Shown here: positions 1 through 64,000 of the stretch, piece by piece
How positions within the stretch are numbered: the stretch's first letter is position 1
Layout: every line of letters starts with the position of its first letter
From: Thalassococcus arenae
GTDB taxonomy: Bacteria; Pseudomonadota; Alphaproteobacteria; Rhodobacterales; Rhodobacteraceae
NCBI RefSeq assembly: GCF_019104745.1
Contig: NZ_JAHRWL010000001.1
Coordinates: 1,717,001 to 1,781,000, forward strand
Direction of reading: 5' to 3'
Length of the DNA stretch: 64,000 nucleotides
The notes under the pieces: model-generated
Seen by the model: the letters and a program-made list of their open reading frames with translations, nothing else
Told to the model about the DNA's origin: nothing
Databases searched by the model: none
Program-made: the position numbers and the translations under genes

Positions 1-167
1 GCCAGCGGCCAGGCCTGGCGGCCGTCGGGCGTGTCGATCAGCAGGGTCTGCAACGCCTCGTCGATCCACAGGCTGGCTTCTTGCGGGACGGGCGAGATGC
101 CGTCGAGAAAGAAGCCGCGGGCCTCGAACGCGGGCGGCCGGGCGCCGACATGCAGAAGCGTGCTCAT
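1..167 (-). CDS. N-terminal fragment, possible M48-type metallopeptidase
   Basis: This is a partial gene running off the left edge of the window. The ATG at 167 overlaps the TGA of the upstream DUF898 gene (ATGA), so the two are translationally coupled. The 55 visible residues begin MSTLLHVGARPPAFEARGFF and contain a DGISP segment and a DTPDGRQAWPL segment. They carry no catalytic motif. The identification as an M48-family peptidase is an inference: DUF898 (YjgN-like) membrane proteins are commonly followed by M48 peptidases whose N-terminus resembles this. The HExxH site would lie outside the window. Confidence 0.6.
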   Translation of the reverse strand, partial: MSTLLHVGARPPAFEARGFFLDGISPVPQEASLWIDEALQTLLIDTPDGRQAWPL

Positions 168-1343
168 ATCGAGGCCCCCACATCCAGCGCTTCGGCAAAG
201 CCTTCGGCCTCGATATGTTCGTCGCGCGGGCGCTGGCGGATGGACCGCAGGCCTTCGGTGCCATCGATGCGCAGGGTTTCGGCGTAGTGCCGGGTGACGG
301 GCATCGTGATCAACGCGTGGGTCAGCGCCGACCACAAAAGGAAGACGGCGAAGTAGACGGCGACGCTGAACGCGATGATGACCCAGCGGTCGATGCCGGA
401 CAGCACCGCGAGATCACCGTCGACCCCCATATGCGACAGCGTGTCGACCGATTGCGCGGCGACCAGCACCAGGCCGAGAGCGCCCAGCGGGATCGACGCG
501 GCCAGACCGGCCAGCAGATAGCCGAAGACATGGATGAACAGGATGCGGCGCGGGCTGGGATCGACCGTCAGGCGCAGGTCGCCCAGCCGTTTCGTCGCGG
601 TCAGCCTCCGCAGGGTTTCGACGCGGTAATAGACCAGGCCATAGGCCAGCACGGCGGCGGCGGCGAAACCCAGACCGAAGCTCATGCGGAGATTGCCGGA
701 TACCGCGGCGCCGGCGGTGGCCGCGGCGAGGGCGAAACCGAGGAACAGCCATTTGGTTGCCGGATAGAGCATCTGCCAGCGGCCGTCCTGCACCAAGCGC
801 TCGGTGCCGTAGGAGGTGCGGTCCGTGCGGTATTTCTCGAGCCAGAAGGTCATCCGCGGCCAGAGCAGCCCGGCGGTCAGGATGGTCAGCGCCCAGTGCC
901 ACAGCGCCCGGGCCGCATAGCCCCAGGCACCCGGTTCCAGCCCGAAGCGCAGGCCGCGCCAGCGGGTGCGCGCCAGCACGTAGCGCCGGGCCCGGTATTG
1001 CGCGTAGAACCAGAGCGGAACGACCCCCGCGAGGCTGACCAGATAGGCGATGGTGTTGCCCTGGAACAGCGAGAAGCTGGCGAACATCAGAAGCAGGTTC
1101 ACGATACCGATATAGAAAGCCAGGATCACCACCGCGATCAGGAAACCCAGCAGTTTTTCGATCGGGTCGCCCACGTATTCCAGCGGCGTGCCGCCGATGC
1201 GGATCGCCGACCAGTACCAGCGCCGCAGCCGGGTTTTCATCCAGAACCGGTAGAGACCGAGCGTGATGACGGTCAGGAACCCGGTGCGCAGAGCCAGGGC
1301 AAAGAGCGTGGCGCGCCGCCCGACGAACCGGCCCGCGCCGGGA

Positions 1344-3659
<2,316 letters not shown>

Positions 3660-3818
3660 AGATGCTGTGATACCGTTGCGCTTGCGCACCGGCAAGCGGC
3701 GGGCCGGGAAATTTTCCGGCAATTTCCCTTCGTGCAACACGGCGATTGGGTTAATGATGAATCCTGTCCGCATTTCTGCACGCGGACCAAGTCAAGATTT
3801 TCGGTGGGGGGAACAGCC

Positions 3819-4391
3819 ATGTTTCGGCTGGTGGTCATTACTTTTGGTGTATTGGGGTGGTCCTGGTTCGAGTTGTCGGGCGGGACGGATTTCGAACCGG
3901 GCGAGAACGGTGTGACGTTGCTGGCGCGGGTCGACGCGCCGGAAATCGCCGACGAGGTGCCGCAGGTCGCACGCGCGACAGGAGCCGAGGGGCTGACCGC
4001 AATAGCCGGCGCGGCTCCGGCCAAGCTGGTTTTCCCGTCCAGTGTCAAGCATCTCAGTGCACAAACGCTGCCCGCCGCTTCCGCCGACAAGCTGGCGCCG
4101 CTGGCCGGCGAAGAGATCGAGATCGAGATCGTCGCGGCACGCGTCGTGACGTCGGCCGCGATTGCCGGGGTGACAAGCGCCGACGCCGAACCCGATCTGC
4201 GCCTGATCACCGGCAGCCGCGTCAACATGCGCAACGGCCCGGGTACGGATTATTCCGTTGTCGGGCGCCTGGTGCGTGGCGACCAGGTCGAGATCCTGCA
4301 GAATTCCGGGGACGGTTGGGTCAAGCTGCGCGCGCTCAAGGGCAACCGGGTGGGCTGGATGTCGGCGCGGTTCGTGACGGCGGCGAACTGA
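3819..4391 (+). CDS. SH3-domain exported protein
   Basis: A 190-residue protein with an N-terminal hydrophobic stretch (MFRLVVITFGVLGWSWF) that looks like a signal peptide or membrane anchor, a long low-complexity linker, and a C-terminal bacterial SH3 (SH3_3) domain at about residues 128-187. The domain has the hallmark VNMRNGPGTDYSVVGRL and ends in WMSARFV. Such domains usually bind peptidoglycan or mediate envelope contacts; the role of this one is unknown. The ATG at 3819 is chosen because the hydrophobic segment starts there. It is divergent from parC with 159 bases between the starts. Confidence 0.85.
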   Translation: MFRLVVITFGVLGWSWFELSGGTDFEPGENGVTLLARVDAPEIADEVPQVARATGAEGLTAIAGAAPAKLVFPSSVKHLSAQTLPAASADKLAPLAGEEIEIEIVAARVVTSAAIAGVTSADAEPDLRLITGSRVNMRNGPGTDYSVVGRLVRGDQVEILQNSGDGWVKLRALKGNRVGWMSARFVTAAN

Positions 4392-4428
4392 TCTTTCCCT
4401 CGACCGCGCGACGCGCTATCTGCCGCGA

Positions 4429-5259
4429 ATGACGGCGCGGTCCATCCTCATCACGGGTTGTTCCTCGGGCATCGGGCTGGATGCGGCCCGCGGGTTGCGC
4501 GACCGTGGCTGGCGGGTTTTCGCGGCCTGCCGCAAGCCGGGCGATTGCGCGGCGCGCAGCGCCGAAGGGTTCGAGGCGCCGCGGATGGACTACGCCGATC
4601 CGGGCAGCCTCGAGTCGGGACTGGCCGAGGTGCTGAACGCCACCGGCGGCAGGCTGGACGCGCTGTTCAACAATGGCGCCTTCGCCACCCCCGGCGCGGT
4701 CGAGGACCTGCCCGCCGACGCGCTGCGGGCGATCTTCGAGACTAATGTCTTCGGCTGGCACGACCTGACCTGCCGTGTCATCCCGGTGATGCGGGCGCAG
4801 GGGCATGGGCGGATCGTCAATCATTCCTCGGTCCTGGGGATGGTCACGATGCCCTGGCGCGGTGCCTACAACGCCACCAAGTTCGCCACCGAGGGTCTGA
4901 CCGACACGCTGCGGATCGAGATGCGCGACACGCCGATCCGGGTCATCACGCTGAACACCGGCCCGGTCACGTCGATGATCCGGCAGAATTCGATCCCGCA
5001 TTTCGAACGCTGGGTGAACTGGAAGGCGTCGGCCCGTGCCGCGCAATACGAGGCGCAGTTGCTGAAGCGGCTATACGAGGATCGCGGCCCGGACGCGTTC
5101 GAGCTTCCGCCCGGCGCGGTGACGAAAAAGCTGATCCATGCGCTGGAATCGCGTCGGCCCCGGGCGCGCTATTACATCACCACGCCCACCTACCTGATGG
5201 GCGCCGCGCGGCGATTGCTGCCGACACGCGGGCTGGACTGGCTGCTGTCCAGGGGCTGA
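4429..5259 (+). CDS. Short-chain dehydrogenase/reductase
   Basis: A 276-residue classical SDR oxidoreductase with a Rossmann fold. The nucleotide-binding glycine motif TGCSSGIG is at residues 9-16, NNGA is present, and the catalytic Ser133/134 and Tyr147-x3-Lys (YNATK) are in register. Arg and Lys lie close to the cofactor site but do not settle NAD against NADP. The substrate is unknown; the C-terminal tail (RPRARYYITTP) resembles SDRs annotated as acting on retinol or steroid-like substrates. It starts 37 bases after the SH3 gene, possibly in the same transcript. Confidence 0.9.
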   Translation: MTARSILITGCSSGIGLDAARGLRDRGWRVFAACRKPGDCAARSAEGFEAPRMDYADPGSLESGLAEVLNATGGRLDALFNNGAFATPGAVEDLPADALRAIFETNVFGWHDLTCRVIPVMRAQGHGRIVNHSSVLGMVTMPWRGAYNATKFATEGLTDTLRIEMRDTPIRVITLNTGPVTSMIRQNSIPHFERWVNWKASARAAQYEAQLLKRLYEDRGPDAFELPPGAVTKKLIHALESRRPRARYYITTPTYLMGAARRLLPTRGLDWLLSRG

Positions 5260-5324
5260 AGCGCAATCGCCATTCGCTTTTGCGGCAAACCCCGCTATGT
5301 CGGCGTGGACGCACAGGAGGTGAC

Positions 5325-5528
5325 ATGGCCAAGGATCCGCTTTTCATCGTCATGGCGATTGCCATGTTCGTCGTCGTCGGCGTTTTGCTTTTCGGCATCG
5401 GGTCGTTTGCCAAGGGCGGCGAATTCAACAAGAAATATGCCAACAAGGCGATGCGCTGGCGCATCATCGCGCAATTCGTGGCGGTGATGCTGATCCTGCT
5501 GTTCGTCTGGCTGCGACGGGGGGCATGA
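5325..5528 (+). CDS. Twin-transmembrane HIG1-type protein
   Basis: A 67-residue inner-membrane protein with two hydrophobic helices (about residues 5-23 and 43-61) joined by a charged loop FAKGGEFNKKYANKAMRWRI. The Asn-Lys-x-Met-RxR pattern is typical of HIG1 (hypoxia-induced gene 1) domains, which in mitochondria associate with cytochrome c oxidase. Start 5325 is chosen for the upstream AGGAGG and because the helix pattern begins there; an upstream ATG at 5280 would add 15 residues with no family match. It ends one base before the adenosyltransferase start, so the two are almost certainly cotranscribed. Confidence 0.8.
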   Translation: MAKDPLFIVMAIAMFVVVGVLLFGIGSFAKGGEFNKKYANKAMRWRIIAQFVAVMLILLFVWLRRGA

Positions 5529-5529
5529 C

Positions 5530-6102
5530 ATGGTCGTTCTGAACAAGATCTACACCAAGACCGGCGATGCCGGGGAAACCGCTTTGGGCAACGGTGCGCG
5601 GGTGGCGAAATTCGCCAAGCGGGTCGAGGCCTACGGCACCTCGGACGAGCTGAATTCGGTGGTCGGCCTGGCCCGGCTTCATGCGACCGGCGAGATGGAC
5701 GCGCGTTTGTCGCGCATCCAGAACGACCTGTTCGATCTGGGCGCCGATCTCTGCGTGCCTGACATGGACAAGGATGCCGAGGCGGAATACCCGCCGCTGC
5801 GGATGGTGGCGGCCCAGGTAACGCGGCTGGAACGCGAGATCGACGCGATGAACGAGGTGCTCGAACCCCTGCGCAGTTTCATCCTGCCGGGCGGGTCGGT
5901 GCTTTCGGCGCATCTGCACCAGTGCCGGACGGTGGCGCGCCGGGCCGAGCGGCTCGCGGTGGAACTGGCGACGGTCGAGGCGGTGAACGCCGAAGCGGTG
6001 AAGTACCTCAACCGCCTCAGCGACTGGTTCTTCGTCGCCGCACGCATCGCCAACGACGACGGCAAGGCCGACGTGTTGTGGGTTCCGGGCGCGAACCGGT
6101 GA
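5530..6102 (+). CDS. Cob(I)alamin adenosyltransferase, PduO type
   Basis: A 190-residue ATP:corrinoid adenosyltransferase that transfers the 5'-deoxyadenosyl group of ATP to reduced corrinoid, making coenzyme B12. The N-terminal ATP-binding signature TKTGDAGETALGNG (about residues 9-22) and the conserved Arg/Glu helices (VEAYGTSDELNS, LNRLSDWFFVAAR near the C-terminus) identify the PduO/ATR family. The length is normal. It follows the HIG1 gene by one base. The stop codon lies inside the first unit of an 80-bp tandem repeat, so the last three codons (Ala-Asn-Arg) belong to the repeat. Confidence 0.92.
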   Translation: MVVLNKIYTKTGDAGETALGNGARVAKFAKRVEAYGTSDELNSVVGLARLHATGEMDARLSRIQNDLFDLGADLCVPDMDKDAEAEYPPLRMVAAQVTRLEREIDAMNEVLEPLRSFILPGGSVLSAHLHQCRTVARRAERLAVELATVEAVNAEAVKYLNRLSDWFFVAARIANDDGKADVLWVPGANR

Positions 6103-6360
6103 AACCGGCGGCGCGTCCAGCGGACGCGTCGGTGCCCGGAAGGGCGAAGCCCCGGCCCGAGAGGGCGGGCGCGAACCGGTGAAACCGGCGACGCGTCCAG
6201 CGGACGCGTCGGTGCCCGGAAGGGCGAAGCCCCGGCCCGAGAGGGCGGGCGCGAACCGGTGAAACCGGCGGCGCGTCCAGCGGACGCGTCGGTGCCCGGA
6301 AGGGCGAAGCCCCGGCCCGAGAGGGCGGGCGCGAACCGGTGAAACCGGCGGCGCGTCCAG
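6091..6360. repeat. 80-bp tandem repeat, 3.4 copies
   Basis: Units start at 6091, 6171, 6251 and 6331 (the last is 30 bases). The three full units differ by one base (6191 is A, G in the others). Each unit begins GCGAACCGGTGA, which holds the stop codon of the adenosyltransferase gene, and contains a hairpin CGCGTCC-AGC-GGACGCG. In the second unit the stem is a perfect 9 bp. The period is not a multiple of 3, so read-through frames rotate. The 103 bases after the array (6361-6463) hold only small GC hairpins before the P450 stop. Confidence 0.97.
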
Positions 6361-6463
6361 CATTTCCGCCGACCAGAAACCGGCCAAGCTTCTGATCACC
6401 CTTCATCTTGCCCGATAAACTCCGGGGTGAATTGGCCGCTCGCGGCCAAGAGGGGCTGGCCCC

Positions 6464-7831
6464 TTACAGCGGTTTGGCTTCCAGCCAGACGCCGCCTTCG
6501 GGGCGCAGGGTCAGGATCATCACCGGTTCGGGGCTGCGGCCCGGGATCGCGTCAAAGCGGTGATTGGCCAGCAGCGAGGCGAGGATGATCACCGCTTCCT
6601 GGATGGCGAAGGACATGCCGATGCAGATCCGCGGCCCGTCGCCGAAGGGCAGGTAGGCATAGCGGTCGGGCCTGGTCTTGTCCCAGCGATCCGGCCGGAA
6701 GGCGTCCGGGGCGTCCCAAAGCAGATGATGGCGGTGCAGCGCGTAGATCGGAACGATCACCGTGTCGCCGGGGCGGATTTCGCGGCCGCAGAGTTCGTCC
6801 GCCTCTTGCGCGGTGCGCGAGATCATCCCCGCGGGCGGGTAGAGCCGCAGCGCCTCGTCGATGACGCGCCGCACCAGCGGCAGTTTCGCCACGTCCGCAC
6901 CGGTGGCGATGCCGCCCTTTCCGACGACGCTCAGAACTTCGTCGCGGGCGGCAGACTGGATGTCCTGGTCGAAGGCCAGCAGATAGAGCGACCATGCCAG
7001 CGTCAGCGCCGTCGTCTCGTGCCCGGCCACGATGAAGGTCAGCAGGTTGTCGCGCAGCTCGGCGGTGTTCATGGTGCGCTTGGTTTCGGGGTCTTCGCCG
7101 GCCAGCAGCAGGTCGAGCAGGTCGGGCACGCCGTCATGGCCGCGCCTGGCACGGGCCTCGATGGCGCTGTCGGCGACCTTCTTCATCTCGGCTACCCCGC
7201 CCGCCGACAGGATGCGCCCGGGCCGCGGCACCCAGTCGGGAAAGCCCAGGATGTCGAACAGCGAGATCTTTCCGGCCTCCGCGATATAGGCGTCGATGGC
7301 GCCGTGTACCGCGTCGCGGTCAAAGCCTTCGTCGCCGGAGAAGGTCACGTCCGAGATGACGTCGAAGGTGGTGGTCACCATCTCGGCCAGGAAATCCACG
7401 GCGCGCGGCCCGGCCTGGGCGATCCGCGCAACCGACCGTTCGGCGGCGCCGGACATGACCGGCGCGAGGTTCATCACGTTGCGCTGCGAAAAGACCGGCG
7501 CAGCAGCGCGGCGCTGCCAGCGCCAATGCGCGCCTTCGGCGATGAAAAGCGATTCCCCGATCGCCGGTTTCAGCAGGTTCTTGGTGACGACGGATTTGGG
7601 GTAGTTGTCCAGTTTCTCGAGAAGCATGCGCCGCAAGGCACCGGGATCCATCACCATGTGCCAGCGCTTGCCGGTCTTGCCCGACACCATGGGTTGGCGC
7701 GTGGCGATGTCGGGGATGATCGACAGCACGTTGCGGCGGCTGGCCTGCAGGCTGGCCCAGATCCCCATCGGCTGCGTGACCAGAGGCACGCGGACGGGCA
7801 GGGCGGGGTCGATGGGGCGGTGTTCGGTCAT
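6464..7831 (-). CDS. Cytochrome P450
   Basis: A 455-residue soluble bacterial P450, a haem-thiolate monooxygenase. The I-helix oxygen-activation motif AGHETT is at residues 269-274, the K-helix ExxR as EALR at 326-329, the meander PDAFRPDRW follows, and the haem-binding loop FGDGPRICIG carries Cys403. The length is typical and there is no membrane anchor. No ferredoxin or reductase gene is next to it, so its electron donors are elsewhere. The substrate cannot be told; the overall pattern resembles bacterial CYPs acting on fatty acids or terpenoids. Its stop is separated from the 80-bp repeat by about 100 bases. Confidence 0.95.
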   Translation of the reverse strand: MTEHRPIDPALPVRVPLVTQPMGIWASLQASRRNVLSIIPDIATRQPMVSGKTGKRWHMVMDPGALRRMLLEKLDNYPKSVVTKNLLKPAIGESLFIAEGAHWRWQRRAAAPVFSQRNVMNLAPVMSGAAERSVARIAQAGPRAVDFLAEMVTTTFDVISDVTFSGDEGFDRDAVHGAIDAYIAEAGKISLFDILGFPDWVPRPGRILSAGGVAEMKKVADSAIEARARRGHDGVPDLLDLLLAGEDPETKRTMNTAELRDNLLTFIVAGHETTALTLAWSLYLLAFDQDIQSAARDEVLSVVGKGGIATGADVAKLPLVRRVIDEALRLYPPAGMISRTAQEADELCGREIRPGDTVIVPIYALHRHHLLWDAPDAFRPDRWDKTRPDRYAYLPFGDGPRICIGMSFAIQEAVIILASLLANHRFDAIPGRSPEPVMILTLRPEGGVWLEAKPL

Positions 7832-7958
7832 GACGGCCTCGGTTCTCGGCTCGCTTCACCAAGATAGGTGTTTTGGCGGTCGCGGCAAAGCCCGCGCAGC
7901 CGATTGCACCGCACTGCACGCTGCGCTATCCCGGTCGGGCTGCCCAAGAGGACTTGTC

Positions 7959-8567
7959 ATGCTGCGCGTGTTTGCCGTTCTGTCGCTGGTTCTGGCCCTG
8001 GCCAATTGCACCAACGCCACCGCCGATCTGGAGGGTCCGACCGAGCCGCTTGGGGATTTCAGGCTGGGCCATGTCGGGGTGGTGGCGCCGAACCTGCAAA
8101 AGCTGCTGGTCTCGCGCGATGCCACCCAAGAGGAATGGATCGCCGCCGTCGGGGGCGCGCTCGAGACCCGGTTCGAGCGGTTCGAAGGCGACAAGTTCTA
8201 TCATCTCGGCGTCAGCGTCGAGGCCTATTCGCTGCCGCCGCCGGTGGTGCCGGGCAAGTCCGCGCTGTCGCTGCGCGTGACGGTCTGGGACGATGCGGCG
8301 CAGGCCAAGCTGAACGACGAAAGCGAGGTCATCAACGTGATCCGCGTCTTCGAATCCCGCCTGACGCAGACCCGTGAAACGCAGATGCAGGCACTGGTCG
8401 ACGAGGCCGCCAAGGCGGTCGAGGACTGGCTGCGCGAAAGGCAGGCAGAACAGGGCTGGTTCGGTGGTGTGCCGGCCGACGCGCCCGCCGCCGAACCCGC
8501 CGCCGCGCCCGCCGCTGTTGCCGTCGAAGCGCCGCCTGCGCCGGATGCGGTTTTTTCCGGCGAATGA
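7959..8567 (+). CDS. Possible lipoprotein of unknown function
   Basis: A 202-residue protein not recognised as a named family. The N-terminus (MLRVFAVLSLVLALANC) is a signal peptide ending at a cysteine; the lipobox LANC has Asn at -1, which is unusual, so lipidation is uncertain. The body has a mixed alpha/beta pattern with a conserved-looking EGDKFYHLGVSVEAYSLP segment. The last 35 residues are Ala/Pro-rich and probably disordered. The start at 7959 is chosen because the signal peptide begins there; the longer open frame upstream overlaps the divergent P450 gene. It sits just before tuf1. Confidence 0.7.
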   Translation: MLRVFAVLSLVLALANCTNATADLEGPTEPLGDFRLGHVGVVAPNLQKLLVSRDATQEEWIAAVGGALETRFERFEGDKFYHLGVSVEAYSLPPPVVPGKSALSLRVTVWDDAAQAKLNDESEVINVIRVFESRLTQTRETQMQALVDEAAKAVEDWLRERQAEQGWFGGVPADAPAAEPAAAPAAVAVEAPPAPDAVFSGE

Positions 8568-8603
8568 CCCCTTGCAGCACCATGGCGGGCGTCAATCCGG
8601 CGC

Positions 8604-8632
8604 TTGATTTTCCCGGTCCAAGCCGATAATCG
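8604..8632 (+). promoter_or_regulatory. Probable promoter of tuf1
   Basis: TTGATT (8604-8609), 17-base spacer, TAATCG (8627-8632), with C before the -35, placed 56 bases before the tuf1 ATG. It matches the alphaproteobacterial CTTGAC-N17 pattern. Confidence 0.5.
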
Positions 8633-8687
8633 GCCCGCGATGTGGAACCGGGCCGGTTTGGTCCCATAACGCGAGGCATCTGGACGG

Positions 8688-9874
<1,187 letters not shown>

Positions 9875-9916
9875 GGTCCGTGCAGTTGCCGCGGACCACG
9901 GGATCACGGACAGTGG

Positions 9917-9950
9917 AGAAGGGCGTCCTTGCGGGCGCCCTTCTTGTATC
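9917..9950 (+). terminator. Intrinsic terminator after tuf1
   Basis: A 9-bp stem AGAAGGGCG/CGCCCTTCT (9917-9925 with 9936-9944) with a 10-base loop, followed by a short T-containing tail. It separates tuf1 from the convergent small exported protein. Confidence 0.7.
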
Positions 9951-9979
9951 GACGGTCGGACGAGGGGCCGACCCCGGCG

Positions 9980-10201
9980 TCAGTTGAGGATCGACCGGAT
10001 CTGGCCGCTTTTCTCGCTGTTGGTGTCGCCGGAATGAACGATCGAATTGATCGTGGCGACTTGTGCGTTGCTCAGGCCGGAGAAGTCGGCGCTCGGCACC
10101 AGCAACTGCGCTTCGGGCGACACTTCGGTCTGGGTCATTGCCTGGGCTGCGCCGGTCAGGGTGGCAAGGGCGATCGCGGTGATTGCGAGGGTCTTTTTCA
10201 T
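9980..10201 (-). CDS. Small exported protein, unknown function
   Basis: A 73-residue protein with a clear Sec signal peptide (MKKTLAITAIALATLTGAAQA) and a mature part of about 52 residues with no cysteine. It includes LVPSADFSGLSNAQVATIN and a polar C-terminus. The ATG at 10201 is chosen for the signal peptide and a preceding GGACCACCAG stretch. Longer open frames upstream lack homology signals. The mature part resembles small periplasmic proteins found widely in Rhodobacterales; no function is known to me. It is convergent with tuf1. Confidence 0.7.
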   Translation of the reverse strand: MKKTLAITAIALATLTGAAQAMTQTEVSPEAQLLVPSADFSGLSNAQVATINSIVHSGDTNSEKSGQIRSILN

Positions 10202-10637
10202 CTGGTGGTCCTTTCTGTGTGTGGTGCGGGCAGCGCCCGCCTTGTGATGTCTTGGCTGTCTGGCTGTTGCCGACACCAGACAAGCTAGGAAGGCGACCCG
10301 GCAGTTTGAAATCACGGAAACTCGCATCCGGCTCACACGGATTTGCCCTTGAATTTGAACGTTGAACGCCGGGAGTTGTGCGGAATTTCACAACCTTGGT
10401 GCGGCTCAAGCCGGCAAGCCGATTTCGCCGGCGGCGGCGGTCCGGCGTCCGTGCATCCGCGCGACCCGAACGCCGTCATTTCGCACGGTCAACAGTTTGT
10501 GACCCGGATTTTTCGGGCCGATGTTTCAGCGGCCTCGCCGGCGCGTGAACCGACCGGATGCGATCCGCGGGCGAAGGCGGCGCAAACTGTGCCGCGAACC
10601 GGGGGAAATACCCGTCGGGGATGGCGCGAAACGGCTC
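10202..10637. other. Intergenic region without recognised gene
   Basis: 436 bases between the small exported protein and the tRNA-Trp promoter. It presumably holds the promoter of the exported protein on the minus strand. Overlapping short open frames show no start-site or protein-family support. No repeat or stable long hairpin was noticed. Confidence 0.6.
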
Positions 10638-10666
10638 TTGATTTCACCGCGCCCATGGCTTAGGCC
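10638..10666 (+). promoter_or_regulatory. Possible promoter of tRNA-Trp
   Basis: TTGATT (10638-10643), 17 bases, TAGGCC (10661-10666), C before the -35, ending 13 bases before the tRNA. The -10 is poor. Confidence 0.4.
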
Positions 10667-10679
10667 ACGTCTCGGCCTT

Positions 10680-10755
10680 AGGGGTATAGCTCAGCTGGTA
10701 GAGCGACGGTCTCCAAAACCGTAGGTCGCGGGTTCGAGCCCTGCTGCCCCTGCCA
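10680..10755 (+). tRNA. trpT: tRNA-Trp (CCA anticodon)
   Basis: A 76-base cloverleaf with an AGGGGTA acceptor arm paired to TGCCCCT (one G-U), D-arm AGCTCAGCTGGTAGAGC, anticodon loop CTCCAAA with CCA, T-arm GGGTTCGAGCC, and encoded CCA at 10753-10755. Location upstream of secE is conserved in bacteria. Confidence 0.98.
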
Positions 10756-10780
10756 CCGACCTTCCGAAAGGAGGCGGACC

Positions 10781-11446
10781 ATGCCGTTTCCACAGCCTGA
10801 CGAAATGCATCCCGTTCAACTGGTCGGCGGCGGTCGCCACAAGGGCACGGTCTTTTTGAAAGCCGTTTTGAACCATCCCCGGATAGCCGTGGGCGACTAC
10901 ACGTACATGTCGGCCCATGACGATCTTTGCGACCCCGATCAGATCGCGGCGCGGCTGGCGCCTTATCTGTTTGCCTTTTCGCCCGAACGTCTCGTCATCG
11001 GCAAGTTCTGCCAGATCGCCGACGGCGTCCGGATCATCACCGCCAGCGCCAATCACCGGCGCGACGGGCTGTCGACCTTCCCTTTCGCCATCTTCGATGG
11101 CGGTGCCGCGGATGGGAGGCCCAGCATGCCGGCACCCGGTCCGGACACGATCATCGGCAACGATGTCTGGTTGGGGGCCGGCGCGACCGTGATGCCGGGT
11201 GCGCGGATCGGAGATGGGGTGATCGTCGCAGCGGGCGCCGTCGTGACGGGCAGTGCCGCGCCCTACACGGTCATCGGCGGAAACCCTGCGCAGGTAATCC
11301 GCCGCCGATTGCCAGCGACCGCGGCTGCGCGCATGCAGGCGCTGGCCTGGTGGGATTGGCCGATCGATCATATCCTCGAGCATGAAGCCCTGATCTGCGG
11401 CACCGATCTGGACGCCCTCGAAGCCGCCGCGCCCCGCCGCGCTTGA
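10781..11446 (+). CDS. CatB/Vat-like O-acetyltransferase
   Basis: A 221-residue hexapeptide-repeat (left-handed beta-helix) acetyltransferase that would move an acetyl group from acetyl-CoA to a hydroxyl. The family signature is SANHRRDGLSTFPF (about residues 88-101) with the catalytic His, followed by repeats such as IIGNDVWLGAGATVMPG and VIVAAGAVVTG. The end matches xenobiotic acetyltransferases related to chloramphenicol (CatB) and streptogramin (Vat) enzymes. A strong ribosome site (GAAAGGAGG) precedes the ATG. The true substrate is unknown, and resistance should not be assumed. It stands between tRNA-Trp and secE, an interruption of a usually tight block. Confidence 0.88.
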   Translation: MPFPQPDEMHPVQLVGGGRHKGTVFLKAVLNHPRIAVGDYTYMSAHDDLCDPDQIAARLAPYLFAFSPERLVIGKFCQIADGVRIITASANHRRDGLSTFPFAIFDGGAADGRPSMPAPGPDTIIGNDVWLGAGATVMPGARIGDGVIVAAGAVVTGSAAPYTVIGGNPAQVIRRRLPATAAARMQALAWWDWPIDHILEHEALICGTDLDALEAAAPRRA

Positions 11447-11499
11447 AATCCCGCGGTGCTCCGGTTATCTCGCTCGCAACACAACAGCGGAACCCAGAC

Positions 11500-11697
11500 A
11501 TGGCAACCACCAATCCCCTTCAGTTCATCCAGCAGGTTCGCGCCGAGGTTTCCAAGATCGTCTGGCCGACCCGCCGCGAGGTGGTGCTGACCACGGTCAT
11601 GGTGTTCATCATGGCGACACTGACGGCGATCTTCTTTGCCCTGGTCGATCTGCTGATCCGCTCGGGGCTGCAGGGCCTGCTGACGATGTTCGGCTGA
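11500..11697 (+). CDS. secE: Preprotein translocase subunit SecE
   Basis: A 65-residue single-span SecE, which clamps the SecY channel in the inner membrane. It has the amphipathic FIQQVRAEVSKIVWPTRREV segment and one transmembrane helix (about residues 29-54). The start at 11500 gives the standard short alphaproteobacterial form; an upstream ATG at 11443 overlaps the acetyltransferase. It is separated from nusG by 152 bases that contain a terminator. Confidence 0.97.
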   Translation: MATTNPLQFIQQVRAEVSKIVWPTRREVVLTTVMVFIMATLTAIFFALVDLLIRSGLQGLLTMFG

Positions 11698-11711
11698 TGC
11701 GCCCCGGCCTC

Positions 11712-11740
11712 TTGCAATGCGGGCGGGCCGGCTGTAAGAC
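11712..11740 (+). promoter_or_regulatory. Possible promoter of nusG
   Basis: TTGCAA (11712-11717), 17 bases, TAAGAC (11735-11740), C before the -35. It lies right after secE and just before a terminator-like hairpin, which would put that hairpin in the nusG leader. Match is weak to moderate. Confidence 0.3.
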
Positions 11741-11753
11741 ACCACCGATCATG

Positions 11754-11794
11754 ACCGGGCGTGCAGCGTAAATGCTGCACGCCGGTTTTCTTTC
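11754..11794 (+). terminator. Intrinsic terminator between secE and nusG
   Basis: A perfect 9-bp stem GCGTGCAGC/GCTGCACGC (11759-11767, 11774-11782), extended by one pair (11758-11783) and, past a bulge, three more pairs. The loop is GTAAAT and the tail is TTTTCTTTC. It either ends the secE transcript or acts as an attenuator for nusG. Confidence 0.8.
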
Positions 11795-11849
11795 AGGCGG
11801 GCGGAATCGGCGCCCCGGCACACGACAAGACAACAAGGGTGACGGCACC

Positions 11850-12383
11850 ATGGCAAAGCGCTGGTATTCGGTGAGCGTGCTTTCGAACTTCGAAAAGAAG
11901 ATCGCGGAGCAGATCCGGCAGGCGGTGGAAGAGCAGGGCTTGCAGGACCAGATCGACGAGGTCCTGGTGCCGACCGAGGAAGTCATCGAGGTGCGTCGCG
12001 GCAAGAAGGTCACGACCGAGCGCCGCTTCATGCCCGGCTATGTTCTGGTGCACATGGAGATGTCCGACCAGGGCTATCACCTGGTGAATTCGATCAACCG
12101 GGTCACCGGGTTCCTGGGGCCGCAGGGCCGCCCGATGCCGATGCGCGATGCCGAGGTCGAGGCGATCCTGGGCCGGGTTCAGGAAGGCGAAGAAGCGCCG
12201 CGCATGGAGATCCGCTTCGAGGTCGGCGAAAAGGTCAAGGTCACCGATGGCCCGTTCGAGGGTTTCGACGGCATGGTCGAAGGCGTCGACGATGCCAGCC
12301 AGCGCCTGCGCGTCAGCGTGTCGATCTTCGGCCGCGAAACGCCGGTGGAACTGGAATACACGCAGGTGTCCAAGGAAATCTGA
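11850..12383 (+). CDS. nusG: Transcription termination/antitermination protein NusG
   Basis: A 177-residue NusG, which binds RNA polymerase and links it to Rho or to the ribosome through S10. The NGN domain (MAKRWYSVSVLSNFEKKIAE, then RRFMPGYVLVHM) comes first, and the C-terminal KOW domain (VGEKVKVTDGPFEGFDGMV) ends at the stop. The start at 11850 is set by the domain. No clear terminator follows in the 244 bases before the small secreted protein genes. Those bases hold no recognised gene. Confidence 0.98.
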   Translation: MAKRWYSVSVLSNFEKKIAEQIRQAVEEQGLQDQIDEVLVPTEEVIEVRRGKKVTTERRFMPGYVLVHMEMSDQGYHLVNSINRVTGFLGPQGRPMPMRDAEVEAILGRVQEGEEAPRMEIRFEVGEKVKVTDGPFEGFDGMVEGVDDASQRLRVSVSIFGRETPVELEYTQVSKEI

Positions 12384-12627
12384 CGCCTTGCCCCGGTGCA
12401 CGGCCGGGCCTTGCTGCAGCGCTGTGGTTGCCGAGAATATCGGCAGCCACTCGTGATCGGATGGTGTTCCGGGTAAACCTGCCCATGTGGGGGTGTTGCC
12501 CCGATCGAACCGGCTGCGCGTTACGCATCGCCGCGAATTCTGACCGGCATGGGCAAAATTGCTCAATCCGCCCGACGCTGCCTTCCCTAACGTTACCCCG
12601 TGACGAAGAAGGAAGGGAGATTTCCCA

Positions 12628-12864
12628 ATGACCAGAGGTTTGAAAACACTTGCCGTGTCGGCGCTTGCGGCATCGATATGTGCCGGTTCCGCGGCATCCG
12701 CACAAGGGATCGACATCGTCTTGCCGGTTCTGACTTTCCCGGAGCAAGGCGCATTCACCGCGCAGGCCGAGAACGGTTGTACGCTGTGGCGTTGCGGCGC
12801 GGCCGTCGAGGTCACCCGGAACACGACGGTTTCTCCTTTGGCGACCAGTGGAGACGACCAGTGA
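12628..12864 (+). CDS. Small secreted protein, unknown
   Basis: A 78-residue protein with a typical signal peptide (about residues 1-26, cleavage after ASA) and a mature part of some 52 residues with two cysteines near each other (GCTLWRCG), which could form a disulfide. No family recognised. The ATG is preceded by GAAGGAAGGGAG, a strong ribosome site. Its TGA overlaps the GTG start of the next gene (GTGA), so the two are made together. The pair sits between nusG and the LuxR gene, in a place where no accessory gene is usual. Confidence 0.7.
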   Translation: MTRGLKTLAVSALAASICAGSAASAQGIDIVLPVLTFPEQGAFTAQAENGCTLWRCGAAVEVTRNTTVSPLATSGDDQ

Positions 12865-13334
12865 CGCGCCTGGTTCCCGCACTTCTCATGACGGTCGCGG
12901 CTACGGCCGCCGCTGCCGGCGGCACCTATGACATGGCGGCGACCGGCCAGGGCATGACCGAACGCGAGGTTTTCCCGATCGCCGACGGGTTCATGGCGGC
13001 TAGCCTGAAATCGACGATGCAGACCAGCAACCTGGGCGATGGTCACCCTTTCAGCGGCATGGACGGCCATTGTTCCGGCCATCTTGTCGTGCGGGTGCCC
13101 GCGGCATCCGGGTCGGGTGTGTGCCACTATGTCAATGCGGCCGGCGACACTGCGGTGATCCAGTATGTCGTGCATGGCCTGACACAGGACGGCGGTATGC
13201 ACGGGGCCTGGCTGGCGCTTGGCGGCACCGGCGCGATGAGCGGTGTCCAGGGCGGAGGAAGCTGGATCAATTCCGCCGTCAGCGACGCCGGCGCATTCGA
13301 CCAGTCCGTTTCCGGGGCCATCACCTTGCCTTGA
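12861..13334 (+). CDS. Secreted protein, unknown, coupled to preceding gene
   Basis: A 157-residue protein starting with GTG at 12861. A signal peptide (MTRLVPALLMTVAATAAAAG) leads into a mature part rich in Gly, Ser and Thr. Two cysteines (DGHCSGHLVVR and SGVCHYVNAAG) may pair. The C-terminus has a glycine-rich, beta-type pattern (GGTGAMSGVQGGGSW). The start is decided by the signal peptide and the four-base overlap with the upstream stop; a longer in-frame ATG at 12600 would read through the neighbour in another frame. No family recognised; the fold might be a lipocalin- or allene-oxide-cyclase-like barrel, but this is a guess. Confidence 0.7.
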   Translation: MTRLVPALLMTVAATAAAAGGTYDMAATGQGMTEREVFPIADGFMAASLKSTMQTSNLGDGHPFSGMDGHCSGHLVVRVPAASGSGVCHYVNAAGDTAVIQYVVHGLTQDGGMHGAWLALGGTGAMSGVQGGGSWINSAVSDAGAFDQSVSGAITLP

Positions 13335-13356
13335 CAACGATAGCGCCTGTCGCGCC

Positions 13357-14592
13357 TCACTGTCGCGGCAGGCTTCTGGGGCGGAAAAGATAGGGATCGT
13401 CGCTGTCGAACATCGCGCCTACGGTGCGGAAGACCGAAAGAGCTTCGGCCAATTCGCGGTTCGAATTGACGCCGATCTTGTCGTAGACGGACTGGATCTG
13501 GTTGCGGATGGTCTTTTCGGCCCGACCGGAGCGATCGGCGATCTGCGCCGGGCTGCGTCCGGTCACCATCGCCGCGCAGATTTCTGCTTCGCGGTCCGTC
13601 AACTGGAAGACATCCCGCAAAAGCCCCGCGTTGAGCCGGAATGCGCCATGCGTTCCAGCAAAGATCGCCAAGAGCTGTTCACAGTCGAAGACATCCCGTT
13701 CCGACATCAGGTGGGTCGACATGGCGGGATGGAATGGCGCGACGCACAGCGAAACCTCGCCATCGTGATGATCGATGCGAAACCCATGCGGACCGTCGTC
13801 CTTTCGAACCGCCCGCAGCACGGAATAAAGGCCTTCGGAACCGTCCGGGTCCACCATGGACAAACGTCCATGCGCCGTCAGTTTCAGCAACTCGCCGCGT
13901 TCGAGAAGCCGCAGCCCCGCGGAATTCGCGGTTTGCAGAATGCCGTCGCGGTCGGTGATCATCAGTGGCAGTGCTATGGCGTCGAGAAATCCCTTGTAGG
14001 TCTCGGCGGCTTCTTTCGCCATGTGCAAGGCACGAGCGATCCGCGTTGCCCGGACGACATGGGGCGACAGTGTTTCCAACAGGGATCGCAGACCGGCGGC
14101 GTCCTTTTCGGCCGGGTCGTCGTCGATTTCGAAGAACAGGAACGCGGCCAGCCGCGCGCCGTTCAGGGCGAACAGCAGCGACGTCCAGTGGCCGGTTCCG
14201 CCCGGCTCCATGAAAATCCTGCTGAACTCGGATTGCCGGTATTCTTCGTCCGTGTACCAGTCGCGCGAGCTGCGGACGCGTCCGAGTGTCGGCGGATCGC
14301 GGCGCAGAATCTCGGCCCGCTCGGTGGCATAGTCGGCCTGGTCGCCGATGAAGTGCCCGTCATACCAGTTTTCGTCGTATTCGGCCTTGAACCGTTCGGT
14401 GACAAAGCCCGAAGGTGTATAGAGACCGACGAAATGCGGTCCGTCGAACGTGCCGGTAATCGCCATGTGGCCGGGGAACAGATCGCAGATACCTTCCAGC
14501 AGCCTGCGCCACTGGTCCGTCTCCAATGCCGAGTCGTAGACCAGCCCGATCAAGTCGCTGAGCACACGCGTATGGTCGAAATGCGGCTGCAC
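13357..14592 (-). CDS. LuxR-family transcriptional regulator
   Basis: A 411-residue regulator. The first ~200 residues look like a sensory GAF-like region without a recognised ligand motif. A PAS-like segment follows (FLDAIALPLMITDRDGILQ), and the C-terminus carries a LuxR helix-turn-helix (LTDREAEICAAMVTGRSPAQ, then EKTIRNQIQSVYDKIGV). No receiver or acyl-homoserine-lactone domain is evident. Targets are unknown. It is convergent with the two secreted-protein genes, 22 bases apart, and divergent from rplK. Confidence 0.88.
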   Translation of the reverse strand: MQPHFDHTRVLSDLIGLVYDSALETDQWRRLLEGICDLFPGHMAITGTFDGPHFVGLYTPSGFVTERFKAEYDENWYDGHFIGDQADYATERAEILRRDPPTLGRVRSSRDWYTDEEYRQSEFSRIFMEPGGTGHWTSLLFALNGARLAAFLFFEIDDDPAEKDAAGLRSLLETLSPHVVRATRIARALHMAKEAAETYKGFLDAIALPLMITDRDGILQTANSAGLRLLERGELLKLTAHGRLSMVDPDGSEGLYSVLRAVRKDDGPHGFRIDHHDGEVSLCVAPFHPAMSTHLMSERDVFDCEQLLAIFAGTHGAFRLNAGLLRDVFQLTDREAEICAAMVTGRSPAQIADRSGRAEKTIRNQIQSVYDKIGVNSNRELAEALSVFRTVGAMFDSDDPYLFRPRSLPRQ

Positions 14593-14630
14593 CGGAAACC
14601 GGTCCTTTGGTGGTGAGCGGAAGAAATGGA

Positions 14631-14659
14631 TTGAACTGAATACGCCCCCACCCTACGCC
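14631..14659 (+). promoter_or_regulatory. Possible promoter of rplK-rplA
   Basis: TTGAAC (14631-14636), 17 bases, TACGCC (14654-14659). A weaker alternative, TTGCAT-N18-TATCGC, is at 14779-14808. The 336-base spacer between the LuxR gene and rplK also has a perfect palindrome GCCGGGACGTCCCGGC (14662-14677) and a small hairpin GCCCGG-TTTT-CCGGGC, and no supported gene. Confidence 0.35.
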
Positions 14660-14928
14660 GCGCCGGGACGTCCCGGCAAGTTGCGGCGCCGAGAGGCGTC
14701 TGTTCGGCGGGGTCGACTTCGCGGCCAAGACAGCGAATGCCCGGTTTTCCGGGCCTGTGCGGGCCGCGCACTGGACCCTTGCATCGCGCTGCACTTCTCG
14801 TGTATCGCACCGCATCCGCGCAATGCGGATTCCCATGTGGGAGGCGAGGGTCACGCGTGATCCGGACCGCACCACATCCAAATCACGCCGCGGGGACGCG
14901 CCCTGCGGCCGGACAAAGGAGACAGCCG

Positions 14929-15378
14929 ATGGCCAAGAAGCTTGCCGGCAAGATGAAGCTGCAGATCCCTGCAGGTAAAGCCAACCCGTCGCCGCCCGTG
15001 GGCCCCGCCCTGGGTCAGCGCGGCATCAACATCATGGAATTCTGCAAGGCGTTCAACGCCAAGACGCAGGACATGGAGCCCGGCGCGCCGTGCCCGACCG
15101 TGATCACCTACTACCAGGACAAGTCCTTTACCATGGACATCAAGACGCCGCCGGCGTCGTACTACCTGAAGAAGGCCGCAGGTCTGAAGCCGGTGGGCAA
15201 GCGCAACCGTCCCAAGGGCGCCGTGCTGCCGGGCCGTGAAACCGCGGGCACCGTGACGATCAAGCAGGTGCGCGAGATCGCCGAAGCGAAGATGAAGGAC
15301 CTCTCGGCCAATGACGTCGAGGCGGCCATGCAGATCATCCTTGGCTCGGCCAAGTCCATGGGCATCGAGGTGAAGTAA
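14929..15378 (+). CDS. rplK: 50S ribosomal protein L11
   Basis: L11 forms the GTPase-associated centre on 23S rRNA with L10/L12 and is the thiostrepton-site protein. The 149-residue protein has the N-terminal proline-rich helix domain ([20 protein letters not shown]) and the C-terminal rRNA-binding domain ([19 protein letters not shown]). ATG at 14929 follows AAAGGAGA. rplA starts one base after its stop. Confidence 0.99.
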
Positions 15379-15379
15379 G

Positions 15380-16081
15380 ATGGCAAAGCTCGGAAAACGT
15401 ACCCGCGCCGCGCGCGAAGCCTTCGCCGGCAAGGAAAACATCAGTGTCGAAGAGGCCGTGGCCCTGATCAAGGCAAACGCCAACGCCAAGTTCGACGAGA
15501 CCGTCGAAATCGCGATGAACCTGGGCGTCGATCCGCGCCACGCCGACCAGATGGTTCGCGGCGTGGTCGGCCTGCCCAACGGCACTGGCAAGACGGTGCG
15601 CGTGGCGGTCTTTGCCCGCGGCGCCAAGGCCGAAGAAGCTCAGGCCGCAGGGGCCGACATTGTCGGTGCCGAAGACCTGATGGAGATCGTGCAAGGCGGC
15701 AAGATCGAGTTCGATCGCTGCATCGCGACCCCCGACATGATGCCGATCGTCGGCCGCCTGGGCAAGGTTCTGGGGCCGCGCAACCTGATGCCGAACCCCA
15801 AGGTCGGCACGGTGACGATGGACGTCAAGGAAGCCGTCGAGGCGGCCAAAGGCGGCCAGGTGCAGTTCAAGGCCGAAAAGGCAGGCGTGGTCCATGCCGG
15901 TGTCGGCAAGGCGTCGTTCGACGAGGCAAAGCTGGTGGAAAACATCCGCGCCTTCGTTTCGGCGGTGTCGGCGGCCAAGCCTTCGGGCGCCAAGGGCACC
16001 TACATGAAGAAAATCGCGCTCAGCTCGTCGATGGGCCCGGGCGTGTCGATCTCGGTCGAAAGCGCAACCGGCAACGCCTGA
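15380..16081 (+). CDS. rplA: 50S ribosomal protein L1
   Basis: L1 builds the mobile stalk that moves the E-site tRNA, and in many bacteria represses its own operon. The 233-residue protein has the standard two-domain pattern with [15 protein letters not shown] and [17 protein letters not shown]. It is coupled to rplK with a one-base gap and followed by a strong terminator. In this genome the transcript ends here, so rplJ-rplL-rpoBC need another promoter. Confidence 0.99.
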
Positions 16082-16103
16082 AGCGTACGGAATGCACATT
16101 CGG

Positions 16104-16132
16104 AAAGGGCGCCGTCACGGCGCCCTTTTTCG
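16104..16132. terminator. Bidirectional-looking terminator, rplA / Hint gene
   Basis: An 11-bp perfect stem AAAGGGCGCCG-TCA-CGGCGCCCTTT (16104-16114, 16118-16128) followed by more T's. The loop TCA is the stop codon of the convergent Hint-domain gene. The A-run on the 5' side would act as a U-tract for the opposite strand. Confidence 0.9.
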
Positions 16133-17239
16133 TTTCGCCACTGCATGGCGTCGCCATCCGTTCGTGCGAAGGCGCGCTTCGCAATCCCGCACGCTCAGCG
16201 CCTCGCGCGCCAGCGGGCCGTAGCCCCGACCGGGGTTCTGCACCAGCCGCGCCACGGTACGCATGAGATCGGCGCATTCGGCGTCGGGCAACATGTGCAG
16301 CGCCATGACGCCGGGATAGAAGGACTCGGCCGCCACGCCGTTGGCGATCAGGATACCGTGGCGGTCGAGCAGGACGTGGTGATAGGTGACGCGGCGTTTG
16401 CCGCGCATCCGGCGCACGCGGGGCAGCGCCAGCAAAGCCTTGGCCGGAGCCAGGACGCCCCTTTCGGCGACATGGCCGCGCAGCATCGGTGCCGGCAGCA
16501 AGATGCGGTGATTGGGCGACACCGCCAAGGGTAGCGTCGGTTGGCCGGGGCCCAGGGCGTCCACGCCGAAGCGGATCGGTTTGTCGGCGTCGCGCAGTTG
16601 GTTGCCCGTCAGTGTCTTGGCGCCGACCCAGCGGATGATCTGCGCGCCGCGGTCCAGCGTCATCACGGCGTCGCCGACACGCAGGGTTTCGACCGGACGG
16701 TCGCCCTGCGGCGTTCGGATCAGCGTGCCCGACGCATAGCAGACGATGCCGTTGTAGGATTGCGAGGACGATCCGTAGCCGGCCGAACTGTCGGCCGGAT
16801 CGCCGTCCAGCCCGTGCGCCGGCGTGAAGGTCTGTCCGGTGCTGGGCGCATCGCCGAGGGCATAGGTGAAACCCACGTTGACCCCGTTGATGGCGACGAC
16901 GAAAACCTGGTTGCCGGCAGCGTCGACCATCGAGAATTCGTTCTGCACCACCGATCCGGCGGTGTAGAGCGTGCCGTTGATGGTGACATCGCTGGTCAGC
17001 GTCTGGGCGGCGCCGGTTTCGACATAGCCGTCTTCGAACACGCCGTCGTCGTCGGTGATGTCGATTTGCGTGGGCGTGCCGCCGTTGAAGGTGAAGGTTT
17101 CACCGATCCAGGTGGGGTTGGCGGACTGATAGTCGGGCGCGTCCGGGGCATTGGCATGCGTGTCGCCCTCGATATTCGCGAAGGGAAGGCCGGCGGGCAG
17201 GGTGAACATCGACCAGTCGTATATGGCAATGAAGGGCAT
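16115..17239 (-). CDS. Hint-domain protein
   Basis: A protein of about 374 residues with an N-terminal Asp/Gly/Thr-rich, beta-type region and a Hint (hedgehog/intein) domain of the Hint_2 type. The domain opens at a cysteine (VCYASGTLIRTPQGDRPVE), then has LRVGDAVMTLD, a block with SPNHRILL, and ends near GVAAESFYPGV. Such proteins are common in Rhodobacterales and may self-cleave; the partner or target is unknown. The ATG at 17239 (MPFIAIYDWS) is chosen because the region typical of the family starts there; an ATG 15 codons upstream lacks a ribosome site. Its stop lies in the loop of the rplA terminator. Confidence 0.85.
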   Translation of the reverse strand: MPFIAIYDWSMFTLPAGLPFANIEGDTHANAPDAPDYQSANPTWIGETFTFNGGTPTQIDITDDDGVFEDGYVETGAAQTLTSDVTINGTLYTAGSVVQNEFSMVDAAGNQVFVVAINGVNVGFTYALGDAPSTGQTFTPAHGLDGDPADSSAGYGSSSQSYNGIVCYASGTLIRTPQGDRPVETLRVGDAVMTLDRGAQIIRWVGAKTLTGNQLRDADKPIRFGVDALGPGQPTLPLAVSPNHRILLPAPMLRGHVAERGVLAPAKALLALPRVRRMRGKRRVTYHHVLLDRHGILIANGVAAESFYPGVMALHMLPDAECADLMRTVARLVQNPGRGYGPLAREALSVRDCEARLRTNGWRRHAVAKRKRAP

Positions 17240-17404
17240 GCGATGCGCTGGTCCGGTTCCGCGGGCTGTCTTACTGATGCTCACTTATCAGCCGGCAAAG
17301 GTGGATTTTCGGCTAAAACGTGGAGATATTGTGCTATCCAGGCCCTGCGGTTCGGGAGCCGCAGGCCAAAAGCCGCGAGAAATCGGATTTCGTGAATTTG
17401 ACGG

Positions 17405-17433
17405 TTGCCCCCACCGGCGATCCCACATAAACC
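17405..17433 (+). promoter_or_regulatory. Possible promoter of rplJ-rplL-rpoBC
   Basis: TTGCCC (17405-17410), 17 bases, TAAACC (17428-17433). It lies in the 425-base spacer between the Hint gene and rplJ. The spacer holds no supported gene. Confidence 0.35.
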
Positions 17434-17664
17434 GCAGTTCGCAGACCAGCGTGCGATTCGTCGTGCGCTGTTTTGCGTTCGTCCGAGACGGTGGGTGACC
17501 CTTGTGGTCATAAATCCTGCCCGAGACGGGAAGAGACATCTCTCCGGCGTGGCATTCACGGCGGTCTGGCGATGCGACGACCCGATCGGACCTTGTGGTT
17601 CAGGCCTGTGCCTGGGCCGGAAAGAGCCGGAGGGGTCGCCCCCTCCATCAACTGGAGTAAAACT
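17434..17664 (+). promoter_or_regulatory. Leader of rplJ, likely L10-binding autoregulatory region
   Basis: In many bacteria the rplJ leader folds into a structure bound by the L10-L12 complex that represses translation. This 230-base leader has GC-rich pairing segments and a stable 7-bp hairpin GGAGGGG/CCCCTCC with loop TCGC at 629-646 (17629-17646), placed just before the Shine-Dalgarno CTGGAG. The kink-turn of the known L10 leader was not identified with certainty. Confidence 0.4.
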
Positions 17665-18177
17665 GTGGATAGAGCCCAGAAAGAGAAAGTGGTCGAGGAA
17701 CTCGGCCAGATCTTCGAAAGCTCTGGCGTCGTGGTGGTTTCCCGCTACGAAGGTCTCACGGTTGCCGAGATGCAGGACCTGCGTGGGCGCGCCCGCGCCA
17801 ACAACACGTCGGTTCGCGTCGCCAAGAACAGGCTCGCCAAGATCGCGCTCGAGGGCAAGGAATGCGCCAGCATCGCCAAGTTCCTCGAGGGCATGACCGT
17901 TCTCACCTTCTCCGAAGACCCGGTGGCCGCGGCCAAGGTCGTCGAAGACTTCGCCAAGGACAACAAGAAGTTCGAAGTCCTGGGCGGGGCGATGGGTGGA
18001 ACGTTCCTGGATCGGGCCGGTGTCGAGGCCGTGTCGAAAATGCCGTCGCGCGAGGAGCTCATCGCTTCGATCGTCGGCTGCATCGGCGCACCCGCTTCGA
18101 ACATCGCCGGTGCGATTGGCGCCCCTGCTTCGAATATCGCCTCCATCCTGTCGACCATCGAGGAAAAGGCGGCGTAA
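17665..18177 (+). CDS. rplJ: 50S ribosomal protein L10
   Basis: L10 anchors the L7/L12 stalk to 23S rRNA. The 170-residue protein starts with GTG ([20 protein letters not shown]), chosen because L10 begins at this helix and CTGGAG precedes it. The rRNA-binding part includes [19 protein letters not shown] and [12 protein letters not shown]. The C-terminal helix has a direct repeat IGAPASNIA, twice, which is the L12-dimer-binding region and is usual in alphaproteobacteria. rplL follows after 74 bases. Confidence 0.98.
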
Positions 18178-18251
18178 CGCGCAACCCGTGACCCGCGTGG
18201 GGTTGATCCCGCGACGTTGGAACACATCTAGAAAACGGAAAGAGTCTCAAA

Positions 18252-18635
18252 ATGGCTGATCTGAAAGCACTTGCCGAGCAAATCGTCAACCTGACGCTGC
18301 TTGAAGCACAAGAACTGAAAACCATCCTCAAGGACGAATACGGCATCGAACCCGCCGCTGGTGGCGCGGTGATGATGGCCGGCCCCGCAGGCGGTGACGC
18401 CGGCGGCGCAGCCGAAGAGGAAAAGACCGAATTCGACGTGATCCTCAAGTCGGCTGGCGACAAGAAGATCAACGTGATCAAGGAAGTCCGCGGCATCACC
18501 GGCCTGGGCCTGAAAGAAGCCAAGGACCTCGTCGAGGCCGGCGGCAAGGCCGTGAAGGAAGGCGTCTCGAAGGACGAGGCCGAGGAAATCAAGAAGAAGC
18601 TCGAAGAGGCAGGCGCCGAAGTCGAGCTCAAGTAA
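18252..18635 (+). CDS. rplL: 50S ribosomal protein L7/L12
   Basis: The multi-copy stalk protein that recruits translational GTPases. The 127-residue protein has the N-terminal dimerisation helices, a flexible Ala/Gly hinge (about residues 37-56) and the C-terminal globular domain ([20 protein letters not shown]). More copies of L12 than of RNA polymerase are needed, which fits the hairpin-filled spacer that follows before rpoB. Confidence 0.99.
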
Positions 18636-18642
18636 TCCGGCA

Positions 18643-18797
18643 GGCATTCCGGGTCGTCCGACCCGGAATGCCGTCGGCACTTGTCAGGCTGGACCGGAAA
18701 ACCCGGTCCAGCCGAACCTGTCTCAGAGAGCCCCTTTGCGAAGGGGCTCCCTCGGACAAGGTTCGCGGATCGGGCGGTTTCCGGTGGGACGGAAACC
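18643..18797 (+). promoter_or_regulatory. Four consecutive hairpins between rplL and rpoB
   Basis: Hairpin 1: perfect 14-bp arms 18643-18656 / 18659-18672 (GGCATTCCGGGTCG and complement). Hairpin 2: 11-bp arms 18687-18697 / 18703-18713, loop AAAAC. Hairpin 3: 9-bp arms 18728-18736 / 18741-18749, loop TGCG. Hairpin 4: 8-bp arms 18776-18783 / 18790-18797. None has a good T-tract. In E. coli this spacer carries a partial attenuator and an RNase III site; a similar role is inferred. Confidence 0.85.
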
Positions 18798-18893
18798 AGG
18801 AATGGATCGCGGACAAGCCGTCACTGAGGGATGCACCGCCGACCCCCCGCGGAGGTCGTGTCCCGCCGAGATGTTCGAAAGGTGACAACTATC

Positions 18894-23030
<4,137 letters not shown>

Positions 23031-23041
23031 CGGGGCAAGCT

Positions 23042-23098
23042 GTGCGTGCAAGCACGCACCCTACCCCGATGCCCGCAGGGTGCGTGCTTGCACGCACC
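23042..23098. repeat. Paired inverted repeat A (REP-like), rpoB/rpoC spacer
   Basis: Two palindromes GTGCGTGC-AA-GCACGCAC (23042-23059) and GTGCGTGC-TT-GCACGCAC (23080-23097) in opposite orientation. The 21-base arms are perfect complements. The left copy carries a GTAG head on the minus strand (CTAC at 23061-23064); the right one has GCAG. The loop between the arms is about 14 bases. Confidence 0.85.
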
Positions 23099-23135
23099 TG
23101 CCTCCCCCGCTTCCCTCTGAATTCGTGAGGACAGA

Positions 23136-27392
<4,257 letters not shown>

Positions 27393-27414
27393 CCGGCCAA
27401 AGATCGTGCAAGAC

Positions 27415-27448
27415 AAGGGCCCCTGCGCAAGCGGGGGCCTTTTTCGTT
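27415..27448 (+). terminator. Intrinsic terminator of the rpoBC operon
   Basis: A 12-bp stem (27415-27426 with 27431-27442, two G-U pairs) closed by a GCAA tetraloop and followed by TTTTCGTTT. Confidence 0.92.
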
Positions 27449-27568
27449 TGGGGGCGGCTTCCGGCGCTCTCGGCGTCCATTCAGGATCGTTCGCGAACCG
27501 CATATGCGCATGGCAGCGGCCCTTTCCGGGGTCTGGCGCACGCCGCGATTGCCTGCTACGCGCGGCGC

Positions 27569-28456
27569 ATGACACCGCTATCCGACAATACCAAAGGTGC
27601 GTTGCTGATGATCGCCAGCATGGCGGCGTTCACCTTTGGCGATGCCTGCGTCAAGGGGCTGGGCGGGGTGCTGCCGTTGTCGCAGATCCTGACGTTGCGG
27701 GGAATCGTCGCCAGCCTGTTCATCGCCGGGTTGGCGATCGCTCTTGGGCATGTCCGGTTCGACTTTCCGCGCAGTGACTGGCGGTTGATCGCGTTGCGGT
27801 CGCTGGCCGAACTGGGTGCGGCCATCACCTTTTTCTATGCGCTGTTCAACATGAAGCTGGCCAATGTCACGGCGCTGTTGCAGATGCTGCCGTTGACCGT
27901 GACGCTGGGTTCGGCGCTGTTCTTTCGCGAACCGGTGGGTTGGCGGCGCTGGCTGGCGATCGGAATCGGGTTCTGCGGGATGCTGCTGATCGTCAGGCCC
28001 GGCTCCGAAGGGTTCAACGCCTTCACGCTATCGGCACTTGGAACGGTGGTCTGTGTCACCGTGCGCGACCTGGTCACGCGGCGGATGTCGCGTGCGGTGC
28101 CGTCGCTTCTGGTGACGCTCTGTGCCTCGCTGACGGTGGTGGTGTTTGCCGCCACCTGGTCGCTTTGGCAGGACTGGCAGCCGCTGGAGAGCCGTTCGGC
28201 GCTGTTGCTGGGTGGGGCGAGCCTGTTCATCATCGGGGGCTACACGTTCAGCGTTCTGGTCATGCGCGTGGGCGAGGTGGGATTCGTCGCACCTTTCCGG
28301 TTTACCGGGCTGGTCTGGGCCCTGCTGCTGGGTTGGCTGTTCTTTGCCGAATGGCCCGAGACGCTGACCCTGGTCGGCGCGGTGACCATCGTCGCCACCG
28401 GCTTTTTCACCCTGTGGCGCGAAACCCGCGCGAAACGGCGTCAGGCAAAGACCTGA
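27569..28456 (+). CDS. DMT-family (EamA) transporter
   Basis: A 295-residue inner-membrane protein with about ten hydrophobic helices in two EamA repeats, typical of the drug/metabolite transporter family. The first repeat includes RGIVASLFIAGLAIALGH, the second FVAPFRFTGLVWALLLGWLF. Substrate is unknown. ATG at 27569 is chosen because the first helix starts just after it (LLMIASMAAFTFGDACVKG). Its 3' end overlaps the convergent glycosyltransferase gene by 16 bases. Confidence 0.9.
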   Translation: MTPLSDNTKGALLMIASMAAFTFGDACVKGLGGVLPLSQILTLRGIVASLFIAGLAIALGHVRFDFPRSDWRLIALRSLAELGAAITFFYALFNMKLANVTALLQMLPLTVTLGSALFFREPVGWRRWLAIGIGFCGMLLIVRPGSEGFNAFTLSALGTVVCVTVRDLVTRRMSRAVPSLLVTLCASLTVVVFAATWSLWQDWQPLESRSALLLGGASLFIIGGYTFSVLVMRVGEVGFVAPFRFTGLVWALLLGWLFFAEWPETLTLVGAVTIVATGFFTLWRETRAKRRQAKT

Positions 28457-29244
28457 CGCACGATTTCGTCGGTGATGCCGAACCTCTCGCGCAGCGCTGC
28501 CGCGGTTTCGGCGGACGGGCGCGGCAAGTGGATCGGTTTGACGTGTTTCTTCTGCCGCGAGTCGTTGAAGTCGTTGTGCCCGCGCACATACATCGGCGCA
28601 TCGGTGAAGGTCACGGTCGGCATGAACTGCGCCACCTTGCCATGGGCGAAATTCATGATGCTCTGTCCGCATCCGCCCTGCACCACCATCGCCATGCCCA
28701 TCGGGTAATAGGGCAGCACGCATTCCTCGGCGCGGATGCCATCTGCGCCGGGGCGCAGCAGGTAGCCGCGGTTGTAGTCGATCACCACCAGCTTGTTCTG
28801 TGCGCATAGCGGGGCGAGTGTTTCGGCGTCGTGTCGGACCCGCGCGACGAAATCGAAGGACACCGAGTCGTCGTCGTCCATGCGGAACTGGATGCAAGGC
28901 GAATCCGGATCGTGTCGCGCGGCGTTCAGCACCGACTTGCAGACCGGCCTGTGCGGGCCGGGCGGCCGGGCCACGATCACCGCCTGCGGCATTTCCGCCA
29001 CCAGCGAAAAAAGCCGTTCCGCGAAAGGTTCGGGCAGGTCTTCGCCGATCAGGATCACGAAGGTGAAATCGGGGTCCGTCTGACCGCGCAGGCCGGGCAG
29101 GGTGATGGCCTCGAAGGTGCGAAACCGCTCTTCCATCCGTTCTGGCGCGTAGAGATAGGCGGCGCGCGCTTGGGCATCGGCATGTTCCACCTGGAAACCG
29201 CCCTCGGCGGGGTAAGAGAACCGGCACAAACCGATGACTTGCAT
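28441..29244 (-). CDS. Putative rhamnosyl-type glycosyltransferase
   Basis: A 267-residue protein of the 'putative rhamnosyltransferase' family. It opens with MQVIGLCRFSYPAEGGFQ, then an FTFVILIGEDLP strand and an acidic FRMDDDDSVS motif (DxD-like, about residues 122-131) that would bind a metal and nucleotide sugar. Acceptor and sugar are not known; cell-surface polysaccharide is the usual setting, but no such cluster is nearby. The ATG at 29244 is chosen as the family start; an in-frame ATG at 29325 would add residues overlapping the rpsL promoter. Its stop overlaps the convergent DMT gene. Confidence 0.8.
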   Translation of the reverse strand: MQVIGLCRFSYPAEGGFQVEHADAQARAAYLYAPERMEERFRTFEAITLPGLRGQTDPDFTFVILIGEDLPEPFAERLFSLVAEMPQAVIVARPPGPHRPVCKSVLNAARHDPDSPCIQFRMDDDDSVSFDFVARVRHDAETLAPLCAQNKLVVIDYNRGYLLRPGADGIRAEECVLPYYPMGMAMVVQGGCGQSIMNFAHGKVAQFMPTVTFTDAPMYVRGHNDFNDSRQKKHVKPIHLPRPSAETAAALRERFGITDEIVRQVFA

Positions 29245-29318
29245 GGGGCACCTGGTGCGGATACGTAGCTTGTTCCTGCTTGGCACCGCGAACCGCGACT
29301 GTCCAGCCGGAGCGGCTG

Positions 29319-29347
29319 TTGACAAGGTTTGCGACTCCCCATATACG
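29319..29347 (+). promoter_or_regulatory. Promoter of the str operon (rpsL)
   Basis: TTGACA (29319-29324), 17 bases, TATACG (29342-29347). This is the best promoter match in the window. It leaves a leader of about 250 bases before rpsL. Confidence 0.7.
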
Positions 29348-29442
29348 CGCGACCAATTCGCAGGGTGCAGAGCCCCTGCCGGAGCTTAAAGAACTGAAGC
29401 GGTCACGATCCGGGCCCAGCCGCCCCGATCCTCTGGACACCC

Positions 29443-29480
29443 ACCGCGTCGTCCCGGATTTGGGGCGCATGCGGTTTTTT
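29443..29480 (+). promoter_or_regulatory. Terminator-like hairpin in the rpsL leader
   Basis: A bipartite stem: ACCGCGT with ATGCGGT (29443-29449, 29469-29475) and GTCCC with GGGGC (29451-29455, 29462-29466), followed by a run of six T's. It is about 90 bases downstream of the promoter and could act as an attenuator. The rest of the 360-base spacer before rpsL holds no supported gene. Confidence 0.5.
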
Positions 29481-29604
29481 GCGTCGTCCTGGTATGACGC
29501 CGAACCGGTTCGCAGCGGACGCGCCGCGGGCCAAATGACAGAACCTTAGGCATGAGGTGGCTCCTCGTGCACCACATATGTGAGAGAGACGGGGAAGATA
29601 CCGG

Positions 29605-29976
29605 ATGCCCACGATTCAACAGCTGATCCGCAAGCCGCGGCAGCCCAAAGTCAAGCGCTCGAAGTCGCAGCACCTCGAGCAGTGCCCCCAGAAGCGCGGC
29701 GTTTGCACCCGCGTCTACACCACCACCCCGAAAAAGCCGAACTCGGCCATGCGGAAGGTGGCCAAGGTGCGTCTGACCAACGGCTTCGAGGTGATCAGCT
29801 ATATCCCCGGTGAAAGCCACAACCTTCAGGAACACTCGGTGGTCCTGATCCGTGGCGGCCGTGTGAAAGACCTTCCCGGTGTGCGCTACCACATCCTGCG
29901 CGGCGTGCTGGATACCCAGGGCGTCAAGGATCGCAAGCAGCGCCGTTCGAAATACGGCGCCAAGCGCCCGAAATAA
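29605..29976 (+). CDS. rpsL: 30S ribosomal protein S12
   Basis: S12 sits at the decoding site and controls accuracy. The 123-residue protein has [17 protein letters not shown] and [12 protein letters not shown], keeping the two lysines (Lys43 and Lys88 region) whose change causes streptomycin resistance, so a sensitive form. ATG at 29605 follows GAGAGACGGGGA. First gene of the str operon; rpsG follows after 12 bases. Confidence 0.99.
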
Positions 29977-29988
29977 GAGGATCAACAG

Positions 29989-30459
29989 ATGTCCCGTCGT
30001 CACGCCGCCGAAAAACGCGAAGTCCTGCCCGACGCCAAGTATGGCGACCGGGTCCTGACGAAGTTCATGAACAACCTGATGGTCGACGGAAAGAAATCCG
30101 TCGCCGAGCGCATCGTCTACAACGCGCTGGACCGGGTTGAATCCAAGGTCAAGCGCGCACCCGTGGAACTGTTCCACGAGGCGCTGGACAACATCAAGCC
30201 GTCGGTCGAGGTCCGTTCGCGCCGGGTTGGTGGCGCCACCTACCAGGTGCCCGTCGAAGTGCGCCCCGAGCGCCGCGAAGCCCTGGCGATCCGCTGGCTG
30301 ATCAACGCCTCGCGCGCCCGCAACGAGAACACGATGGAAGAGCGCCTCGCCGGCGAGCTTCTGGATGCCGTGCAGTCGCGCGGTGCCGCCGTGAAAAAGC
30401 GGGAAGACACCCACAAGATGGCCGACGCGAACAAAGCGTTCAGCCATTACCGCTGGTAA
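29989..30459 (+). CDS. rpsG: 30S ribosomal protein S7
   Basis: S7 starts assembly of the 30S head and contacts the E-site tRNA. The 156-residue protein begins [20 protein letters not shown] and has [19 protein letters not shown] and the C-terminal [20 protein letters not shown]. Usual length. In E. coli S7 is the translational repressor of the str operon; the same role is possible here. fusA follows after 14 bases. Confidence 0.99.
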
Positions 30460-30473
30460 GAGGAACAGGCACA

Positions 30474-32597
<2,124 letters not shown>

Positions 32598-32603
32598 CGG
32601 GAT

Positions 32604-32655
32604 GGCGGGGTGAACCCCGCCCTACCCACCACCGTAGGGCGGGGTTCACCCCGCC
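32604..32655. repeat. Paired inverted repeat D (REP-like, GTAG), fusA/tuf2 spacer
   Basis: Left palindrome GGCGGGG-TGAA-CCCCGCC with CTAC (32604-32625) and right GTAG with GGCGGGG-TTCA-CCCCGCC (32634-32655). Arms of 22 bases are perfect complements, 8 bases apart. Heads face the centre. Confidence 0.9.
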
Positions 32656-32682
32656 GCCCACAAGAAAAGAGGGAGCCTTACC

Positions 32683-33869
<1,187 letters not shown>

Positions 33870-33886
33870 TCGACCAAGCCAATCAC

Positions 33887-33942
33887 GGGTGGCCCCGGCC
33901 ACCCGCACGGGTTCGACGAGGGGGCGGGACGGTCCCGCCTCC
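33887..33942 (+). promoter_or_regulatory. Two GC hairpins between tuf2 and rpsJ
   Basis: Hairpin 1: GGGTGGCC (33887-33894) with GGCCACCC (33897-33904). Hairpin 2: GGCGGGAC (33923-33930) with GTCCCGCC (33932-33939), extendable by G-U and two G-C pairs. No T-tract, so rather a processing or stabilising element than a terminator. Confidence 0.6.
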
Positions 33943-33979
33943 CTCCTCTCAACCCCAACGCCAATGAAGGCAAAGACCG

Positions 33980-34288
33980 ATGCAAAGCCAGAACATCCGG
34001 ATCCGGCTCAAGGCGTTCGATTACCGCGTGCTGGATGCCAGCACCCAGGAGATCGTGAACACCGCCAAGCGGACCGGCGCGCAGGTGCGCGGACCGATCC
34101 CGCTGCCGAACAAGATCGAGAAATTCACCGTTCTGCGTGGTCCCCACGTGAACAAGAAATCCCGCGACCAGTTCGAAATCCGCACGCACAAGCGGCTTTT
34201 GGACATCGTCGATCCGACCCCGCAGACCGTGGACGCGCTGATGAAGCTCGACCTCGCGGCCGGCGTGGATGTCGAGATCAAGGTGTAA
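33980..34288 (+). CDS. rpsJ: 30S ribosomal protein S10
   Basis: S10 is a 30S head protein and, as NusE, the antitermination partner of NusB and NusG. The 102-residue protein contains [20 protein letters not shown], the tRNA-site loop ([20 protein letters not shown]), and the rest of the standard sequence. rplC follows after 14 bases. Coupling of this gene to tuf2 by read-through is likely, as no terminator lies between. Confidence 0.99.
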
Positions 34289-34302
34289 GGGAGGGCTGTC
34301 CG

Positions 34303-35154
34303 ATGCGTTCAGGAGTGATCGCAAAGAAGGTCGGCATGACCCGTCTTTTCATGGAAGACGGCAAGCAGATCCCCGTCACCGTGCTGCAACTGGACAACCT
34401 TCAGGTTGTTGCGCAGCGCACAGCGGACACGCATGGTTATTCGGCGGTTCAGCTGGGCTGCGGCACGGCCAAGGCCAAGCGCACGTCGAAGGCAATGCGC
34501 GGCCATTTCGCCGCCGCCAAGGTCGAACCCAAGCGCAAGGTGGCCGAATTCCGCGTCGCGCCGGAGAACATGATCGACGTGGGTGAGGAAATCACCGCCG
34601 ATCATTACTTCGCCGGCCAGTACGTGGACGTGTCGGGCACGTCGATCGGCAAGGGTTTTGCCGGTGCGATGAAGCGGCACAATTTCGGTGGTCTGCGCGC
34701 CTCGCACGGCGTGTCGATCAGCCACCGTTCGCACGGCTCGACCGGCCAGTGCCAGGAACCCGGCAAGGTGTTCAAGGGCAAGAAGATGGCGGGCCACATG
34801 GGCGCCGTCCGCGTCACCACGCAGAACCTGCAGGTGGTCAAGACCGATGCCGATCGCGGCATCATCATGATCAAGGGCGCGGTTCCCGGTGCCAAGGGCG
34901 GCTGGGTCACGATCAAGGACGCGGTGAAAAAGCCGTTGCCCGAGAACGTCATCCTGCCCGCCGCGCTGCGTTCGGCCGCGGCCGAAGCCAAGCGTCTGGC
35001 CGAAGAAGCCGCCGCTGCCGCCGAAGCCGAAGCCAAGGCCGCCGAAGAGGCACGCCTGGCCGAGGAAGCCGCACAGCAGGCCGCCGCAGAAGCCGAAGCC
35101 GAAAAGGCGGGCGACGATGCATCGGATGCCCCCGAGAACAAGGAAGGTGAGTGA
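34303..35154 (+). CDS. rplC: 50S ribosomal protein L3 with C-terminal extension
   Basis: L3 contacts the peptidyl-transferase centre. The 283-residue protein carries the normal L3 core ([11 protein letters not shown]..., [13 protein letters not shown]..., then the glutamine-methylation loop [20 protein letters not shown]) to about residue 215. A tail of about 65 residues follows, rich in Ala, Glu and Lys and likely a coiled helix. E. coli L3 is about 209 residues; such tails are usual in Rhodobacterales. ATG at 34303 is chosen over an upstream frame that starts in the spacer. Confidence 0.98.
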
Positions 35155-35155
35155 G

Positions 35156-35773
35156 ATGAAATTCGACGTCATCAAGCTCGACGGCGGCAAGGCCGGGTCG
35201 GTCGACCTGACGGACGAGATCTTTGATCTCGAGCCGCGCGCCGACATCCTGCACCGCGTCGTGCGTTGGCAGCGCAACAAGGCGCAGGCCGGCACGCACA
35301 AGGTCAAGACCCGTTCGGAAGTCAGCTACTCGACCAAGAAGATCTATCGCCAGAAGGGCACCGGCGGCGCACGCCACGGATCGCGCAAGGCACCGATCTT
35401 CCGCAAGGGCGGCATCTACAAGGGTCCGACCCCGCGCAGCCACGCCCACGACCTGCCCAAGAAGGTCCGCGCGCTTGGCCTCAAGCACGCCCTGTCGGCC
35501 AAGGCCAAGTCGGGCGCTCTGGTGGTCATCGACATGGCGGAATCGGACGGCAAGACCGGCGCCTTGGCCAAGCAGATCGCCAAGCTGGGCTGGAAGCGCG
35601 CGTTGATCATCGATGGCGCTGCGGTGAACGAGGGCTTTGCCCAGGCCGCGCGCAACATCGAAGGTCTGGATGTGCTGCCCAGCATCGGCGCAAACGTCTA
35701 TGACATCCTTCGCCGTGACACGCTTGTGCTCACCAAGGCGGGTGTCGAAGCACTGGAGGCTCGACTGAAATGA
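35156..35773 (+). CDS. rplD: 50S ribosomal protein L4
   Basis: L4 lines the exit tunnel with an extended loop and in E. coli represses the S10 operon. The 205-residue protein contains the tunnel loop [19 protein letters not shown] and [18 protein letters not shown] at 35156 follows the rplC stop by one base. Its stop overlaps the rplW start by four bases. Confidence 0.99.
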
Positions 35774-36066
35774 GCGCGAAGCCCGAACATTACGACGTGA
35801 TCCGCAAGCCGCTGATCACCGAGAAAACCACCATGGCGTCGGAAAACGGCGCGGTGGTCTTCGAAGTGGCCATGGACGCCAACAAGCCGCAGATCAAGGA
35901 AGCGGTGGAAACGCTGTTCGGCGTCAAGGTGAAGGCGGTCAACACCGCCATCGCCAAGGGTAAGACCAAGCGGTTCAAGGGCACCAAGGGCAAGCGGGCC
36001 GACGTCAAGAAAGCCTATGTCACCCTTGAAGAGGGTAACACGATCGACGTGTCGACCGGTCTCTGA
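35770..36066 (+). CDS. rplW: 50S ribosomal protein L23
   Basis: L23 sits at the tunnel exit and docks signal-recognition particle and trigger factor. The 98-residue protein has [17 protein letters not shown] and [20 protein letters not shown], with normal length. Unlike in most bacteria it is not followed directly by rplB: a terminator and a phasin gene intervene. Confidence 0.99.
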
Positions 36067-36078
36067 CCGACGAGTACA

Positions 36079-36138
36079 AGGCGGGTCGAACCCGCCGAAC
36101 GCAAACCCCGGCCCGGATCGCGGCCGGGGTTTTCGTTT
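36079..36138 (+). terminator. Hairpin and intrinsic terminator after rplW
   Basis: First a small hairpin GGCGGGT-CGA-ACCCGCC (36079-36095). Then a 10-bp stem AACCCCGGCC/GGCCGGGGTT (36103-36112, 36121-36130) followed by TTCGTTTT. This should end most transcripts from rpsJ. Confidence 0.9.
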
Positions 36139-36161
36139 TCGGGCCGGCCGACGCGTGCTGG

Positions 36162-36515
36162 TCAGAGCGGCACGTCGTCATAGCTGCGGGCCTGTCCGGT
36201 CTGCGCTTGTTTCAGCGCATCCCCGGTCGCTTCGGACATCATCTTGAACAGGTGCGCCGCTTCTTCCGAGTATTGCTTCATCGCGGTCTGGTAGAATTCG
36301 GACTGGATTTTCATCAGTTCCGCGGGGTTCTTGCAGCTGAGGATGGCGCGTTGCGTTTCCATGTCCTGCTGCAGCCGTTTCATCACGAATTCGGCGCTTT
36401 CGGCCATGATGTCGTACCAGGCATGCATCACCGTCGGGCTGACCGCCTTCATCGCGGCGGTCATCGCGGTGGCGCCGGTTTCGGTGTCGGTTTTCGGTTT
36501 GGTGGTCTTGTTCAT
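36162..36515 (-). CDS. Phasin-family protein
   Basis: A 117-residue, mostly alpha-helical protein with phasin_2 pattern (SPTVMHAWYDIMAESAEFVM, KRLQQDMETQRAIL, then MKIQSEFYQTAMKQYSEE). Phasins coat polyhydroxyalkanoate granules; in this case a granule or general surface role is only inferred. The ATG at 36515 is chosen for the AAGGGAGA ribosome site and domain start; the open frame extends far upstream without homology. It lies on the minus strand, convergent with rplW, between rplW and rplB. Confidence 0.85.
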   Translation of the reverse strand: MNKTTKPKTDTETGATAMTAAMKAVSPTVMHAWYDIMAESAEFVMKRLQQDMETQRAILSCKNPAELMKIQSEFYQTAMKQYSEEAAHLFKMMSEATGDALKQAQTGQARSYDDVPL

Positions 36516-36690
36516 GTCGGCATCTCCCTTGAAAGCCGTTTGCGGGCACGCGCGACAGCGCGACCGGAAACCGCGGGCATCATACTCCCCGAACGGGAAC
36601 CGGGCCTTGATCTGGATCGTTCGGGCAGTGCACTTGACCGGGGCGAAACCCGGTCGGGTCGTGGTCTTTGCCCGAACCCCCGCGAAAGCC

Positions 36691-36719
36691 TTGACCCCTT
36701 GCGCCCATCCGACTACACG
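36691..36719 (+). promoter_or_regulatory. Probable promoter of rplB-rpsS-rplV-rpsC-rplP
   Basis: TTGACC (36691-36696), 17 bases, TACACG (36714-36719), C before the -35. It sits upstream of rplB, downstream of the rplW terminator and the phasin gene. Confidence 0.6.
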
Positions 36720-36733
36720 AGGCCATCCGTGAG

Positions 36734-36763
36734 GCCCCGGATTCGTCCGGGGCTTCGCTTTTG
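36734..36763 (+). promoter_or_regulatory. UUCG-tetraloop terminator-like hairpin in rplB leader
   Basis: An 8-bp stem GCCCCGGA-TTCG-TCCGGGGC (36734-36753) followed by TTCGCTTTTG. It is about 15 bases after the -10 and 107 before rplB. It could attenuate rplB expression or end a short leader RNA. Confidence 0.65.
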
Positions 36764-36870
36764 TTCGCAAGAACGCTTCTAACCGGGCACCTCCGGGGGC
36801 CTATACCACGGTCGCAAGACCCACACATAGCGGGGCAAAGGCCCTGCAAAGCTGACGGAAGACAGAAAGC

Positions 36871-37713
36871 ATGGCACTCAAGTCGTACAAGCCGACGACG
36901 CCGGGCCAGCGCGGGCTGGTGCTGATCGACCGTTCGGAGCTGTACAAAGGACGCCCCGTCAAGGCCCTCACCGAGGGTCTGACGAAATCGGGCGGCCGGA
37001 ACAACACCGGACGTATCACGGCACGCCGCCGCGGTGGCGGGGCGAAACGCCTCTACCGGATCGTCGATTTCAAGCGGAACAAGTTCGACGTGAACGGCAT
37101 CGTCGTTCGTATCGAATATGACCCCAACCGCACCGCGTTCATCGCACTGGTTCAGTATGATGACGGCGAACAGGCCTATATCCTGGCCCCGCAGCGGCTG
37201 GGCATCGGAGACAAGGTCGTGGCCAGCGCCAAGGCCGACATCAAGCCGGGCAACGCGATGCCGTTCAGCGGCATGCCGATCGGCACGATCGTCCACAATA
37301 TCGAACTGAAGCCCGGCAAGGGCGGCCAGATCGCACGCGCCGCGGGCACCTACGCCCAGTTCGTCGGCCGCGACGGTGGCTATGCCCAGATCCGTCTGAG
37401 TTCGGGCGAACTGCGCCTGGTGCGCCAGGAATGCATGGCCACGGTTGGCGCGGTGTCGAACCCCGACAACTCCAACCAGAACCTGGGCAAGGCCGGCCGC
37501 GTCCGCCACATGGGCAAGCGCCCGTCCGTCCGCGGTGTCGTGATGAACCCGATCGACCACCCGCATGGCGGTGGCGAAGGCCGTACCTCGGGTGGCCGTC
37601 ACCCGGTGACGCCCTGGGGCAAGCCGACCAAGGGCAAGAAGACCCGCAACACCAACAAGGCCTCGCAAAAGCTGATCATCCGCTCGCGCCACGCCAAGAA
37701 GAAGGGGCGGTAA
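36871..37713 (+). CDS. rplB: 50S ribosomal protein L2
   Basis: L2 binds 23S rRNA at the peptidyl-transferase centre and is needed for subunit joining. The 280-residue protein shows the RNA-binding [16 protein letters not shown] and, near the C-terminus, [20 protein letters not shown] with the functionally key His (about residue 229-231). Full length. First gene of a separate transcription unit here. Confidence 0.99.
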
Positions 37714-37716
37714 TCC

Positions 37717-37995
37717 ATGTCGCGCTCTGTTTGGAAAGGCCCCTTTGTCGATGCCTACGTCTTGAAGAAGGCGGAAAAGGCTCGCGAATCCGGCCGCAAC
37801 GAAGTGATCAAGATCTGGTCGCGCCGTTCGACGATCCTGCCCCAGTTCGTGGGCCTGACGTTCGGCGTCTACAACGGCCAGAAGCACATCCCGGTCAACG
37901 TGACCGAGGACATGATCGGCCAGAAATTCGGTGAATACTCCCCCACGCGGACCTATTACGGCCACGCGGCGGACAAGAAAGCCAAGAGGAAGTAA
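37717..37995 (+). CDS. rpsS: 30S ribosomal protein S19
   Basis: S19 forms a head complex with S13. The 92-residue protein has [38 protein letters not shown] and [18 protein letters not shown]. Three bases follow rplB. Confidence 0.99.
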
Positions 37996-37998
37996 GCC

Positions 37999-38379
37999 AT
38001 GGGCAAGGATAAAAATCCCCGCCGCGTGGCGGACAACGAAGCGATGGCCAAGCTGCGCATGCTGCGCACCAGCCCGCAGAAGCTGAACCTTGTCGCCGCG
38101 CTGATCCGCGGCAAGAAGGTCGAACGCGCCTTGACCGATCTGACCTTCTCGAAGAAGCGGATCGCCGAGGACGTGAAGAAGTGCCTGCAATCCGCCATCG
38201 CCAACGCCGAGAACAACCACGGCCTGGACGTCGACGAACTGATCGTCGCCGAGGCCTATGTCGGCAAGAACCTGGTGATGAAGCGCGGCCGTCCGCGGGC
38301 GCGTGGCCGGTTCGGCCGGATCAACAAGCCGTTCTCGGAACTCACCATCAAGGTGCGCCAGATCGAGGAGCAAGCCTAA
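37999..38379 (+). CDS. rplV: 50S ribosomal protein L22
   Basis: L22 reaches into the exit tunnel with a beta-hairpin and is a macrolide contact. The 126-residue protein has [20 protein letters not shown] and the loop [20 protein letters not shown]. Three bases after rpsS; its stop overlaps the rpsC start by one base (TAATG). Confidence 0.99.
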
Positions 38380-39095
38380 TGGGTAACAAGACCAATCCGA
38401 TCGGCATGCGCCTGCAGGTCAACCGCACCTGGGACAGCCGCTGGTACGCCGATACCAAGGATTACGGGAACCTTCTTCTCGAAGATCTCGCGATCCGCGA
38501 CTTCATTCACAACGAATGCAAGCAGGCCGGTGTGGCCCGTATCATCATCGAACGCCCGCACAAGAAGTGCCGCGTGACGATCCACACGGCCCGTCCGGGT
38601 GTGATCATCGGCAAGAAGGGCGCCGATATCGAGGTGCTGCGCAAGAAGCTGGCGGCGATGACCGACAGCGAACTGCACCTCAACATCGTCGAAGTGCGCA
38701 AGCCGGAACTGGACGCGCGCCTGGTGGGTGAGTCGATCGCCCAGCAGCTCGAACGCCGGGTCAGCTTCCGTCGTGCGATGAAGCGGGCTGTGCAGAACGC
38801 CATGCGCATGGGTGCACTGGGTATCCGCGTGAACGTCGCCGGCCGTCTGGGCGGTGCCGAAATCGCACGGACCGAATGGTACCGCGAGGGCCGGGTGCCG
38901 CTGCACACGCTGCGGGCCGACATCGATTATGCCAACGTCGAGGCGACCACGCCTTACGGCATCATCGGCATCAAGGTCTGGATCTTCAAAGGCGAGATCA
39001 TGGAGCACGATCCGTCGGCCCGTGACCGCAAGGCGCAAGAGCTGCAGGATGGTCCCGCCCCGCGCGGCCCCGGCGGCCCCCGCCGCGACCGCTGA
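38379..39095 (+). CDS. rpsC: 30S ribosomal protein S3
   Basis: S3 forms the mRNA entry channel and has helicase-like basic residues. The 238-residue protein has the KH domain with [19 protein letters not shown] (about residues 67-85) and the C-terminal domain ([20 protein letters not shown]). The C-terminal tail is Pro/Gly/Arg-rich. The start at 38379 ([19 protein letters not shown]) is standard. Confidence 0.99.
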
Positions 39096-39108
39096 GGAGT
39101 ATTGAGAG

Positions 39109-39522
39109 ATGCTGCAACCAAAGCGCACGAAATTCCGCAAGATGCACAAGGGCCGGATCCGCGGCGAAGCCAAGGGAGGGTCGGATCTGAACTTCGGCAC
39201 CTACGGCCTCAAGGCGACCCAGCCCGAGCGCGTCACCGCGCGCCAGATCGAAGCCGCCCGCCGGGCCATGACGCGCCATATGAAGCGTCAGGGCCGGGTC
39301 TGGATCCGGATCTTCCCCGATACCCCGATCACGGCCAAGCCGATCGAGGTGCGGATGGGTAAGGGCAAGGGTTCAGTCGACCGCTGGGCCTGCAAGGTCA
39401 AGCCGGGCCGGATCATGTTCGAGATCGACGGCGTCGCCGAAGACATCGCCCGCGAGGCGCTGCGCCTGGCCGCGATGAAGCTGCCGATCAAGACCCGCGT
39501 CGTGGTCCGCGAAGACTGGTAA
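39109..39522 (+). CDS. rplP: 50S ribosomal protein L16
   Basis: L16 contacts the A- and P-site tRNA. The 137-residue protein begins [19 protein letters not shown] and has [20 protein letters not shown] and [19 protein letters not shown], with normal length. A strong terminator follows; rpmC (L29), which normally comes directly next, is 1.7 kb away. Confidence 0.99.
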
Positions 39523-39608
39523 CGGTCGAAAACGCGACAGCGTTTTCTGACTGGTGCGGTGTAGGCAAAATCGCAGATTTTGTCCGGGCCGCACAGAGTA
39601 GACAAAAG

Positions 39609-39637
39609 AACCCCCGGCCGCGCGCCGGGGGTTTTTC
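39609..39637 (+). terminator. Intrinsic terminator after rplP
   Basis: A perfect 10-bp stem AACCCCCGGC/GCCGGGGGTT (39609-39618, 39624-39633) with loop CGCGC and a T-run (TTTTTCGTT). Confidence 0.93.
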
Positions 39638-39691
39638 GTTGCGGCGCGGCGCGGTAAACCCGGCCTGACCCCCGTAAACAGGATCGCCCGG

Positions 39692-40309
39692 ATGACCACG
39701 ATGAAATCCCTCTTCGCCACCCGCCTCTACCACGCGCGCCTGAGCGATCACGGTGCGATCGACACGGCGGAATTGGAAGCCTCGTGCTATTCCATCGCCG
39801 AGGATGACGAGGCCGGGCAGGACTGGTGCGAAACCGAGGGCTATCCCGGCTATACCTCGTATGCCTCGCTGACCGATCTGCCCTGGCGGTTCCCGATCTT
39901 CGCCGATGTGGTCAAGGCGCTGGACAAGCACGTGGCCGCTTTCGCCGTGGATCTTGAATTCGACCTGGGCGACAAGGGGCTGGTTCTCGAGGATATCTGG
40001 ATCAACATCCTGCCCGAGGGCGGCATGCATTCCAGCCACATCCACCCGCATTCGGTGATTTCGGGCACGACCTACGTGGCGATGCCCGACGGCGCGAGTG
40101 CGCTGAAGCTGGAAGACCCCCGCCTGCCGATGATGATGGCTGCGCCGACCCGCAACAAGGGCTGCCGCGAGGAGTTGCGCAGTTTCGTCTACGTCAAGCC
40201 GCAGGTGGGCGATGTATTGCTTTGGGAATCCTGGCTGCGCCACGAAGTGCCGATGAACATGTCCGAGGACGACCGGATCAGCGTCAGCTTCAACTACAGG
40301 TGGGACTAG
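39692..40309 (+). CDS. 2OG-Fe(II) oxygenase-like protein (TIGR02466 type)
   Basis: A 205-residue protein of the TIGR02466/2OG-FeII_Oxy_5 family, predicted non-haem iron dioxygenases of unknown substrate. The iron site is suggested by [18 protein letters not shown] (about residues 111-128) and the distal His and Arg in [20 protein letters not shown]. The ATG at 39701 ([10 protein letters not shown]) is an equally possible start. It lies between the rplP terminator and rpmC with a hypothetical gene, so it is one of several genes inserted in the ribosomal cluster. Confidence 0.82.
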
Positions 40310-40380
40310 ACGCGTTCCTGTCTGGTCGCGGCACGCCCTTGTCTCTTTGCCACGGACAACGCGGGGATATCGACATTTCG

Positions 40381-41037
40381 GTGGTTCAGTCAGTCCGGCG
40401 GGCGTTCGAAGCCCAGGTCCCCCGCAAGGTGGTACGCGATTTGTACAACCGGGTTCGTTTCGGCGATCTGGCGCCGCTGTCGGACGCGGCGATTTTCGTC
40501 GATGCCGAAACCGTCGTCGACCGGTACGACCATGACCGGGCCGGTCGTCGTTTCCGGCGGCAGGACAGCGGAGCGGTGATCGGCGGCGACTGGGATCAAT
40601 TCCGGTCCGATGTCGAGGCGGACACGAAGCTGGTCAGTTGCCGGATGCGGTACGAGGGCGGGGCGGAATGGGCAGACACGCCGGTCTACCAGCGCATGCT
40701 GGCCGAGATCGCGCGCGGCCATGACCCCGACGGCTGCGCGACCGAGACGGCGCTGCAGGCGCGTTATGCCGAACTGGACCGGATCTTCGAGGAAACCCGG
40801 AAACGCGGCCGCTTGTTGCGGGCAAGCGAAACACCCCAGGCGTATCGGCGGGAGCATGGCGGCATTTTCCTGCATGTCGCACGGGACGGCACCTGTTTGC
40901 GCGGCGGCGGCGGCGCACACCGCTTTGCTATCGCCAAGATCCTGCGCCTGACCGCGATGCCGGCGCAGATCGGCGTGGTCCATCCGCAGGCGGTGGTGGA
41001 CGGCCAGGTCGCGCGCCTGATGGCTGCGGCGGCGTGA
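40381..41037 (+). CDS. ParB/sulfiredoxin-like hypothetical protein
   Basis: A protein of about 218 residues with no certain family. The C-terminal part has ERREHGGIFLHVARD-like strand followed by CLRGGGGAHRFAIAKILRL (near residues 175-195), which resembles the GGxHRLAIA motif of ParB-like/sulfiredoxin-fold nuclease domains; similar proteins are found in surface-polysaccharide clusters and phages. A GTG at 40381 (VQSVRRAFEA) is a plausible start; a TTG at 40339 is an alternative. No good ribosome site is seen for either. It follows the oxygenase by 71 bases. Confidence 0.6.
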   Translation: MVQSVRRAFEAQVPRKVVRDLYNRVRFGDLAPLSDAAIFVDAETVVDRYDHDRAGRRFRRQDSGAVIGGDWDQFRSDVEADTKLVSCRMRYEGGAEWADTPVYQRMLAEIARGHDPDGCATETALQARYAELDRIFEETRKRGRLLRASETPQAYRREHGGIFLHVARDGTCLRGGGGAHRFAIAKILRLTAMPAQIGVVHPQAVVDGQVARLMAAAA

Positions 41038-41081
41038 GCGCCGCGCCAGGCGGTGCTTTCTGCCGCGCGGGTTATTGGGGC

Positions 41082-41110
41082 TTGCTTTCGCCGGGTATCC
41101 GGACTAACAG
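41082..41110 (+). promoter_or_regulatory. Possible promoter of the rpmC-rpmD (spc) unit
   Basis: TTGCTT (41082-41087), 17 bases, TAACAG (41105-41110), C before the -35, 91 bases before rpmC. Confidence 0.45.
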
Positions 41111-41201
41111 GGCGCCTCATTCACGGACTCCACCGGAATTCTGGTGACCCTGCGATTCGTGGGCAGGGGCCAACCGGTGATGTTGACAGAAGGAAAAGGC
41201 G

Positions 41202-41411
41202 ATGAACGCCAAGGAACTCCGTGACAAGACCCCGGACGAACTCCGGGACCAGCTTGTCGCTCTGAAGAAAGAGGCCTTCAACCTGCGCTTCCAGCAGGCC
41301 ACCGGCCAGATGGAAAGCACCGCCCGCATGCGCTCGGTGAAGCGCGACGTGGCACGGGTCAAGACCATCCTGAACGAAAAGGCCGCAGCCGCGGCCGGCG
41401 AGAAGGCGTAA
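41202..41411 (+). CDS. rpmC: 50S ribosomal protein L29
   Basis: L29 lies beside L23 at the tunnel exit. The 69-residue helical protein has [20 protein letters not shown] and [21 protein letters not shown] follows GAAGGAAAAGGCG. First ribosomal gene after the rplP break. Confidence 0.99.
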
Positions 41412-41415
41412 ACAC

Positions 41416-41646
41416 ATGCCCAAGCGTATCCTGCAAGGCGTCGTGACCTCGACCGCCAACGCCCAGACCGTGACGGTCAGCGTCGAACGCCGCTTCAAGC
41501 ACCCGGTTCTGCAAAAGACGATCCGGAAGTCCAAGAAGTACCGCGCCCATGACGAGGCCGAGAAATTCGCTGTCGGCGACACCGTGCGCATCATCGAATG
41601 CGCGCCCAAGTCGAAAACGAAACGCTGGGAGGTGATTGCCGAATAA
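41416..41646 (+). CDS. rpsQ: 30S ribosomal protein S17
   Basis: S17 is an early 30S body assembly protein. The 76-residue OB-fold protein has [19 protein letters not shown] and [19 protein letters not shown]. Four bases after rpmC; 78 bases before rplN. Confidence 0.99.
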
Positions 41647-41724
41647 GGCCGTCACCTTTCGGTTTGAACGAAACCCCCGGGTCAATGTCCTGAACAGGCG
41701 GTCCGGGAAGTCGGGAGAAACCAA

Positions 41725-42093
41725 ATGATCCAGATGCAGACCAATCTGGATGTCGCTGACAACTCCGGCGCACGCCGGGTGCAGTGCATCAAGGTCCTCG
41801 GCGGCTCGCATCGCCGCTACGCATCGGTCGGCGATATCATCGTCGTCTCGGTGAAAGAGGCCATTCCGCGCGGCCGCGTGAAAAAAGGTGACGTCCGCAA
41901 GGCCGTCGTCGTGCGCACCGCCAAGGAAGTCCGCCGCGAAGACGGCACCACGATCCGCTTCGACCGCAATGCGGCCGTGATCCTGAACAATGCGGGCGAG
42001 CCGATCGGCACCCGGATCTTCGGGCCGGTCGTTCGCGAGCTGCGGGCCAAGAACTTCATGAAGATCATCTCGCTCGCCCCGGAGGTGCTGTAA
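41725..42093 (+). CDS. rplN: 50S ribosomal protein L14
   Basis: L14 lies at the subunit interface. The 122-residue protein has [20 protein letters not shown] and [20 protein letters not shown]. rplX begins one base after its stop. Confidence 0.99.
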
Positions 42094-42094
42094 G

Positions 42095-42406
42095 ATGGCT
42101 GCAAAACTGAAAAAGGGTGACAAGGTCATCGTCCTGGCCGGCAAGGACAAGGGCAAGACCGGCGAGATCACCCAGGTCATGCCGAAAACCGGCAAGGCTA
42201 TCGTCGATGGCGTCAACATCGCCATCCGCCACCAGCGCCAGACCCAGAACAGCCAGGGCGGCCGCATTCCCAAGGCGCAGCCGATCGACCTGTCGAACCT
42301 GGCCATCGTCGACAAGAACGGCAAGCCGACGCGCGTCGGGTTCAAGATGGACGGCGACAAGAAGGTTCGCTTTGCCAAGACCACGGGGGACGTGATCGAT
42401 GCTTGA
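42095..42406 (+). CDS. rplX: 50S ribosomal protein L24
   Basis: L24 starts 50S assembly. The 103-residue KOW protein has [20 protein letters not shown] and [20 protein letters not shown]. Its 3' end overlaps rplE by eight bases. Confidence 0.99.
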
Positions 42407-42959
42407 TGCAGCCAGCTATACCCCGCGCCTCAAGGCCGATTTCCGAGGCCGTATCGCGCCTGCGCTGAAAGAAGAATTCGGCTACAAGAACGATCTGCAG
42501 ATCCCCAAGCTGGACAAGATCGTGCTGAACATCGGCTGTGGCGCAGAAGCCGTGCGCGACAGCAAGAAGGCCAAGTCGGCCGTCGAAGACCTGACCAAGA
42601 TCGCCGGCCAGCAGGCCGTCGGCACCAAGGCCAAGCAGTCGCACGCGCCGTTCCGCCTGCGCGAAGGCATGGTGATCGGCGCCAAGGTCACGCTGCGCGG
42701 CGACCGGATGTACGAATTCCTCGATCGTCTGATCACCGTGGCGATGCCCCGCATCCGCGACTTCCGTGGCGTGAAGCCGTCCTTTGACGGCCGCGGCAAT
42801 TTCGCCATGGGTCTGAAGGAACACATCGTGTTCCCCGAGATCGATTTCGACAAGGTCGACGAAGTGTGGGGGATGGACATCGTCATCACCACCACCGCGA
42901 ACACCGACGCAGAAGCCAAGGCGCTGTTGAAGCACTTCAACATGCCGTTCAACGCCTGA
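42399..42959 (+). CDS. rplE: 50S ribosomal protein L5
   Basis: L5 binds 5S rRNA and the P-site tRNA. The 186-residue protein has [20 protein letters not shown] and [19 protein letters not shown], with normal length. The start ATG lies inside rplX, so the two are coupled. Confidence 0.99.
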
Positions 42960-42973
42960 GAGGATCAGAACCC

Positions 42974-43279
42974 ATGGCGAAGAAAGCAATGATTGAACGC
43001 GAGAAGAAGCGCCAGAAGCTGGTGGAGCAGTATGCCGCCAAGCGGGCCGCGCTCAAGGAAATCGCGAACGACGAAAGCAAACCGATGGAAGAGCGCTTCA
43101 AGGCCCGGCTCAAGCTGGCCAAGCTGCCGCGCAATTCCTCGCCCACCCGGCTGCACAACCGCTGCCAGTTGACGGGCCGTCCCCACGCCTATTACCGCAA
43201 GCTCAAGATCAGCCGGATCGCCCTGCGCGAACTGGGCTCGAACGGCCAGCTTCCGGGTATGGTCAAGTCGAGCTGGTAA
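42974..43279 (+). CDS. rpsN: 30S ribosomal protein S14 (C-minus form)
   Basis: S14 joins the 30S head late in assembly. The 101-residue protein is the long zinc-free form: it has [20 protein letters not shown] but no paired CxxC motifs. It ends in [14 protein letters not shown] at 42974 is chosen over an upstream in-frame ATG inside rplE. Confidence 0.98.
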
Positions 43280-43292
43280 GGAGGGTTAAGAC

Positions 43293-43685
43293 ATGAACGA
43301 TCCTATCGGCGATATGCTGACCCGCATCCGCAACGCTTCGATGCGCGGAAAATCCACCGTCCTGACCCCGGCGTCGAAACTGCGCGCCCGCGTGCTCGAC
43401 GTGATGGCGGACGAAGGCTACATCCGCGGCTACGAAGAAACCAAAGATGACCTCGGCCACCCGGCCTACGAGATCTCGCTCAAGTATTTCGACGGCACCC
43501 CGGTGATCCGCGAACTCAAGCGCGTCTCCAAGCCCGGCCGCCGCGTCTATCTGGGCGTCAAGGAAATCCCGCAGGTGCGTCAGGGCCTGGGCGTGTCGAT
43601 CGTCTCGACCTCGCGCGGTGTCATGACCGATGCAAGTGCACGCGCTGCCAATGTTGGCGGCGAAGTGCTCTGCACGCTGTTCTGA
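43293..43685 (+). CDS. rpsH: 30S ribosomal protein S8
   Basis: S8 binds the central domain of 16S rRNA and in E. coli represses the spc operon. The 130-residue protein has [20 protein letters not shown] and the C-terminal [18 protein letters not shown]. Normal length. Confidence 0.99.
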
Positions 43686-43695
43686 GGAGGCCGAC

Positions 43696-44229
43696 ATGTC
43701 TCGTATTGGGAAAAAGCCGGTCGCGCTGCCCTCGGGGGTTTCGGCCTCTGTTTCGGGTCAGACGATCGAGGTGAAGGGGCCGAAAGGCACGCAGAGCTTC
43801 ACCGCAACCGACGATGTGACCCTCACCGTCGGCGAAGGCCAGGTGCAGGTCGATCCGCGCGGCAAGTCCAAGCGCGCACGCCAGCAATGGGGCATGAGCC
43901 GCACCATCGTGGCCAACATGGTCCACGGCGTGACGGACGTGTTCAAGAAGGAACTGGAAATCCAGGGCGTGGGTTACCGAGCGCAGCTGCAGGGCAAGAC
44001 CCTCAAGCTGAACCTCGGCTACAGCCATGATGTGGATTTCGAAATTCCCGATGGCATCACCGTGACCTGTCCGAAGCCGACGGAAATCATCGTCGAAGGC
44101 CACGATGCGCAGCAGGTGGGCCAGGTGGCGGCGAACATCCGCGACTGGCGGCGTCCCGAGCCCTACAAGGGCAAGGGCATCCGCTACAAGGGCGAATACA
44201 TCTTCGCCAAAGAAGGCAAGAAGAAGTAA
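43696..44229 (+). CDS. rplF: 50S ribosomal protein L6
   Basis: L6 lies near the sarcin-ricin loop. The 177-residue protein has two similar domains, with [20 protein letters not shown] at the start, [20 protein letters not shown] and [17 protein letters not shown] at the end. ATG at 43696 follows TGAGGAGG. Confidence 0.99.
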
Positions 44230-44241
44230 GGACGCAAGGAT

Positions 44242-44601
44242 ATGGCTAACAGCAAGAAAGTGTTGTTCCAGAAGCGCCGCCTGCGCGTCCGGAACAAGTT
44301 GCGGGCGGTCAATGCCGGCCGCGTGCGCCTGAGCGTGCACCGCAGCAACAAGACCATCAGCGCGCAGCTGATCGACGACGTGAAGGGTGTGACGCTTGCC
44401 GCGGCATCCTCGGCCGAAAAGGCCCTGGGCGTGGCGGGCAAGTGCAACATCGAGGCGGCCACCAAGGTGGGCGCGGCGATCGCCGAGCGCGCCAAGAAGG
44501 CCGGCGTGGCCGAGGCCTATTTCGACCGGGGCGGGTTCCTGTTCCACGGTCGGGTCAAGGCGCTGGCCGATGCCGCCCGCGAGGGCGGTCTCAAGATCTG
44601 A
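44242..44601 (+). CDS. rplR: 50S ribosomal protein L18
   Basis: L18 binds 5S rRNA. The 119-residue protein has [20 protein letters not shown] and ends in [23 protein letters not shown]-like pair follows before rpsE. Confidence 0.99.
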
Positions 44602-44607
44602 CGGTTC

Positions 44608-44670
44608 GGTGCGTGCGATCACGCACCCTACGGAAAGACGAAAACAGTAGGGTGCGTGATGTCACGCACC
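44608..44670. repeat. Paired inverted repeat B (REP-like, GTAG), rplR/rpsE spacer
   Basis: Left palindrome GGTGCGTG-CGAT-CACGCACC with CTAC (44608-44631) and right GTAG with GGTGCGTG-ATGT-CACGCACC (44647-44670), facing each other 15 bases apart. Same family as element A. Confidence 0.92.
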
Positions 44671-44752
44671 CTCGATGATCCGGGCCCGGACCTGATCCGG
44701 CGCACCAGGATTGGACAACCGGCGCCCGGCGCCACATGAAAGGGAAAGCCTG

Positions 44753-45328
44753 ATGGCAGACCGTGAAAACAGAGGACGCCGTGGCCGCGACCGCGAAGAA
44801 GCGGCTCCGGAATTTGCAGATCGCCTTGTCGCGATCAACCGCGTGTCGAAAACCGTGAAGGGCGGAAAGCGCTTCGGCTTTGCGGCGCTGGTCGTCGTGG
44901 GCGACCAGAAAGGCCGCGTCGGCTTCGGCAAGGGCAAGGCCAAGGAAGTTCCCGAGGCCATCCGCAAGGCGACCGAGCAGGCCAAGCGCAAGATGATGCG
45001 CGTGCCGCTGAAAGAGGGCCGCACCCTGCACCACGATATCGAGGGCCGCCATGGCGCGGGCCGCGTCGTGATGCGCACCGCCCCGCAGGGCACCGGGATC
45101 ATCGCCGGTGGTCCGATGCGCGCCGTGTTCGAGATGCTGGGCGTTCAGGACGTTGTCGCCAAGTCGATCGGTTCGCAGAACCCCTACAACATGATCCGCG
45201 CCACGCTGGACGGTCTGAACCGCGAACAGAGCCCGCGTTCGGTCGCACAGCGCCGCGGCAAGAAGGTTGCCGACATTCTGCCCAAGCGCGACGACGCGTC
45301 GGCGGAAGCCGCGACCGAGGAGGCCTGA
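44753..45328 (+). CDS. rpsE: 30S ribosomal protein S5
   Basis: S5 shapes the mRNA channel and decoding fidelity. The 191-residue protein has the double-stranded RNA-binding region ([20 protein letters not shown]) and the C-terminal [20 protein letters not shown]. The N-terminus is a basic Arg/Glu-rich extension. ATG at 44753 follows GAAAGGGAAAG. It is 151 bases from rplR because of the repeat pair. Confidence 0.99.
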
Positions 45329-45333
45329 GACCC

Positions 45334-45522
45334 ATGGCAAAGACCATCGTCGTCAAGCAGATCGGCAGTCCGATCCGCCGCCCCGCCGTTCAGCGCCAGA
45401 CGCTGATCGGCCTGGGGCTCAACAAGATGCACAAGACCCGCGAGCTTGAGGATACCCCCTCGGTCCGCGGCATGATCCGCAAGATTCCGCATCTGGTCGA
45501 GATCGTCGAAGAAAAAGGCTGA
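45334..45522 (+). CDS. rpmD: 50S ribosomal protein L30
   Basis: The 62-residue L30 has [20 protein letters not shown] and [20 protein letters not shown]. It ends the spc-type transcript here; rplO, normally the next gene, is 1.1 kb away beyond a terminator and an opposite-strand methyltransferase gene. Confidence 0.99.
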
Positions 45523-45554
45523 CGCAGCGACATCGCAGCAATGCCTGAAAACGA

Positions 45555-45589
45555 AAGCGCCCCGCGGCTGGACCGCCGGGCGCTTTTTT
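45555..45589. terminator. Intrinsic terminator after rpmD
   Basis: Outer stem AAGCGCCC/GGGCGCTT (45555-45562, 45578-45585) and inner stem GCGG/CCGC, then a T-run to 45589. The convergent FkbM gene's stop codon (45589-45591) touches the T-run, and A's upstream could serve as a U-tract for the opposite strand. Confidence 0.9.
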
Positions 45590-46473
45590 CATGTGCCGCC
45601 CGCGATGCCGAGGGCGCGGCAGATATGCGCCGGGCAACCGGGCGAGATGGCCACGTAGTCGTGCATGGGGTGTTCGGGCCGGTCGGAAAGCGCAAGCAAT
45701 CGGACCGCCAGAAATGTCTTCGGCAGCCCGAACAGGCGATAACCCCGTTCGGCCAGAAATCGAAGGCTGTCGGGATAGTGCGGCGATACGGGGCGGTGCT
45801 CTTCCAGCAGCACGACATGCGGCGGCGTGGTTTCCAGCACCGTCCGCGCGCCTTTGAGCACCTCGCCTTCGAACCCTTCGACGTCGATCTTGACCAGCGT
45901 TGCCGGAGTTGGCCCGAAAGCCGCAGCCAGCCGGTCCAGGGTTTCGACGGGCACGCGCTGTCCGGCGCCTTCCGTGCCGGCCAGGCTGGCGGCCCCGGCA
46001 TTGTCGGGCGGCACGTGCAGCACCAGTTCGCCGGGTTCGGCCGCAAGGGCAACCGCATGCAACACGACATGCTCCAGGCCGTTGCGTGTCAGGGACTGCA
46101 ACAGGTAGCGCCTCAGACGATCTTGCGGTTCAAAGGCATGGACCCGCCCGCCGCTGCCCACGCGGTCTGCCATGCGCAGCGTCACAAGGCCGAGATTGGC
46201 GCCGATATCCAGCGCTGTGTCGCCCGGGCGCAGGCACCGATCCACCACCCACGACACCTTGCGGTCCAGATCGCCCACGTATTTCATCGCCCGCGCCACA
46301 TAGTCGTTTGCGGGGACAAGCGCCGGACCGCCGATCACCCGCGCCCAGACATCGCGGCCATGACCCGCATCGATCGTCCGAAACACGACAGTGTTCGCGA
46401 AAGTTCCGCATCCGGACACAAAGGGATAAAGGCGGCCGGCCCTTTGGGCGAGGCTATCAATCAACGGCGTCAT
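45589..46473 (-). CDS. FkbM-family methyltransferase
   Basis: A 294-residue SAM-dependent methyltransferase of the FkbM type, usually acting on sugar or polyketide hydroxyls. The SAM site is GDTALDIGANLGLVTLRMAD (about residues 84-103), HAFEPQ follows, and KIDVEGFEGEVLKGA is the FkbM signature near residue 195. The substrate is unknown; no sugar pathway is nearby. It lies opposite the ribosomal genes, between rpmD and rplO. The ATG at 46473 gives a full domain. Confidence 0.9.
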   Translation of the reverse strand: MTPLIDSLAQRAGRLYPFVSGCGTFANTVVFRTIDAGHGRDVWARVIGGPALVPANDYVARAMKYVGDLDRKVSWVVDRCLRPGDTALDIGANLGLVTLRMADRVGSGGRVHAFEPQDRLRRYLLQSLTRNGLEHVVLHAVALAAEPGELVLHVPPDNAGAASLAGTEGAGQRVPVETLDRLAAAFGPTPATLVKIDVEGFEGEVLKGARTVLETTPPHVVLLEEHRPVSPHYPDSLRFLAERGYRLFGLPKTFLAVRLLALSDRPEHPMHDYVAISPGCPAHICRALGIAGGT

Positions 46474-46541
46474 GAAAAAAACTCGACGAAAAGCGGCTTC
46501 ACCCTGCCTGTCTACTCCAGCCGAACCCTCAACACCAAGTC

Positions 46542-46570
46542 TTGATCAGCGTATCAGACAAAGCTATACG
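46542..46570 (+). promoter_or_regulatory. Probable promoter of rplO-secY-adk
   Basis: TTGATC (46542-46547), 17 bases, TATACG (46565-46570), with C before each hexamer. The -10 is the same as that of the str promoter. It lies 96 bases before rplO, in the gap after the divergent FkbM gene. Confidence 0.65.
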
Positions 46571-46665
46571 CGCCCGGTGGCCTTCGGGCCCGATTCACAA
46601 CGATCAAGAAATGCCGCGTTTGCCCCATTCGCTTCGGGGGGCATATCCGGCTTAGGAGAAGCGAC

Positions 46666-47139
46666 ATGAAACTGCATGAACTGCGCGACAATGACGGCGC
46701 AACCAAGCGCAAGAAACGCATCGGCCGCGGCCCGGGCTCGGGCATGGGCAAGACCGGCGGACGCGGCATCAAGGGCCAGAAATCCCGCTCGGGTGTGGCC
46801 ATCAATGGTTATGAAGGCGGCCAGATGCCGCTGTATCAGCGCCTTCCCAAGCGCGGCTTCAACAAGCCGAACCGCAAGAGCTTTGCCGTCGTCAACCTGG
46901 GCCTGATCCAGAAATTCGTCGATGCCGGCAAACTGGACGCCAAGGGCACGATCGACGAGGACGCGCTGGTCGCAAGCGGCCTGGTGCGCCGCAAGCTGGA
47001 CGGCATCCGCGTCCTGGCCAAGGGCGACGTGACCGCCAAGCTGACCATCGCCGTGACCGGCGCATCCAAGTCCGCCGTCGAGGCGGTAGAGAAGGCCGGT
47101 GGTTCGCTCACGGTGACGGCACAGGCCGCGACCGAGTAA
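46666..47139 (+). CDS. rplO: 50S ribosomal protein L15
   Basis: L15 is a late 50S assembly protein. The 157-residue protein has [27 protein letters not shown] and [19 protein letters not shown]. Normal length. secY follows after 103 bases. Confidence 0.99.
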
Positions 47140-47242
47140 ACGCTTGTGGGCGGCGCCTGCGCCGCTTACATCAAGCACGAGCTTTCGAACGCCGCCCGAG
47201 CCGGACACGCTCTGGCGGCGTCTCAGTTGACAGAGGACCCGC

Positions 47243-48610
47243 ATGGTATCCGCAGCAGAGCAAATGGCCGCCAACACGTCGTGGGCGGCATTGGGCAAGG
47301 CAACCGACCTTCGTCACCGCATCTTTTTCACGCTGGGTCTTTTGATCGTCTACCGCCTGGGCACCTACATCCCGGTGCCTGGGATCGACGGCGCGGCGTT
47401 GCGCGACTTCATGGAACAGGCCAGCCAGGGCATCGGCGGCATCGTGTCGATGTTCACAGGCGGCGCGCTTGGCCGAATGGGCATCTTCGCGCTTGGCATC
47501 ATGCCCTATATCTCGGCCTCGATCATCGTGCAGCTGCTGACGGCCATGGTGCCGGCGCTCGAGCAGCTCAAGAAAGAAGGCGAACAGGGCCGCAAGAAGA
47601 TCAACCAGTATACCCGCTACGGCACGGTTCTGCTGGCCCTGTTCCAGGCCTACGGTCTGGCCGCCAGCCTCGAGGCCGGCGACCTGGCCCATGACCCGGG
47701 CTGGTATTTCCGGGCGTCTGTCGTGATCACGCTGGTCGGCGGCACGATGTTCCTGATGTGGCTGGGCGAACAGATCACCGCCCGCGGCATCGGCAACGGC
47801 ATTTCGCTGATCATCTTCGTCGGCATCATCGCCGAAGTGCCCGCCGCGCTGGCGCAGTTCTTCGAATCCGGCCGGTCGGGCGCCATCAGCCCCGCGGTGA
47901 TCGTCGGTGTCATGGTCATGGTCGTGGCGGTGATCGCCTTCGTGGTCTTCATGGAACGGGCGCTGCGCAAGATCTCGATCCAGTACCCCCGCCGCCAGGT
48001 GGGCATGAAGATGACCGAAGCTCAGCAAAGTCACTTGCCGGTCAAGGTCAACCCGTCGGGCGTGATCCCGGCGATCTTTGCCAGCTCGCTTCTACTGATG
48101 CCGACCACCATCGCGACTTTCAGCCAGGCCGGCCAGACCGGGCCGATCATGTCGACGATCCTGGCCTATTTCGGCCCCGGTCAGCCGCTGTATCTGTTGT
48201 TCTTCGCGGCGATGATCGTGTTCTTCGCGTATTTCTACACCTTCAACGTCAGCTTCAAACCCGACGAGGTGGCGGACAACCTCAAGAACCAGAACGGCTT
48301 TGTCCCCGGTATCCGCCCGGGCAAGAAGACCGCCGAATATCTGGAATACGTGGTCAACCGCGTTCTGGTGCTGGGTTCGGGCTATCTGGCGGCGGTCTGC
48401 CTTCTGCCCGAAGTCCTGCGCGCGCAATATGCCATCCCGTTCTATTTCGGGGGCACCTCGGTTCTGATCGTCGTCAGTGTGACAATGGACACGATCCAGC
48501 AGGTGCAAAGCCATCTTCTGGCCCACCAGTACGAAGGTCTGATTCAAAAGTCGCAGCTGCGCGGCAAGGGTAAGACCCGCAAGAAACGGGGAGCGCCGTC
48601 GCGGCGATGA
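47243..48610 (+). CDS. secY: Preprotein translocase subunit SecY
   Basis: SecY is the protein-conducting channel of the inner membrane, with SecE (encoded at 11500) and SecG. The 455-residue protein has ten predicted membrane helices; the first part has [20 protein letters not shown] and the typical [20 protein letters not shown]. The last helix ends near a basic tail ([16 protein letters not shown]). rpmJ and infA, which follow secY in some bacteria, are absent. Its stop overlaps adk by four bases. Confidence 0.99.
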
Positions 48611-49251
48611 ACATCATACTTTTGGGCCCGCCGGGTGCGGGCAAGGGAACGCAGGCGCGGATCCTCGAGCAGGAACGCGGCCTCAAGCAACTGTCGACCG
48701 GCGACATGCTGCGTGCCGCGCGCAGCTCGGGTACCGAGATGGGCAACAAGGTTGCGGCGATCATGGATGCCGGTCAGCTGGTGACCGACGAGATCGTCAT
48801 CGGGCTGATCCGCGAACAGCTCGAAGCGGGCGGTTCGGGCTTCATCTTCGACGGGTTCCCGCGCACGCTGGCCCAGGCCGATGCCCTGGGCGCGCTGCTG
48901 GACGAAATGGGCCAAAGCCTGGACGCCGTGATCGAGATGCGGGTGGATGACGAGGCACTGGTCGCGCGCATCACAGCCCGGTCGACCTGCGGCAATTGCG
49001 GCGAAGTCTACAACGACCTGACCAAGCCGATTCCCGCGGACGGCATCTGCACCGCGTGCGGCGAAAAGGCCGAATTCAAGCGCCGCGCCGACGACAATGA
49101 AGACAGCCTGAAGACCCGGCTGATGGAATATTACAAAAAGACCTCGCCGCTGCTCGGCTACTATTACGCCAAGGGTCAGCTATCAACGGTCGACGGGCTG
49201 GGCGAAATCGGCGACGTGAAGGCGGCGATCGCGGGTGTTCTGACCGCGTGA
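48607..49251 (+). CDS. adk: Adenylate kinase
   Basis: Adenylate kinase interconverts ATP, ADP and AMP. The 214-residue protein has the P-loop [11 protein letters not shown] (7-17), [16 protein letters not shown], and a LID domain with four cysteines in CGNCG and CTACG motifs (about residues 128-151), the zinc-binding type. ATGA overlap with secY and a TGATG overlap with the next gene show strong coupling. Confidence 0.99.
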
Positions 49252-50312
49252 TGAAAAAGTGGGTGATCCGCGTCGCGATCGGCGCCGTCTTTCTTGTCGG
49301 CGCTTTTTTCGTGGCGGTATCTTTGGCATCCACGCGCGAAAGGCCGTTGCCTTCGATCCTGCCGGGCTACCACCGCGCGACATTGGAGGTCGGGCATCGC
49401 GCCGACCCGATCGACCTGCACCTGTGGTACCCGGCCCAGCAGGGTGGCTCGGGGGAACTGCTGGCGCAGAACGCCCTGTTCTACGGTCACCACATCCTGC
49501 GCGATGCGCCGGCGCAGTCTGGAAGCTGGCCCGTGGTCGTGGTGTCGCACGGTTCGGGCGGCAACGCGCCCGCACTTGGATGGCTGATCTCCGATCTTGT
49601 CCGTTCGGGCATGATCGTCGTCGCCACCGATCACCCCGGCACGCGGTCCCGCGACAGCGACCCGTTCCAGACGATCAAGGTCTGGGAACGTCCGGCGGAC
49701 ATGTCCGCGTTGTTGGACCACCTTGCGGCGAATCCGCCGATGGGCGTGACGCCGGACATGACCCGGGTTGCGGCTTTGGGGTTTTCGTTGGGCGGCCATA
49801 GCGTGCTCAGCCTCGCGGGGTTGCGCGTATCGAAGTCGATGTTCATCGACTATTGCGAAGCCAATGCCGGCAAGATCGATTGCGGCTGGATGCAATCGGC
49901 CGGCGTCGATTTCGCCACCATCGACCAGGCGCGGTACGAACAGTCCAACCGCGATCCGCGCATCAAGGCCGTGGTGGCCGTTGACCCGGCCCTGCCGCAG
50001 GCCGTTCCCGACGCGGGGACAGCGGACATTTCGACCCGGACGCTGATCATCAACCTTGGGCAACCCGGCGATGTCCCGGCGGCGATGCGCGCCGACGCGT
50101 TGGCCGACCGCATCGACGGGGCGCAGTACCAAAGCATCGAAAACGCCTGGCACTTCTCGTTTCTGGCCGAATGCAGCGCCTTGGGGCGCGTGGCGATCGG
50201 CCTCGCCGGGGACGACAACATCTGCGCCGACCTGGAAGGCAGACCGCGTTCGGATATCCACCGGGAACTGCGTTCGGTCATCGGTGCATTTCTGGCCGAA
50301 ACGCTGCTGTGA
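49251..50312 (+). CDS. Alpha/beta hydrolase, membrane-anchored or exported
   Basis: A 353-residue protein whose N-terminus (KWVIRVAIGAVFLVGAFFVA) is a signal anchor or signal peptide. The body is an alpha/beta hydrolase: VVVSHGSGGNAPALG gives the oxyanion hole, GFSLGGH carries the nucleophile Ser179, and a C-terminal His (ENAWHFSFLAEC) completes the triad. It resembles dienelactone-hydrolase or PAF-acetylhydrolase-like esterases; substrate is unknown. The start overlaps the adk stop by one base (TGATG), so it shares the ribosomal transcript; a GTG one codon upstream is an alternative. Confidence 0.85.
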   Translation: MKKWVIRVAIGAVFLVGAFFVAVSLASTRERPLPSILPGYHRATLEVGHRADPIDLHLWYPAQQGGSGELLAQNALFYGHHILRDAPAQSGSWPVVVVSHGSGGNAPALGWLISDLVRSGMIVVATDHPGTRSRDSDPFQTIKVWERPADMSALLDHLAANPPMGVTPDMTRVAALGFSLGGHSVLSLAGLRVSKSMFIDYCEANAGKIDCGWMQSAGVDFATIDQARYEQSNRDPRIKAVVAVDPALPQAVPDAGTADISTRTLIINLGQPGDVPAAMRADALADRIDGAQYQSIENAWHFSFLAECSALGRVAIGLAGDDNICADLEGRPRSDIHRELRSVIGAFLAETLL

Positions 50313-50354
50313 CAGGCGTCAAAGCCGCCGCGATCGATAAGGGCGATACAGCCC

Positions 50355-50383
50355 TTGACCCTCGCGGCAATTGTTCCTAGTTA
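50355..50383 (+). promoter_or_regulatory. Probable promoter of the alpha operon (rpsM)
   Basis: TTGACC (50355-50360), 17 bases, TAGTTA (50378-50383), C before both. It is 155 bases before rpsM. The surrounding 225-base spacer has no supported gene. Confidence 0.6.
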
Positions 50384-50537
50384 CCGCCATCTCGACACGA
50401 GAATCACCCTTGTCGCGCGGGTCGCTCCCGCAAGGCAGATCACCTGATCAGCGCAGGCCCGCAGGCTCATCCGCCTCGGGCCTCATGTTGTGAAAAAAGG
50501 ACCTGGTATCACGGGTCCGCAACGAAAGGAAACGCAC

Positions 50538-50906
50538 GTGGCACGTATTGCCGGCGTCAACATCCCGACCAACAAGCGGGTGCCGATCGCACTCACCTAT
50601 ATCACCGGAATCGGACACACCACCGCCAAGCAGATCTGCGAGGCCGTGAAGATCGACCAGGCGCGCCGGGTCAACGAGCTGTCGGATGCCGAAGTGCTTG
50701 CCATCCGCGAGCATATCGATGCCAACCTGACCGTCGAAGGCGACCTGCGCCGCGACACGCAGATGAACATCAAGCGCCTGATGGACCTTGGCTGCTACCG
50801 TGGCCTGCGTCACCGCAGGAACCTGCCCGTGCGCGGACAGCGCACCCATACCAACGCACGCACGCGCAAGGGCCCCGCAAAGCCCATCGCCGGCAAGAAG
50901 AAGTAA
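50538..50906 (+). CDS. rpsM: 30S ribosomal protein S13
   Basis: S13 bridges the subunits and contacts the P-site tRNA. The 122-residue protein begins with GTG at 50538 ([20 protein letters not shown]), decided by the family start and the GAAAGGA ribosome site. It has [20 protein letters not shown] and a basic tail. First gene of the alpha unit. Confidence 0.98.
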
Positions 50907-50921
50907 GGGAGGCAGCGACCA

Positions 50922-51314
50922 ATGGCACGTGATACTCGCCGTACAGGCAAGAAAAAGGTCTCCAAGAACATCGCCGCCGGTGTGGCGCATGTGAACAGCT
51001 CGTTCAACAACACCAAGGTCCTGATCTCGGACGTGCAGGGCAACGCAATCGCGTGGTCCTCGGCAGGAACGATGGGCTTCAAGGGTTCGCGCAAGTCGAC
51101 CCCCTACGCTGCCCAGCTGGCCGCCGAAGATGCCGGCCGCAAGGCGCAGGAACATGGTGTGAAGACGCTGGAAGTCGAAGTGCAGGGCCCCGGTTCGGGC
51201 CGCGAGTCGGCGCTGCGCGCGCTGGCCGCCGTCGGTTTCAACATCACGTCGATCCGCGATGTGACGCCGATCGCGCATAACGGCTGCCGTCCGCCGAAGC
51301 GCCGCCGCGTCTGA
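50922..51314 (+). CDS. rpsK: 30S ribosomal protein S11
   Basis: S11 lies on the 30S platform by the E site. The 130-residue protein has [20 protein letters not shown] and [20 protein letters not shown], ending in KRRRV. A strong hairpin with a T-containing tail follows before rpoA. Confidence 0.99.
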
Positions 51315-51333
51315 CGCGCGCAACCGCAATTCC

Positions 51334-51373
51334 CGCAGCCGGGCCTTGTTTGCCCGGCTGCGTTTCGTCGTTT
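51334..51373 (+). terminator. Attenuator-like hairpin between rpsK and rpoA
   Basis: A perfect 11-bp stem CGCAGCCGGGC/GCCCGGCTGCG (51334-51344, 51352-51362) with loop CTTGTTT, then TTTCGTCGTTT. Shaped like an intrinsic terminator; partial termination would lower rpoA relative to the ribosomal genes. Confidence 0.75.
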
Positions 51374-51432
51374 GAAACCTCGGGCGTCCGCACCTTTGGA
51401 CATGGGGCGCGGGCAAGTATGGAGGGACCTTC

Positions 51433-52449
51433 ATGATCCACAAGAACTGGGCCGAACTGATCAAGCCGACACAGCTGGAAGTCAAGCCGGGCAACGATCC
51501 TGCGCGCATGGCGACCGTGGTCGCCGAACCGCTGGAACGTGGTTTCGGCCTGACGCTGGGCAACGCGCTACGGCGCGTGCTGCTGTCGAGCCTTCAGGGC
51601 GCGGCCATCACCTCCGTTCAGATCGACAACGTGCTGCACGAGTTCTCGTCGGTGGCCGGTGTCCGCGAGGACGTGACCGACATCGTTCTGAACCTCAAGG
51701 GCGTCAGCCTGAGCATGGAAGTCGAGGGCCCCAAGCGGCTGTCGATCAACGCCAAGGGCCCGGGCGTTGTCACCGCCGGCGATATCAGCGAAACCGCCGG
51801 TATCGAGGTTCTGAACCGCGAGCACGTGATCTGCCACCTCGACGAGGGCGCGGATCTCTACATGGAACTGACTGTCAACACCGGCAAGGGCTATGTCGCG
51901 GCCGACAAGAACAAGCCCGAGGATGCGCCGATCGGCCTGATTCCGATCGACGCGATCTATTCGCCGGTGAAGAAGGTCGCCTATGACGTCCAACCCACCC
52001 GCGAGGGCCAGGTGCTGGATTACGACAAGCTGACCATGAAGGTGGAAACCGACGGGTCGGTCACGCCCGAGGATGCCATCGCCTACGCCGCGCGCATCCT
52101 GCAGGACCAGCTGTCGATCTTCGTCAACTTCGACGAGCCCGAAGCGGCCCGCGCGCAGGACGACGAGGATGGCCTCGAGTTCAACCCGCTGCTGCTCAAG
52201 AAGGTCGACGAACTGGAACTGTCGGTGCGGTCGGCCAACTGCCTGAAGAACGACAACATCGTCTATATCGGCGACCTGATCCAGAAGACCGAAGCCGAGA
52301 TGCTGCGCACCCCGAACTTCGGCCGCAAGTCGCTGAACGAGATCAAGGAAGTGCTGTCGGGCATGGGGCTGCACCTGGGCATGGATGTCGAGGATTGGCC
52401 GCCGGACAACATCGAGGACCTGGCGAAAAAGCTGGAAGACTCGTTTTAA
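51433..52449 (+). CDS. rpoA: RNA polymerase alpha subunit
   Basis: The 338-residue alpha subunit starts core assembly and, by its C-terminal domain, contacts promoter UP elements and activators. The N-terminal domain has [20 protein letters not shown]; the C-terminal domain ([20 protein letters not shown], then [20 protein letters not shown]) is complete. ATG at 51433 follows TATGGAGGGA. Confidence 0.99.
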
Positions 52450-52450
52450 G

Positions 52451-52504
52451 ATGCGTGCAAGCACGCACCCCGCCACGATGTGGGGTGCGTGATTTCCCGC
52501 GTCA
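52451..52504. repeat. Paired inverted repeat C (REP-like, decayed), rpoA/rplQ spacer
   Basis: Left palindrome TGCGTGC-AA-GCACGCA (52452-52467) followed by CCCCGCC, and right GGGGTGCGTG-ATTT-CCCGCG (52482-52501). It is a degenerate relative of elements A and B with no intact GTAG head. Confidence 0.65.
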
Positions 52505-52592
52505 CGGGCACATGCCCCAAGGAGAGCGATCCGCACGCATGGATCGCCGGACAAAGCAAAACCGCCCGTAGAGGGCAAACGGAGTAAGACAC

Positions 52593-53012
52593 ATGCGTCA
52601 CGCAAAGGGCTATCGCCGCCTCAACCGCACCCACGAGCACCGCAAGGCTTTGTGGGCCAACATGGCCGGCTCGCTCATCGAACACGAACAGATCAAGACC
52701 ACCCTGCCCAAGGCCAAGGAACTCAAGCGTGTCATCGACAAGCTGATCACCCTGGGCAAGCGCGGCGATCTGCACGCCCGCCGCCAGGCCGCGGCTCAGC
52801 TCAAGCAGGACATGCACGTCGCCAAGCTGTTCGACGTGCTGGGCCCGCGTTATGCCGAGCGCCAGGGCGGCTATTGCCGGGTTCTCAAGGCCGGGTTCCG
52901 CTATGGCGACATGGCGCCCATGGCGATCATCGAACTAGTCGATCGCGATGTCGACGCCAAGGGTGCGGCCGACAAGGCCCGCCTGGCCGAAGCCGAGGCT
53001 GCCGAGGAATAA
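52593..53012 (+). CDS. rplQ: 50S ribosomal protein L17
   Basis: L17 is near the tunnel exit. The 139-residue protein has [20 protein letters not shown] and [20 protein letters not shown], with a short Ala/Glu tail. Last gene of the ribosomal region; a terminator follows. Confidence 0.99.
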
Positions 53013-53035
53013 GCGCGTCCGCGTATCGGATGTCG

Positions 53036-53064
53036 GGCCTCGCCGGAGACGGCGGGGCCTTTTT
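53036..53064 (+). terminator. Intrinsic terminator after rplQ
   Basis: A 9-bp stem GGCCTCGCC/GGCGGGGCC (53036-53044, 53051-53059; one T-G pair) with loop GGAGAC and a TTTTTC tail. Confidence 0.9.
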
Positions 53065-53182
53065 CTTTGGCCCTGCGCCAGCCGGACCGACGGCGCCTGC
53101 GTATTTGCAAAAGAGAAGAAGGGCTGGTTTTGTCCTTGTATCAATCGGGTCGCGCCGACATATCGCGGGCAAGGAGAAAGCC

Positions 53183-54559
53183 ATGCTGCGGATCTTTCTG
53201 TTCCTCTGCTGCCTTCTGGCCGCGCCGCTGGCCGCCGATACAAGCGTGCCGCAAAGCCAGGCCGAGATTTCGCTGTCCTTCGCGCCACTTGTGAAGGAAG
53301 CGGCCCCGGCGGTTGTCAACATCTATGCTCGCCGCGTGGTTCAGGCGCGGTCGCCCTTTGCCGATGATCCGTTTTTCGGGAATTTCTTCCGCGACTTCGG
53401 CAGCCGACCTCAGGTCCAGAATTCGCTGGGGTCCGGCGTGATCCTGTCGGGCGATGGCATCGTGGTGTCGAACTATCACGTCGTCGGACAGGCGACCGAT
53501 ATCCGCGTCGTGCTGAACGACCGCCGCGAATTCGCGGCGCAGGTGTTGCTGGGCGACGAAGAGGCCGACCTCGCGATCCTGCAACTGGATGGTGCCGCCC
53601 ACATGCCGCATCTGCCCCTGCGCGACAGCGATACGGTCGAGGTGGGCGAACTGGTTCTGGCGATCGGCAACCCGTTCGGCGTGGGCCAGACCGTCAGCAG
53701 CGGCATCGTCAGCGGGCTGGCGCGGTCGGGTACTGCGACCGGCAATGCGCGGGGTTATTTCATCCAGACCGATGCACCGATCAATCCCGGCAATTCCGGC
53801 GGCGCGTTGATCGATGTGGCCGGGCGGCTGATCGGGGTCAACACCTCGATCCTGACGCGCTCGGGCGGGTCGAACGGTATCGGCTTCGCGATCCCCTCGG
53901 CGTTGGTCAGCCAGTTCGTGGCGCAGGCCCGGGCCGGAAAAACCCGGTTCGAACGCCCCTGGGCCGGGCTGGTCGGTCAGCCGGTCGACGCCGATCTGTC
54001 CGACAGCCTGGGTCTCGGACGGCCCGGCGGCGTCTTGCTGGCCGCGGTGCACCCGGCCTCGGCCTTTGCCGCGGCTGGGCTGGTGGCGGGCGACGTCGTG
54101 CTCAGCGTTGACGGCCAGCCGGTCAACACCCCCGCCGAGATGCTGTTTCGCATGACGGTGCGCGGCATCGGCGCCGAAGCCGAGATCGCCTATGTCTCGC
54201 GCGGGGAAACGCGCGTGGCCCGTGTCGCGATGATCGCCCCGCCGGATGATCCGCCGCGCGAGGCGGTCACGCTCGATCGCGGCGCGGTTCTGCCGGGGTT
54301 GAGCCTGGCACGGGTGAACCCTGCCGTGGCGGCCGAGATGGGGATCGAGGGCGCGCCGCCCGACGGCGTCGTCGTCACCGATCCGGGCCCCTACGGCGCG
54401 CGGGCCGGGTTGCGGCCCGGCGACATTCTTCAGGCGATCAACGGCCGTACCGTCGACGCGCCCGGCAGGGTCGACGCGATGCTGCGTCGCGCCGCGCCCC
54501 GCATCGATCTCGACATCCTGCGCGGCAACCGCCGCGTCGCCCTGCGGTTCCGGGTCTGA
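53183..54559 (+). CDS. Deg-family periplasmic serine protease with two PDZ domains
   Basis: A 458-residue DegP/DegQ-type protease that handles misfolded envelope proteins. A signal peptide (about residues 1-18) is followed by the trypsin-like domain with the triad His99 (SNYHVVG), Asp129 (EADLAIL) and Ser205 (NPGNSGGAL), then two PDZ domains (near residues 255-340 and 380-455). ATG at 53183 follows AAGGAGAAAG. Its stop overlaps the rarA start by one base. DegQ or DegP cannot be told apart by eye. Confidence 0.93.
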   Translation: MLRIFLFLCCLLAAPLAADTSVPQSQAEISLSFAPLVKEAAPAVVNIYARRVVQARSPFADDPFFGNFFRDFGSRPQVQNSLGSGVILSGDGIVVSNYHVVGQATDIRVVLNDRREFAAQVLLGDEEADLAILQLDGAAHMPHLPLRDSDTVEVGELVLAIGNPFGVGQTVSSGIVSGLARSGTATGNARGYFIQTDAPINPGNSGGALIDVAGRLIGVNTSILTRSGGSNGIGFAIPSALVSQFVAQARAGKTRFERPWAGLVGQPVDADLSDSLGLGRPGGVLLAAVHPASAFAAAGLVAGDVVLSVDGQPVNTPAEMLFRMTVRGIGAEAEIAYVSRGETRVARVAMIAPPDDPPREAVTLDRGAVLPGLSLARVNPAVAAEMGIEGAPPDGVVVTDPGPYGARAGLRPGDILQAINGRTVDAPGRVDAMLRRAAPRIDLDILRGNRRVALRFRV

Positions 54560-55863
54560 TGGCCGACCTGTTCGACCGCGACACACCCGTTCCGGACACC
54601 GCGCCGCGTCCTCTGGCCGACCGTCTGCGCCCGCGCGATCTGGACACGGTCATCGGTCAGGAGCAGGTTCTGGGCAAGGACGCCCCGCTGCGGGTGATGC
54701 TGGAGGCCGGCGCGCTCGGTTCGCTGATCCTGTGGGGGCCGCCGGGGGTGGGCAAGACCACCATCGCGCGGCTTCTGGCGGATGAGACCGACCTGCATTT
54801 CGTCCAGATCAGCGCGATCTTCACCGGCGTGCCCGAGCTGCGCAAGGTCTTCGAGGCCGCGCGCCTGCGCCGTCAGTCCGGCAGGGGCACGCTGCTTTTC
54901 GTCGACGAGATCCACCGCTTCAACAAGGCCCAGCAGGACGGGTTCCTGCCGCATATGGAGGACGGCACCATCGTCCTGGTCGGCGCCACGACGGAAAACC
55001 CGTCTTTCGAGCTGAACGCGGCACTGCTGAGCCGGGCGCAGGTGCTGGTGCTGGACCGACTGGACCTGGCCGATCTCGAACGGCTTGCCCAGCGGGCGGA
55101 AAAGGAACTGGGCCGTGCCCTGCCGCTTGACGGTCCGGCGCGCGAGGCGCTGCTGGAAATGGCGGATGGCGACGGGCGCGCGCTGCTGAACCTGGTCGAG
55201 CAGGTCATGGCCTGGACGGTCGCGGGCAAGCTTGACACCGACGCGTTGACAACGCGGCTGATGCGGCGTGCGGCGCAGTACGACAAGTCCGGCGATACGC
55301 ATTACAACCTGATTTCGGCGCTGCACAAATCGGTGCGCGGTTCCGATCCCGACGCCGCGCTTTATTGGCTGGCGCGGATGCTGGACGCGGGCGAAGACCC
55401 GCGCTTCCTGGCGCGCCGCATCACCCGGATGGCGGTCGAGGATATCGGCCTGGCCGATCCACAGGCGCAGGCCGTCTGCCTGCAAGGCTGGCAGACCTAT
55501 GAGAGGCTTGGATCGCCCGAGGGTGAGCTGGCGCTGGCCCAAGCGGTCGTCTACCTCGCGCTGGCGCCGAAATCGAACGCCACCTATGTCGCCTACAAGG
55601 CGTCGCGGAAGGCGGCGAAGAAGACCGGCTCGCTGATGCCGCCCAAGCATATCCTGAACGCACCGACGGGGTTGATGAAGGACCAGGGCTATGGTGCCGG
55701 ATACGCCTATGACCACGATGCCGAAGACGGGTTTTCGGGCCAGGACTATTTCCCCGAAGCGATGGGGCGCGACAGCTATTACGCGCCGGTCGAACGCGGC
55801 TTCGAGCGTGAATTGAAAAAGCGCCTCGACTATTTCACACGGCTGAGAAAAGACCGGGGATGA
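54559..55863 (+). CDS. rarA: Replication-associated recombination protein RarA
   Basis: RarA (MgsA) is an AAA+ ATPase acting at stalled replication forks with SSB. The 434-residue protein has Walker [12 protein letters not shown] (near residues 58-68), Walker [17 protein letters not shown], sensor [12 protein letters not shown] and the C-terminal tetramerisation part ([20 protein letters not shown]). ATG overlaps the protease stop, indicating one operon. Confidence 0.97.
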
Positions 55864-55923
55864 CTCTGCGCCTGGCCAGAAATATCCCGGGGGAACGCCG
55901 CGGGCGCGGGGGCAGAGCCCCCG

Positions 55924-57300
55924 TCACACCACGTTGATCCAGGTGCCCATGCCGGCGGCGTGATGCGACAGCATGTGGCAGTGGAACAGCCATTTTCCGG
56001 GATTGTGCGCCGCAAAGGCGATCTCGCGCACCTCGTTCGGCTGGATCAGGATCGTATCGCGCAGCGGGCCGAGCGACGCATCGGCAAGCACCTCGGCGAA
56101 ATGCATGCCGTGCAGGTGCATGGCGTGCGGAAATGCCGTGTCATTCGCCAACCCGATCCGCACGCTTTCGCCCTGCGCAACCTCGACCAACGGGTCGCCG
56201 TGACCGTAGTCGCCCATCTGGTGCACCGCGCCGTTGAAGGCCCAAAAGACGTTCTCCATCGCCAGTTCGCGCATGCCGCGCCGTTCGCCCCGGAACATCG
56301 CGCCGCCCATGCCGCCCATGGCGCCGCCTTCCATCAAGAGGGTTGCGGGGCGCGCGGCGGCGAGGTCGATGGGGAACTCCGGATTGGGCGGCAGCGGGTT
56401 CGGTGCGCCGCGCCGGGCCTGCGCCGCGCCCGATACCGGAAACGCCGCCATGACATAGCCGCCGTCGCGTTCGAAGGTCAGCAACAGGGCTTCGGTTTCG
56501 TCGATGACGTCGACCAGCAGGTCGATGCGCTGTGCCGGGGCGAGCGTCAGCCTGTCGGTCACCGCTTGCGGCGTGGCCAGCGGCATCCCGTCCAGCGCTA
56601 CCACGATCCCCTCGAACCCTTGCAGGCCCAGCGAGAACACGCGCGCATTCGCCGCCGAAATCAGCCGCAGCCGCAGGCGCTGGCCCTGGCGGACCGGGAA
56701 TTCGGGGTCCATCGTTCCATTGGCGATCCACAGATTGCCGATCCGGCCGGCATGGCTGCGGTCGTGGCGGTTGTCGAAATCGGCGGTGATCTGGGCATCC
56801 TGATCGATGCGGATGTCGTCCAGCACCAGCGTGATGTCGTGATCCAAATCGGGCGCGCCCTCGGCCTCCTCGACGATCAGCGGGCCGTAAAGGCCGCGTT
56901 CCACCTGTTCGACGCTCTGGGCGTGGCTGTGATACCAGTAGGTTCCCGCGTCGGGCAGCGCGAAGTCGTAGTCGAACCGGTCGCCCGGCGCGATGGCTTC
57001 CTGCGTCAGCCCGGGCACACCGTCCATCGCGTTCGGCAGGCGCAAGCCGTGCCAGTGCACCGAGGTCGGTTGCGGCAGGTCGTTCTGCACGCCGATGCGC
57101 AGCCGTTCGCCCTGGCGATAGCGCAAGGACTGACCCGGCATCGACCCGTTGAACGTCCAGAGCGCGGTTTCGGCATAACCCTCGGGAGCGACCTGTTGGC
57201 GCGACGGGGCGGCGGTCAGGACCGTGCCGGTACTTGCCCAGGCCGGGCGGTACAGAACGGCGGCGGCAGAGGCGGCAAGGAATCGGCGGCGTGAGATCAT
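55924..57300 (-). CDS. Multicopper oxidase, Tat-exported
   Basis: A 458-residue three-domain multicopper oxidase, with a Tat signal (MISRRRFLAASAAAV). Copper ligands are seen in HWHG (domain 1), WYHSHAQS, HAMHLHGMHF and the C-terminal HCHMLSHHAAGM, which supply the type-1, 2 and 3 sites. A Met/Gly-rich segment LLMEGGAMGGMGGAMFRG recalls the copper-binding loop of CueO-type cuprous oxidases, so copper detoxification is likely but not certain. Start 57300 is set by the Tat motif. It is divergent from crcB. Confidence 0.93.
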   Translation of the reverse strand: MISRRRFLAASAAAVLYRPAWASTGTVLTAAPSRQQVAPEGYAETALWTFNGSMPGQSLRYRQGERLRIGVQNDLPQPTSVHWHGLRLPNAMDGVPGLTQEAIAPGDRFDYDFALPDAGTYWYHSHAQSVEQVERGLYGPLIVEEAEGAPDLDHDITLVLDDIRIDQDAQITADFDNRHDRSHAGRIGNLWIANGTMDPEFPVRQGQRLRLRLISAANARVFSLGLQGFEGIVVALDGMPLATPQAVTDRLTLAPAQRIDLLVDVIDETEALLLTFERDGGYVMAAFPVSGAAQARRGAPNPLPPNPEFPIDLAAARPATLLMEGGAMGGMGGAMFRGERRGMRELAMENVFWAFNGAVHQMGDYGHGDPLVEVAQGESVRIGLANDTAFPHAMHLHGMHFAEVLADASLGPLRDTILIQPNEVREIAFAAHNPGKWLFHCHMLSHHAAGMGTWINVV

Positions 57301-57394
57301 GGCATGCTCCGTTTGAGCCAAGGATAGGCGCGGTGCACCCATGCGGAAAGGGGCATCGCTTGACATCCCGGTGATGCCGCGCAAAGCACCGGGC

Positions 57395-57772
57395 ATGAGC
57401 ATGTCCCTGTTGCAAGTGGCCCTTGGCGGCGCGATCGGCGCCAGCGCCCGGTATCTGACCGGCCATGCCGCCTTGCGCCTGCTTGGCCCCGGCTTTCCCT
57501 GGGGCACGCTGATCGTCAATGTCGTCGGATCATTCCTGATGGGGGTGGCGGTGGTCGCCTTGCTGCAGTTCTCGGCCAACCGCTTTGCGCCTCTGCTGGT
57601 CACCGGCGTGCTGGGTGGCTTCACCACGTTTTCGGCTTTTTCGCTGGACGCGGTGACGCTTTACGAACGCGGCCAGGTGTCTCTGGCGGCCGGCTATGTG
57701 ACCGCATCGGTCGCCCTGTCCATCGCGGCCTTGTTCGCGGGGCTGTGGCTTGCACGGAGTGTCCTGACATGA
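57395..57772 (+). CDS. crcB: Fluoride channel CrcB/Fluc
   Basis: CrcB exports fluoride through a dual-topology dimer in the inner membrane. The 125-residue protein has four helices, with GAIGASARYLTG, NVVGSFLMGV and the signature GGFTTFSAFSLDAV. ATG at 57395 or 57401 are both possible. Its stop overlaps the rluC-family gene (ATGA). No fluoride riboswitch was recognised upstream. Confidence 0.94.
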   Translation: MSMSLLQVALGGAIGASARYLTGHAALRLLGPGFPWGTLIVNVVGSFLMGVAVVALLQFSANRFAPLLVTGVLGGFTTFSAFSLDAVTLYERGQVSLAAGYVTASVALSIAALFAGLWLARSVLT

Positions 57773-58812
57773 GCCGCGTGCAGAATGTCATCGTGGGGCC
57801 GGGCGACGGCGACCAGCGGCTGGATCGCTGGCTGAAACGGCATTTCCCGCAATTGGCCCAGGGCCGGATCGAAAAGATGTGCCGCAAGGGCGAACTGCGC
57901 GTCGACGGGGGGCGGGTCAAGGCCTCGACCAAGGTGCAGGTCGGCCAAAGCGTGCGCATCCCGCCGCTGCCGGAACCGGGCGAGGTCACCTCTCAACCCA
58001 AGCCGCCGGTCAGCGACGCCGATGCGCAGATGATCCGCGACTGCGTGATCTATCGCGATGACCACATCATCGCGCTGAACAAGCCGCCGGGCCTGCCGAC
58101 GCAAGGCGGCAGCAAGCAGACCCGCCATGTCGACGGGCTGGCCGAGGCGCTGCGCTTTGGATATGACGACAAGCCGCGCCTGGTGCACCGGCTGGACAAG
58201 GACACATCGGGCGTGCTGCTGCTGGCGCGCACCCGAGAGATGGCCAAGGCGCTGACCGCCGCGATCCGCCACCGCGAGACGCGCAAGATCTACTGGGCGC
58301 TGGTTGCGGGTGTGCCGACTCCCTATCTGGGCGAGATCCGCTATGGCCTGGTCAAGGCGCCGGGGCACGGCAAGGGCGGCGAGGGTGAAAAGATGCTGTG
58401 CGTCCATCCCCGTGACATGGACAAGACCCCGGATGCCAAGCGCGCGCATACGCTCTATGCCACGCTCTACCGTGTCGCCAGCCGTGCCGCCTGGGTGGCG
58501 ATGGAGCCGATCACCGGCCGCACCCACCAGCTGCGCGCCCATATGGCCGAGATCGGCCACCCGATCATCGGCGACGGCAAATACGGTGGCTCGGGGCAAG
58601 AGAATCTGGGCGATGGCTGGGGCGCGCAACTGGGGGGCGCGATTTCCAAGAAATTGCACCTGCACGCCCGGTCGATGACTTTCGAACATCCAGTGACTCA
58701 CCGGGCGCTGACGATTGCCGCACCGTTGCCGCCGCATATGGCGCAAAGCTGGGAAACCCTTGGCTGGGCCGAGGATTTCGCTGCGGACGACCCGTTCGAG
58801 GAACTGCGATGA
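57769..58812 (+). CDS. RluC/RluD-family pseudouridine synthase
   Basis: A 347-residue RNA pseudouridine synthase. An N-terminal S4 domain (QRLDRWLKRHFPQLAQGRI) is followed by the catalytic domain with HRLDKDTSG (about residues 140-148), which carries the essential Asp, and GRTHQLRAHMAEIGHPI. The target is probably 23S rRNA (the RluC sites), but this is inferred from the family. Coupled at both ends by ATGA overlaps. Confidence 0.93.
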   Translation: MSRVQNVIVGPGDGDQRLDRWLKRHFPQLAQGRIEKMCRKGELRVDGGRVKASTKVQVGQSVRIPPLPEPGEVTSQPKPPVSDADAQMIRDCVIYRDDHIIALNKPPGLPTQGGSKQTRHVDGLAEALRFGYDDKPRLVHRLDKDTSGVLLLARTREMAKALTAAIRHRETRKIYWALVAGVPTPYLGEIRYGLVKAPGHGKGGEGEKMLCVHPRDMDKTPDAKRAHTLYATLYRVASRAAWVAMEPITGRTHQLRAHMAEIGHPIIGDGKYGGSGQENLGDGWGAQLGGAISKKLHLHARSMTFEHPVTHRALTIAAPLPPHMAQSWETLGWAEDFAADDPFEELR

Positions 58813-59489
58813 CCGATCTGCGGCTGGTGGTTTTCGACGTCGACGGCACGCTGGTCGACAGCCAGGCGGATATCCTTGCCGCGATGGCCGAGGCCTTTGG
58901 CGCCGTGGATCGCGCCGTGCCCGATCGCGAGACGGTTCTGGGCATTGTCGGGTTGTCACTGCCGCAGGCGATTCAGATGCTGGCCCCCGACCTGCCGAAC
59001 CCGCAGCGGCGCGAGATGGTGGCGGCCTACAAGGACGCCTACATGCGGCTGCGCGCCGAAAGCGGCGTCGAAGTGTCGTCGCCGCTTTATCCGCATGTGC
59101 GCGCGGTACTGGACGCGCTGCATGGGGAACCGTCGACGCTGCTGGGCGTGGCGACCGGCAAGTCGCGGCGCGGGCTGGACAAGCTGGTGGATGGTCACGA
59201 TCTGCGGCGGCTGTTCGTCACCCAGCAATGCGCCGACGACCACCCGTCCAAACCGCATCCCGCCATGCTGCGCGCGGCGCTCGGCGAAACCGGTGTCGCG
59301 CCGCATCGCGCGGTCATGGTGGGCGATACGAGTTACGACATGGACATGGCCCGCGCGGCGGGTCTATTGGCCATCGGGGTCAGCTGGGGCTACCACGCCC
59401 GCGAAAGGCTGAGCGCGGCCCATGTGGTCATCGACGACATCCGGCTGCTGCCGGGATTGCTGGCGCAGATCTGGGAGCAGAGCGCATGA
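58809..59489 (+). CDS. HAD-family phosphatase (Gph-like)
   Basis: A 226-residue HAD-IA hydrolase with the nucleophile motif VVFDVDGTLVDS (near residues 7-18), a Thr/Gly motif GVATGKSRRG, Lys (HPSKPHP), and the acidic motif MVGDTSYDMDMARAAG. It resembles phosphoglycolate or pyrophosphatase-like phosphatases; the substrate is unknown. It lies between the pseudouridine synthase and the ATP12 gene, joined to both by overlaps. Confidence 0.93.
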   Translation: MTDLRLVVFDVDGTLVDSQADILAAMAEAFGAVDRAVPDRETVLGIVGLSLPQAIQMLAPDLPNPQRREMVAAYKDAYMRLRAESGVEVSSPLYPHVRAVLDALHGEPSTLLGVATGKSRRGLDKLVDGHDLRRLFVTQQCADDHPSKPHPAMLRAALGETGVAPHRAVMVGDTSYDMDMARAAGLLAIGVSWGYHARERLSAAHVVIDDIRLLPGLLAQIWEQSA

Positions 59490-60205
59490 GCGAATGGGCG
59501 GCACGGCGGTTCTGGAAAACGGCCAGCGTGGCCGAGGCCGAGGGCGGCCATACCGTGTTGCTTGACGGCCGCCCGGTGCGCACGCCCGCCAAGGCGCCGC
59601 TGATCGTGCCGACGCATGCGCTGGCCCGGGAAGTGGCCGCGGAATGGGATGCGCAGGACAGCCTGATCCAACCTCTGACGATGCCCTACACCCGGTCGGC
59701 CAATGCCGCCATCGACAAGGTCGCCGCACAGTTCGACGAAGTCGCCGACATGCTGGCCGCCTATGGCGACAGCGACCTGCTGTGCTATCGCGCCGACCAT
59801 CCCGAGGAATTGCTTCGCCGGCAGCAGCAGGCTTGGGATCCCGTGCTGGATTGGGCGGACCGGGCGTTGAACGCGCGGCTGGTACCGCGCACGGGTGTGA
59901 TCCATGCGCCGCAGGATCAAAACGCCCTCAAGCACCTGCGCGACGAGGTCCATGCGCTGGACCGATTCGCGCTGACTGCGCTGCACGATCTGGTCACGCT
60001 GTCCGGGTCGCTGGTTCTGGCACTGGCGGTCCTGCGGCAGGCGCTGAGCGCCGACGACGCCTGGCAGAAAAGCCGCATCGACGAAACCTGGCAGGCCGAA
60101 CAATGGGGGCGCGACGACGAGGCCGAAGAAGCCGCCGAAGTAAAGCGAGAGGCGTTTCTGCATGCCGCCAAGTTGCACGAATTGTCGCGAAACCCGATCG
60201 GATAG
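59486..60205 (+). CDS. ATP12-family F1-ATPase assembly chaperone
   Basis: A 239-residue protein of the ATP12 family, which in mitochondria binds the F1 alpha subunit during assembly; homologues occur in alphaproteobacteria. It has WAARRFWKTASVAEAEGGHT, LLDGRPVRTPAKAPL and QPLTMPYTRSANAAID. Start overlaps the previous stop by four bases. It ends the operon crcB-rluC-HAD-ATP12. Confidence 0.93.
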   Translation: MSEWAARRFWKTASVAEAEGGHTVLLDGRPVRTPAKAPLIVPTHALAREVAAEWDAQDSLIQPLTMPYTRSANAAIDKVAAQFDEVADMLAAYGDSDLLCYRADHPEELLRRQQQAWDPVLDWADRALNARLVPRTGVIHAPQDQNALKHLRDEVHALDRFALTALHDLVTLSGSLVLALAVLRQALSADDAWQKSRIDETWQAEQWGRDDEAEEAAEVKREAFLHAAKLHELSRNPIG

Positions 60206-60415
60206 GCTCTGCAGGCCGATTTCCTTTGCATGGCCTGTTAAAAAGCCATTCCGTTGGGTCATCTTGGCTTGACCTGCAGTTTTGAATCCGAACACACTCT
60301 CGGCACTGGAAAGGGGAGCCCCTGTTGCAGTATCACAGGGTCCTGACTGGGACCGGATACGGAACCAACAATGAGCCGTCTTGGGATGAGGCGGTCAAAA
60401 CAGGAAGAGGTAACT

Positions 60416-61432
60416 ATGAAAAAAACCGTGATTCTCGGCGCTCTGACCGTGACCGGCCTGTCGGCCGCTGCGGCTTCTGCGGCGACGCTGGACGACGTGA
60501 AGGCCCGCGGCAAACTCAACTGCGGCGTCACCACCGGCCTCGTCGGCTTTGCCGCGCCGGATGCGAACAACGAATGGACCGGCTTTGACGTCGGCGTCTG
60601 CCGCGCGGTTGCTGCCGCTGTGCTGGGCGACCCGACCGCGGTCGAATTCGTACCGACCACCGGCAAGACGCGCTTCACCGCGCTGGCCTCGGGCGAAATC
60701 GACATGCTGGCCCGGAACACCACCTGGACCTTCTCGCGCGACGTCGATCTCAAGTTCGAATTCGTCGGCATCAACTACTACGACGGCCAGGGCTTCATGG
60801 TGCCGAAGGCGCTTGGCGTGAGCTCGGCCAAGGAACTCGATGGCGCGACTGTCTGCATCCAGACCGGCACCACCACCGAACTGAACCTGGCGGATTTCTT
60901 CCGTACCAACAATATCAGCTACGAGCCGGTGCCGATCGAGACCAACGCCGAAGCGCAGCAGCAGTACCTGGCCGGCGCCTGTGACGTCTACACCACCGAC
61001 GCATCCGGCCTTGCCGCGACCCGCGCCGCGTTCGAGAACCCGGGCGACCACGTGGTTCTGCCCGAGATCATCTCGAAGGAACCGCTGGGCCCGCTGGTGC
61101 GCCATGGCGACAACGATTGGGGCGACATCGTCCGCTGGACGCTGAACGCGCTGATCGCCGCCGAAGAAATGGGCATCACCTCGGCCAATCTCGAAGAGAT
61201 GAAGTCGAACACCAACAACCCGGAAATCGCCCGTATCCTCGGCACCGAAGGCAACCTGGGCGAGATGCTGGGGCTTGACGCCGACTGGGCAGCCCGCGCC
61301 ATCGCGGCCGGCGGCAACTACGGCGAACTGTTCGAGAAGAACATCGGCGAGAATACCCCGATCGGCCTGTCGCGCGGCCTCAACGCGCAGTGGACCGATG
61401 GCGGCCTGCTGTACGCGCCGCCCTTCCGGTAA
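60416..61432 (+). CDS. bztA: Glutamate/glutamine/aspartate/asparagine-binding protein
   Basis: The periplasmic binding protein of the Bzt-type amino-acid ABC transporter. The 338-residue protein has a signal peptide (about residues 1-22), then TLDDVKARGKLNCGVTTGL, and FDVGVCRAVAAAVLG, typical of the AapJ/BztA family. ATG at 60416 follows GGAAGAGG. The 210 bases before it contain no clear -10/-35 pair. A hairpin separates it from bztB, fitting higher expression of the binding protein. Confidence 0.95.
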   Translation: MKKTVILGALTVTGLSAAAASAATLDDVKARGKLNCGVTTGLVGFAAPDANNEWTGFDVGVCRAVAAAVLGDPTAVEFVPTTGKTRFTALASGEIDMLARNTTWTFSRDVDLKFEFVGINYYDGQGFMVPKALGVSSAKELDGATVCIQTGTTTELNLADFFRTNNISYEPVPIETNAEAQQQYLAGACDVYTTDASGLAATRAAFENPGDHVVLPEIISKEPLGPLVRHGDNDWGDIVRWTLNALIAAEEMGITSANLEEMKSNTNNPEIARILGTEGNLGEMLGLDADWAARAIAAGGNYGELFEKNIGENTPIGLSRGLNAQWTDGGLLYAPPFR

Positions 61433-61445
61433 TCGCACCGAACAG

Positions 61446-61480
61446 GAAGGGCGCGGAGCAATCCGCGCCCTTCTCGCATT
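61446..61480 (+). promoter_or_regulatory. Hairpin between bztA and bztB
   Basis: A perfect 12-bp stem GAAGGGCGCGGA/TCCGCGCCCTTC (61446-61457, 61462-61473) closed by a GCAA tetraloop and weak T-content after it. It likely protects the bztA mRNA or partly ends transcription. Confidence 0.8.
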
Positions 61481-61561
61481 ACAGAAATAATCACAAGCTT
61501 GGTGCACAGAGCGGCGAAAAACGCCGCCGGGAGAAGGCACCGGAGCGACGGGGAACCCGAT

Positions 61562-62830
61562 ATGTCCACCTTGACCGACCCTCCGAAGGAGTCGTTTCGG
61601 CTATCCATGCTGATCTACGACACCCGGTATCGTTCTGCGACGATTCAGGTCGTGGCGCTGATGGGGTTCATGCTGCTGGCGGCATGGCTCATCAACAACA
61701 CGCTCACGAATCTGGCGACGCTTGGCAAACCGATCGATTTCGGCTTCTTCCGCGAACCCGCGGGCTACGACATCAACCAGCGACTGCTGGACTACAACAG
61801 CCGGGATTCGCACCTGCGTGCGTCCTTCCTGGGCTTGCTGAACACGCTTGTGGTCGCCGTTCTGGGATGCATCACCGCCACCATACTGGGTGTTCTCATC
61901 GGGGTGCTTCGGCTTAGCTCTAACTGGCTGGTCGCACGGATCATGACCGTTTACGTCGAGATGTTCCGCAACGTACCGGTGCTGCTGTGGATCGTGCTGG
62001 TCATGGCGGTTCTGATCGAAAGCCTGCCGGCCCCCAACGCCTTTCGCGGCGAAAACGCCACCGCCTCTATGTCCTTCATGGACAGCGTTGCGGTGACCAA
62101 CCGCGGGGTCTACATCCCCGAACCGTTGTTCGACCGGTCGCTGGGAAATATCTCGCTTCTCGGCGAATCCAGCCTGCGCTTCGACGTCAGCGTCGATTTC
62201 CTGGTCATTGTCGCGGTGCTGATCATCGGTTTCTGGGCGGCCGCGCGCATCAAGGCCCGCGCCGACCGTATCCAGGAGGCCACCGGTCAACGACCGACGA
62301 CATGGTATCTTCGGCTTGGGGTGGTGGTGCTGCCACTGATCGCGGTGCTCGTCGCACTCGGGTTCCATCTGGGTTACCCCGAACTGCGGGGCTTCAACTT
62401 TCAGGGCGGGATATACATGCGCAACTCGCTGATTGCGCTATGGCTGGCCCTGTCGCTTTATACCGCCGCCTTCATCGCCGAAATCGTGCGTGGCGGTATC
62501 CTGGCCATCGCCAAGGGCCAAAGCGAAGCCGCTGGCGCGCTTGGCCTGCGTCCCAACCGGATCATGTCGCTGGTCATCCTGCCGCAGGCACTGCGCGTCA
62601 TCATCCCGCCGCTGATCTCGAACTACCTGAACCTGACCAAGAACTCGTCGCTGGCGATTGCCGTGGGGTATCTGGACATCACGGGTACGCTGGGCGGGAT
62701 CACGATGAACCAGACCGGGCGGGAACTGGAATGCGTCCTGCTGCTGATGCTGGTCTACCTGGTCATCAGCCTGAGCATCTCGGCCGTGATGAACTGGTAC
62801 AACAACCGCGTCAAACTGGTGGAGCGGTAA
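61562..62830 (+). CDS. bztB: Amino-acid ABC transporter permease BztB
   Basis: A 422-residue permease of the HisM/AapQ type with an N-terminal membrane domain, an inserted periplasmic region and several helices. The cytoplasmic coupling loop EAAGALGLRPNRIMSLVILP (near residues 326-345) is the signature. ATG at 61562 (MSTLTDPPKESFRLSM) is chosen over an upstream ATG at 61499. bztC starts one base after its stop. Confidence 0.94.
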   Translation: MSTLTDPPKESFRLSMLIYDTRYRSATIQVVALMGFMLLAAWLINNTLTNLATLGKPIDFGFFREPAGYDINQRLLDYNSRDSHLRASFLGLLNTLVVAVLGCITATILGVLIGVLRLSSNWLVARIMTVYVEMFRNVPVLLWIVLVMAVLIESLPAPNAFRGENATASMSFMDSVAVTNRGVYIPEPLFDRSLGNISLLGESSLRFDVSVDFLVIVAVLIIGFWAAARIKARADRIQEATGQRPTTWYLRLGVVVLPLIAVLVALGFHLGYPELRGFNFQGGIYMRNSLIALWLALSLYTAAFIAEIVRGGILAIAKGQSEAAGALGLRPNRIMSLVILPQALRVIIPPLISNYLNLTKNSSLAIAVGYLDITGTLGGITMNQTGRELECVLLLMLVYLVISLSISAVMNWYNNRVKLVER

Positions 62831-62831
62831 G

Positions 62832-64000
62832 ATGAGCGATACACATTCCGAAACAACCCGCGCCGTCGCGTTCGTCCGCACCCAGATGCTGCCTGAAAAG
62901 GCACCTCCGGCCACGTCGGTCGGTATCATCGGCTGGTTGCGGGCCAACCTGTTCTCGAACGCTCTGAACACGGTGCTCACGATCGTCGCGCTGGCTTTCA
63001 TCTTCTATATCCTTTCGGGACTGATCCCGTGGATGTTCCAGTCGGTCTGGAATGCCGACTCGCTCAGCGAATGCCGCGAAATCATTTCCGAGGCCTACGG
63101 CACCACGCATGGCCATGCCTGCTGGGCAGTCATCAACGAACGCTGGTTCCAGTTGACCTTCGGCTTCTACCCGCCGGAACTGGTCTGGCGGCCGATCCTC
63201 GCCTTCGTGCTGCTTCTGGTGGCGCTGGCGCCGGTGCTGTTCTCGGATCGCTTTCCGCGGCAATTGCTGGTGGTGACGGCGGCCTATCCTTTCGTCATGC
63301 CCTGGCTGATGTGGGGCGGTACGATCTGGGGGCCTATGGCGGCCGCGGCCGGGTTCGCCATCGGCTATTTTGGCGTCAGGGTCCTGTCGCCCATCCTGGG
63401 CCAGCTCGCGGCGATCATCATCGGTGTCGTGGCTGCGCTGATCTGGTGGGTCGTTCTGGCAGGGCCGGTGGCCGGTGCCATCGGATCGATCCTGCCTCTC
63501 GGCATCACCCCAGTGGAAAGCCGGCAGTTCGGCGGCTTCATGCTGTCGATCATGATCGGTGTCGTTGCCATCGGCGTGTCGCTGCCCATCGGCATCGTGC
63601 TGGCGCTAGGCCGCCAGTCCAATCTGCTGATCGTTCGGGCGCTGTGCGTGGGCTTCATCGAATTCATCCGCGGCGTGCCGCTGATCACACTTCTGTTCGT
63701 GGCTTCGACCCTGCTCAACATCTTCATGCCGCCCGGCACCAATTTCGACATCATCCTGCGGGTGATGATCATGGTGACGTTGTTCGCAGCGGCCTACATG
63801 GCCGAGGTGATCCGCGGCGGTCTGGCCGCATTGCCCAAGGGACAGTACGAAGGGGCCGACAGCCTGGGTCTGAACTACTGGCAGGCGCAGCGGCTGATCA
63901 TCATGCCACAGGCGCTGAAGATCTCGATCCCCGGGATCGTCAGCACCTTCATCGGCATCTTCAAGGACACCGTCCTTGTGTCGATCATCGGCCTGCTCGA
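62832..64000 (+). CDS. bztC: Amino-acid ABC transporter permease BztC (cut by window end)
   Basis: The second permease of the Bzt/Aap system. The visible 389 residues start MSDTHSETTRAVAFVRTQML and show several membrane helices, a periplasmic segment with two cysteines (SLSECREIISEAYGTTHGHA), and the coupling loop GQYEGADSLGLNYWQAQRLI. The gene continues past the window; the ATPase gene bztD would be expected next. Confidence 0.93.
   Translation, partial: MSDTHSETTRAVAFVRTQMLPEKAPPATSVGIIGWLRANLFSNALNTVLTIVALAFIFYILSGLIPWMFQSVWNADSLSECREIISEAYGTTHGHACWAVINERWFQLTFGFYPPELVWRPILAFVLLLVALAPVLFSDRFPRQLLVVTAAYPFVMPWLMWGGTIWGPMAAAAGFAIGYFGVRVLSPILGQLAAIIIGVVAALIWWVVLAGPVAGAIGSILPLGITPVESRQFGGFMLSIMIGVVAIGVSLPIGIVLALGRQSNLLIVRALCVGFIEFIRGVPLITLLFVASTLLNIFMPPGTNFDIILRVMIMVTLFAAAYMAEVIRGGLAALPKGQYEGADSLGLNYWQAQRLIIMPQALKISIPGIVSTFIGIFKDTVLVSIIGLL

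Follow-up and report, generated by a model that had tools for sequence, protein, structure and literature searches.

Why does a gene for a 2-oxoglutarate (2OG) oxygenase stand between two ribosomal protein genes, and does its place tell us what the enzyme acts on? The question is raised by a 64,000-nucleotide stretch of Thalassococcus arenae DNA (the window), part of contig 1 of a 3.7-Mb genome, in which four genes follow each other on the + strand: rplP (uL16; 39109-39522; PF00252, 182.9 bits; TIGR01164, 197.3 bits), an oxygenase gene that we call OX (39692-40309), a gene that we call PB (40339-41037), and rpmC (uL29; 41202-41411), which served as the marker gene in our gap surveys. That an oxygenase of the TIGR02466 type and a protein with a GGxHRxAIA motif lie between rplP and rpmC had been proposed in an earlier note on this DNA, and coordinates, profile scores and motif confirm it.

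OX is a predicted iron-dependent oxygenase

The 205-residue OX protein is a full-length member of TIGR02466 (286.3 bits against a cut-off of 62.5, covering model positions 1-201), as the earlier note had assigned it; it also matches PF13759 (122.6 bits, cut-off 27) and, in PHROGs, phrog_81, a phage 2OG oxygenase family. Invariant residues among 56 aligned sequences include H116, H118, D142, H184, R195 and N201. The usual order of residues in Fe(II)/2OG oxygenases is HxD...H...R; what is invariant in the 56 sequences is H116-x-H118...H184, with no conserved HxD or HxE among them, so that the HX(D/E)...H pattern of the superfamily is absent. The order and spacing of the residues suggest that H116, H118 and H184 form a putative three-histidine iron site. 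After the last conserved histidine stands an R-x-S (R195 in 56/56 sequences, S197 in 54/56), a motif that binds 2OG in such enzymes, with the arginine contacting the 2OG carboxylate. A search of the open-access literature for three-histidine 2OG enzymes returned nothing on the TIGR02466 family.

The AlphaFold2 model of OX (pLDDT 94.0), a structure prediction of the kind that the earlier note had called for, has a double-stranded beta-helix fold and matches many solved members of the Fe(II)/2OG oxygenase superfamily. The best matches are two orthologues, 2rg4 from Oceanicola granulosus HTCC2516 and 3bvc (Ism_01780) from Roseovarius nubinhibens ISM, both TIGR02466-type proteins with 80-81% identity to OX and an rmsd of 1.1-1.2. 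Among the next best matches are prolyl hydroxylases: P4H of Pseudomonas putida (Z 16.3 and 15.9 for 4j25, P4H alone, and 4iw3, the complex with EF-Tu; 14-17% identity) and PHD2 (Z 16.1; 10-13% identity), which superpose on OX with an rmsd of about 3.0 over 164-169 residues. Both P. putida P4H and PHD2 carry HxD at the place where OX has its invariant HxH. On the basis of the model, we regard OX as a predicted iron-dependent oxygenase with a prolyl-hydroxylase-like fold.

The structures 2rg4 and 3bvc were released in 2007-2008 and deposited as uncharacterized proteins, and in the available parts of PMC3532365 and PMC4508852 they are called uncharacterised, with the place of their genes unmentioned. 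Both source genomes have this gene in the rplP-rpmC gap, codirectional with rplP at one locus (L289) and opposite at the other (L307).

Median identity to the window sequence is 77.7% for OX (68 loci), 77.1% for L29 (64 loci) and 83.8% for S17 (64 loci); OX is thus conserved to the level of L29, which argues that it is under selection. The window genome has a second TIGR02466 gene on contig 1 (313781-314353, - strand; loci L004/L234), distant from ribosomal genes; it scores 96 bits, is 29.5% identical to OX, and reads HTH at the position of the HxH motif. In another genome (G135, locus L236, about 9748-10300), the OX of the gap has no match after residue 178 and lacks R195, and is perhaps a decaying copy.

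OX occupies the rplP-rpmC gap across the bacterial family

A TIGR02466 match was found in 203 of 295 genomes of the same family, over the cut-off in 197. We determined the place of OX in the 150 best-scoring of these 203 genomes; L16 was found in 145, and in 125 of them OX lies at most 6 kb downstream of rplP, 68 times codirectional with it and 57 times opposite. Because these 145 genomes come from the top of the score range, OX may be less often so placed in the remainder; of the 53 lower-scoring genomes only G135 was placed, and here too OX is in the gap. The earlier note had thought the place of the oxygenase worth notice, and this is well borne out, since it is conserved through the family and far from chance. 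Among the other 20 of the 145 genomes, OX and rplP share a contig in a different arrangement in 6, two of which retain OX in a gap widened to 15-17 kb; in 14 they are on different contigs. When 12 of these 14 were examined, OX adjoined rpmC in four, and for the other eight no cluster ribosomal gene was found near OX in the retrieved stretch.

A second sample of 80 named loci (the best 80 of 490, most of them picked for the presence of OX, and possibly overlapping in species with the first) gave a similar result: OX is between rplP and rpmC in 65, codirectional with rplP in 39 and opposite in 26, while in 10 it is beside one of the two genes, the other being beyond the stretch, and in 5 beside neither. 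Six loci show a break or rearrangement of the ribosomal cluster at rplP/rpmC (L237, L243, L246, L247, L099 and L104), and in all of these but L104 OX is still near rpmC.

OX is present in 63 of 72 measurable rplP-rpmC gaps. With OX the gap has a median length of 2458 bp and a minimum of 922 bp; in 30 genomes lacking OX it is 28-290 bp in 20 and 409-1015 bp in 6, and in the other 4 rpmC is not inside the 1.5 kb examined. When other-frame readings of OX are excluded, the next commonest gene of the gap occurs in 10 of 72 genomes; it encodes a protein of about 250 aa and is opposite to rplP in 10/10 (L095, L096, L098, L100, L119, L136, L147, L154, L156 and L163).

In the open-access literature, which covers few subscription journals, we found no description of the placement of OX in the ribosomal cluster. 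The TIGR02466 family and its fold are already known, but judging from that search the following are apparently undescribed: the conserved place of the gene, in one direction or the other, throughout the bacterial family, the rule of two borders and its control (see below), and the origin of the two solved proteins from this gap. An enzyme with a long-solved structure thus has a near-constant home, independent of direction, in the ribosomal clusters of this family, and is conserved like a ribosomal protein; its residence turns the function of the enzyme into a clear and testable question for laboratory strains such as Roseovarius nubinhibens.

OX and the ribosome

One answer would be that OX hydroxylates a component of the translation apparatus (L16 or some other ribosomal protein, or else EF-Tu), a job that its place would reflect. 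Its family-wide residence in the ribosomal cluster fits such a role, as does a fold nearest to prolyl hydroxylases, one of them solved with EF-Tu. Like YcfD/ROX, OX is a 2OG-type oxygenase, and its neighbour here is the gene for L16, complete with the target arginine: Arg82 of the window's L16 is, going by the conserved RMGKG, what we take to be the arginine targeted by YcfD in E. coli. Hydroxylation of Arg81 of E. coli L16 by YcfD is described in the available part of PMC4295552. Also in favour, the window genome lacks the YcfD-type domain, PF08007 (JmjC_2), and of 65 same-family genomes tested only 5 have it over the cut-off. OX itself does not match PF08007 (profile search, E up to 1), in keeping with the earlier note's remark that its family differs from that of YcfD, and it is a single 205-aa domain without the dimerisation and winged-helix domains that the available parts of the literature give for ROX.

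Set against this are several observations. PF08007 is absent also from 8/8 genomes lacking OX, so OX does not simply replace YcfD; we looked for an inverse pattern of occurrence, found none, and rejected the replacement. The target arginine, Arg82, is invariant in 252/252 copies of L16 (several loci per genome), 39/39 of them from loci without OX. Facing opposite to rplP in 57 of the 125 genomes, OX is not bound to the direction of the L16 gene. Finally, OX orthologues (match above 200 bits) from other families, in 15 genomes, were examined together with the 14-20 kb around them; none of the 15 has one of the 21 cluster ribosomal genes in that stretch, and the place is therefore a trait of the bacterial family rather than of the enzyme. 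The 84 proteins near OX at these 15 loci and at 8 same-family loci include no recurring translation family; the most frequent neighbour family occurs in 3 of the 84 (25 of 102 families among the matches listed), and recurring neighbours outside the ribosomal cluster are seen only in a trio of genomes from one other family. The link between oxygenase and L16 that the earlier note had found tempting is thus not supported; going by these sequence comparisons, a ribosomal substrate is possible but not favoured, and we consider it unlikely that OX is a hydroxylase of the translation apparatus.

Comparing 62 genomes with OX in the gap and 9 without, we found 20 columns in ten ribosomal proteins that differ, five of them in L16. 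The most striking of them, the change of L16 Lys128, a usually fixed lysine, to M/G/L/T, was considered as an OX-linked change and rejected, as it follows one clade (L088, L090, L091, L092, L104, L105 and L164) and is confounded with kinship: the clade that lost Lys128 includes the OX bearers L104 and L164, while OX-less rows outside it keep the lysine. In a wider set with several loci per genome, 31 of 39 OX-less loci retain Lys128, as do 208 of 213 others. For now, kinship explains the changes at residue 128; Ser25, Met54 and Ala121 of L16 are changed together with Lys128 in this one clade, which is rich in OX-less genomes.

A bolder form of the same idea, which we put forward only as a distinctly improbable speculation, is that OX might be a second, unrelated hydroxylase of the translation apparatus, giving the Rhodobacteraceae a control of ribosome or elongation factor that depends on oxygen and 2-oxoglutarate, with the place tying gene dosage to the ribosomal block. 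If this were true, an enzyme with a prolyl-hydroxylase fold and a three-histidine iron site would play in the Rhodobacteraceae the part that falls to YcfD or P4H elsewhere among bacteria, and a fixed place near rplP, in either direction, would keep the dosage of its gene tied to that of the ribosomal block.

The gap is a boundary between transcription units

Comparison of junction lengths indicates that the rplP-rpmC gap (39523-41201) takes up inserts at the boundary of two transcription units: rplP is the final gene of the upstream unit and rpmC the opening gene of the downstream one. An intrinsic terminator follows rplP on the + strand (39606-39636; a 12-pair hairpin, then a T run), and the region around it (39598-39645) has a folding energy of -25.6 kcal/mol. 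As this terminator is nearly symmetric, it may work from the other side too. A sigma-70 consensus scan, the only scan used, found no promoter for OX in the window.

Of the 13 junctions compared within the cluster, just two reach lengths of more than 500 bp: rplP-rpmC (68 of 73, in a sample mostly chosen for OX) and rpmD-rplO (37 of 47). The other 11 are without inserts. Fourteen cluster genes were tested for a terminator hairpin within the following 200 nt. For rplP one was found in 47 of 82 loci and for rpmD in 36 of 69; in contrast, L18 is followed by one in 1 of 72 loci and the remaining 11 genes in none, and mononucleotide shuffles gave 0/405. The rplP terminator is present in OX-less loci as well (6/12). 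Since terminators and inserts coincide at these two junctions, we conclude that the cluster consists of separate transcription units whose two borders take up inserts. This picture explains why foreign genes are found at only two of the 13 junctions examined in the ribosomal clusters of the group.

In the window itself no terminator was found after rpmD, though a gene for an FkbM-family methyltransferase (45589-46473, - strand; TIGR01444, 104 bits) has been inserted in the rpmD-rplO junction and faces the opposite way to the cluster; in relatives, the inserts at this junction turn over rapidly. A third break in the ribosomal cluster of the window is formed by a phasin-like gene (36162-36677; PF09361, 50 bits) on the opposite strand, between rplW and rplB.

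The gap could, on this evidence, be a mere insertion hot spot in which OX is found by chance; as a border that accepts inserts, it has gained and lost many other genes. The rpmD-rplO junction serves as a control. No gene family is shared there by more than 2 of 37 genomes, as against OX in 63 of the 72 rplP-rpmC gaps, so the residence of OX is unusual even for such a boundary, and we think chance a rather poor explanation of it.

Orientation and descent of OX

We followed the history of OX on a ribosomal-protein tree (71 genomes, ten proteins), a quick tree with SH-aLRT support only and many weak forks. On it, the orientation of OX has changed at least 12 times, and absence of OX from the gap requires 7 changes (9 rows are without OX in the gap, one of them, L105/G246, with OX elsewhere). 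On a tree of OX itself, also quick and weakly supported, orientation requires 15 changes. Orientation is clustered on the ribosomal-protein tree, none of 200 shuffles giving as low a number of changes, and it is therefore inherited. Where OX is opposite to rplP, which is the case in about half of the genomes, co-transcription with rplP is excluded. Most copies of OX that lie elsewhere in genomes of the family branch close to the base of the OX tree, a position that fits entry of OX into the gap within the family, though it would fall short of proving a single entry.

Its many changes of orientation and the symmetric terminators nearby might suggest that OX is a cassette which a recombinase or inverted repeats can flip, but this is hardly credible given that orientation is inherited and that no long inverted repeats shared between gaps flank OX in the seven examined.

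We thus think it likely that OX was an early entrant into the gap, kept by descent for the enzyme's own value and not for co-transcription with rplP. OX would have entered the gap between the two transcription units early in the Rhodobacteraceae/Roseobacter group and would then have been kept in place by descent, although the data are compatible also with selection for the place. It would have been retained for the value of the enzyme to the cell rather than for transcription with rplP, presumably with a promoter of its own. Within the gap it has been turned round many times, and other genes, PB among them, have come and gone beside it. The enzyme would hydroxylate a protein or a small molecule, not specifically L16, using 2-oxoglutarate and the putative three-histidine iron site.

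PB and its other contexts

The open frame of PB as listed (40222-41037, + strand) overlaps OX; we place its start at a TTG at 40339, 29 nt past the OX stop, from which the protein (232 aa) aligns with its relatives across its length. In the C-terminal GGAHRFAIA stretch, G192, R195 and A199 are invariant among 21 relatives, and H194 and A197 are nearly so. Searches of Pfam, NCBIfam and PHROGs gave no convincing family match, the nearest in PHROGs being phrog_2938 (19.4 bits), a family of unknown function; ParB sequence families were not matched, and in Pfam only DUF7257 was hit, at 15.9 bits (cut-off 27). With the PB fold as query in Foldseek, the first 23 PDB matches are all sulfiredoxin or ParB-type proteins, the latter including KorB, which we take to be ParB-type; these matches are weak (best E 0.066, and 0.0064 in the viral library; best Z 4.8) but agree in kind. 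PB shares the GGxHR stretch with ParB and sulfiredoxin, and its fold may weakly resemble theirs. Sulfiredoxin has a cysteine at GGxHR, whereas the stretch in PB has none.

The earlier note had taken the oxygenase and this ParB-like protein as a pair. They are on the same strand and 29 nt apart in the window, and they are adjacent also in G002, G025 and G053, the only other genomes among those examined in which PB adjoins OX; these four genomes, however, group together on the tree, and PB is present in only 20 of 295 same-family genomes (23 places), compared with 197 of 295 for TIGR02466 over the cut-off, and is mostly found elsewhere, so that a working pair of oxygenase and partner is a very improbable reading. 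In the rplP-rpmC gap, PB was found in five genomes, the four above and G063. OX is a lasting resident of the gap and PB a rare passenger, and the two are not one unit. The earlier note had held that frequent occurrence of the pair far from ribosomal genes would speak against its idea; this is seen in an altered form, with OX as a rule away from those genes outside the family and PB mostly elsewhere.

In the wider class, 229 genomes other than the window's gave only two weak partial matches to PB. The tree of PB joins the copies of the gap and three from elsewhere in a single group (100/98), next to which stand two copies from the division/cell-wall cluster. This cluster, near murD and ftsW, accounts for 6 of the 10 places elsewhere that were viewed widely (8 further places were left out), and its murD-ftsW border seems to be open to inserts as well. 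We suggest that PB may be a migrating gene of another function, which would also enter the murD-ftsW region. The PB relatives near murD/ftsW (L251, L253, L254, L255, L256 and L257) are on the opposite strand where this could be clearly read. In Mameliella sp. MMSF_3455, PB is upstream of OX, and at 2 of the 10 widely viewed places it adjoins a sulfotransferase-like and a glycosyltransferase-like gene.
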